Positions 1 through 42,231 of a stretch of 42,231 bases of DNA are shown here, in pieces. Under the pieces are notes generated by a model. That model searched no databases, was not told where the DNA came from, and saw nothing but the letters and a program-made list of their open reading frames with translations. How positions within the stretch are numbered: the first letter of the stretch is position 1; each line of letters opens with the position of its first letter. Origin of the DNA: Thermoleophilaceae bacterium (GTDB taxonomy: Bacteria; Actinomycetota; Thermoleophilia; Solirubrobacterales; Thermoleophilaceae). The translations under genes and the position numbers were made by a program. The stretch is taken from the NCBI GenBank assembly GCA_036378175.1, contig DASUWY010000028.1, forward strand, positions 1 to 42,231, given 5' to 3'.

Positions 1-2
1 AA

Positions 3-122
3 GAGCACGGAGCCGCTAAAGAGGGCGAGCCGATAACCGCTGAGGACTCGCGACGCGTAGTCCTCCACACCGCCCTGGCCATGTACGAACTCGACCGAGC
101 TGTGCGACAAGCTGCCACGTAG
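3..122 (+). CDS. C-terminal end of a truncated gene (window edge)
   Basis: An open frame enters from the left edge and ends at TAG 120-122, giving about 39 residues that finish in ALAMYELDRAVRQAAT. The charged, amphipathic character and the acidic EGEPITAEDS stretch before the helix look like a real protein end. It loosely resembles the C-terminal helix of Gfo/Idh/MocA-type oxidoreductases, but that is only an impression from a short stretch. The start and most of the gene lie outside the window. No other reading of these bases looks better. Confidence 0.4.
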   Translation, partial: EHGAAKEGEPITAEDSRRVVLHTALAMYELDRAVRQAAT

Positions 123-134
123 GCTTTCGCCTTC

Positions 135-149
135 CGTCCAAAGCGAAAA
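135..149 (+). repeat. Degenerate copy of the intergenic CGTCCAAAGCAGAAG repeat
   Basis: CGTCCAAAGCGAAAA matches the repeat core at its first ten bases and then diverges. It lies between the truncated gene ending at 122 and the small membrane gene at 245. The rest of this gap shows no other recognisable signal. Confidence 0.4.
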
Positions 150-244
150 TAGCCTCGCGTGGGCCGCGCCAGTAGCCCTGACATGTGCCCGGACCACCGA
201 TGGGACCGACGCTAAGCAATCCCTGATCGAGCAAGATTCCCGCT

Positions 245-457
245 ATGCGGGTCGCAACGGCGGTTGTTGCCGCACTTGTCTCGTTGGCGCTGTTCGCTTT
301 GTGGACATTGGTTGGCATCGTGCGTATCGCCAACTGCGGACCTGCCGAGGGCGGCGGAAGCTGCAGCCCCAACACCGCGACCTGGCTCCTGCTTGCCGGT
401 GCTATCGCAGCCGCCGTCTCGGCGGTGCTAACGCTCTTTCTGCGTCGCCGGCGCTAG
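245..457 (+). CDS. Small two-TM membrane protein
   Basis: A 70-residue protein with an N-terminal hydrophobic helix (about residues 4-25), a short loop with two cysteines (NCGPAEGGGSCSP) and a second hydrophobic helix (about 46-65), ending in the basic tail LRRRR. The positive tail after the second helix suggests both ends are cytoplasmic with an outside loop that could form a disulfide. The ATG at 245 has only a weak purine stretch (GAGCAAG) upstream. No named family is recognised. The hydrophobic pattern and basic stop-transfer tail argue that it is real. Confidence 0.6.
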   Translation: MRVATAVVAALVSLALFALWTLVGIVRIANCGPAEGGGSCSPNTATWLLLAGAIAAAVSAVLTLFLRRRR

Positions 458-511
458 CCACGGATCGGATCCGACCAGTCTCCGCTCCGAGCAAACGGCA
501 CTGCCGTATCT

Positions 512-526
512 CGTCCAAAGCAGAAG
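512..526 (+). repeat. Intergenic repeat CGTCCAAAGCAGAAG (exact copy 1)
   Basis: This copy is identical over 15 bases to the one at 1613. It sits in the 458-623 gap between the small membrane gene and the end of the MTHFR-like gene. Its AAAGCAG (517-523) can pair with CTGCTTT at 540-546, so a small hairpin is possible here. I see no promoter or gene in the gap. Confidence 0.6.
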
Positions 527-623
527 CGCTAGCCGGCTGCTGCTTTCACGCGACCAAGGTCCGAGAGTGCGGACAGGTCCGAACAGCGGATCCTCCGCGG
601 GTCGGTACGACCGCCGGCCGGGA

Positions 624-1574
624 TCAGGGCTTGAGTTGCGTTCGAAGCTCTTGCGCAAGTTGAACTGCGGCTTCGATTTCGACGCGCCTGATCGAGACGC
701 TCTCGACATTGATCCCGAAGGGCACACCCAGTGTGCGGCAGTAGGCCATGAGTTCGGTTGCTGTCGCGAGCGCCTGCTGATGGGAGGCTTCGAGTGGGTC
801 GGCGGCGTGCTTTAGATCATTCTCAATCCATCTCGGGACATCGACGCCGAGCCACCGGAGAAATTCGAGCGTCTTCATCGATCCGCACACCGAGAACGTG
901 AAGACGAAAGGCGCTGCTGCGATCCCTCGCGCCTCGCACTCATAGTGGTAGTCGGAGATGAGGTTCTTCGCCGCGTTGAGGTCGTAGACGACCTGAGTCA
1001 CGAAGAACCGACACCCAGCGTCCTGCTTGGCAAGGAGCCGCAAGTGCTCATCGTCACGCCGACTATGGCGCTCAGGGATCGCCACACCGCCCAGCGCCAA
1101 GCTCGGATTCACCTCACGCCGCAGCGCTTGAGCGTCCGCGAGGGAGGTCCGTGCATTTGCGGTGCGCGACGCTGCCCCGACAAGAACCGTCATCACCTTC
1201 GCCGGATCTTGCGCCGACAGCCACGAGCGCAAATCCTCCGGGGCGTACTTGCCGACGGCGCGGTACACGATGACCGGTGTTGACCATGTCCCGAGGTGAT
1301 CGGCGAGGTAATCGGCGGGGTCCAGGGTCGGCATGAACGGAAAGGGCCGTTCGGCGGCATTCCGCTCGGATTCGTCGTCAATGTCGTAAAGGATCAGGCC
1401 GTCCAGGCCCAGCGGGCGAAGCCGAGCGACTGTTGTGTCGGCGATCGCTTGGGCACGTTCGCGATCCGTCGCGAGACGCGGCGGAGTCAAGGCGAAGAGC
1501 AGAAACTCGCCCTGGCCGTCCTGAATGCGCCGGATCAGGTCCACAGGCCAGACAGTATTGAGCTGGTTGGTCAA
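624..1574 (-). CDS. Methylenetetrahydrofolate reductase-like protein
   Basis: A 316-residue protein of the MTHFR (MetF) TIM-barrel type. MetF enzymes are flavoproteins that reduce 5,10-methylene-THF to 5-methyl-THF for methionine synthesis. Family-like stretches are LFALTPPR near the N-terminus (the place of the substrate-side Glu region), GGVAIPERH in the middle and DAGCRFFVTQVVYD, which corresponds to the MetF 'DAGADFIITQ' strand. Its length is close to the usual 290-310. The N-terminal motif has Ala-Leu-Thr-Pro-Pro where MetF usually has a catalytic Glu (VELDPP or FEFFPP), so it may be a divergent paralogue with another substrate. The start is a TTG with a poor ribosome site, so the true start may be slightly downstream (GTG at 1544). 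No folate or methionine gene lies beside it. Confidence 0.75.
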   Translation of the reverse strand: MTNQLNTVWPVDLIRRIQDGQGEFLLFALTPPRLATDRERAQAIADTTVARLRPLGLDGLILYDIDDESERNAAERPFPFMPTLDPADYLADHLGTWSTPVIVYRAVGKYAPEDLRSWLSAQDPAKVMTVLVGAASRTANARTSLADAQALRREVNPSLALGGVAIPERHSRRDDEHLRLLAKQDAGCRFFVTQVVYDLNAAKNLISDYHYECEARGIAAAPFVFTFSVCGSMKTLEFLRWLGVDVPRWIENDLKHAADPLEASHQQALATATELMAYCRTLGVPFGINVESVSIRRVEIEAAVQLAQELRTQLKP

Positions 1575-1612
1575 GCCGCCGGACCGCGTCAGCTATTTGG
1601 CTGCTCGCTTTT

Positions 1613-1627
1613 CGTCCAAAGCAGAAG
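1613..1627 (+). repeat. Intergenic repeat CGTCCAAAGCAGAAG (exact copy 2)
   Basis: An exact second copy of the 15-base core, lying in the gap between the start of the MTHFR-like gene on the minus strand and the NTF2-like gene at 1665. It is in the same orientation as the copy at 512. Confidence 0.6.
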
Positions 1628-1664
1628 TGAGCCAACGGCGAGGCTCCGCGAGATACTCCATTGT

Positions 1665-2063
1665 GTGTCGCAGGAGAACATCGAGACGGTCAGGCGCGTA
1701 TACGACGCCTACGCCGCTGGAGATTTTGAGCTGGCGCTGTCGTGCTTCGACCCCGAGGTCGAGTTCTCACAGCCTGCCGACGAGCCCGGCGCGGGCACGT
1801 ACCACGGGCACGACGGCATCGTCGAGGCGATGACGAAATGGACCGGAGCCTGGTCGGACTACCGCGTCGAGGTCGACCAGTTGACCGACCTTGGGGACCA
1901 CGTTCTGGCGAACACGCGCCACTCTGGGCGCGGCAAGAGCAGCGGCGTCGAGAGCGAGCAACGGATCTTCCAGCTCTACACCCTGCGCGGTGGCAGGATC
2001 GTGCGGACACGGATGTACTACGACGAGGGCGAGGCGCTCAACGAGGCCGGATCGACCGAGTAG
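1665..2063 (+). CDS. SnoaL-like / NTF2-fold protein
   Basis: A 132-residue protein starting at GTG 1665 and reading VSQENIETVRRVYDAYAAGD, the standard opening of actinobacterial SnoaL-like small proteins ('MSQENVEIVRR'). The rest follows the NTF2-like cone fold: FDPEVEF, a GTYHGHDGIVEAM helix, VEVDQLTDLGDHVLA strands and a final GGRIVRTRMYYD strand. Such proteins are ligand-binding or isomerase-like folds of varied function, so no reaction can be assigned. The frame stays open upstream, but family similarity begins exactly at this GTG and fixes the start. It is divergent from the MTHFR-like gene across the repeat at 1613. Confidence 0.8.
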   Translation: MSQENIETVRRVYDAYAAGDFELALSCFDPEVEFSQPADEPGAGTYHGHDGIVEAMTKWTGAWSDYRVEVDQLTDLGDHVLANTRHSGRGKSSGVESEQRIFQLYTLRGGRIVRTRMYYDEGEALNEAGSTE

Positions 2064-2111
2064 CGGCAGCCCCGCTGCCCCCTCCCGAAAAGCGGCGATC
2101 GGAACGGCGCA

Positions 2112-2507
2112 TCAGTCCTCGGGCGCCCCGCTTTTCGGAGTCCTTGCTCGCGGCGCTGTTCCCCGCGAGACACGCGCGATCTTCTGGACTGGAAGCAGCC
2201 ATCGAAGTCCCCGCCGGTAGAGCCCCGGCGCTACCCGCCCGAAGTAGGTCCGCGCCGAAGAAGGAGTGGGCAGCGGCGCCGACACTGAGACCAAAAGGAC
2301 CATGTAACCATTCTCGCGACCGGGAGCCACCGTCACGGTTTCCATGTAGTCAGCGGTTTGCCCCGCCCCCTCGACTATCCGCGTTTGCGATCCACCGCCG
2401 CCCGCGGCCCTCGGGCCGAACCTTCGAAGGAGCTCCGCGGGCGGATCGCTCAGCAACTCGCGCATTCGGTCCTCCGCGATGGAACGAGCCTCACGACGTC
2501 TGAGCAT
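2112..2507 (-). CDS. Hypothetical protein, possibly decayed at its C-terminus
   Basis: A 131-residue frame from ATG 2507 (an alternative start lies at 2582). The first half looks protein-like: an acidic/basic helix REARSIAEDRMRELLSDPPAELL, then a hydrophilic linker and strands QTADYMETVTVAPG and NGYMVLLVSVSA. After that the sequence becomes Pro/Arg-rich and less convincing, so the C-terminal part may be frameshifted or eroded. The helix-DPP-strand pattern recalls an uncharacterised actinobacterial family, but I cannot name it. It is followed on the plus strand by the convergent NTF2-like gene. Confidence 0.4.
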   Translation of the reverse strand: MLRRREARSIAEDRMRELLSDPPAELLRRFGPRAAGGGGSQTRIVEGAGQTADYMETVTVAPGRENGYMVLLVSVSAPLPTPSSARTYFGRVAPGLYRRGLRWLLPVQKIARVSRGTAPRARTPKSGAPED

Positions 2508-2579
2508 CCTTTTGCGCACTGTCCGCTCCCTCGGCTGCGACCTAGCTCGCCTCCAGCCCCTCACCAGACAGGCTAATCG

Positions 2580-2623
2580 CAACCCGGCTCGGTCCTCGCT
2601 TCTGCATGAACGAGGCGGGGTTG
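2580..2623 (-). terminator. Interrupted hairpin downstream of the 2637 gene
   Basis: CAACCC (2580-2585) and CCTCG pair with CGAGG and GGGTTG (2618-2623) around a loop. The hairpin starts 13 nt past the stop of the minus-strand membrane gene. There is no strong T-tract, so it is a weak terminator candidate. Confidence 0.3.
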
Positions 2624-2636
2624 AGCTAAGCGACGG

Positions 2637-2918
2637 TTAGTGTGCTGCGATCACCAACCAGGTCGCGCCGAGGAGAGCGGCTGCGGCCGCCGGTGCCCGC
2701 ACGAACAGCGACTGACTCCGGCCCGAGAGCGTGATGAGACACGCCAGCGTAAGCGCCAAGGACCCGACGAGGCCTGTCCAGAAGATCGCCATCGCGTGAC
2801 CGTGCGACCGGGAGTAGTCGGGCCCGAACACCAGATTGCTGAACAACAACCAGAACACCGCCAGGATTAGCCCGGCTACCGCGACCAACCCCTTCAAGAC
2901 CTGCCTGATCCCGCCCAT
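2637..2918 (-). CDS. Small three-TM membrane protein
   Basis: A 93-residue protein with three hydrophobic segments at about 8-30, 42-62 and 73-92. The first, GLVAVAGLILAVFWLLFSNLVFG, is followed by a polar loop containing HGHAM. The protein ends almost directly after the third helix. It starts with ATG at 2918. No family is recognised. The regular helix-loop pattern and basic residues between helices 2 and 3 support a real inner-membrane protein. Confidence 0.55.
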   Translation of the reverse strand: MGGIRQVLKGLVAVAGLILAVFWLLFSNLVFGPDYSRSHGHAMAIFWTGLVGSLALTLACLITLSGRSQSLFVRAPAAAAALLGATWLVIAAH

Positions 2919-3024
2919 TGCTCAGTTCGTCGTCACCGCAAGCTGCGGGCTTGAGGCTCGCCTCGCGGGAACGATCCGAGCGGGAGCGTTGCGCCTGACC
3001 ACGTCAGGCTGGCACGTTGCTTCT

Positions 3025-3038
3025 CGTCCAAGCTGAAG
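3025..3038 (+). repeat. Degenerate copy of the intergenic repeat
   Basis: CGTCCAAGCTGAAG differs from CGTCCAAAGCAGAAG by a missing A and one substitution. It sits in the gap between the genes at 2918 and 3054. Confidence 0.4.
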
Positions 3039-3053
3039 CCGCATCCGGTTCGC

Positions 3054-3290
3054 CTAGTCGCGCCGTGAGTCGACCGGATCCGGGCCGGCCTCGTCTGAGA
3101 CTCCGCCTTTGCGGATAGCGCCGCGGCCGCCGCCTTCGCCGGTGATCACCTGCTCCGCCGCCTCGCCGTAGAGGTCGTAGCGCCGCTTCGGAGGCTTAGG
3201 AAGACGCGCAGACCGCACGGCATGAGCGATTTCTCTTAGGTGACCCCAGAGACTCACGTCGGGATCATCATCGCCGCTTCTCCTTCCCAC
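3054..3290 (-). CDS. Small hypothetical protein
   Basis: A 78-residue frame from GTG 3290, strongly hydrophilic. A helix (DVSLWGHLREIAHAVRSARL) is followed by a basic PKPPKRRYDLYG linker and a Gly-rich, acidic tail. An AGGAG lies just inside the 5' end, so translation might instead begin at the GTG of DVSLWG (about 3257). No domain is recognised. Composition is plausible for a small soluble protein, but coding evidence is limited. Confidence 0.35.
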   Translation of the reverse strand: MGRRSGDDDPDVSLWGHLREIAHAVRSARLPKPPKRRYDLYGEAAEQVITGEGGGRGAIRKGGVSDEAGPDPVDSRRD

Positions 3291-3291
3291 G

Positions 3292-3302
3292 CAAAGCAGA
3301 AG
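3292..3302 (+). repeat. Partial copy of the intergenic repeat
   Basis: CAAAGCAGAAG matches the 3' eleven bases of the repeat core, directly upstream of the small minus-strand gene starting at 3290. It is followed by GGCCG/CGGCC arms that could form a short hairpin. Confidence 0.4.
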
Positions 3303-3524
3303 CGGCCGGCCTCGCTCGGCCGGAACTTCCCAGCAGACAGACCGTGCAGCGTTCGCCAACGGGTGACTCTTCGTTGTCCTCCGCGCTAAGCCGATAGCTG
3401 GCCTGACGTGGATCGATAAGGAGTCCAGCCGTCCGCCTTCCACAGCAACGAAGCGAGGCCGAGACGGAACGTCGACGACGCGACATTGCCCGCTCGGATG
3501 TGCTGGCTTCGTTGAGTCCGGGGC

Positions 3525-3845
3525 TTAGTCGGTCCAGCCGACTTCGTCGTGGGTTTCCAGCTTTCGCCAGAACGTCACCTCAGGGTCCGCGGTGACGCCC
3601 GCCTCACGCATCAACGGGTCGATTTCAGACCGCATTTCTTCGAAGAAGGTGTGGAAGCTCTGTGGATCCGGCCACTCGTCGATGACCATCAGCTGCCCAT
3701 CGTCGGAGCCGTAGAAGCGGTGCGCAATCAGTCCGTGCTCCTTTGCACGGTCGGCGATTGCGCGTATCCGCTCCGGTTCCTCCGCAGCGCGCCGCTCCAA
3801 CTCCTGTGGATCACCCTTCGCTCTCAGCGTCATGATCACCGACAT
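3525..3845 (-). CDS. Dimeric ferredoxin-like protein (ABM-type)
   Basis: A 106-residue protein from ATG 3845, preceded by GAGGGG at good spacing. An upstream ATG at 3887 is less likely. It has the antibiotic-biosynthesis-monooxygenase / dimeric alpha-beta-barrel pattern: strand MSVIMTLRAKG, helix PEELERRAAEEPERIRAIADRAKE-like, strand GLIAHRFYGSDDGQLMVIDEW, helix DPQSFHTFFEEM, final strand. Small proteins of this fold act as heme, quinone or stress-related oxygenases or have no known substrate, so function stays open. It lies just beyond tRNA-Leu and its terminator, on the same strand. Confidence 0.7.
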   Translation of the reverse strand: MSVIMTLRAKGDPQELERRAAEEPERIRAIADRAKEHGLIAHRFYGSDDGQLMVIDEWPDPQSFHTFFEEMRSEIDPLMREAGVTADPEVTFWRKLETHDEVGWTD

Positions 3846-3941
3846 GCGGTCCCCCTCTGGCCGGATTTGCTGGGGGTATTCGACCACAGGCCGCGCTGCC
3901 GGTCAAAACGCGATCTGGGGTTCTGCCAGTGAAAACGAAAT

Positions 3942-3959
3942 GGCCCACTTTTGCGGGCC
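3942..3959 (-). terminator. Terminator of tRNA-Leu
   Basis: On the minus strand GGCCCGC-AAAA-GTGGGCC folds into a GC-rich hairpin followed by ATTTCGTTTTC, 11 nt past the tRNA 3' end. The plus strand also has TTTT after the stem, so it may act in both directions. Confidence 0.7.
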
Positions 3960-3969
3960 TTTTCCTGAG

Positions 3970-4053
3970 TGCGGATGAGAGGACTCGAACCTCCACGGGG
4001 TTTCCCCCACACGGACCTGAACCGTGCGCGTCTGCCAATTCCGCCACATCCGC
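3970..4053 (-). tRNA. tRNA-Leu (anticodon CAG)
   Basis: The 84-nt gene reads GCGGATG at the 5' end, pairing with CATCCGC before discriminator A. The D-arm has GGCGGAATTGGCAGACGC. The anticodon stem CACGG/CCGTG encloses loop TTCAGGT (CAG, reading CUG). A long class II variable arm (GGGGGAAACCCC) and T-arm GGAGG-TTCGAGT-CCTCT follow. The CCA end is not encoded. It separates the loose, repeat-bearing left end from denser core-like genes. The 3' half is copied at 40323. Confidence 0.95.
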
Positions 4054-4078
4054 GGGCGGTGGCGAGGATAGCCGACGG

Positions 4079-4723
4079 CTAGCGCTTCTTCGATCCGCGC
4101 TTGAGCGGCGTGCGGAACACCGTGTCCCAGTACGGCGCGCTGATCCCGAACCCGCGGGTGTCGTCCTGGAAGTGGTGGCGCATGTGGAGCTCGCGCAGCA
4201 GCTTGCCGGCGCGGGTCTTCGGCATGTGGTGGTGCAGGTGGTAGTGGATCTCGTCGTAGATCAGATAGCCAGCCCAGAAGCCGGCGCCGACGGCGTACGC
4301 GGTGGGCGTGCCGAGCACTGCCACGAACAGCAGGAAGAAGAGGGCGGACAGCGGCACGCTCACCGACGGCGGCATCACGAGCCGCATCGGATCGTTGGGG
4401 TGGTCGTGGTGCACGCCGTGGATGATCCAGTGGAGCCGCGCTCCGAAGCCCTCCTCCGGCTCGAAGTGGAACACGATCCGGTGGATCCAGTACTCGCAAA
4501 GCGTCCAGAACGCATATCCGCCCGCGATCCCGGCGATTATCTGCCACGCCTCCATGCCGTGCGTGACCGCCAGCACGAGCATAAGCGCGATCACCGGCAC
4601 GAAGATCAGGACGGGCACGACCGGATGCACACGCGAGAGCTTGTCGAGAAGATCGTTCTCGAACATGCGGGGTGAGTCGCGGAGGACATCGGTGCGGCGC
4701 ATCTGGGCGTTACTGCTCTCCAT
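4079..4723 (-). CDS. Fatty acid hydroxylase superfamily membrane protein
   Basis: A 214-residue integral membrane di-iron enzyme of the fatty acid hydroxylase / sterol desaturase superfamily, which hydroxylates or desaturates lipids. The His-box set is complete: HRIVFH near residue 81, HGVHHDHPND near 98, HYHLHHH near 160 and HMRHH near 181. These alternate with hydrophobic segments (about 35-70 and 115-155). The pattern is closest to bacterial fatty acid 2-hydroxylases. ATG 4723 has no clear ribosome site; ATG 4702 with GGAG upstream is an alternative. It diverges from the EamA gene. Confidence 0.85.
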   Translation of the reverse strand: MESSNAQMRRTDVLRDSPRMFENDLLDKLSRVHPVVPVLIFVPVIALMLVLAVTHGMEAWQIIAGIAGGYAFWTLCEYWIHRIVFHFEPEEGFGARLHWIIHGVHHDHPNDPMRLVMPPSVSVPLSALFFLLFVAVLGTPTAYAVGAGFWAGYLIYDEIHYHLHHHMPKTRAGKLLRELHMRHHFQDDTRGFGISAPYWDTVFRTPLKRGSKKR

Positions 4724-4794
4724 GTGGGGGATGGTAGCCAGGACGGTGGAAGGAGGTCAGGTTCCGCCTACCCGCTACGGGACACTCCGACACG

Positions 4795-5628
4795 ATGCCC
4801 ACCACAGCGCTTGTTCTCGCGCTCTGCGCCGCGTTCGTGCACGCCGCCTGGAACCTGCTCCTCTCGCGCGCGCGTGACACTGAGGCGGCCACGGCGGTCG
4901 CACTCGTGGCCGGGACGCTGGCCTTCGCACCCGTCGCGGCTGCCACCTGGCAGGTGGGCGCGAGGGCGCTCCCGTACGCGGCGGGATCGGCCGCCTTCGA
5001 GCTCCTCTACCTGAGCCTGCTGGCACGCGCCTATCAGGCAGGCGAGCTCAGCGTGGTCTACCCGCTCGCGCGCGGCTCATCGCCGCTGCTCGTGCTCGTG
5101 TTCAGCGTCGCGCTGCTGGGCGCATCGCTCGACACGCTGGCCACCGTCGGGGTCTGCCTCGTGGCGGGCGGCCTGCTGCTCGTGCGCGGGCAGCGTGGGA
5201 GAGCCGCCCCGCGCGACGTGCGAATGGGGCTCGCGATCGGCGTCTGCATCGCCTCCTACACGCTTCTCGACAAGCAGGGCCTGAAGCACGCGCATCCGCT
5301 GCCGTACCTCGAGCTCGTGGTGGGCATCCCCGCGCTCCTGTACCTGCCGCTTCTGACACGCAGGCGCGGGACGCGCGCGCTGGGAGCGGAGCTCCGCGCG
5401 CCTTCGATCGTCGCCGGCCTGGGCATGTTCGGCGCGTACGCGCTGGTGCTCGCGGCCATCAGGCTCGCGCCGGCGTCGTCCCTCGCGGCGGTGCAGGCCG
5501 TGCGCGAGACCAGCGTGGTGATCGCGGTGGTGCTCGCCCACGTGATTCTGGGGGAGAGGGTGACCAGGCCACGCGTGGCCGGGGCCGCGATCGTGGTGGC
5601 CGGCGTGGCTGCGATAGCCGCGGCGTGA
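4795..5628 (+). CDS. EamA-family (DMT) transporter
   Basis: A 277-residue protein with about ten hydrophobic helices arranged as two five-helix repeats, as in drug/metabolite transporters of the EamA family. Family marks include HAAWNLLLSRA in helix 1, YLSLLARAYQAGELSVVYPLARG before helix 4 and the second-half counterpart AIRLAPASSLAAVQAVRETSVVIAVVLAHVILGERV. Members export amino acids, drugs or metabolites; the substrate is unknown here. ATG 4795 opens without an obvious Shine-Dalgarno sequence. The gene is divergent from the fatty acid hydroxylase. Confidence 0.85.
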   Translation: MPTTALVLALCAAFVHAAWNLLLSRARDTEAATAVALVAGTLAFAPVAAATWQVGARALPYAAGSAAFELLYLSLLARAYQAGELSVVYPLARGSSPLLVLVFSVALLGASLDTLATVGVCLVAGGLLLVRGQRGRAAPRDVRMGLAIGVCIASYTLLDKQGLKHAHPLPYLELVVGIPALLYLPLLTRRRGTRALGAELRAPSIVAGLGMFGAYALVLAAIRLAPASSLAAVQAVRETSVVIAVVLAHVILGERVTRPRVAGAAIVVAGVAAIAAA

Positions 5629-5733
5629 CCCAACTGCGACCTTCCTGAACCGTCCCGGTTACGATCCCTTGCGCAATAGGGCGTGCGCCGGCAGGGGGCC
5701 GCGCGCAGCCCACGGAACGGGAGAACACACAGG

Positions 5734-8700
5734 ATGAGTTTCCGGCTGAGGCCCTTGCGGCTGGTGGCACTTCTCGCGCTCGTAACCGCGAGCGCCCTTG
5801 CAATCGTCTTCCTCGCGCTGTCGGGCGGCGGCTCGGCGAGGCGGGTGGGCAGGATCGTCCGCGCCTGTCCGAATGGACAAGTTCGTGAGATGGATGCCGG
5901 CGCGGCCGGGTCGGAGGTCGGAGGTCGGAGGTCGGAGGAGAGGGACCGTGGCGATGCTGATCGCCCCACAGGCCTCGCCAAGGGCTGTGAGGCTCGCTTC
6001 AAGCCGGAGTCTTTCGCTGACCTTTCGCGCGCCAACAGTGCGCGGGCCAGCCAGAACACCGATCCGTTCACGAGCGTGCGGTCCGGGGCGTATGAGAGCG
6101 CGGTGAAGCAGCGCTCTGCGCTTGCGGCCGCTGCGGCCACCGTGCCCGGCGCGGACGGGTCGTGGAGTCCTTACGGCACGGGCGCTGACACCACTGACAA
6201 CACGGAGTTCGACCAGTCGAACGGCAGCACGCAGGAGGGGCTGGGCGCCGTGTCCGGCCGCATCAGCGACTTCGCCTACGACGACTCCACCGGCACCCTC
6301 TACGCCGCGGCTTCCAACGGCGGCATCTGGAAGACCACGGACATGGGCCAGCACTGGGCCTCGATCGGCGACAACCTGCCCACGCAGGTGGTGTCCGCGG
6401 TGGCGTACTCGCCGGCTCAGGGCGGCACGCTGCTCGTGCTCACCGGCGACAACGCGTTCGGTTTCGACTCCATCGCGGGCCTCGGCGTGTACCGCTCCAC
6501 CGACGGCGGAGCCACCTGGCAGAAGGGCACCGGCGTGCCGGACGGCGCCAACGGCTTCCGCATCGCGGTGGATCCGAGCGACCCGAGCGTGGCGTACGCC
6601 GCCACTGGAGCCGGCCTCTACCGCACCACCGATGACGGCGTAACTTGGACGAACGTCAACCTGCCGACCGGCCAGGGCGTTGCGCCCGGCCAGCCCGACT
6701 GCACGGGTGACTCGAGCATCGCCAAGGGCTGCTTCCTCGCAAACCAGGTGACGGACGTGGTGGTGCAGGGCGACCCCAAGGCTGGCATCACCGGCACGCC
6801 CGGCGCCGTCGTGGCGGCGGTGGGCTGGCGCGCGGGCACGGCCAAGGACGACGACGGCACCGTCCAGTCGCCCAACAACGGCATCTACGAGTCCGACACG
6901 GGCGCTCCCGGCACGTTCACGAAGACCACACCCAACGTGGGTGGCTCGGATCACGGCTTCGTCACGCAGGCCGAGACCGGGCGCATCGCGCTCGGCATCG
7001 CGAACGGGCCGAACCAGGACCACAAGGTGATCTACGCACTGGTGGAGGACGCCGTGAAGTTCAACGGCGGGGTGACCGGCATCGACGTGGAGGGACCGAC
7101 GGGCGTGCCTTCGCCGACCGTGGTGAAGGGGGTGTACGTGTCCACCGACTTCGGCCACACCTGGAAGGAGATGGAGGACTCCGCGGAGTTCTCGAACGAC
7201 CCCACCAGCGGCTCCGCCCTCGTTGGCGGCGTGTGCGCCTCGCAGCTCTACTGCCCGGGCGTGCAGGCCTGGTACAACGAGTGGGTCAAGCCGGATCCCA
7301 CGATGCAGGACTCGAATGGGATCCCCACGCGGCTGAACTTCGGCCTCGAGGAGGTCTGGGAGGGCAGCGGCACGCCGCCGACCGTCCCGGACACGACGAA
7401 GTTCCACGTGATCGGCCGCTACTTCGGCGGCACCACGTGCGCATTCCTCAACACCGGGTTGCCGGACTGCCCGACCAACAACCCGCCGCAGGCGAGCACC
7501 ACCACGCACCCCGACCAGCACGGGTCGATCTTCATCCCGGACGGGAAGGGCGGCGTGACGCTCGTGGTGGGCAACGACGGCGGCGCCTACTCGCAGCACA
7601 TCGACGCGGGCGGCGACTTCGACAACACGCACTGGGGCCGCGGGATCAACACCGACCTGCACACGCTCCAGCCGTATGACGCGGAGATGGCAAAGGACGG
7701 CACCGTTTACGCCGGCCTCCAGGACAACGGCGAGCTGAAGATCCAGCCCGACCAGCAGCAGTTCGCGATCTACGGGGGCGACGGGTTCTTCACGGCCGTG
7801 GACCCGGACAACTCGAACATCGCGTACGAGGAGTACACGGGCGGCGCGATCAGCGTGACGAAGGACGGCGGCAAGAACTGGATGAGCATGGATCCGCAGC
7901 TCACCTCGCCGCAGTTCTCGAACCCGTTCATCATGGACCCGACCGATGCGAACCACCTGATCACGGCCGGTCGCGACGTGGAGGAGACCACGGCGGGACC
8001 GGACACCGTGTCGTGTGTCGATCCGACCTGCTCGCTGATCAACACGCAGTGGACCAAGGTCTATGACCTCGGCACGCAGAAGCACCCGGGCGACGCGAGC
8101 GCGAGCTCCGCGAGCGACGACCCGGACAACCAGATGTCGGCGATCGACCTCAACGGCGACAACGCCTACATCGGCTACTGCGGGTTCTGCGACGTGATCA
8201 CGCAGGGTCGGCCGTTCGCGAACGGCATCGCCACGAACGTGGGCGGCTCGCAAGCGCCCAAGCGGCTCACCGGGCAGGGCTGGCACATCGCCGCCGCGCA
8301 CGGGCTGCCGTCGCGCTACATCAGCTCGATACGCATGGACCCGGCCAACCCGCGCACCGTCTACGTGACCGTGGGCGGCTACGGCCGCAAGTGGGCGCCG
8401 CCCGGTGCGGTGAAGGACGACACCAGCAAGGTGGGTACGGGCCACGTGTTCAAGTCCACCGACGCCGGTGAGAACTTCACCGACATCACCGGCAACCTGC
8501 CGGACACTCCAGCCAACTGGGTGATCCTCCGCGGCGGGCAGCTCGTGGTGGGCACCGACATCGGCGCGTTCATCTCGAGCGACACCAGCGGTTCGAGCTG
8601 GGCCGTGCTCGGCAAGGGCCTGCCCAACGTGCCGATCACGCATCTCGAGCTCAACCCCGGGGACCCGAACACGCTGGTGGCCGCCACCTACGGCCGCGGC

Positions 8701-9384
8701 GTTTACCTGTATCACTGGGCTTCGCCACCGGCTGCGGCCGGCGGGGTGAAGGGCACGCAAACCGCGTGCCTCGCGGGCGCGGGCTTCGCCCACTTCACAG
8801 CGAGGGCGGCGAAGCACGGGCTGCACGTCACGGCGAGGTCGAGGCGGCCGGGGTCGGTGCGCGTGAACGTGTACCGCTACTCGATCGGCAACCGCATCAC
8901 GAGGCGGAAGCGCGTGGCGACGTTCCGCAATCCCAAGCGCACCTTCACGTTCCGGGGGAAGGGTCTGCCGGACGGCTGGTATGCCGTACAGGCGGTCGCG
9001 CGAGCGCCGGGCACACAGACCGCCACGCGGTCGGACACCTTCCATCGCAGCCACGGCCGCTTCCTGCGGCGGGCGGACTTCTACGGCTCCACCCGCTGCG
9101 GGGACATCTCGTCATTCCACCTGTCGAGCCCCGTGTTCGGCGGCGCCAACGGCCGCAAGCTCACAGCCACGTATCGCGTGAGCCGGCCGGCACCGGTGTC
9201 GGTGGTCCTATTCCGCGGACGCAAGGTGATCCGACGCTTCCGCACCCTGCACGCCGTGCCGAGGAAGACGTACCGGCTGCGGATCGCACCGCGCGGGCTT
9301 CGAAAGGGCGCCTACACGCTTCGCGTGAAGCTCTCGCGGCCGGGCGGAGGCGACACCCGCACGCTGCTGTCGCGCCGCCTCTAG
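5734..9384 (+). CDS. Large secreted Asp-box (BNR) beta-propeller protein
   Basis: A 1216-residue exported protein. ATG 5734 opens an N-terminal hydrophobic helix (LRLVALLALVTASALAIVFLAL) after a basic start, with GGGAG upstream; the in-frame start at 5683 would spoil the signal. The body carries at least seven Asp-box or sortilin/BNR-type motifs: KTTDMGQHW, RSTDGGATW, RTTDDGVTW, STDFGHTW, TKDGGKNW, KSTDAGENF and SSDTSGSSW. These mark one or two beta-propellers similar to VPS10/photosystem II assembly-like or sialidase folds. Asp-boxes are structural, so no catalytic role follows. The last ~200 residues form an Arg-rich beta domain with two Cys. Four 7-bp repeats at 5911 lie after the signal segment. 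The stop shares CTAG with the convergent gene at 9381. Confidence 0.85.
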   Translation: MSFRLRPLRLVALLALVTASALAIVFLALSGGGSARRVGRIVRACPNGQVREMDAGAAGSEVGGRRSEERDRGDADRPTGLAKGCEARFKPESFADLSRANSARASQNTDPFTSVRSGAYESAVKQRSALAAAAATVPGADGSWSPYGTGADTTDNTEFDQSNGSTQEGLGAVSGRISDFAYDDSTGTLYAAASNGGIWKTTDMGQHWASIGDNLPTQVVSAVAYSPAQGGTLLVLTGDNAFGFDSIAGLGVYRSTDGGATWQKGTGVPDGANGFRIAVDPSDPSVAYAATGAGLYRTTDDGVTWTNVNLPTGQGVAPGQPDCTGDSSIAKGCFLANQVTDVVVQGDPKAGITGTPGAVVAAVGWRAGTAKDDDGTVQSPNNGIYESDTGAPGTFTKTTPNVGGSDHGFVTQAETGRIALGIANGPNQDHKVIYALVEDAVKFNGGVTGIDVEGPTGVPSPTVVKGVYVSTDFGHTWKEMEDSAEFSNDPTSGSALVGGVCASQLYCPGVQAWYNEWVKPDPTMQDSNGIPTRLNFGLEEVWEGSGTPPTVPDTTKFHVIGRYFGGTTCAFLNTGLPDCPTNNPPQASTTTHPDQHGSIFIPDGKGGVTLVVGNDGGAYSQHIDAGGDFDNTHWGRGINTDLHTLQPYDAEMAKDGTVYAGLQDNGELKIQPDQQQFAIYGGDGFFTAVDPDNSNIAYEEYTGGAISVTKDGGKNWMSMDPQLTSPQFSNPFIMDPTDANHLITAGRDVEETTAGPDTVSCVDPTCSLINTQWTKVYDLGTQKHPGDASASSASDDPDNQMSAIDLNGDNAYIGYCGFCDVITQGRPFANGIATNVGGSQAPKRLTGQGWHIAAAHGLPSRYISSIRMDPANPRTVYVTVGGYGRKWAPPGAVKDDTSKVGTGHVFKSTDAGENFTDITGNLPDTPANWVILRGGQLVVGTDIGAFISSDTSGSSWAVLGKGLPNVPITHLELNPGDPNTLVAATYGRGVYLYHWASPPAAAGGVKGTQTACLAGAGFAHFTARAAKHGLHVTARSRRPGSVRVNVYRYSIGNRITRRKRVATFRNPKRTFTFRGKGLPDGWYAVQAVARAPGTQTATRSDTFHRSHGRFLRRADFYGSTRCGDISSFHLSSPVFGGANGRKLTATYRVSRPAPVSVVLFRGRKVIRRFRTLHAVPRKTYRLRIAPRGLRKGAYTLRVKLSRPGGGDTRTLLSRRL
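5911..5938 (+). repeat. Four tandem TCGGAGG heptamers inside a coding region
   Basis: Four perfect copies of a 7-bp unit lie in the low-complexity N-terminal part of the propeller gene. Seven is not a multiple of three, so gain or loss of one unit would shift the frame. Confidence 0.9.
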
Positions 9385-9647
9385 CGCTCTGAGCGAGAGG
9401 GCGGTCTGACGTCGTCGGCGTCCGCGCCGGGCAGGTGCCCGTTGCGCGGCGCCCGGCGACGCCCCTGCTGAGAGCGAAGATGCGCCAGAAGTTGCGGCTG
9501 CACCACCGCGAGCAGGAGCGCGGCGGCGCCCACCAGCGCAAGCCCCGCGGCCGCCTCAACCCCAATAGCCACGCCGAGACCGGTCAGGAGCAGCAGCAGC
9601 CCCGCCAGTTGGATCCCGTGACGGCGGCGGTAGATGGCGTCGATCAT
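9381..9647 (-). CDS. Small two-TM membrane protein
   Basis: An 88-residue protein from ATG 9647 with GGAGG four bases upstream, which decides this start over the longer frame. A basic start (MIDAIYRRRHG) leads into two adjacent hydrophobic helices (about 12-30 and 32-50), then a soluble basic tail rich in Arg, Gln and Ser. No family is recognised. Its TAG overlaps the TAG of the convergent propeller gene on one CTAG. Confidence 0.6.
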   Translation of the reverse strand: MIDAIYRRRHGIQLAGLLLLLTGLGVAIGVEAAAGLALVGAAALLLAVVQPQLLAHLRSQQGRRRAPRNGHLPGADADDVRPPSRSER

Positions 9648-9688
9648 GGCCCTCCTACAGAGCGGAGAACTTGATCGGATCGCGTAGG

Positions 9689-9793
9689 ATGGGTCAAACG
9701 ATGCCCCTCTGGCAGACCGGGCTGCCCAAGGGAGTCGGAACCAGTCCACTGGCCCGCGAGCTCGCGTGCCTGGCCATTTCGAGGAGCACGTAA
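9689..9793 (+). CDS. Possible 34-residue leader ORF before the ArsR gene
   Basis: An ATG at 9689 (or 9701) opens a short frame, MPLWQTGLPKGVG..., that ends in TAA at 9791-9793, directly against the TTG start of the ArsR-type gene at 9794. The abutting stop and start would allow translational coupling. No strong ribosome site is seen, and the peptide has no recognised similarity. It may be chance. Confidence 0.25.
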   Translation: MGQTMPLWQTGLPKGVGTSPLARELACLAISRST

Positions 9794-10423
9794 TTGAGGA
9801 CGCTGCATGACATCACCGATCCGCGGTTGGTGAAGGCGCTCGCGCATCCGCTTCGGATCCAGATTCTGTCGATCCTCGAGGAACGCGTCGCCAGTCCCTC
9901 TCAGATAGCAGAGGAGATCGATGCGCCCCTCGGGAATGTGAGCTACCACGTTCGCCAGCTTGCGGACCTGAAGCTGATCTCGCTGGTGAAGACCACGCCC
10001 GTGCGCGGCACGCTCGAGCACTACTACCGGGCGGAGATCCGGCCGCGCATCAGCGACCGCGCTTTCAGCACGGCGCCGAATCTCGTCAAGCAGGCCACCG
10101 TCGGCTCCACGCTCTCGCAGATCGGTGCTGCGGTGAACAAGGCCGCCGCCGAGGGCGGCTTCAGCCGCTCCGACGCTCACCTCAGCCGGCTGCCGCTGGT
10201 GCTCGACGACGAGGGCTGGACCGCTGTGGCGAGCGAGCTCGAAGGGCTCGTCGATCGGATCGACAAGATCCAGCGCGCGAGCGGCAAGCGGCTGCTAAAG
10301 GCGGATCACGAGGGCGAGCTCCGAGGCGAGCTCGTGACGATGCTGTTCGAGGCGGCGGAGCCCGCCAAGGGGAACCGCAACAGGGCGTCCCGCGACGGCA
10401 AGGCTGCCGCACGCAAGCGCTAG
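9794..10423 (+). CDS. ArsR-type winged-helix transcription regulator
   Basis: A 209-residue regulator. The winged helix-turn-helix spans about residues 8-80: DPRLVKALAHPLRIQILSILEE, then SPSQIAEEIDAPLGNVSYHVRQLADLKL (recognition helix NVSYHVRQL), then the wing LVKTTPVRGTLEHYY. This is the ArsR/HTH_20 style common in actinobacteria. The C-terminal half is a helical region (VASELEGLVDRIDKIQRAS) likely for dimerisation, with a basic tail. No metal-binding Cys cluster is present, so it is probably not a metal sensor. The start is TTG 9794 with GAGGAG eight bases upstream; the first Met inside would cut the HTH. Confidence 0.85.
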   Translation: MRTLHDITDPRLVKALAHPLRIQILSILEERVASPSQIAEEIDAPLGNVSYHVRQLADLKLISLVKTTPVRGTLEHYYRAEIRPRISDRAFSTAPNLVKQATVGSTLSQIGAAVNKAAAEGGFSRSDAHLSRLPLVLDDEGWTAVASELEGLVDRIDKIQRASGKRLLKADHEGELRGELVTMLFEAAEPAKGNRNRASRDGKAAARKR

Positions 10424-10522
10424 AGCATCTGCCTCACCGTCCATCCGTCCATGCTCATGACCAGTGAGCAACGTCTCACCGTACGCAGGATCTATAGTGA
10501 GCACGCCCTTTTAAGGAATGCG

Positions 10523-12946
<2,424 letters not shown>

Positions 12947-12992
12947 CGCGCCCGGGAGATTACTCGCGTGGACTGCGTACCCTCATAGCTGG

Positions 12993-14501
12993 ATGCCCTC
13001 TCACCGACCCCTTCTATGGTCGGCCGTACTGGCCGTCGCGCTGGTGGTCGGCTGCGGAGGCGGCAACGGCTCGCCTGCCGGCGCCACCGACGTGACCAGT
13101 ACGAGCCCGCCCTCCACGCATGCCGCAAGCCGCGCGGGCGACTGGACCCGATTCGGCTACAACGCCGCCAGGACCAATGACGCTCCGCACGGCCTGAGTG
13201 CCGCTCGGGTGGCCAAGCTCTCCGAGCGGCGGGTGAAGATCGCAGGGACAGTGGACAGCTCGCCCATCTACTTCGCGAACGCGAAGGTGAAGGGCCACAA
13301 CCGGCCCCTGGTCGTGATGACCACCACCTACGGCAAGACGCTCGGCGTGGACGCGGTCACGGGCGCCACGCTGTGGACGTTCACGCCCGGCTCCTACCGC
13401 AGCGTGGCCGGCTCGTCTCAGATCACAACGGCCACTCCGGTGGCCGACCCGAGCGACCGCTACGTGTTCGCGGCATCGCCCGACGGATTCATTCACAAGC
13501 TGCGGGTGTCGAACGGCAGGCAGGTGCGCTCGGGCCACTGGCCGGTGTCGATCACCCTCAACGCGAAGCACGAGAAGATCGCCTCCTCGCTCAACCTCGA
13601 TGGGCGCTCGGTGCTGGTCACCACCGGCGGCTACATCGGTGACGCGCCGCCGTACCAGGGCAAGGTGGTGGCGATCGACCGCAGGAGCGGCCGCATCCGC
13701 AACGTCTTCAACTCCCTCTGCTCGAACCGGCGGGCGATCATCAACCCGTCCACCTGCTCGGCGCAGGAGTCGGCGATCTGGGGCCGCGCGGGCGCGGTGG
13801 TGGATCCGGCCTCGCACAAGGTCTACGCAACGTCGAGCAACGGCCCGTGGAACGGAAGCACCAACTGGGGTGACAGCGTGCTCGAGCTCTCACCCGGTGT
13901 GGGGAGGTTCCTGCGGCACTGGACGCCGCCGAACCAGCGCCAGCTCGAGGAGTCGGACACCGATGTGGGATCCACGAGCCCGGCGCTTCTGCCGGCGCCT
14001 GACGGCGGCCCCGGCGCGAGTTACCTGCTGCAGGGCGGCAAGGACGGCCAGCTTCATCTGCTCAGTCTCAGCTCGAGCCTGTTCGGCGTCACGGGCGCCG
14101 CGGGCAGGCGCCTCGGCGGCGAGGTGCAGAACATGCCGGTGGTGGGCCACACGGACGTGTTCACGGCGCCGGCCGTGCTGCACCGCAAGGGGCTGACGGA
14201 GGCCTTTGTGGCCACCGGCGGGGGCACCGCCGCCTACCAGCTCAGCGGCGGGCGGCTGCACGTGGTCTGGCAGAACGGGACGGCCGGCACGAGCCCCGTG
14301 CTCGCCGGCGGGCTCCTGTGGGTCTACAACCCGAACGGCGGCCTCAACGTCTACGAGCCCTCCACCGGGAAGCTGGTGCGAAAGCTCACGGCGCCGTCCG
14401 GGCACTGGAACACGCCGATCGTCGCGGGCCGCCGCGTGTACCTGCCGAGCGGCAACTCGAACGACCACTCCACCTCGGGCGTTCTCAGCATCTATCGCTA
14501 G
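12993..14501 (+). CDS. PQQ-type beta-propeller lipoprotein
   Basis: A 502-residue exported lipoprotein. The signal region has a hydrophobic core and lipobox LVVGC, so Cys21 would carry the lipid, followed by a Gly/Ser/Thr linker. The body repeats the quinoprotein-type blade: DWTRFGYNAARTN, SSPIYFANAKV, GVDAVTGATLWTF, ATPVADPSDRYVFAASPDGFIHKLRVSNGRQ, VVAIDRRSGRI, LQGGKDGQLHLLSL and LNVYEPSTGKLV. This is the PQQ-like or BamB-like fold. No PQQ-binding Cys pair or catalytic Asp is clear, so a binding or scaffold role is inferred. Its TAG shares CTAG with the convergent cupin gene. Confidence 0.8.
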   Translation: MPSHRPLLWSAVLAVALVVGCGGGNGSPAGATDVTSTSPPSTHAASRAGDWTRFGYNAARTNDAPHGLSAARVAKLSERRVKIAGTVDSSPIYFANAKVKGHNRPLVVMTTTYGKTLGVDAVTGATLWTFTPGSYRSVAGSSQITTATPVADPSDRYVFAASPDGFIHKLRVSNGRQVRSGHWPVSITLNAKHEKIASSLNLDGRSVLVTTGGYIGDAPPYQGKVVAIDRRSGRIRNVFNSLCSNRRAIINPSTCSAQESAIWGRAGAVVDPASHKVYATSSNGPWNGSTNWGDSVLELSPGVGRFLRHWTPPNQRQLEESDTDVGSTSPALLPAPDGGPGASYLLQGGKDGQLHLLSLSSSLFGVTGAAGRRLGGEVQNMPVVGHTDVFTAPAVLHRKGLTEAFVATGGGTAAYQLSGGRLHVVWQNGTAGTSPVLAGGLLWVYNPNGGLNVYEPSTGKLVRKLTAPSGHWNTPIVAGRRVYLPSGNSNDHSTSGVLSIYR

Positions 14502-15043
14502 ATCACCGGCGGCCACGGATAGCGGCCCGGCTTGAGCGGCGGCCAGCCGGCGTAGGCGGTCGCACGGTCCTCGGTGTCCTCCTCCACGCTCGCCCCGTAC
14601 TTCCGCGCCGTCTCGCTCGCGGGGAAGACGAGCTGGCGGCCGGCTATGCGGGCCCCCACCATCAGCACGATGCAGGGCGCGTCGCCCGCACCCACGATCA
14701 CGTGCGCGGTGTTCGGCGGGCAATGCACGAAGTCCCACTGGCGGAGCCGCCGCTCCTCGTCCTCCACGATCAGCACCGCCTCACCCTGGAGCACGAGGAA
14801 CGCCTCCTGCCCGGACTCCGCGTGGTACATCGCCGCTGGCTTCCCGGGCCCGAGCACGCGCACGTTGATGCCGAAGTGCGGGAACGCGCCGAACTGGCCC
14901 TCGAAGATGACGCCGTAGAGGTCGTCGTACATGCCCATCGCCACGGCGTCTTCCATGTTCACGACGAACCAGCCGTCGCCCTCGGGCTTCTTGCCGATCT
15001 CGGTATCGGTGAGTGGTGCCTCAGGCACGGGAGTGCGGGCCAT
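14498..15043 (-). CDS. Cupin-domain protein
   Basis: A 181-residue protein from ATG 15043 with GGAG six bases upstream. The frame continues far upstream but has no further homology there. The cupin core is at about residues 60-140. Motif 1 is MYHAESGQEAFLVLQGEA, with one His and a Glu, and motif 2 is DFVHCPPNTAHVIVG with a final His. These residues could bind one metal ion. Such single-domain cupins include sugar isomerases, dioxygenases and regulators, and the substrate cannot be told. A flippase-like gene precedes it on the same strand with 35 bp between, so they may be co-transcribed. Confidence 0.75.
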   Translation of the reverse strand: MARTPVPEAPLTDTEIGKKPEGDGWFVVNMEDAVAMGMYDDLYGVIFEGQFGAFPHFGINVRVLGPGKPAAMYHAESGQEAFLVLQGEAVLIVEDEERRLRQWDFVHCPPNTAHVIVGAGDAPCIVLMVGARIAGRQLVFPASETARKYGASVEEDTEDRATAYAGWPPLKPGRYPWPPVI

Positions 15044-15078
15044 GCGAGCTCCTTCGGGTCGGGTTCGCGCCGTTGATA

Positions 15079-16065
15079 TCAGGCGGCGCGCCGCGAGAGG
15101 TCGTCGGCGCTCTCGAGCAGCTCGTGCAGGTGGCGCCGCGCGATCAGGGCCGGCAGCGCGGCGAGGAGGAAGTTGAACGCCCTGTACGCGATCACCGCGG
15201 CGAGGGCGGGTGCGAGTGGCTGGCGCACCCAGTAGAGGGCGTAGGTCATCAGCACCTCGGTCACGCCCGCGCCGCCGAGCGGCAGCGAGCGCCTCGTTGC
15301 GGCGTATCCCGTCGCGTAGGCGAGGATCACCTTGCCCGCGCCCATGTGGATGCCGAACATGCGCAGCGCCGCGTAGAAGGCGGCGATGTCCGCCGCCCAG
15401 TAGAGCACTCCGCCAACCCATGCGCCCCAGTACTTGCGCGGATGCGAGATGAGCGTGTGGAGCACGCCCACGCCATCGAGCATGTCCGCGAGCCATGTGC
15501 GGCGCTTGCCCCCGACCTTGCAGAGCCGTTCGCGCCTGCCGGGAGCGCTGGCCCAGAGGGCGAAGCCGAAGCCGGCCGGCACCGCGAGGGCCCACGGCCA
15601 CAGGAGCGACGGGAGGATGTTCGCCCCCTGGATGAGGAAGACGATCGAGATCACACAGACGATCGGCGCGAGGACCGCCCATTCCAGGATGCCGAGCCCG
15701 AGCACGCGCACCCGCGCGCTGCGTTCGTCCTCGTGTAGCGCGTGCAGTGCCTGCTTGTCGAGCCCGAAGCCGCCGGCCACGGCGAACGGGCCGAAGCCCG
15801 CGGCCACCACGCGCCCGATGATCGGCAGCTCGAGCGGCGCGTGCCCATGCACCTGAGCCACCGAGCGGTACGCGAGAGCGTAGGTGGGATAGGTGAGGAG
15901 CTCGGCCAGCGCGATCAGGGGGATCCAGCCGGGCTGCACGCTCTCGAACGCGCGGCCCAGCTCGTCCACGCCGGTGACCTCGGCGATCAGCAGCACACCG
16001 CCCGCCGCGATCGCCGTGGCCAGAGCGGACGCAACGATCGGGTGGCTGCGCAGCCAGCGTCGCAC
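15079..16065 (-). CDS. Flippase-like / LPG synthase TM-region family membrane protein
   Basis: An integral membrane protein of about 328 residues with seven or eight hydrophobic helices. It matches the UPF0104 / lysylphosphatidylglycerol-synthase TM-region family (also AglD-like), which flips or modifies lipid-linked substrates. The family-typical end is RRSLPLGGAGVTEVLMTYAL, followed by helix AVIAYRAFNFLLAALPALIARR. The soluble aminoacyl-transferase domain of true MprF is absent. The start is uncertain: GTG 16065 opens VRRWLRSHP just before helix 1, while the in-frame ATG at 16125 would overlap the divergent YciI gene by 11 bp. Confidence 0.75.
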   Translation of the reverse strand: MRRWLRSHPIVASALATAIAAGGVLLIAEVTGVDELGRAFESVQPGWIPLIALAELLTYPTYALAYRSVAQVHGHAPLELPIIGRVVAAGFGPFAVAGGFGLDKQALHALHEDERSARVRVLGLGILEWAVLAPIVCVISIVFLIQGANILPSLLWPWALAVPAGFGFALWASAPGRRERLCKVGGKRRTWLADMLDGVGVLHTLISHPRKYWGAWVGGVLYWAADIAAFYAALRMFGIHMGAGKVILAYATGYAATRRSLPLGGAGVTEVLMTYALYWVRQPLAPALAAVIAYRAFNFLLAALPALIARRHLHELLESADDLSRRAA

Positions 16066-16114
16066 CGCCCGACCATACTGACCGGAGCTGAAGGGCGCGG
16101 TAGCCTCCCGGCCG

Positions 16115-16381
16115 ATGGCCCACATCCTGTTCTACGAGTACGTCGAGGACATCGTCGAGCGCCGCGGTCCCCACCGCGACGCTCACCTCGCCCGGATCAA
16201 CGCATGGCGCGACGAGGGCAAGCTGCTGCTCGCAGGCGCCGTGGGCAAGCCGCCGCACGGCGCCGCGATCGTCTTCGACGTGGACGACCCCGCCGAGGTG
16301 CAGCGCTTCTCGGACGAGGATCCGTACGTGATCGCAGAGCTCGTCACAGAGCGGCGGATCGAGCCGATCGCGCTGGTGTAG
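16115..16381 (+). CDS. YciI-like protein
   Basis: An 88-residue protein of the YCII (dimeric ferredoxin-like) family: ILFYEYVEDIVERRGPHRDAHLARINAWRDEGKLLLAGAV is the classic opening, with His-Asp near residue 22 as the putative catalytic pair. FDVDDPAEVQRFSDEDPYV is the helix that follows. YciI members are small hydrolases or dehalogenase-like proteins with largely unknown substrates. It is followed after eight bases by the winged-helix DNA glycosylase-like gene, suggesting one transcript. Confidence 0.85.
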   Translation: MAHILFYEYVEDIVERRGPHRDAHLARINAWRDEGKLLLAGAVGKPPHGAAIVFDVDDPAEVQRFSDEDPYVIAELVTERRIEPIALV

Positions 16382-16389
16382 CGGCGGCC

Positions 16390-17427
16390 GTGCCGCCGGA
16401 GGTCCTCACGCAGCGGCACCTGAACCGCGCGCTGCTCGCGCGCCAGCTTCTCCTGGGCCGCGGGCGGGCCACGATCCCGAAGACGCTCGAGCGCATCGGC
16501 GGCATCCAGGCGCAGTACGCGCCCTCCATGTACGTGGGCCTCTGGACGCGGCTCGAGGGATTCGAGCGCGAGCAGCTCGACCGCGCGCTCGAGCGGCGCA
16601 CGGTGGCGCAGGGCACGCTCATGCGCATCACCATCCACCTCGTGTCGGCGGGTGACTGGTGGCCCTTCGCCACCGCGCTGCGCGAGGCCCGCAGGCAGTG
16701 GGTGGTGAACGCGCGCCGGCAGGACGCGAACGAGGTGGCGGCTGCTGCTGCGCGCCTGCGGGAGCTGATGAACGGGGGACCGATGCCCACCGCTCGGATA
16801 CGGGAGCTGCTCGGCGTGCCGCTCGGCTGGAACGCCGCGCTGTGGCTCGACATGGTGCGCGTGCCGCCGTCCGGCACGTGGGCGCGGCGGCGTGCCGACC
16901 TGTACGGGCTGGCCGACGACTGGCTTCGGCGCCGGCCTGCGGAGGAGGACGTGGCCGCCGCGACGGACCATCTGGTGCGCGCGTGCCTGCGCGGCTTCGG
17001 GCCGCTGCGGCCGGCCGACATCGTGAGCATCAGCGGCCTGCGGGCGCCCGACGTGCGGCACTCGCTCGCGCGGCTCAAGCTCCGCCGCTTCCGCGACGAG
17101 CAGGGCAAGGAGCTCGTGGACCTGCCCCGTGCGCCGCTGCCGGATCCGGACACGCCTGCGCCGCCGCGGCTTCTGCCCGTGTGGGACCCCACGATGCTGC
17201 TCGCCAACATCCGCCGCGCGGGCACCTTCCCGGAGCGTCACCGGCCGGCGCTCACGAACAGCGCGTATCCGCAGGGCATGTCGCTGTTCCTGGTCGACGG
17301 GGTGGCCGCCGGCGCTTGGAGGTTCGAGAACGGGCGGGTGAACCTAGACCCGTTCGAGAAGCTCGACCGCGGGACGATGCGCGAGCTGCGCGGGGAAGCC
17401 GACCGTCTGGCAGAGCTCCACAGTTGA
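16390..17427 (+). CDS. HTH_42 winged-helix protein, AlkZ-like DNA glycosylase candidate
   Basis: A 345-residue protein from GTG 16390, eight bases after the YciI stop. It belongs to the winged-helix HTH_42 (YcaQ/AlkZ) superfamily: IGGIQAQYAPSMYVGLWTRL near residue 36, MRITIHLVSAGDWWPF, PVWDPTMLL and a final strand GAWRFENGRV. Characterised members remove alkylated bases or unhook interstrand crosslinks using a QxQ or QxD motif. Here Gln40-Ala-Gln42 fits the QxQ form of AlkZ, which protects producers of azinomycin-type crosslinkers. No biosynthetic cluster is visible nearby, so a general alkylation-repair role is the safer inference. Confidence 0.7.
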   Translation: MPPEVLTQRHLNRALLARQLLLGRGRATIPKTLERIGGIQAQYAPSMYVGLWTRLEGFEREQLDRALERRTVAQGTLMRITIHLVSAGDWWPFATALREARRQWVVNARRQDANEVAAAAARLRELMNGGPMPTARIRELLGVPLGWNAALWLDMVRVPPSGTWARRRADLYGLADDWLRRRPAEEDVAAATDHLVRACLRGFGPLRPADIVSISGLRAPDVRHSLARLKLRRFRDEQGKELVDLPRAPLPDPDTPAPPRLLPVWDPTMLLANIRRAGTFPERHRPALTNSAYPQGMSLFLVDGVAAGAWRFENGRVNLDPFEKLDRGTMRELRGEADRLAELHS

Positions 17428-17453
17428 CCGCGCGCCGCCGGCCCGAATAGGTT
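17424..17453 (+). promoter_or_regulatory. Likely leaderless promoter of the 17461 gene
   Basis: TTGACC (17424-17429) and TAGGTT (17448-17453) are separated by 18 bp. The ATG comes seven bases after the -10 box, the expected transcription start point. No Shine-Dalgarno sequence is present, which fits a leaderless mRNA. The -35 box overlaps the stop of the upstream gene. Confidence 0.5.
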
Positions 17454-17460
17454 TGCGCGC

Positions 17461-17889
17461 ATGAGACGCGGTATGACGCTGGCGCTGGCGGTCTTGCTGG
17501 CGCTCCCCGCCGTGGCGCTCGCCGCCCGGCGCGTGATCCACGGGCCCGCCGGAGCCGGCAGCGGAACAGTGGACATCACGCTCGTGACGAAGAACGGCGC
17601 GGTGAAGAAGCTCACCCGCTTCGAGTTCAACAACATCCAGGCCACCTGCAAGGGCAGCAGCACGACCGTGACCGCGGTGTCGGATCAGTTCCCGCACACG
17701 ATCAAGGTGGCGAGCGACGGCAGCTTCGCCGCGAAGGTGAAGGTGAACGGCGGTCGCGTGACCTACAGGGTGAGCGGCCACTTCAAGAACCAGAACAGCG
17801 CGAGCGGGAAGCTACGCGTGAAGGGCACCGTGCCGGGCTGCGGCAACGCGGACACGGGCACCGTGCACTGGAGCGCGAAGCACAACTAG
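17461..17889 (+). CDS. Small secreted protein
   Basis: A 142-residue exported protein: signal peptide MRRGMTLALAVLLALPAVALAA, then an all-beta-looking body with alternating polar and hydrophobic residues (GSGTVDITLVTKNGAVKKLTRFEFNN in part). Two cysteines (ATCKG near residue 61 and PGCGN near 126) could form a disulfide. The pattern recalls other exported hypothetical proteins of Solirubrobacterales. No enzyme motif is seen. The TAG overlaps the TAG of the convergent metallohydrolase on CTAG. Confidence 0.7.
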   Translation: MRRGMTLALAVLLALPAVALAARRVIHGPAGAGSGTVDITLVTKNGAVKKLTRFEFNNIQATCKGSSTTVTAVSDQFPHTIKVASDGSFAAKVKVNGGRVTYRVSGHFKNQNSASGKLRVKGTVPGCGNADTGTVHWSAKHN

Positions 17890-19760
17890 CGCCGCATCGC
17901 GCGCTGCCACGTGCGCAGGTACGCCTCCGCGGAGCGGAAGAGCGTGGGCAGGGCGCGGCGGCCGCCCGTCTGCTGCATGTCTGCCACGAGGTCCGCCATC
18001 AGGCCGTAGTGGGCCACGCCGTCCGTGTTGAGGTCGAACGTGCGCGTGCCGGTGTGCTCGCGCTGGAAGGTCACGCGGCCGTCGTATGACTTGAACGGGT
18101 AGCTCAGCGGGTGCTGCGCGGCGTCGGCCCGCGGTCCCGGCAGCGAGGCGAAGCCGCCGGTGTCCGTGCCGAGCCCGACGCCGAAGAAGCCGAAGCGCGC
18201 CATGCGCGTGATCTTCGTGGCCAGGCGCGGCGCGATGTCGGGTGTGACCGACGCATAGCCGCCGAGCTTCTCGAGCTTGCGCAGCTCGGCGGCGGTCCAT
18301 TCGCCGCCCGTGCCGTTGTGGCTCGACACGAGCGGATAGTGCTTGCGGGCCGCGATGGAGAGCACCGCGTCGCGCGCCCGCTCGCTGAGGTGGTCGACCT
18401 CGATGAGCATGTGCGCCGCCATCAGCCGGTGGATGAGGTAGCGGCCGAGCGGAGTGAGCCCGCGCGCGTTGCACTGCTTGCCCTTGGGGTACTTGGGGAA
18501 CGGCTGCGAGGCGATCTTCTTCGCCGCCGGGAAGAACTGTGCGAGCACCTGGAGCTCCACCTTGCTGAGCGTGCCCACGGTCTCGCCCTGGCCGCGGGCG
18601 GGGCAGCGCGAGGTCTTGAAGTAGCGGCCGGTCTGAAAGCGGTTGAAGATGTTGATGAAGAGGCCCTTGGTGCCGCCCTCGAGCGCCGAGCCCGCGAACG
18701 CGTTGTCGATCCAGTGGGCCACGAACATGCCGCGCACGCCGAGCCGCCTGTAAGCGCTCAGGCCGCGATTGATATCGCGCTTCGAGCACTGCGAGCGGCC
18801 CCCGCGCAGGCTGCATCCGAACAGGTCGGAAGACTCGATCCCGATCACCACGGCCAGCTGTCCGTGCGCGATCGCGCGGCGCGCCTGCGCCGGCGAGTAC
18901 ACGAGCCGGAACCAGCCGCGGCCGCGGCCGCCCGCCTGCGCGTCCACGTAGTCCTGCAGCGCGCGCAGCCGGCGAATCTGCGCGCGTATCGAGCGCGTCT
19001 CGTCGCAGCTTCCCGTCTTGCGCGGCTCGATCTCGCACACCGGCTGGTCGTCCACGGTCTGCGCCACCACCAGCCGCAGCCCCGCCTCAAAGGCGCGCTG
19101 GAGCCAGACGTAATAGGTCTGCTGATGGGTCTGGGTGTTGTAGGTGGGCCAGCCGGTGAAGTTCGGCCAGCCCTGGGTGTCGTGGCCGCCGAAAGGCAGT
19201 CCGGTGCGGAGCAGGTTGCCCGTCACGTCGAGGCTGCCGTCCGCACCGTGCACGCTCGCGTCCTGCCCGAGTGCGGCCGGGATGCCGAAGCGGTCGAACG
19301 CCTCGCCGTAGATCACCTTGCCGCCCGCGCGCATGTCCGCGGTGATGTGGAGGTGGGCGTCCACGAAGCCGAACACCGTGCCGTTCCTGTTCACGCTGCG
19401 GCGCGGCGTGCCCGTCGCGTCGAGTCCCGCCTCGGGGAAGGGCGTGCAGCCGGTGGCGGGCTGGAAGCCGATGGGGGACGGCGCGAGCGCGTGCCCGTCC
19501 GCGGTGGAGCGGACGGTGAAGGTGCCGCCGCCTGCGGGCTTGATCGCCCACTCGCCCGGAGCCGTGCCGGCGGGGTCGAACAGCATGTACGTGCCGAGGC
19601 CCGTGGGCTTCAGATAGAAGGTGCCTGAGGAGCCGACCGTGAAGCAATGGTTCGCGAGCTCCACCGGCGTGACCGCCGCCCGCGCGGGCGCAACCCAAAG
19701 CAGCGCGAGAACCGCTGCGACGCCGAGCCAGACCCTCCTCGTCCAAACCAAGGCGGGCAT
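17886..19760 (-). CDS. Secreted TIM-barrel metal-dependent hydrolase (M19-like)
   Basis: A 624-residue exported protein. The signal peptide (RVWLGVAAVLALLWVAPARA) is followed by an N-terminal beta domain of about 130 residues. The catalytic TIM barrel then has metal-binding signatures in order: FVDAHLHI (HxH), AVVIGIESSDLFG (Glu on strand 4), LIEVDHLSERA (His), LVSSHNGTGG (His) and VGLGTDTGG (final Asp). The order and spacing resemble membrane dipeptidase (M19) and the wider amidohydrolase superfamily, but HxH replaces the usual M19 HxD. Length is well above the usual 350-400 because of the beta domain and an insertion. Eight or more Cys suggest disulfides. Substrate unknown. Confidence 0.7.
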   Translation of the reverse strand: MPALVWTRRVWLGVAAVLALLWVAPARAAVTPVELANHCFTVGSSGTFYLKPTGLGTYMLFDPAGTAPGEWAIKPAGGGTFTVRSTADGHALAPSPIGFQPATGCTPFPEAGLDATGTPRRSVNRNGTVFGFVDAHLHITADMRAGGKVIYGEAFDRFGIPAALGQDASVHGADGSLDVTGNLLRTGLPFGGHDTQGWPNFTGWPTYNTQTHQQTYYVWLQRAFEAGLRLVVAQTVDDQPVCEIEPRKTGSCDETRSIRAQIRRLRALQDYVDAQAGGRGRGWFRLVYSPAQARRAIAHGQLAVVIGIESSDLFGCSLRGGRSQCSKRDINRGLSAYRRLGVRGMFVAHWIDNAFAGSALEGGTKGLFINIFNRFQTGRYFKTSRCPARGQGETVGTLSKVELQVLAQFFPAAKKIASQPFPKYPKGKQCNARGLTPLGRYLIHRLMAAHMLIEVDHLSERARDAVLSIAARKHYPLVSSHNGTGGEWTAAELRKLEKLGGYASVTPDIAPRLATKITRMARFGFFGVGLGTDTGGFASLPGPRADAAQHPLSYPFKSYDGRVTFQREHTGTRTFDLNTDGVAHYGLMADLVADMQQTGGRRALPTLFRSAEAYLRTWQRAMRR

Positions 19761-19859
19761 CGTATAGCGCTTCCTAAATGTTGAGCGCCCGCCGCACCTT
19801 CCGGGCTGCCGCCCGTGTTAAGGCAGCGCAACAGACGTTCCCTGGGAGGTTCATCACCA

Positions 19860-21167
19860 ATGAGTGCAGTGCGCAGGCTATGCCTGGGCGCTCTCGGCAT
19901 CCTCGGGTGCCTGCTTGCCCTTGCGCCGGCAGCGGCGCAGGCGCGCAGGCATCCGAGCCCGAACGGGCGCCACAACATCTCGATCGCCGTGTCCGACAAC
20001 CCGGTGGTGGCGGGCGACCAGCTCGCCATCTTCGGGCGGCTCCGCGGTCCGAACAACGGGAACCGCGCGGTGGTCCTGTGGCACAGGATCAACCCGCGCC
20101 GGTTCTTCACCCCGATCCAGCGGACACGCACGGACGCGAACGGCTTCTACGCGTTCCTGCGCCCGCACGGGATCGTCAACACCAACCGCAACTGGTTCGT
20201 GCGCTCGCTCGGCGCCCGCAGTCGTACGGTGCACGAGCGCGTGTTCTCGCTGGTCACTCTGAGCGGTCCGCCGAACGGATCGAACCTGGAGACGGGTCGT
20301 GCCCACAGCGTCGCGTTCAGCGGCACGGTGTCGCCGTTCGCAGCGGGCGACGCCGTGATCCTGCAGCGCCAGAACGCGAACAGCGGACGCGGCTGGCGCC
20401 GCATCGACCGCACGCGCGTGAGGCCGGGCGGGACGTTCGCGTTCCAGCACACGTTCCGCGTGCCGGGCGACGCGAACGTGCGCGTGCTCGTGCGGCGCAC
20501 CCGCCGCAACATCGCGAGCGTGTCCGACGTGCTGAGCTACGAGATCTCGCAGTCTCAGAATCCGGCGCTCACGCTCGCGTCGTCGGCCGACCCAGTCGCC
20601 GTCGGCCAGTCCACCACGCTGAGCGGCTCGCTGCAGAACGGCGCGGGCCAGGTGGTGAACCTGTTCGCACGCTCCGTGGGTGGCCATTTCGCACAGGTTG
20701 CGAGCACGACGGCGGACTCGAGCGGCAACTACTCGTTCGTGCAGGTGCCGCTGCAAAACACGCTCTACCAGGTGCGGGCCGGCGGCAGGCGCTCGGCGCA
20801 GCTGTTCGAGGGCGTGAGGTTCATGCTCACCGCCTCGGAGGCGCCGAGCACGGTGGATGCCGGTCAGGCCGTGACGTTCAGCGGCACCGTGGCGCCGAAC
20901 GCCACCGGGCACGTGATCTACCTGCAGCGCCAGAACCCGAGCGGGAGCGGCTTCCACACGGTTGAGGTGCAGAACGTGGGGGCCGGGTCGGTGTACTCGA
21001 TAACCCGCCGCCTGTTCGTGCCCGGGGCGAAGGTGTTCCGGGTGCTGATTCCCGGCGGCCCGCTGAACCAGGGCGCGGCGAGCCGGACGTTCACCGTCAC
21101 GGTGAACCCGGCCTCGCCTCAGCAGGTGAACGGGTCCCAGCCCCAAGGCACGAACGAGGGGCAGTAG
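19860..21167 (+). CDS. Secreted Ig-like repeat protein
   Basis: A 435-residue exported protein from ATG 19860 (GGGAGG eleven bases upstream). The signal peptide is LCLGALGILGCLLALAPAAAQA. It holds four Ig-like beta modules of about 95 residues, each with a strand such as VAGDQLAIFGRL, HSVAFSGTVSPF, GQSTTLSGSL or GQAVTFSGTVAP. Each also has a later VxLxxR strand (VVLWHRI, VILQRQN, VNLFARS, VIYLQRQN). These resemble bacterial Ig/carboxypeptidase-regulatory-like surface modules. No catalytic residues are seen, so it is probably a surface or matrix protein. Confidence 0.75.
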   Translation: MSAVRRLCLGALGILGCLLALAPAAAQARRHPSPNGRHNISIAVSDNPVVAGDQLAIFGRLRGPNNGNRAVVLWHRINPRRFFTPIQRTRTDANGFYAFLRPHGIVNTNRNWFVRSLGARSRTVHERVFSLVTLSGPPNGSNLETGRAHSVAFSGTVSPFAAGDAVILQRQNANSGRGWRRIDRTRVRPGGTFAFQHTFRVPGDANVRVLVRRTRRNIASVSDVLSYEISQSQNPALTLASSADPVAVGQSTTLSGSLQNGAGQVVNLFARSVGGHFAQVASTTADSSGNYSFVQVPLQNTLYQVRAGGRRSAQLFEGVRFMLTASEAPSTVDAGQAVTFSGTVAPNATGHVIYLQRQNPSGSGFHTVEVQNVGAGSVYSITRRLFVPGAKVFRVLIPGGPLNQGAASRTFTVTVNPASPQQVNGSQPQGTNEGQ

Positions 21168-21181
21168 AACGCTGTACGACG

Positions 21182-21209
21182 GGGCCGCGGCGGATCCACG
21201 CCGCGGCCC
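21182..21209. terminator. 11-bp hairpin between convergent genes
   Basis: GGGCCGCGGCG (21182-21192) and CGCCGCGGCCC (21199-21209) pair perfectly around GATCCA, 15 nt after the Ig-repeat gene and 6 nt before the end of the minus-strand gene. It could end both transcripts. Confidence 0.75.
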
Positions 21210-21214
21210 TCGTC

Positions 21215-21703
21215 CTATTCGGCCGGCTGGCGGAGCGCCATCGAGTCGAGCCACATGAGCACGCTGCGCGCAAGCTCGCGCTGGCGCATCACGTCGGGGG
21301 CGGGCCGCCGCCGGCGGCTCACCTCCTCGCGCTGGGGCTCGATCACGCGCCAAACCTGGAGCGGCTGCCCGGCCTGCATGGTGCGGCGGGCGCGATCCAC
21401 CACGAGCCAGGGGCCGAACTGTGCGTTCCTCGACGCCTGCACGTAGTCACACAGCGCGGCGGCGGTGACGGGGTGCTCACACAGCGCAATCAGCGGGATC
21501 GCGTCACCGAGCGTCGCGTGGCCGTCATCCGACCACCACAGCTCCTGCACCTCCGGGAGCCAGCGCAGCGCCACGAACCGCGCGTGTCCCACATAGCCGC
21601 ACGCCTCGGCAAACAGAGGCGGCGGTGTGAGTGGCAGGTCCTCGAGGCTCATGTGGGCGGGGGCGGGCTCGGCGAGCGTTGAAAATCGCGTCGTTGCAGT
21701 CAT
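21215..21703 (-). CDS. Hypothetical protein
   Basis: A 162-residue soluble protein from ATG 21703. It has Trp- and His-containing mixed alpha/beta stretches (CGYVGHARFVALRWLPEVQELWWSD in part), a helix LCDYVQASRN and a basic end EPQREEVSRRRRPAPDVMRQRELARS. No family is recognised. It follows the LuxR-type regulator on the same strand after 66 bp, so it may be co-transcribed with it. ATG 21652 is an alternative start. Confidence 0.5.
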   Translation of the reverse strand: MTATTRFSTLAEPAPAHMSLEDLPLTPPPLFAEACGYVGHARFVALRWLPEVQELWWSDDGHATLGDAIPLIALCEHPVTAAALCDYVQASRNAQFGPWLVVDRARRTMQAGQPLQVWRVIEPQREEVSRRRRPAPDVMRQRELARSVLMWLDSMALRQPAE

Positions 21704-21769
21704 GGAGAGATGCTGGCCGCCAGGGCCGCCCGCGTCGATACTGCGGTTGCACGATCAGGGGCCGGTGGC

Positions 21770-22453
21770 TCAGCCCAGCGCGATCCCGCCGCCGAGCGCC
21801 TTCGCCACGAGGTGTGCGCGGGAGCGCGCCCCGGTCTTCAGCATCGCGTTGTTCACGTGTGTGCGCACGGTGTTGTGGGTGATGTGGAGTTGCTCCGCGA
21901 TCTCCGGGCCGGTCTCGCCGCGCGCGATCAGGCGCACGATTTCGAGCTCGCGAGCGGAGAGCGCGTTGCCGTTGCCGCTCTGCTCGTCCACCTGCCGGCG
22001 GACGTGCCGCCCGGCCATCGAGGTCCCGAGCGCGACGAAGAGGACGAGCCGCCTGCCCGTGACGAGCTCTGGGTGGCAGCCCCAGTGCACCTTCACCGTC
22101 GAGCCGTCCGGCAGCTCCATCACCGCGTCGCCGGCGAACTCGTCCCGGCGCAGGAGCTCGAGCCATTCTTCCTGCGTAACGAGCGGACCCGCGTGCACGA
22201 ACTCCCACAGCGGCCGTCCGATCAGGCTGCTGCGCCGGCGGTGGAGCAGCTTCGCGTACGCGGCGTTCACGTCCACCTGAGTTCGCTGCGCGTCGGCCAG
22301 CACCATCGCGTTGCGCGAACGCATGAACGCCGAGCTGAACAGGCCGTGCCAGCCGGCCGCGCCGATGGGGCGCGGCGGCGTGGGCTGCAGGGCCAGGTCC
22401 CGGACCCTGTTTGCGCGTACCGCCAAGTCGAGCCAATCGTCGGGCTCGTTCAT
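21770..22453 (-). CDS. PAS-LuxR transcription regulator
   Basis: A 227-residue regulator. The N-terminal half resembles a PAS fold: SSAFMRSRNAMVLADAQRTQVDVNAAYAKLLHRRRSSLIGRPLWEFV in part, then a PDGSTVKVHWGCHP strand. The C-terminal LuxR/GerE helix-turn-helix is complete at about residues 165-222: LSARELEIVRLIARGETGPEIAEQL and then HITHNTVRTHVNNAMLKTGA. The PAS ligand is unknown. It is a single-protein sensor and regulator, since no phospho-acceptor receiver domain is present. It lies between the MFS gene and the hypothetical gene on the same strand. Confidence 0.85.
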   Translation of the reverse strand: MNEPDDWLDLAVRANRVRDLALQPTPPRPIGAAGWHGLFSSAFMRSRNAMVLADAQRTQVDVNAAYAKLLHRRRSSLIGRPLWEFVHAGPLVTQEEWLELLRRDEFAGDAVMELPDGSTVKVHWGCHPELVTGRRLVLFVALGTSMAGRHVRRQVDEQSGNGNALSARELEIVRLIARGETGPEIAEQLHITHNTVRTHVNNAMLKTGARSRAHLVAKALGGGIALG

Positions 22454-22492
22454 CTTAAGTCGGGCGTCCGGCCTCTGCCACGCACGCTCGCG

Positions 22493-23917
22493 TTAATGCG
22501 CCGCCACGTGCGTGCCTGGCGCTGGCCGCACGGCGGGCACGGCCAGCGCCGCCACCACCGCCATGCCGGCGGCGAGGATCGCGCCCGCCAGCGCGCCGTG
22601 CCCGTAGCCGTGGGCGAGCGTGCTGCCACCGGCGAGGGCGACCGCGGAGAAGATCGACACGCCGAACGCCCCGCCGATCTCATGGGCCGTCGTCATCAGG
22701 CCGGAGGCGAGGCCGGCGCGCTCGCCTTCGATATCCGACATCGCGGTGACCGACACCGACACGAACACGAGCCCGATCCCGAAGCCGAGCGGCAGGAAGG
22801 CGGGGAGGAGGTTGGCGAAGTAGTTCGCACCGGCGCCCACGCGGCTGAGCAGGAGCTCGGCCCCGGCGATCAGCACGAGACCGGCCACCACCACGATCCG
22901 CGCGCCGAGGTGGTCGAGCAGGTGCGGCCCCGCATGCGCGGCAAGTCCGATCACGAGCACGAGCGGCAGGAACGCCAAGCCCGTCTCGAGAGCTGAGCTG
23001 CCGAGCACGTTCTGGAGGAACAGCGAGTTGAGGAAGAAGGTTCCGACCAGGATGCCCGTGGTGCCGAGCATCACCGCGGCGCTCGACACGAGCGACCGCA
23101 CCTCCCACGTGGCCGGCGGGATCAGGGGTCGCTCGGAGCGGCGCTCGATCGCGACGTGCATGGCGAGCACGACGGCGGCGGCCGCGAGGAGAACGATGGT
23201 CTGCGCGGACGCCCAGCCGTGGCGGGCGGCGCCCTCCACTCCGTACACGAGCACCACGAGCCCCGACACGAGCGTGGCCGCACCCGCGAGGTCGAGCTCG
23301 CGCAGCGAACCGTCGCGTTCGGAGCGCGCGGGCACGAGCCGGGTGGCGAGCAGGGCGGTGGCCACGCCGATGGGGACGTTGATGAAGAACACCGACTCCC
23401 AGCCGAGCCAGGTGGTGAGGATGCCGCCGAGCAGGACGCCCGCCGCCGCGCCGCCGGCGCCGATCGCGCCCCACGCGCTGAGCGCCGTGGTGCGCTGCTG
23501 GCCGGTGTAGGTGGTGGTGATGATCGAGAGCGCCGCGGGGGAGAGCAGCGCCGCGCCGAGACCCTGCGCGCCGCGTGACACCACCAGTGCCGCCGGTGTG
23601 GACGCAAGCCCGCTGGCGAGCGAGGCGGCGGTGAACAGCACGAGGCCTGCGAGGAACACGGGCCGGCGGCCGAGCATGTCCGCCACCCGGCCGCCGAGCA
23701 GCAGCAGCCCGCCCGTGAAGAGGACGTAGGTGGTCACCACCCACTGCAGATCGCCGGGAGCGAAGCCGAGGTCGTGCCTGATCGATGGCAGGGCCACGTT
23801 CACCACCGTGATGTCGAGGATGACCATGAACTGCGCGACGGCGAGGAGCACCAGCAGCGTCCACGGCTTGCGCTCGTGGGAGTGCCGGCTGGGGACAGGG
23901 GCGGCGGCCTGATGCAT
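22493..23917 (-). CDS. DHA2-family MFS drug exporter
   Basis: A 474-residue proton-driven exporter of the DHA2 group with about 14 helices. Motif D1 is LDITVVNVALPSIRHDLG in helix 1 and motif A is GGRVADMLGRRP. Motif B follows (SRGAQGLGAALLSPAAL), and motif C is AIGAGGAAAGVLLGG. ATG 23917 is favoured by AAGGAAG six bases upstream. It is transcribed divergently from a TetR gene across a 72-bp region with two matching operators, so it is almost certainly repressed by that TetR and induced by a substrate drug. It is related to, but distinct from, the exporter at 11011. Confidence 0.92.
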   Translation of the reverse strand: MHQAAAPVPSRHSHERKPWTLLVLLAVAQFMVILDITVVNVALPSIRHDLGFAPGDLQWVVTTYVLFTGGLLLLGGRVADMLGRRPVFLAGLVLFTAASLASGLASTPAALVVSRGAQGLGAALLSPAALSIITTTYTGQQRTTALSAWGAIGAGGAAAGVLLGGILTTWLGWESVFFINVPIGVATALLATRLVPARSERDGSLRELDLAGAATLVSGLVVLVYGVEGAARHGWASAQTIVLLAAAAVVLAMHVAIERRSERPLIPPATWEVRSLVSSAAVMLGTTGILVGTFFLNSLFLQNVLGSSALETGLAFLPLVLVIGLAAHAGPHLLDHLGARIVVVAGLVLIAGAELLLSRVGAGANYFANLLPAFLPLGFGIGLVFVSVSVTAMSDIEGERAGLASGLMTTAHEIGGAFGVSIFSAVALAGGSTLAHGYGHGALAGAILAAGMAVVAALAVPAVRPAPGTHVAAH

Positions 23918-23937
23918 GACGGTCTTCCTTCTTTGGG

Positions 23938-23953
23938 TTGACACTGGTGTAAA
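23938..23953. promoter_or_regulatory. TetR operator 1, overlapping the tetR -35 box
   Basis: TTGACACTGGTGTAAA is a quasi-palindrome of form TTnACAC-N2-GTGTnAA. Its first six bases are a TTGACA -35 box for the plus-strand regulator gene, with TACAGC as a possible -10 box 17 bp downstream. It pairs as an inverted repeat with the site at 23971 (15 of 18 bases including flanks). Confidence 0.75.
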
Positions 23954-23970
23954 GGCAACGTACAGCATGG

Positions 23971-23986
23971 TTTACACTTCTGTCAA
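23971..23986. promoter_or_regulatory. TetR operator 2, overlapping the exporter -35 box
   Basis: TTTACACTTCTGTCAA mirrors operator 1. On the minus strand it contains TTGACA, a -35 box for the exporter gene, with TACGTT 18 bp further as the -10 box. Site centres are 33 bp apart, about three helical turns, so both would be bound on one DNA face. Confidence 0.75.
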
Positions 23987-23989
23987 CCC

Positions 23990-24571
23990 ATGAACCCGAC
24001 GAAGAGCGAAGACCACCGGCGGGCCATCGCCGAGCGCAACGTGGAGGCGATTCTCGATGCGGCCGAGCGGCTGCTCGGGCGGCGCGCTCAGCCGAGCATC
24101 TCCGCCGTCGCGGCCGAGGCCGGCGTGTCGCGCCCCACCGTCTACGCCCACTTCGAGGATCGCGAGCGGCTGCTCGAGGCGCTGGTGGAGCGGGCGGTGC
24201 GCAACGCCACCGCCGCGCTCGAGGCGAGCGAGCCGGAACGCGGCCCGGCGATGGAGGCGCTGCAGCGACTGGTCGCCTCGAGCTGGCAGGAGATCGGCCA
24301 CAACGAGGACATCGGCCGCGCATCCGCCGCCGAGCTCAGCGCCGAGGCCATGCGGCGCGCGCACGAGTCGGCGCGCGCGGTGCTGGCGCGGCTCGTGGAG
24401 CGCGGGCGGCGCGAGGGCGCATTTCGCACCGACGTCCCGGCCGGCTGGCTCGTGACGAGCGCGCTGGCGCTGATCCATGCCGCGGCCGAGGCCGTTCGGG
24501 AGGGCGAGCTCGATACCGAGTCGGCGCTCACGGTGCTCACCGGGAGCGTGGTCTCTCTGTTCAGCGCGTGA
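23990..24571 (+). CDS. TetR-family repressor
   Basis: A 193-residue regulator. The TetR helix-turn-helix is at about residues 14-60: AERNVEAILDAAERLL, then ISAVAAEAGVSRPTVYAHFEDRERLLEAL, with the typical recognition helix PTVYAHF. The C-terminal all-helical domain (about 65-190) is the ligand-binding and dimer part and varies freely in this family. The ATG at 23990 comes three bases after operator 2 and has no Shine-Dalgarno sequence, so the message is probably leaderless or nearly so. Control by its own product and of the divergent MFS gene is inferred from the paired operators. Its 3' end overlaps the convergent ABC permease by 11 bp. Confidence 0.92.
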   Translation: MNPTKSEDHRRAIAERNVEAILDAAERLLGRRAQPSISAVAAEAGVSRPTVYAHFEDRERLLEALVERAVRNATAALEASEPERGPAMEALQRLVASSWQEIGHNEDIGRASAAELSAEAMRRAHESARAVLARLVERGRREGAFRTDVPAGWLVTSALALIHAAAEAVREGELDTESALTVLTGSVVSLFSA

Positions 24572-25694
24572 GGCGCCAGGCGGCGCGAGCACTCACGCCG
24601 GATCCGCTGAGCAGGCCGCGCGCGTACACGCGCCCCGCGAAGCGCACGAGCCCGTAGATCGTGACGAGCACGAGCACCAGCGCGAGTGCGTGCTCCCACA
24701 GCGGCACGCCCACCAGGGCGCTGCGCGCCGGCAGCACCAGCGGAGCGGTGAGCGGGAACACCGTGAGCAGGTTCGCGAGTGCGCCACTCGAGTCGGCCGA
24801 CACGGCCACGTAGCCGGCGAAATAGGCGGCGAGCAGCGTGTAGGTGACGGGCTGCCCCGCCGTGTCGGCGTTCTGCTGGCGTGAGGCGAGCGCGCCGGCG
24901 GCGGCGTACGCCACCGCGTAGAGAGAGAAGCCGAGCGCGAACCACGGCACCACCAGGGCCAGGCTGCCGCCGAGCTCCGCCGGAGCATCGAATGCGCCGG
25001 CCGCGAGAAGCGCGGCGGCGAGCCCGGCCACGAGCGCGAGCTGACCGAAGCCGAGGAGACCGATCCCGATCACCTTCCCGGCGAGAAGATGCCGTCCCTC
25101 CACGGTCGAGAGGAGCAGCTCGCTCACGCGGTTGTTCTTCTCCTCAACCACGCCGCTCACCACCCACTGGCCGTACACCGCGAGCGACATGAGCAGAAGG
25201 AGCGCTCCGCCCATCGCCACGAGAATGGCCGCGTCAGTGGAGCCGGTGTCGGCCGGCTGAAGGGTTGCCGTCCGGAGCTCCGGCGCCGGCGGCAGGTGGC
25301 GGCGGAACGAGCGCACGCCGGTGTCGGCTATCGCGGCGAGCTTGGTGTCGACGTTCGAGCGAAACACGAGGCTGCTCGGACCGAGAAGCAGCAGCGCGTC
25401 CACGTGCTTGCGGTGGAGTGCCTCCCGCGCCGCGGGCTGCGAGACGAACGCCCGCAGCTTCACCTTTGCGTCGAGAGGCTTGGCGCTCCGCTGCAGCGCG
25501 GCGTCGAGACCCTGCGGGGCCGGCACGATCACGGCCACGCGGTAAGTCCTGTCCTTCGAGAGCGCGCCGCTCAGAGCGGTCGAGCCGCCCACGAGCAGCA
25601 GCAGGACGAGAGTTGACACGAGGAAGGCACGGCTGCGCACGCGCTCGCGGATCTCGCGCTCGGCCACCAGCCGGATCGCGCGCCGCCCGCTCAT
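24561..25694 (-). CDS. ABC-2-type exporter permease (NatB-like)
   Basis: A 377-residue permease. An N-terminal helix (about 23-44) is followed by a large external domain (45-160), then five or six helices to the end, the ABC-2/NatB layout. The cytoplasmic coupling stretch VVEEKNNRVSELLLSTV is a strong family sign. It overlaps the ATPase gene by four bases (ATGA), so translation is coupled and the two form one exporter. NatAB-type systems export Na+ or toxic compounds; the substrate here is not known. Confidence 0.88.
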   Translation of the reverse strand: MSGRRAIRLVAEREIRERVRSRAFLVSTLVLLLLVGGSTALSGALSKDRTYRVAVIVPAPQGLDAALQRSAKPLDAKVKLRAFVSQPAAREALHRKHVDALLLLGPSSLVFRSNVDTKLAAIADTGVRSFRRHLPPAPELRTATLQPADTGSTDAAILVAMGGALLLLMSLAVYGQWVVSGVVEEKNNRVSELLLSTVEGRHLLAGKVIGIGLLGFGQLALVAGLAAALLAAGAFDAPAELGGSLALVVPWFALGFSLYAVAYAAAGALASRQQNADTAGQPVTYTLLAAYFAGYVAVSADSSGALANLLTVFPLTAPLVLPARSALVGVPLWEHALALVLVLVTIYGLVRFAGRVYARGLLSGSGVSARAAWRLTR

Positions 25695-26599
25695 CGTTCC
25701 ACCAGCTCGAGGAAGAGGTCAGCCAGCGACGGCGGGCCGTAGCCGAACTCGATCACGTGGCCCGCCCGCTCCGCGGCGTCGAGCACGTCCTCGGGGTCCA
25801 CGTCCCGGCGCGCGAGCAGGCGAAGGTCACCGTTGCGCCGCTCGAGGAGCTCGACGCCCGCCACCTGCGGCAGCCATCCTCGGGGCGCGCCGGCGAGCCG
25901 CATGTCGATGCGCCGCCGGGCCGAGGCGCGCTTGAGCTCGTCGATGTGCCCTCTGGCCACCATGCGGCCGTGATCGACGATCGCCACGTCCTCGCACACG
26001 TCCTCCACCAGCTCGAGCTGGTGGCTTGAGAAGATCACCGCGGCGCCGCGCGCCGCCTCCTCGCGCAGAACGGCGGCAAGCGTGCGCACCGCCAGCGGAT
26101 CGAGGCCGGCGAACGGCTCATCGAGCACGAGGAGCTCGGGCTCGTGCAGCAGCGCGGCCGCGAGCTGCGCCCGCTGCTGGTTCCCGTGCGACAGCTCCTC
26201 GACCTTCGATTCGGCCCGGTCCGCGAGACCGAGCCGCTCGAGCCACCTCGCGGTGGCTGTATGGGCGGCGGCCGCGCCGAGGCCGTGCAGCGATGCGAAG
26301 TACACGAGCTGCTCGGCGAGCGGCATCCGCGGGTAGAGCCCGCGCTCCTCCGGCATGTACCCAAAGCGAAGGCGCTCGTCGATCCCGATCGGCCGGCCGT
26401 CCCAAAGGAGCCGCCCGGAGTCGGGCTGGACGAGGCCGAATATCGCGCGCATCGCCGTCGTCTTGCCTGCTCCGTTCGGGCCGAGGAACCCGAGCAGGGA
26501 TCCCGGCTGCACCCGCAGGCTCACGTCGCAGAGCGCGTTGACGTCGCCGAAGCGCTTCGTCACTCGCTCGAGCTCGAGGCCGCGCACGACAGGCTCCAT
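25691..26599 (-). CDS. ABC exporter ATPase
   Basis: A 302-residue ATPase from ATG 26599 (AAAGGA six bases upstream). Walker A is GPNGAGKTT (residues 40-48), the signature LSHGNQQ (136-142), Walker B LLVLDEP (156-162) and the H-loop His193. The signature has Gly-Asn in place of the usual Gly-Gly-Gln, as in other NatA-type ATPases. A C-terminal extension after about residue 220 is typical of this group and probably regulatory. It pairs with the permease just downstream (ATGA overlap). The BVMO gene lies 74 bp upstream on the same strand. Confidence 0.92.
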   Translation of the reverse strand: MEPVVRGLELERVTKRFGDVNALCDVSLRVQPGSLLGFLGPNGAGKTTAMRAIFGLVQPDSGRLLWDGRPIGIDERLRFGYMPEERGLYPRMPLAEQLVYFASLHGLGAAAAHTATARWLERLGLADRAESKVEELSHGNQQRAQLAAALLHEPELLVLDEPFAGLDPLAVRTLAAVLREEAARGAAVIFSSHQLELVEDVCEDVAIVDHGRMVARGHIDELKRASARRRIDMRLAGAPRGWLPQVAGVELLERRNGDLRLLARRDVDPEDVLDAAERAGHVIEFGYGPPSLADLFLELVER

Positions 26600-26673
26600 G
26601 TCGATCCTTTCCCCACGAGCTTCGCACCCAGGGGCGCGAGGAACATCGGGGATCGGCCGGATGCGCGCTGCGG

Positions 26674-28215
26674 CTAAACCGCGAGCGTGAGCGGTTCGCC
26701 CTCTTGCGAGCCGCGCGGGCGGGCGGACGAGAAAACCATCGCCCCGTCGTCGATCGGGTCGTGCCGCAGCGTCTTGATGTCGCGGGCGTAGTTCTGGCGG
26801 AGCTGCCACGGCGCCTTCGACCCCTGCTTGGGGAAGAGGTGCAGCGAACGCAGCACGTAACCGGCGGCGAAGTCGAGGAACGGCTGCTCGGTGACCGTGG
26901 GGTCGCGCAGCTCCGGCACCGCCTGGTCGTACCCGTGCTCGTCCATGTGGCGCAGCAGCCGGCACACGTACTCCGCTGTGAGGTCCGCTTTCAGCGTCCA
27001 CGAGGCGTTCGTGTAGCCCACGGTGAACGCCATGTTCGGCACGCCGTCCAGCATCATCGCCTTGTATGCCATGCGCTGCGGGATCTCGACGTCCGACCCG
27101 TCCACGGCGAGCTGCACCCCGCCGAGCGCGAGCAGGTTGAGGCCGGTGGCCGCCACCACGATGTCGGCGGGCAGCTCCTCGCCGGAGCGGAGCCTGATGC
27201 CGCCCTCGGTGAAGCTCTCCACCTCGTCGGTCACGATCGAGGCGCTGCCCCCGCCGAGTGCCTTGAAGAGGTCGCCGTCCGGCACGAGGCACAGGCGCTG
27301 GTCCCACGGGTTGTAGCGCGGCTTGAAGTGCGTGTCGATGTCGAAGCCCGGCGGCAACTGGCGCTCGAGCCCGTGCCGGATCATCTTCTTCACGAACTCG
27401 GGACGCCGCCGGCTGAGGCGGTAGCTCAGCCACTGGAGCAGCACGTTCTTCCAGCGGATGAGCCAGTAGGCGGTGCGCACCGGCAGCTTCCGCCGCAGGA
27501 ACTCGGCGATCGGGTCGATCGCGGGCAGCGAGATCACATACGTGGGCGAGCGCTGCAGCATCGTCACGTGCTCGGCCTGCTCGGCCATCGCCGGCACGAG
27601 CGTCATGGCCGTGGCGCCGCTGCCGATCACCACCACGCGCTTGCCCGCGTAGTCGAGATCGTGGGGCCAGTGCTGTGCGTGAAAGAACCGGCCGTTGAAC
27701 CGGTCGACCCCCTCGAACTCGGGCAGATAGCCCTGGTCGTAGCGGTAGTAGCCGCCGCAGATGAAGAGGAAGTGGCATGTGAGCTCGACGGTCTCACCTG
27801 TGTCGGCGCGCGTGGCCTCCACGGTCCAGCGCGAGTCCTCACTCGACCAATCCGCGCGCACCACCCTGTGCTGGTAGCGGATGTGGCGATCGATGCCGTA
27901 ATCGCGTGCGGTGTCGCGGATGTAATCCAGGATCGCCGGTCCGTCCGCGATCGCCTTCTGTTCCGTCCAGGGGCGGAAGCGGTAGCCCAGCGTGTGCATG
28001 TCCGAGTCGGAGCGGATGCCCGGATAGCGGAAGAGGTCCCACGTGCCGCCGCTCGCCTCGCGCGCCTCGAGGATCGCGTAACTGCGCTGCGGGAACGCGT
28101 CCTGAAGGTGCGCTGCGGCGCCGATGCCGGAGAGGCCGGCGCCGACGATCAGCACGTCAACGTGCTCCGCTGGCGCGCTGCCGTTCGAGGAGGATTTCGG
28201 TGACGCCGCCGTCAT
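26674..28215 (-). CDS. Type I Baeyer-Villiger flavin monooxygenase
   Basis: A 513-residue FAD- and NADPH-dependent monooxygenase that inserts oxygen into ketones to give esters or lactones, or oxidises soft heteroatoms. The FAD Rossmann motif is GAGLSG at 25-30. The type I BVMO fingerprint FxGxxxHxxxW is exact at Phe173-Gly175-His179-Trp183 and is followed by Pro. The NADPH motif is GSGATA at 198-203. ATG 28215 is preferred over the longer frame because it sits close to the Rossmann fold. It may share a transcript with the ABC exporter downstream, which could export its product or substrate; that is inference from spacing only. Confidence 0.92.
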   Translation of the reverse strand: MTAASPKSSSNGSAPAEHVDVLIVGAGLSGIGAAAHLQDAFPQRSYAILEAREASGGTWDLFRYPGIRSDSDMHTLGYRFRPWTEQKAIADGPAILDYIRDTARDYGIDRHIRYQHRVVRADWSSEDSRWTVEATRADTGETVELTCHFLFICGGYYRYDQGYLPEFEGVDRFNGRFFHAQHWPHDLDYAGKRVVVIGSGATAMTLVPAMAEQAEHVTMLQRSPTYVISLPAIDPIAEFLRRKLPVRTAYWLIRWKNVLLQWLSYRLSRRRPEFVKKMIRHGLERQLPPGFDIDTHFKPRYNPWDQRLCLVPDGDLFKALGGGSASIVTDEVESFTEGGIRLRSGEELPADIVVAATGLNLLALGGVQLAVDGSDVEIPQRMAYKAMMLDGVPNMAFTVGYTNASWTLKADLTAEYVCRLLRHMDEHGYDQAVPELRDPTVTEQPFLDFAAGYVLRSLHLFPKQGSKAPWQLRQNYARDIKTLRHDPIDDGAMVFSSARPRGSQEGEPLTLAV

Positions 28216-28277
28216 GCCGGCCGCAATCCTCGCAGACGCGCCAGGATTCGGCCGCAAGTCGCGGCTCGGGACTCGCG

Positions 28278-30245
28278 CTAGTGGATGATGCGGAAGCGGG
28301 TGCGCGCTGTGTGGCTCTTCGCGCCCCCGGCCGACGGGGTGGCGTCGAGTCGGTAGTTGCCGGGTGGGAGTTTGCGCCGGCGCATCCGGCCCGTGAAGTG
28401 GAAGCGGTTCGTTCCCGCCTTGTCATGGTGGCTGAAACCGCCGCGCACGCGCGAATAACGAACGCAACGCTTGGCGTGGCGGTTGCGCGCGCGCGGCGCC
28501 ACGCAGCGGTGACCACTCCTGCGACCGGGGAGCACGCGTTCGACGCGGAACCTCGTCGTGACGGCCTCCGAGTCGCGGTAGCTCACGGTGGTACCGGTCC
28601 TGCGGGCGATGCTGCCGCCGCGAGCGGCTGCCGGGAAGGATCGCGGACGCAGGCGCAGGGCCCGGAGGACAGGCGCCGCACTCACGGTGATCGCGTGTGT
28701 GGCCACCGCGCTCAGGCCGTAGTCATCGCGGACGGTGAGCGCCGCCGTGTAGGTGCCCGGCTTCGCGTACGAGTGAGTCGCCGTGGGTCCGCTGGCGCTC
28801 CCGCCATCCCCGAAGTTCCACGAGTAGTTCGTGATCGTGCCGTCATCGGTCGAGCCGCTGCCGTTGAACGCGACCACCTTTCCCGGCGCTGCCGGGTTCG
28901 GCGTGGCGCTGAAGGAGGGGGTGGGAGGCAGATCCGCGATTAGGCGCGTGACCATCAGGAAGCCATTCCCTCCGCTGTCGGTGCCGTCGCCGGCCGCGAC
29001 AAGCTTGCCATCGGGCTGCAGCGCAACGCTTCGGATTTGGCCGAGCGTGCTGAACACCAGGCCTCCGCTCCCGAATGACGGGTCGAAGGCTCCGGCGCCG
29101 TCCAGCCGGGCGGCGAAGAAGCCGTTCGCCCGGCCCGCGGCGAGGATCCTCCCGTTTGGCTGGGGCGCGATCCCGCGGACGAACGACGCCGGCACAAACG
29201 GCCCGCCGCTCGGCACCAGCTGGTCGAGCAGTTCACCATTCGCCGCGAACGAGGGGTCGAACGTCCCACCGTTGTCCAGCCGCACGATGAGGCTCGCCGC
29301 GTTGCCGGCCGAGTCCGTTGCGTAGCCGCCCGCGAGGATCTTGCCGTCGGGCTGCAGGGCCACCGCGTCGGCAGAGGAGCTGGGCGCCGGTCCCTGGCCG
29401 AGCTGTGTCAGCACCCTGCCGCCCGCGAACGTCGCGTCAGGGCTGCCGCCGGTGTTGAGCCTGGTTACGAGGAACTCGGCACGACTGGCCGAGTCGGTCG
29501 CGTAGCCGGCAACGATCGGCTTGCCGTCAGGCTGGAGCGACATCGCCGTCACGCTCGAGCTCCGGTTCGAGCCCACGCCAAGCTGCGTCAGCAGCTTGCC
29601 GCCGGTGGCGTATGACGAGTCGGGGTTGCCGGCGGATGTGAGCCGCACCACCAGGAACGCGGTGTGCCCGTCGCTGTCGGTCGCGTCGCCGCCGGCCAGG
29701 ATCTCACCGTCCGGCAGCACCGCCAGCGCGTTCAGGTCGGACTCGGGTGTCATTCCCGCGTCGAATTGCGCGGTGATCAGCTTGCCGTCTGTGCCGAACG
29801 AGGAGTCAAAGGTTCCATCGGCGTTCAGGCGGACCGCCAGGAACACGCCGTGGCCGCTCGCGTCGGTGGCGTAGCCGCCGGTGAGGATCTTTCCGTCCGG
29901 CTGCAACGCGAGCGCGTCAACCGCCGACTGCTTCGTCGCGCCCTCGCCCAGCTGGACCGCCACCACGCCGCCTGTGCCGAACGAGGAATCGAAGCTGCCG
30001 TCGCTGTTCAGGCGTGCGATCAGTGCCTGCGACTTGTCGTTGCTGTCCCGGTTGCTTCCGGCGATCACGATCTTGCCGTCGGGTTGCAGCGCAACTGCGA
30101 ACACATCGCCGCCGACCGAGCTCGTTACGGTGCCCCCGGAGCCGAACGTGGGATCCAGATCCCCGGGCGCCAGCGCTCTCGCCGGGCCGGACCAAACGGC
30201 AAACCCGGCGACTGTCAGCACAACAGCCGCGAGGCGGAGGGTCAT
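28278..30245 (-). CDS. Secreted delta-60 repeat protein with PKD domain
   Basis: A 655-residue exported protein. The signal peptide [20 protein letters not shown] fixes ATG 30245. At least seven delta-60 units follow, each with LQPDGKI followed by (L/V)(A/T)GG(Y/D)AT, then RLNxDGxFDxSFGxxG, as in [14 protein letters not shown]-type propellers. A PKD domain occurs at about 455-535 ([27 protein letters not shown] in part). The last ~125 residues are the Arg-rich module ([40 protein letters not shown]) that recurs at the ends of secreted proteins of Solirubrobacterales. Probably a surface or matrix protein. No catalytic site is seen. Confidence 0.85.
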
Positions 30246-30364
30246 TGCGAGGCCCCCGGCGCGAGACGGGGCATCCACAAGGCGAGGCTAATGAGCCGAC
30301 TGGGCCAGGTCAAGCCCAGGGGCAATGCGGCGACAATCCAAACGGACTCGGGATTCATCAAATC

Positions 30365-30392
30365 CTGGACTCCCTCCAGACTCCGCTACGCT
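30365..30392 (+). promoter_or_regulatory. Candidate furA-katG promoter
   Basis: CTGGAC (30365-30370) and TACGCT (30387-30392) are spaced by 16 bp. The start point would lie a few bases before the ATG at 30405, and there is no Shine-Dalgarno sequence, suggesting a very short leader as known for mycobacterial furA. Confidence 0.4.
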
Positions 30393-30404
30393 GGCCCCAC
30401 GTCC

Positions 30405-33501
<3,097 letters not shown>

Positions 33502-33511
33502 CATCGCCGCC

Positions 33512-33922
33512 ATGAACATCAACATTCACTCAAGCATGCTTCCCCATAACGACGCGGCCGCCTCGCTGGCCTTCTACCGCGACACCCTCGGCTTCGAGGT
33601 GCGGAATGACGTGGAGTACGGCGGGATGCATTGGATCACCGTCGGACCCGCGGATCAGCCGGACACGGCGATCGTCCTCTATCCGCCGGAGGCCAGTCCC
33701 GGCATCACGGACGAGGAGCGGCGCACCATCGCCGAGATGATGGCCAAGGGGACATTCGCCAGCATCAACCTGGCGACCACCGACCTCGACGCCACGTTCG
33801 AGCGGCTGCAGGCGAGCGACGCAGAGGTCGTGCAGGAGCCCACCGAGCAGCCCTACGGCATCCGCGACTGCTCCTTCCGCGACCCCTCGGGCAACCTGGT
33901 TCGCATCCAGCAGTTGCGCTGA
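33512..33922 (+). CDS. VOC (glyoxalase-fold) family protein
   Basis: A 136-residue vicinal-oxygen-chelate protein built from two beta-alpha-beta-beta-beta units: NDAAASLAFYRDTLGFEVRNDV, then GMHWITVGPADQPDTAIVLYPP, and INLATTDLDATFERLQAS followed by YGIRDCSFRDPSGNLVRIQQL. Such proteins bind metal and act as glyoxalases, dioxygenases or drug-binding proteins; the reaction is not determined. It follows the AraC gene after 10 bp and ends the katG unit before the hairpin at 33935. Confidence 0.88.
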   Translation: MNINIHSSMLPHNDAAASLAFYRDTLGFEVRNDVEYGGMHWITVGPADQPDTAIVLYPPEASPGITDEERRTIAEMMAKGTFASINLATTDLDATFERLQASDAEVVQEPTEQPYGIRDCSFRDPSGNLVRIQQLR

Positions 33923-33934
33923 GCAGGCGCGTGG

Positions 33935-33977
33935 GTACCGGAGCGTGAGCGGGCGACGACCACGCGCTCCGGTACCA
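33935..33977 (+). terminator. Terminator of the furA-katG-araC-VOC unit
   Basis: GGTACCGGAGCG (33935-33946) pairs perfectly with CGCTCCGGTACC (33966-33977), a 12-bp stem with a 19-nt loop starting 12 nt past the VOC stop. No T-tract follows. Confidence 0.7.
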
Positions 33978-34373
33978 TCGCTCGCCGTGGGGCTAGCCCG
34001 GTGGTCCAGGTGTCGAACTGACGGTTGGAAAAGGGATGAATCCCCTCCATTTGCAGCGCTTCTTCCGTCGGCGCAGGAGCGCGGCGGCCTCGCGTTCTCG
34101 GTCGCGGCCGCGGTGGCCGTGGCGGTGCTCAGCCTTCCGCGGCTCTCCTACCGGACGGCGACCGGTACGACCTCGTGGCGCCCTTCGCGTCGGCCGGTAG
34201 CCGCCGCTCGCGCCGGTCCCGTCAGACCTGTCGTGCTCCAGCTTTGAGATCCGGCTGGGCGCCTCTCTCCGAGGCGTCCGCTGGACCGCGCCGGAAACCC
34301 CCGGGCACCGATGGATCTCGAACAAAGGAGCACAAAACGTGAATCTCACGGACAGGCCAAGCGGGAGCGCACG
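33978..34373. other. Gene-poor gap before the methyltransferase run
   Basis: No convincing gene is seen. A short frame from ATG 34036 (MNPLHLQRFFRRRRS) and a hydrophobic stretch in another frame (FSVAAAVAVAVLSLP) could be pieces of a broken membrane-protein gene. A small GGGAT/ATCCC hairpin lies near 34034. The promoter of the methyltransferase genes probably lies here, but I cannot place it. Confidence 0.35.
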
Positions 34374-35108
34374 ATGAGCGGGCGAGGCCGAACGCTCACG
34401 CGAATCCGCGCAAGCCTGCGCTGGCGGCTCTTCAGCCGGCGAATAACGCGGCTGCAGCTCGAGCCCTCGCCGTGGCCGATCGTCTACCTCGGCAGCGGCT
34501 ACGGCGGCTACGGCATTCCAGACGGCGTGATCACGCCCGATTGGACGTGCTATTGCATCGGCACCGGGCGCGACATCACCTTCGACCTCGCGCTCATCGA
34601 TAGGTACGGCTGCGAGGTGTTCGCGTGCGACCCGGCCCCGGAGGCCGAGCCGTACGTCCGAGAGGCGGCCGCCGGCGTGGAGCGCTTCTCGTTCCTGCCG
34701 GTGGCGGTGGGACCGCAGGACGGCACCTCGCGTCTGTACCGGTCTGCGGATCCCGCTCACATGGCGCTGTCGACCGGTGACCTCGAGGGGACGGGCGAGA
34801 CCGTTGAAGTGCCCATGAGGTCTCTCCCCTCGCTGATGAGGGAGTTCGGGCACGAGCGGATCGACCTGATCAAGCTGGCGGTGGAGGGGCTCGAGTACGA
34901 GCTCCTCGAGAGCATCAAGCCGGCGGAGCTCGGCGCGCGGGTGCTGCTCGTGGAGTTCACGTGGTCGCGACCGGCGGCCGCTGCGTTCAAGGCAACCGAG
35001 GCGCTCCGAGCCCAAGGCTACCTGCCCGTCTATCGCAATGTCTCGGACGTGACGTTTGTCCACGAAACCGCGGTGCAGGCCGCACGGGAGGAGGTGGGTA
35101 CCCAGTGA
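34374..35108 (+). CDS. FkbM-type methyltransferase (copy 1)
   Basis: A 244-residue SAM-dependent methyltransferase of FkbM type from ATG 34374 (GGGAG seven bases upstream). FkbM enzymes O-methylate sugars or polyketides. Motif I is CYCIGTGRDITFDLALI with the acidic SAM-binding residue following in EVFACDPAP. The later family motif reads LIKLAVEGLEYELLESI, where Leu-Ala-Val replaces the usual Lys-Ile-Asp-Ile of 'LKIDIEG', so the catalytic Asp may be lost. It is followed by a paralogue with GTGA overlap. Confidence 0.8.
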   Translation: MSGRGRTLTRIRASLRWRLFSRRITRLQLEPSPWPIVYLGSGYGGYGIPDGVITPDWTCYCIGTGRDITFDLALIDRYGCEVFACDPAPEAEPYVREAAAGVERFSFLPVAVGPQDGTSRLYRSADPAHMALSTGDLEGTGETVEVPMRSLPSLMREFGHERIDLIKLAVEGLEYELLESIKPAELGARVLLVEFTWSRPAAAAFKATEALRAQGYLPVYRNVSDVTFVHETAVQAAREEVGTQ

Positions 35109-35860
35109 ACCGAGTGTCACGGCTCTTGGCCAGGCTCGCACCCCACAGGATCAGGCGCGGGATTCGGCGCCGGTGGTTCCAGTTGCGCATGTCGAGGCAG
35201 TCGCGGGTGCCCATCAGCGGGCTGGCTGACGTGGGAACTCCGTACGGCGGCTACATGCTCCCCGTCGATCACATCGGACGCGGCTGGCTCTGCTACTGCG
35301 TCGGCACCGGGGCGGACATCAGCTTCGAGCTCGAGCTGATCAGACGCTGGGATGCGCGCGTGCGTTCATTCGAGGCGGTGGCGCACTTCGTGGAGGAACT
35401 TCAAGAAACCGCTGCGACCGAACCGCGGCTCACGCTCGAGCAGGCCGCGCTGGCAGGCTCGGACGGGCCGCTGCGGATGCAGGTCACCAACGTCCGGCAC
35501 AGCCGGTCGGTCTCGGCGGCCGACCTCTACGAGAGCGACAACTACGTGGAGATTCCCGGTCGCACCCTGCAGTCGCTCATGGCACAGCACGGCGATGACA
35601 AGCTCGACCTGCTCAAGATCGACATCGAGGGGCTCGAGTATGAGCTGCTGCCCACGTACGACCTCGCAGGGCTCGGCGTGAAGGTCCTGTGCGTTCAACT
35701 TCACCACACGGCAACGGTCCAAGAGGCCAAACGGCTGCTCGCGCTGCTCAAGAACGCCGGCTACGAGCTGATCGGCTGCAGGCCGACGGTCAAGCTCACG
35801 TTCGCTCACCGGACGCTGATCCAGACGAGCGGCGAGCACGCCCCGAGCGGGAGCCAATAG
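35105..35860 (+). CDS. FkbM-type methyltransferase (copy 2)
   Basis: A 251-residue paralogue of the preceding protein; its GTG overlaps the preceding stop (GTGA). The shared layout is a basic N-terminal segment, PYGGYMLPVDHIGRGWLCYCVGTGADISFELELI (in part) as SAM motif I, and LDLLKIDIEGLEYELLPTY with the full LKIDIEG motif. Copy 2 thus keeps the Asp that copy 1 lacks, suggesting copy 2 is the active enzyme or that the two form a heteromer. The acceptor is unknown, and no glycosyltransferase lies nearby. Confidence 0.82.
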   Translation: MNRVSRLLARLAPHRIRRGIRRRWFQLRMSRQSRVPISGLADVGTPYGGYMLPVDHIGRGWLCYCVGTGADISFELELIRRWDARVRSFEAVAHFVEELQETAATEPRLTLEQAALAGSDGPLRMQVTNVRHSRSVSAADLYESDNYVEIPGRTLQSLMAQHGDDKLDLLKIDIEGLEYELLPTYDLAGLGVKVLCVQLHHTATVQEAKRLLALLKNAGYELIGCRPTVKLTFAHRTLIQTSGEHAPSGSQ

Positions 35861-35862
35861 CC

Positions 35863-36501
35863 GTGAGCCGGATCGAGGACTACGCGCTGGCGCACACGAG
35901 CGCGTTCAGCGGCCCGCTCGCGGAGGCGGCGCGGCAGACGCGGGACGAGATGCCCTCGCCCGGCATGATGACCGCGGTGCCGGAGGGCCGCCTGCTTCAG
36001 GCGCTGATCAAGATCTCGGGCGCTCGGCGCGTGCTGGAGGTGGGCACGTTCACGGGAGTGGGTGCGCTCGTCATGGCGGAGGCGCTGCCCGACGATGGCG
36101 AGCTCATCACCATCGAGCGCGACGCGGGGCATGCCGCGATCGCGCGCGAGCACTTCGCGGCGAGCCCCGTGGGCCGCCGGATCAGGCTCATCGAGGGTGA
36201 CGCGCGCGAGGAGATCGGACGGCTTGCGCCCGCACTCGACCTCGTCTACATCGACGCATGGAAGCCCGACTACGTTCACTACTACGAGGCGGCGGTGCCT
36301 CTGCTCTCGCCGCGCGGCGTGATCGTCGCGGACAACGTGCTGCTGAGTGGGCGGGTGCTCGATCCCCGCGAGGACGACTCGGCGAGGGGGATCGTGGCGT
36401 TCAACGAGCGCGTGCGGGCGGACGAGCGGACCCACAACGTGCTGCTCACGGTGGGCGACGGGCTGATGCTCGCCTGGCGCTCCTCAGCCACTCCGCAGTA
36501 G
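35863..36501 (+). CDS. CCoAOMT-like class I O-methyltransferase
   Basis: A 212-residue SAM- and metal-dependent O-methyltransferase of the catechol/caffeoyl-CoA group. SAM motif I is RVLEVGTFTGVGALVMAEAL, with ELITIERD downstream (acidic ribose-binding residue). The metal site is in DLVYIDAWKPDYVHYYE and VIVADNVL, matching the family's Asp-(Asp-Asn) ligands. Such enzymes methylate vicinal hydroxyls of phenolics. GTG 35863 follows the previous stop after two bases. It ends the three-methyltransferase run. Confidence 0.9.
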   Translation: MSRIEDYALAHTSAFSGPLAEAARQTRDEMPSPGMMTAVPEGRLLQALIKISGARRVLEVGTFTGVGALVMAEALPDDGELITIERDAGHAAIAREHFAASPVGRRIRLIEGDAREEIGRLAPALDLVYIDAWKPDYVHYYEAAVPLLSPRGVIVADNVLLSGRVLDPREDDSARGIVAFNERVRADERTHNVLLTVGDGLMLAWRSSATPQ

Positions 36502-36582
36502 CGGCTCCGTGGATGCCGCGGGGGTGTCGCTTCCCCTCCCACGGGTAGAACCGCAGTCAAAGCCAGCACAGAAGGAGGAGCT

Positions 36583-36753
36583 GTGGCTACACCGGAACGC
36601 CGCGGTCGCGCGGTCGGCGGGATCTCCACCGGCGGCATCATCGTGATCGTGGGGATCGTCGTGATGATCATCTGGAGCTTCTGGCTCGGACTGATAATCG
36701 CCCTGATCGGCCTGATCGCCTTCGGGGGATTTGTACGCGGCAGGTGGTACTGA
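36583..36753 (+). CDS. 56-residue two-TM membrane protein
   Basis: A short gene with a perfect AAGGAGGAG four bases before GTG 36583. The basic start VATPERRGRAVGG leads into two hydrophobic helices (IIVIVGIVVMIIWSFWLGLI in part, then IALIGLIAFGGF) and a basic tail RGRWY. The strong ribosome site and clean hairpin-like topology argue it is a real inner-membrane microprotein. It resembles DUF-type small Ile/Gly-rich proteins of actinobacteria, but no function is known. Confidence 0.75.
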   Translation: MATPERRGRAVGGISTGGIIVIVGIVVMIIWSFWLGLIIALIGLIAFGGFVRGRWY

Positions 36754-36913
36754 GCGACCCCGGATCGCCGGGCGTGCAGTAGCGGGTGAAGCGCGGCTGC
36801 CGGCCGCGCTGCGCTGGTTCCGTTCTCCGCGCGATGACGCGGCGATCGTGGTTGCGCGGTTCGCGCTGCCGCTGCTGGGGGTGGCCTTCGAGCTGTTCAG
36901 CTCGATCGTCTAA
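36731..36913 (+). CDS. Possible 60-residue protein overlapping its neighbours
   Basis: A TTG-started frame overlapping the end of the 56-residue gene by 23 bp. Its second half, ALRWFRSPRDDAAIVVARFA followed by LPLLGVAFELF, could be an amphipathic plus a hydrophobic segment. Its TAA shares CTAA with the TAG of the convergent membrane gene, a junction style seen at other real gene ends here. No ribosome site is clear. Confidence 0.3.
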   Translation: MYAAGGTERPRIAGRAVAGEARLPAALRWFRSPRDDAAIVVARFALPLLGVAFELFSSIV

Positions 36914-37638
36914 GTGAACGCGTTGACGGCCCTCGCGACAACGAGTCCGAACAGCGCGATGGCAACGGTGGACTGCACGACCATCGCGAACTTCGCGCGG
37001 TGGGTGAGGGGCATCACGTCGGTTGGGCTGAAGGCGGTGGCATTGGTGAAGCCGAGGTGCAGGTAGTCCAGGAACACGGGCCGCCAGCCGGCTGGGGCGA
37101 TCTCTGGGCTCAACTGCTGCGTGAAGGCGAAGTCCACCGGCCTCGACTGCGTCGATCGGGCAATCGGACCTCCGCCATCTATCAGCCAGTAGAGAAGCGC
37201 GAACGCGAGGTTGTTCCCAAGCCATACGATCGCCCCGGAGGCGAGCAGCTCGCTGGGTTTGTTGCTGACGCCGCTGCCATTTATGAGGTCGCGCACCAGA
37301 AGTGCTGTTGACCCCAACGTCGCCGCAAGCAGGAGGCCGATGAGGATCAGCGACAGACGCCGGAGTCGCCGGTGCTCCCTGACCCCCGAGGGATGGCTGG
37401 CGAGCAGCAGCACCACGAATAGGGCTTCGAGCGACGGAACGAGCCACCAGACGTGCGCGAGTCCCCCGTGCGGAATCCACACGCGCAGGGCGATGTTGAG
37501 CGCCATGAACGCGAGCACCGCGACCACCGGCGGCCATCGGGACTCACCTGGAAGCGTCTCGAGCGCACTGTCGCGGGCGGGGGCGGCCTGGCTGGGGCCA
37601 GCTTCGCCGTCGAGGGCCACGTGAGGATCGTCCCACAC
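36910..37638 (-). CDS. Multi-pass membrane protein with channel-like motif
   Basis: A 242-residue protein from GTG 37638. The polar N-terminus (about 35 residues) is followed by about six hydrophobic helices. The conserved-looking segment FLDYLHLGFTNATAFSPTDVMPLTHRAKF near the C-terminus sits between the last two helices. That stretch, with Tyr-Leu-x-Leu-x-Phe-Thr-Asn-Ala-Thr-Ala-Phe, is found in a family of uncharacterised actinobacterial membrane proteins and recalls a pore loop, although no potassium TVGYG filter is present. Function unknown. Confidence 0.7.
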   Translation of the reverse strand: MWDDPHVALDGEAGPSQAAPARDSALETLPGESRWPPVVAVLAFMALNIALRVWIPHGGLAHVWWLVPSLEALFVVLLLASHPSGVREHRRLRRLSLILIGLLLAATLGSTALLVRDLINGSGVSNKPSELLASGAIVWLGNNLAFALLYWLIDGGGPIARSTQSRPVDFAFTQQLSPEIAPAGWRPVFLDYLHLGFTNATAFSPTDVMPLTHRAKFAMVVQSTVAIALFGLVVARAVNAFT

Positions 37639-37723
37639 GCCGTGCCAGGCCTGTGCTCGACTGCCTCAGCACCGCTCCTCGCTCAGTACCGGCGCGGTGC
37701 GGACGGTCGTCCAGCCTGGTGGC

Positions 37724-38028
37724 TCAGCCGGCGCGAAGCTCGTAGTCGAGCACAACCGCGCCGCCGGTGGCGTAGTTCGGGATGTCCGCGCGCACCGCCT
37801 GGCCCTCGGGGGAAGCGCGCGCTGCGCTCAGCGCGGCCGCATCGTCGAAGTCGGCCTCGAAACGCAGAAATACGGAGACTCGCCCTCGGCTGCGGCCACG
37901 TCGAAGCTGTAGCGATAACCGCGCAGGCCGGGAAGCTTGGCCGCCAACGGGAGGTGCGTGTCCTCGTAGTAGCTTCGGAAGTGGTCAGCGTCCGTGGGCG
38001 GCGGATAGAGCACGAGGAGCCGGTGCAC
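37724..38028 (-). pseudogene. Frameshifted EthD-family gene
   Basis: From GTG 38028 the frame reads VHRLLVLYPPPTDADHFRSY, then HLPLAAKLPGLRGYRYSF to ESPYFCV, the EthD dimeric ferredoxin-like family. After FCV it shifts. One extra base in the A3 run at 37860-37862 (TTT on the coding strand) would restore FEADFDDAAALSAARASPEG and then PNYATGGAVVLDYEL to a TGA at 37724. This is the intact family C-terminus. Either a recent -1 frameshift or a sequencing error at the homopolymer. EthD proteins are small ligand-binding or oxygenase-linked proteins. The sigma-factor gene lies 113 bp upstream. Confidence 0.75.
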
Positions 38029-38141
38029 GGCGCGAAGCGTAATGCAGCGCCTTCGAGCGATCCGGGCCCACTGCGGCGTCGAGGCCGCGGCGCCCCTGCT
38101 CGGAGGGCGAAGCAGGTCTCGTTCCACCGCTGAGCGAGCGG

Positions 38142-39146
38142 CTACCAGGGAATGGTTCGGGGGAGCCCGAAGTGCGGTAGGGCACTGGTCGGCGCGAAGC
38201 GGGTGATGTGCGAGATGCGGTCGCCGTCGAGAGTCAGTACGAGCAGCGAGGCCGCGCGGCCGACGTCGGTGTGTTGGTCCTTGACGTACTGGCCGAATGC
38301 GGGTTGGGAGTTGGCCCGGGTCGGGATTAGGCGGCGGGGGGTCTCCCGCGTGGCAAACGCATGGGCGATGAACTGCTTGATCGCGTCGCGGCCTTGGTAC
38401 CCGTAAGGCTCCGGCGGCATCGTCCACCACGCGTCCTCCGCCAGCAGCGCGACGATCGGTTCCACCTCTCCCCGCTCGAATGCGTCCGCGAAGCGCGCGA
38501 CCAGCTCGTGTTCCCCCGCTGATCGCGGCAGCGGCGCTCGGTCGTGCGCCCGCGGCCCGCGCTCCTCGACCGTCGCGCGGGCGCGGATGAGCGCGCTGTT
38601 CACCGATGTCGGGGTGGTATCGAGCATCGCGGCGGCCTCAGTGGCGGAGAACCCGAGCACGTCGCGGAGCACGAGCACGGCGCGCTGACGGGGCGGGAGG
38701 CGATGAAGCGCGGTGAGGAACGCGAGCGACACCGCCTCGCGGGTCTCATAGCGGGCCTCCGGACCGGCCGCGGTGTCGATGATGCCTTCGAGCAGGGCGT
38801 CGGGATAGGGCTCGAGCCACAGCAGCTCGCCGTAGCGGGTCGGCTCCGGGGGGCCTGATGGCACCGCGGACGTCGTCGCGGGGCGTCTACCGCTGTCGCG
38901 CAGCATGTTCAGACAGCGGTTCGTTGCGATCCGATAAAGCCAGGAACGCAGTGTCGAGCGCTCCTCGAACGACTCCAGAGAACGCCACGCCGAGAGGAGC
39001 GTCTCCTGCACCGCGTCCTCGGCGTCCTGCACCTGCCCGAGGATCCGATAGCAGTGCAACTGCAGCTCGCGCCGGTAGGGGTCCGTGAGCGCCGCGAACG
39101 CCTGCTGGTCGCCCGCACGACCACGGATCGAAGCGCAGTCGTTCAC
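38142..39146 (-). CDS. ECF sigma factor with SnoaL-like C-terminus (SigG/SigJ type)
   Basis: A 334-residue sigma factor from GTG 39146. Region 2 is FAALTDPYRRELQLHCYRILG, then DAEDAVQETLLSAWRSLESF (core and -10 binding). Region 4 is LPPRQRAVLVLRDVLGFSATEAAAMLDTTPTSVNSALIRAR (in part) for the -35 box. Residues about 210-334 form a SnoaL-like NTF2 fold (FADAFERGEVEPIVALLAEDAWWTMPP in part, ending with the strand ISHITRFAPTSALPHFG), as in the ECF41/SigG-SigJ group, where this tail regulates the factor in place of an anti-sigma factor. Typical neighbours are EthD/YCII-type or carboxymuconolactone-type small proteins, which fits the EthD gene downstream. Confidence 0.9.
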   Translation of the reverse strand: MNDCASIRGRAGDQQAFAALTDPYRRELQLHCYRILGQVQDAEDAVQETLLSAWRSLESFEERSTLRSWLYRIATNRCLNMLRDSGRRPATTSAVPSGPPEPTRYGELLWLEPYPDALLEGIIDTAAGPEARYETREAVSLAFLTALHRLPPRQRAVLVLRDVLGFSATEAAAMLDTTPTSVNSALIRARATVEERGPRAHDRAPLPRSAGEHELVARFADAFERGEVEPIVALLAEDAWWTMPPEPYGYQGRDAIKQFIAHAFATRETPRRLIPTRANSQPAFGQYVKDQHTDVGRAASLLVLTLDGDRISHITRFAPTSALPHFGLPRTIPW

Positions 39147-39280
39147 GAGCGAAGTGTCGCATCGCGGCTCACAACCATTGGGACACCACCGACGCTTGAA
39201 AATTCGTCGGCGAGTTTCTCCCACACGCGGGGTCAGAACACGCGAAAGGCAAATTCGCGCTCTGAATGGAGGAGGCTCAA

Positions 39281-39511
39281 ATGCTGCATCCCGCTCTCGC
39301 TCGAGCGCTCGCCACCGCTCAGGTCGAGGACCGACATCGCGCGGCCGCCCGGAGGCAGACGATCCGCCTCGCAAGTCGCGCCGCGCACGCCGCACACTTG
39401 GCGCGCAGTCCAATCGCGATGGCGCGATCCGCGTCCACTCGCCTACGTGCACGCCGCGCGCCGAAGGCCGACGGCATGACTCCAACCGAGATTTCCGCGC
39501 GGCCCTGGTAG
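39281..39511 (+). CDS. 76-residue basic helical protein
   Basis: ATG 39281 has GGAGGAGG six bases upstream, a strong site. The protein opens MLHPALARALATAQVEDRHR followed by AAARRQ, and continues Arg/Ala-rich (SRAAHAAHLAR, TRLRARRAPK). Very basic and helical, without membrane segments. The N-terminal part matches the microprotein at 10746 in pattern (A-x-AQ/QAR-x-x-D-x-x-RAAAR). It is divergent from the sigma factor across 134 bp. No characterised family is known to me. Confidence 0.7.
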   Translation: MLHPALARALATAQVEDRHRAAARRQTIRLASRAAHAAHLARSPIAMARSASTRLRARRAPKADGMTPTEISARPW

Positions 39512-39640
39512 GCATGCCAAGCGGTCGTCGACGCCCGCTCATCGCCGGCCTGAACCCCGCGAGAGTCAGCCCGGACGGACTCATCGGTGGACGTCCGGAA
39601 GCGGCGCGTCCGGAATGCCCGCCGGGCACCGATCGTTGGG

Positions 39641-39670
39641 CGATGCTCGCGGCTAGCGCCGCGAGCATCG
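39641..39670 (-). terminator. 13-bp perfect hairpin after the AOC-barrel gene
   Basis: CGATGCTCGCGGC (39641-39653) and GCCGCGAGCATCG (39658-39670) form a perfect stem with a TAGC loop, starting 10 nt past the stop of the minus-strand gene. No T-tract follows, as in many high-GC terminators. The 39512-39640 stretch shows no gene. Confidence 0.75.
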
Positions 39671-39680
39671 CTCCCGCGTG

Positions 39681-40178
39681 TCAGGGCAGCAGGTTCACCA
39701 CGTCGGTGGCGCCCGTCTTCGTATTGGTCGACGTGAACGTCCCGCGCGCGCCCACGTAGGCTTCGGTGCCTCCGACGACGGCACCGTTCGTCGTCTTCGC
39801 GCCGCTGTCGACCGTCTCGACGAACAGCGTGCCGGCCTTCAGCACGAACGCGCCGGTGCAGAACGGGTGTCCTTGGTTGACACCGCTGTTGCTTGCGGGC
39901 GCCTTCTTGGTGAGCGTGCAGGTCGCGCGCAGCTCGCCGATCTTGCCGCTGTCGTCGGCGAGCGGGTTCCCGAGCACGAACTGGTCGCCGACCGAGAAGA
40001 CCGGCCTGCGATGCGGCTTGTTGCGCGGCGCATTGTCGATATACGCGAAGCGCGAGCCCTTGTCGAGCTCCCGGAACGTGATCGTCTGACCGCCGCCACT
40101 CGACTGAGCCAGAACGGGTGTCGCGACGGCGGCGGCAGTGAGGGCCGCCGCGGCGAGCGCGATTGTGCGAGAGGACAT
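39681..40178 (-). CDS. Secreted allene oxide cyclase-barrel / dirigent-like protein
   Basis: A 165-residue exported protein from ATG 40178 with AAGGAG just upstream. The signal peptide TIALAAAALTAAAVATPVLAQ is followed by an all-beta barrel: GQTITFRELDKGSRFAYID, then VGDQFVLGNPLADDSGKIGELRATCTLT, FCTGAFVLKAGTLFVETV and VVGGTEAYVGARGTFTST (in parts). This order is that of AOC-barrel-like and dirigent-like domains. Bacterial members bind hydrophobic ligands or have unknown roles. Two Cys may form a disulfide. Confidence 0.8.
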   Translation of the reverse strand: MSSRTIALAAAALTAAAVATPVLAQSSGGGQTITFRELDKGSRFAYIDNAPRNKPHRRPVFSVGDQFVLGNPLADDSGKIGELRATCTLTKKAPASNSGVNQGHPFCTGAFVLKAGTLFVETVDSGAKTTNGAVVGGTEAYVGARGTFTSTNTKTGATDVVNLLP

Positions 40179-40322
40179 CCAAACTCCTTGTTCAGTGGGC
40201 GCGAAGGCCCGGTGTGGGCTAATACGCCAGCGCCACGCAACACTGGCTCGGTCCAATCTCAGATTGGTCGGGCTCTCCGTCAAGCGCAGTGTCAGAAGGC
40301 TTACTGAGTCCCTACCGGTAGG

Positions 40323-40371
40323 TCAGGTCCGTGTGAGGTAACCCCGCGGAGATTCGAGTCCTCTCATCCGC
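40323..40371 (+). repeat. Copy of the 3' half of tRNA-Leu (possible att-site scar)
   Basis: From TCAGGTCCGTG to CTCTCATCCGC this 49-nt segment matches the anticodon-loop-to-3'-end part of the tRNA-Leu at 3970-4053 at 45 of 50 aligned positions (four substitutions, one gap). The 5' half (GGCGGAATTGGC D-arm) is absent, and the 5' acceptor strand does not pair, so it is not a working tRNA. Tyrosine-recombinase elements use this very part of tRNAs as attachment core. It is in the opposite orientation to the intact gene. The rest of the 40179-40517 gap holds no gene. Confidence 0.75.
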
Positions 40372-40517
40372 ACCGCGCGAACGGCCCGCTGCCGCGGCGG
40401 CACAGCGCGGCCAGCCGCGCAAAAGTCGCAGAGGTTCGTCGTGCCAACTTGCGCATGTGGACACCTCATCTGGGGTACCTCAAACGAGCGATCTGTCATC
40501 GACTCGAAGGAGGAGAT

Positions 40518-40802
40518 GTGAGACTCGACAGACGCATCGCGACGGCCTGCGCGATTTCAGTGCTAGGCGCAACCACCGTCGTACCCGCCACCGCAGGGGC
40601 GTGGACCTGTCCACCACCGCCGCCGCCCAAGCAGAAGTGCAACTCGGGCAACGGCAACGGGAGTGACCCGATCACGTTCGTGGCAGGCGAGCACTGCTAC
40701 GGCGGTGACCCGGGTAACTCGTACACCGCCGGCAACAAGGGCGGCGACGAGATCCCGACAAGCGGCGGCGTGCCCAACCCAGGGGGCAACAACGTCCCGT
40801 AA
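40518..40802 (+). CDS. Small secreted Pro/Gly/Asn-rich protein
   Basis: A 94-residue exported peptide from GTG 40518, with GAAGGAGGAGA just upstream. The signal peptide IATACAISVLGATTVVPATAGA is followed by CPPPPPPKQKC, a polyproline loop between two Cys, then an Asn/Gly-rich tail with one more Cys (GEHCYGGDPGN) and the end GGVPNPGGNNVP. No known domain. The composition suggests a flexible wall- or surface-exposed peptide. A hairpin with T-tract follows at 40828. Confidence 0.7.
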   Translation: MRLDRRIATACAISVLGATTVVPATAGAWTCPPPPPPKQKCNSGNGNGSDPITFVAGEHCYGGDPGNSYTAGNKGGDEIPTSGGVPNPGGNNVP

Positions 40803-40827
40803 CCCAGGACCGCAGGAGACACGCGAG

Positions 40828-40853
40828 AGGCCCGTCGAGTGCGGCGGGCCTTT
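40828..40853 (+). terminator. Rho-independent terminator of the 40518 gene
   Basis: AGGCCCG (40828-40834) and CGGGCCT (40845-40851) pair, followed directly by TT, 25 nt after the stop. Confidence 0.75.
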
Positions 40854-40949
40854 CGACGTCACCGCGCTCGCCGACTTCCGCTCCGCGTGAAGGCGGGGCT
40901 CCTGCCCTCCCGCAGGGCTCCGAACTTCCCCTGCGTTTGCCCCGACACA

Positions 40950-40976
40950 GAAAAACCCCGCATATGCAGGGCTTTT
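40950..40976 (-). terminator. Terminator of tRNA-Glu
   Basis: On the minus strand GCCCTGCATATGCGGGG folds on itself and is followed by TTTTT, just past the tRNA 3' end. Confidence 0.8.
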
Positions 40977-40979
40977 AAG

Positions 40980-41052
40980 TACCGCCACGGGGATTCGAAC
41001 CCCGGTTTCCGCCGTGAGAGGGCGGCGTCCTAGTCCCCTAGACGATGGCGGC
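40980..41052 (-). tRNA. tRNA-Glu (anticodon CTC)
   Basis: The 73-nt gene begins GCCGCCA, pairing with TGGCGGT (G1-U72 wobble as usual in actinobacterial tRNA-Glu), with discriminator A. The anticodon stem CCGCC/GGCGG encloses CTCTCAC (anticodon CTC, reading GAG). The T-arm is CCGGGGTTCGAATCCCCG-like. CCA is not encoded. Confidence 0.95.
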
Positions 41053-41103
41053 GAGCTGCGGCGTGCGATTTTAGCGACCGTCGGGAACTCTGCCTCGGTG
41101 GGA

Positions 41104-41109
41104 TATGCT
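41104..41109 (+). promoter_or_regulatory. -10 box ahead of the cobalamin riboswitch
   Basis: TATGCT lies just before the first riboswitch helix, so transcription would start at about 41114-41117. No good -35 hexamer is seen at the expected spacing. Confidence 0.4.
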
Positions 41110-41113
41110 GCCC

Positions 41114-41278
41114 GGGCTCAGACGGCCGGTGGCCAGGGAAGTCGGGTGAGAAGCCCGCGCGGTCCCGCCACTGTGAACGGGCGTTGATGCGTCGCATGCA
41201 GCCACTGGGGAGCGGACGGCTCGCCGGGAAGGCGCGGCGTGGAGCTCGAAGCCAGGAGACCTGACTCCGGCCCAGCCC
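41114..41278 (+). ncRNA. Cobalamin riboswitch
   Basis: A complete class I cobalamin aptamer. P1 is GGGCT (41114-41118) with AGCCC (41274-41278). The core then reads GGGAAGTCGGGTGAGAAGCCCG, then GCGCGGTCCCGCCACTGTGA, GCAGCCACTGGGG, CGGGAAGGCG and the B12 box GAAGCCAGGAGACCTG (41248-41263), all in the canonical order. It senses adenosyl- or methylcobalamin and switches off the downstream gene. The gene starts 33 nt later, so translation control is likely. Confidence 0.97.
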
Positions 41279-41284
41279 ATAACG

Positions 41285-41301
41285 ACCCTCGAGGAAAGGG
41301 T
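41285..41301 (+). promoter_or_regulatory. Hairpin that can hide the ribosome-binding site
   Basis: ACCCT (41285-41289) pairs with AGGGT (41297-41301), closing the GAGGAA ribosome site in the loop, ten bases ahead of the ATG. As an expression platform it would make ribosome access depend on the state of the riboswitch. Confidence 0.5.
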
Positions 41302-41310
41302 GTCTCTCAC

Positions 41311-42231
41311 ATGCGACCTGTTCTCTCCGCCGCCGCCACGGTGTGCTGCCTGTGCGCGGTGGCCGCTCCGGCGGCTGTTGCGTCGATCCCCGTCGACCTG
41401 CGCGTCGAGGGGGCGAATGGCCGGAACCTGACGGCCGACCGCTATCAGACCGACTCGACCAGGATCAAGACCGCGAAGCAGCCGCCGAGCTGCAACGGCT
41501 CGGGAAAGAACAAGAAGCTGAACGGGACGACGGCGCTCGGCGCGCTCGTCGACGGCTGGCTCGTCAACCGGAGGCTCGACCCGCTGCTCGTCAGCGACGA
41601 GTTCAGCCTCGGGTTGTTCGTCTGCGGCATTGGCGGCTCCAACGCGACTGGCAGCACCAACTTCTGGTCGTACAAGGTGAACCACGTCGAGGCGCAGATC
41701 GGCGCCGACCAGTTCGCGGTCAAGCCGGGCGACGACGTCCTCTGGGTCTTCGTCGAGCTGGGCGCGGGCAACAGCGGCGATGAGCTCGAGCTCAGCGCAC
41801 CGGCCCGCGTAAAGCCGGGTCAGCAGTTCGACGCAACTGTGTCCGCGTACGACAGCGCCGGTGTGAAGCGCGCCGTGGAGGGCGCGACGGTCACCGGCGG
41901 CGGCGCGAGCACAACCACCGATGCATCCGGCGTGGCACATCTCACCCTGAACCGGGGCGGCACGCGGACGCTGCGGGCGACGCTCGATCCGAACATCCCG
42001 TCGGCTCCCACGAAGGTGTGCGTGAGCGCGGACCTGTCGAAGTGCGCCCGCGCGCGCGGCATACGCATCTGGGGCAGTCGCCGGGCCGAGTCGATCGGCG
42101 GCACGGCAGGCCGTGACTCGGTGCTGGCCGGCGACGGCAACGACACGGTCCGGGTACGCCGCGGCTCCGTCGACATGGTGCGCTGTGGAGGCGGGAACGA
42201 CACCGTGCGCGCCGGCAAGCGCGATCGCGTC
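41311..42231 (+). CDS. Secreted DUF4430 + Ig-like + RTX-like protein under B12 control (3' end outside)
   Basis: The frame is open for 307 codons to the window edge. A signal peptide (VLSAAATVCCLCAVAAPAAVA) is followed by a DUF4430-type domain at about 28-150, the fold of the C-terminal domain of transcobalamin/intrinsic factor. Its marks are NFWSYKVNHVEAQIGADQFAVKPGDDVLWVFVEL (in part). An Ig-like domain follows at about 155-235 (KPGQQFDATVSAYDSAG, TDASGVAHLTL). From about 258 come RTX-like repeats (GGTAGRDSVLAGDGNDTV, GGGNDTVRAG). The leader carries a cobalamin riboswitch. I infer a secreted or surface cobalamin- or cobinamide-binding protein made under B12 shortage. The downstream gene, possibly a transporter, is outside the window. 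Confidence 0.85.
   Translation, partial: MRPVLSAAATVCCLCAVAAPAAVASIPVDLRVEGANGRNLTADRYQTDSTRIKTAKQPPSCNGSGKNKKLNGTTALGALVDGWLVNRRLDPLLVSDEFSLGLFVCGIGGSNATGSTNFWSYKVNHVEAQIGADQFAVKPGDDVLWVFVELGAGNSGDELELSAPARVKPGQQFDATVSAYDSAGVKRAVEGATVTGGGASTTTDASGVAHLTLNRGGTRTLRATLDPNIPSAPTKVCVSADLSKCARARGIRIWGSRRAESIGGTAGRDSVLAGDGNDTVRVRRGSVDMVRCGGGNDTVRAGKRDRV

What the first reader, a model, noticed from the sequence alone, without database searches (positions are those of the whole stretch)
23938..23986. Two mirror-image TetR operators, each containing the -35 box of a divergent gene
TTGACACTGGTGTAAA and TTTACACTTCTGTCAA share the form TTnACAC-N2-(G/T)TGTnAA. Each outer half is a TTGACA -35 element, one for tetR and one for the MFS exporter. 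Centres are 33 bp apart, about three turns, so two dimers could bind side by side and shut both promoters. The tetR ATG follows operator 2 by three bases with no ribosome site, so the message is probably leaderless.
Basis: seen in the sequence. Interest (0 to 1): 0.55.

Follow-up and report, generated by a model that had tools for sequence, protein, structure and literature searches.

The report
TetR repressor's paired operators, bidirectional promoter
A small switch lies between a drug-pump gene and its repressor gene, where two matching repressor-binding sites overlap both genes' start signals; it is a well-preserved but basically familiar type of bacterial drug-response control.

Summary
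Two imperfect 16-bp palindromes lie at 23938-23953 and 23971-23986, centres 33 bp apart, in the 72-bp gap between a DHA2-type MFS exporter (-) and a TetR repressor (+). Each outer half is an exact TTGACA. They are very probably the TetR's operators. The pair recurs in the two closest relatives found (TetR 85% and about 62% identical). In more distant homologues, mostly with the exporter upstream of tetR in the same direction, paired palindromes usually still bracket the exporter's -10 box, and in one subgroup the half-site changes to CAGACA together with residues of the TetR recognition helix.

Two parts of the reading fail. Spacing varies (26-29, 32-35, 47 bp), so a three-turn, side-by-side arrangement is not conserved. 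"Leaderless" is unproven: the promoter implied gives a leader of about 17 nt, and the third divergent relative has a longer leader with a possible ribosome site.

Best model: two overlapping, opposed promoters with abutting -10 boxes. Each operator covers one promoter's -35 and the other's predicted start, so either dimer could block both genes until a ligand releases the repressor. SimR/SimX and acrR/acrA work alike: a new member of a known kind.

The parts
23938..23953 (.). Operator 1 (TTGACACTGGTGTAAA): outer half is the tetR -35; inner half covers the predicted exporter start (about 23950)
23971..23986 (.). Operator 2 (TTTACACTTCTGTCAA): outer half, read on the - strand, is the exporter -35; inner half covers the predicted tetR start (about 23973)
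23938..23943 (+). tetR -35 candidate TTGACA, 17 nt before its -10 candidate
23961..23966 (+). tetR -10 candidate TACAGC (weak, no final T)
   Evidence: same weakness in G001 and G099 (sequence)
23981..23986 (-). Exporter -35 candidate TTGACA, 18 nt before its -10 candidate
23957..23962 (-). Exporter -10 candidate TACGTT; shares 23961-23962 with the tetR -10 candidate
22493..23917 (-). MFS exporter, EmrB/DHA2-like; ATG at 23917-23915 with AAGGAAG upstream
23990..24571 (+). TetR-family repressor, 193 aa

Best explanation
The 49-bp stretch is a repressor-controlled bidirectional promoter. Two opposed promoters lie through each other: the exporter's -35 is in operator 2, tetR's -35 is in operator 1, and their -10 boxes lie between the operators and overlap by 2 bp. 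Each operator therefore covers one promoter's -35 and the other's predicted start, so a TetR dimer on either site can hinder both genes, and RNA polymerase should fit in only one orientation at a time. A ligand of the TetR, probably a drug or metabolite that the pump exports, would release it and raise pump and repressor together. Shown by sequence: the sites, the genes, their conservation, and half-site change alongside TetR change. Inferred: binding, repression, start sites, polymerase exclusion and ligand.
For: Both sites and both outer TTGACA kept in G001 and G099 between the same divergent genes. In 12 of 14 readable exporter promoters next to a TetR homologue of the order, a palindrome pair brackets the -10 and is matched by at most 50 of 2000 shuffles. 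Exporter promoters of the TTGACA type: 7 of 7 have exact TTGACA in operator 1 with TAnnnT 17-19 nt on. CAGACA-type operators go with a VRAT(V/I)YVH or SRATTYVH recognition region. TetR and MFS domains. No other site but one in the genome at up to 1 mismatch. Passages on acrR/acrA and SimR/SimX.
Against: In G060 (228 of 2000) and G023 (540 of 2000) the pair is not significant. The strict promoter scan found none. The tetR -10 candidate lacks the final T in all three divergent genomes, so the tetR promoter may be weak or elsewhere. The CAGACA regulators of the order are one clade, so the co-change is few events. No binding or start-site data.
Confidence: 0.8

Rival explanations
1. One reading: two dimers bind side by side about three helical turns apart, that placement being what shuts both promoters, and the tetR message is leaderless.
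For: Spacing is exactly 33 bp in both genomes of the genus; the ATG lies 3 bases after operator 2 in both; no ribosome site there; a second -10-like TACACT at 23973-23978 could place the start a few bases before the ATG (sequence).
Against: Spacing of supported pairs elsewhere is 26-29, 32, 35 and 47 bp. G099 has a longer leader with a possible ribosome site. TACACT is part of the conserved operator and has no good -35 at 17-18 nt.
Confidence: 0.12
2. Only the exporter promoter is regulated by the pair; tetR is expressed from a weak or unrelated promoter, and the TTGACA facing tetR is there only because it is a repressor half-site.
For: The tetR -10 candidate is weak in all three divergent genomes. 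In co-directional relatives the pair sits before the exporter, whatever lies on the other side. Half-sites are TTGACA or TTTACA also where no outward gene is known.
Against: In all three divergent genomes the outward-facing half towards tetR is exactly TTGACA while the inner halves are TTTACA, as if the -35 were selected; there is no other room for a tetR promoter in the 72-bp gap without overlapping the sites.
Confidence: 0.2
3. An 8-codon reading frame (23967-23993, ending in ATGA over the tetR start) lets tetR be translated by termination and restart, replacing a ribosome site.
For: Present with ATG in G000 and with GTG in G001 at the same place (sequence).
Against: Nearly all of it is conserved operator; its start lies upstream of the predicted transcript start; in G099 the corresponding ATG is in frame with tetR instead.
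Confidence: 0.06
4. The sites belong to another regulator (a second TetR in the genome) and the neighbourhood is incidental.
For: The genome has another, 31% identical TetR (G000:C51).
Against: Sites travel with this TetR in relatives, also into other gene settings, and change with its recognition helix.
Confidence: 0.03

Closest known systems
SimR/SimX of simocyclinone producers (PMC5812520, passages read)
   Same: TetR repressor and MFS pump, divergent genes, two separate operators in the gap; the exported compound releases the repressor.
   Different: Positions of the SimR operators relative to -35 and start were not in the passages read; ligand here unknown; orthology not tested.
acrR/acrA bidirectional promoter of E. 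coli (PMC12825309, passages read)
   Same: TetR auto-repressor and efflux genes driven from one bidirectional promoter with a shared -10; polymerase can bind in only one direction at a time.
   Different: Efflux system is AcrAB/TolC, not MFS; two operators placed on the two -35 boxes were not described in the passages read.
MAB_4384 and MmpS5/MmpL5 of Mycobacterium abscessus (PMC5895659, passages read)
   Same: TetR and divergent efflux genes, palindromic operator between them, two dimers modelled, both directions repressed.
   Different: One 27-bp palindrome and an MmpL pump instead of two 16-bp sites and an MFS pump.
LfrR/LfrA of Mycobacterium smegmatis
   Same: LfrR (2v57) is the best sequence match among solved structures, E 5.1e-12; LfrA is a DHA2-type pump related to this one.
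   Different: Weak similarity only: exporter scores 132 bits against the LfrA cut-off of 825. Gene order lfrR-lfrA in one direction is recalled, not checked.

Membership tests
TetR family regulators | N-terminal TetR helix-turn-helix domain (PF00440) | tested here: met
   42.7 bits, cut-off 24, E 4.9e-11
TetR family regulators | TetR-type C-terminal ligand domain | tested here: met
   PF17938 27.9 bits, cut-off 26.2; a narrow pass
TetR family regulators | Binds a palindromic operator as a dimer | not testable with these tools
   Palindromes found and conserved; no binding data
MFS / DHA2 drug exporters | MFS domain (PF07690) | tested here: met
   164.4 bits, cut-off 33.4
MFS / DHA2 drug exporters | NCBIfam TIGR00711 efflux_EmrB cut-off | tested here: inconclusive
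   229.5 bits against 230.2, just below
SimR/SimX-type divergent repressor-pump pair with two operators | Divergent tetR and MFS pump genes with two palindromic sites in the gap | tested here: met
SimR/SimX-type divergent repressor-pump pair with two operators | Exported compound releases the repressor | not testable with these tools
   Ligand unknown
Bidirectional promoter with shared -10 | Opposed -10 boxes that overlap | tested here: inconclusive
   TACGTT (-) and TACAGC (+) share 23961-23962, but the + box is weak and the strict scan found no promoter
Bidirectional promoter with shared -10 | Divergent starts 10, 18 or 23 bp apart | not testable with these tools
   Predicted 23 bp from the -10 boxes; starts not mapped
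Leaderless mRNA | Transcript starts at or within a few bases of the start codon | not testable with these tools
   No 5' ends; the best promoter predicts about 17 nt

The most novel reading that the evidence does not exclude
Because the operator half-site is itself a -35 hexamer, a mirrored operator pair makes a promoter in both directions with little further sequence. An ancestral exporter promoter with two such operators could thus offer a ready-made, repressed outward promoter to whatever gene lands beside it: tetR in three genomes here, an MMPL gene in G082 and, by sequence similarity, G419. Divergent self-regulated switches could then arise by a single rearrangement.
Probability: 0.3. Interest if true: 0.45.

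Novelty: new member of a known kind. Interest (0 to 1): 0.27.

Why it matters
It gives a compact, sequence-supported model of drug-pump control in a little-studied actinobacterial group, and a natural series (TTGACA, TGGACA, CAGACA half-sites; 26-47 bp spacing; divergent and co-directional) for testing how TetR specificity and promoter layout evolve together. For a specialist it is mainly a clean example of a known kind.

Tried and rejected
Sequence-blind pair score as proof of rarity: rejected, since 8 pairs in the window reach the same score. Helical phasing as the conserved feature: rejected on the spread of spacings (circular mean length 0.41 over 19 rows, of which G060, G023 and G454 are not statistically supported pairs; G023's second site was placed by eye, G060's and G454's pairs are the best-scoring ones). 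A regulon beyond the locus: one further site with 1 mismatch at G000:C55:12087, at the edge of an open frame that looks like a CorA-type transporter (resemblance recalled); not followed. Spread on viruses: 0 matches to the pair pattern in viral contigs. Plasmid homologues of the TetR: 31 records, all under 60% identity. For G060, G023 and G014 the first region tested cut off the sites (their rows are void) and was redone further downstream. Structure prediction was not run, since it would not test DNA binding. Two literature searches found nothing on the exact layout; they are too narrow to show that it is unreported.

Full report
What is there. The window is contig C28 of a 4.29-Mb, 89-contig genome. 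The nearest relative searched (G001, same genus, TetR 85% identical) has its match on a 28,572-base contig at the coordinates found in record JAICJR010000019.1, titled Thermoleophilaceae bacterium; G099 matches in the same way record WHSW01000199.1, titled Solirubrobacterales bacterium. Between an MFS exporter read leftwards (ATG at 23917) and a tetR gene read rightwards (ATG at 23990) is a 72-bp gap. In it lie two imperfect 16-bp palindromes in mirror image: the TTGACA half faces outward in both, the TTTACA half inward.

Is it more than chance. Within the gap, 2 of 20,000 dinucleotide shuffles give as good a pair. The window holds 7 other pairs with an equal or higher sequence-blind score, all GC-rich and of different sequence, so the score alone proves little. 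The motif is far rarer: 4 of its 5 window matches at up to 2 mismatches are these sites on two strands, against 0.21 expected, and the genome has one further place at up to 1 mismatch. The full pair is found in 3 of 399 class genomes, with no hit of the reversed control.

Conservation. In G001 both sites are present at 33 bp and in G099 (TetR about 62% identical) at 35 bp, always between divergent exporter and tetR. Of 232 order genomes, 23 (the window's own included) have a TetR homologue at E<=1e-30. In 15 of these 23, tblastn places an exporter next to tetR: 3 divergent, 12 with the exporter upstream in the same direction. In the other 8 no exporter match was seen; one of them (G400) is at a contig edge. 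One exporter promoter (G046) is off its contig, leaving 14. In 12 of the 14 the best palindrome pair is matched by at most 50 of 2000 shuffles (G302 50, G419 10, G092 9, the other nine none); in G060 (228) and G023 (540) it is not significant. From the phylum search, G106 (co-directional, 0 of 2000) and G774 (divergent, 29 of 2000) also have pairs; G660, also found there, showed no exporter match in the stretch read. Three genomes of the order without an exporter there (G272, G390, G454) have a pair before a small membrane-protein frame that precedes tetR (3, 1 and 366 of 2000, so not significant in the last). G272 and G390 print the same sequence, so they are hardly independent.

Half-site and regulator change together. 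Seven exporter promoters (G000, G001, G099, G302, G419, G082, G092) have a first operator that contains an exact TTGACA 17-19 nt before a TAnnnT. G014 uses TGGACA. G026, G415, G448, G019 and G106 use CAGACA, and there a TTGACA-like -35 (TTGACA, TTGAAC or TTGACG) stands separately just upstream of the first operator. The TetR recognition region reads SR(P/V)TVY(A/G)H in the seven, has Q at the variable place in G060, G023 and G014, and reads VRAT(V/I)YVH in the four CAGACA types of the order and SRATTYVH in G106. Which of these residues touch DNA is inferred from general TetR knowledge, not tested. The four CAGACA types of the order form one clade (97/93 support), so this is one or few events.

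Promoter anatomy. Exporter: TTGACA at 23986-23981, 18 nt, TACGTT at 23962-23957; a start about 7 nt on would be near 23950, inside operator 1. tetR: TTGACA at 23938-23943, 17 nt, TACAGC at 23961-23966; start near 23973, inside operator 2. The -10 boxes share 2 bp and the predicted starts are 23 bp apart. Passages of PMC12825309 give 18 bp as the commonest distance between starts at bidirectional promoters, with 10 and 23 bp also common, a -10 to start distance of 7 bp as optimal, and treat acrR/acrA, a TetR auto-repressor and its efflux genes, as such a promoter. Against this, a strict consensus scan found no promoter and the tetR -10 lacks its final T in all three divergent genomes.

Spacing is 33, 33, 35, 32, 35, 35, 35 in the TTGACA-type exporter promoters, 35 and 35 in G272 and G390, 29 in G014, 27, 27, 27, 27, 26 in the CAGACA types and 47 in G774. 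That speaks against a conserved helical phase in the family but does not exclude cooperativity in this genus. Leaderless translation is undecided: the start codon is supported, because homologues start 4-7 residues before the conserved DHRRA-type motif (read), but the transcript start is unknown. In G001 the ATG also follows operator 2 by three bases; in G099 it lies about 33 bases after operator 2, behind a possible ribosome site.

How it probably works. Without ligand, TetR dimers on either or both sites block both promoters; because each site covers one -35 and the other predicted start, one dimer may suffice. With ligand the repressor leaves, the stronger exporter promoter fires most, and tetR is made at a lower rate to reset the switch. 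The steps after the sequence facts are inference.

Standing. Passages of PMC5812520 describe SimR/SimX, a TetR repressor that binds two operators between divergent repressor and MFS pump genes and is released by the exported antibiotic. Passages of PMC5895659 describe a divergent TetR and MmpL pump pair with a palindromic operator. The present case is therefore a new member of a known kind; what it adds is the mirror layout with both -35 boxes inside the operators and its conservation record.

Noticed in passing
window 24561-24571: The 3' ends of tetR (ends 24571, +) and of the ABC-2 permease-like frame (24561-25694, -) overlap by 11 bases.
   Followed up: no
window 23967-23993: 8-codon frame MVYTSVNP* whose stop overlaps the tetR start (ATGA); in G001 the same frame starts with GTG.
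   Followed up: partly
L065 (G082) and L066 (G419): The far side of the operator pair faces a divergent gene: an MMPL-family protein in G082 (PF03176, E 1.4e-33) and a similar frame in G419.
   Followed up: partly
L064:807-1193, minus strand (G272; also G390, G454): A TetR of this group follows a 129-aa membrane-protein frame instead of an exporter, with a paired operator before that frame; the frame overlaps the tetR start.
   Followed up: no
L042 and L044 (G434, G378): A single TTTACA-type palindrome lies between tetR and a divergent frame that resembles a VOC/glyoxalase protein (resemblance recalled).
   Followed up: no
L014, between exporter and tetR (G092): A long inverted repeat (GTCCTGGATTGGTG ... 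CACCAATCCAGGAC) lies between the co-directional exporter and tetR, perhaps a terminator or attenuator.
   Followed up: no
G000:C55:12087-12102 (L003:1501-1516): Only other near-match to the operator in the genome (1 mismatch), at the edge of an open frame that looks like a CorA-type transporter.
   Followed up: partly
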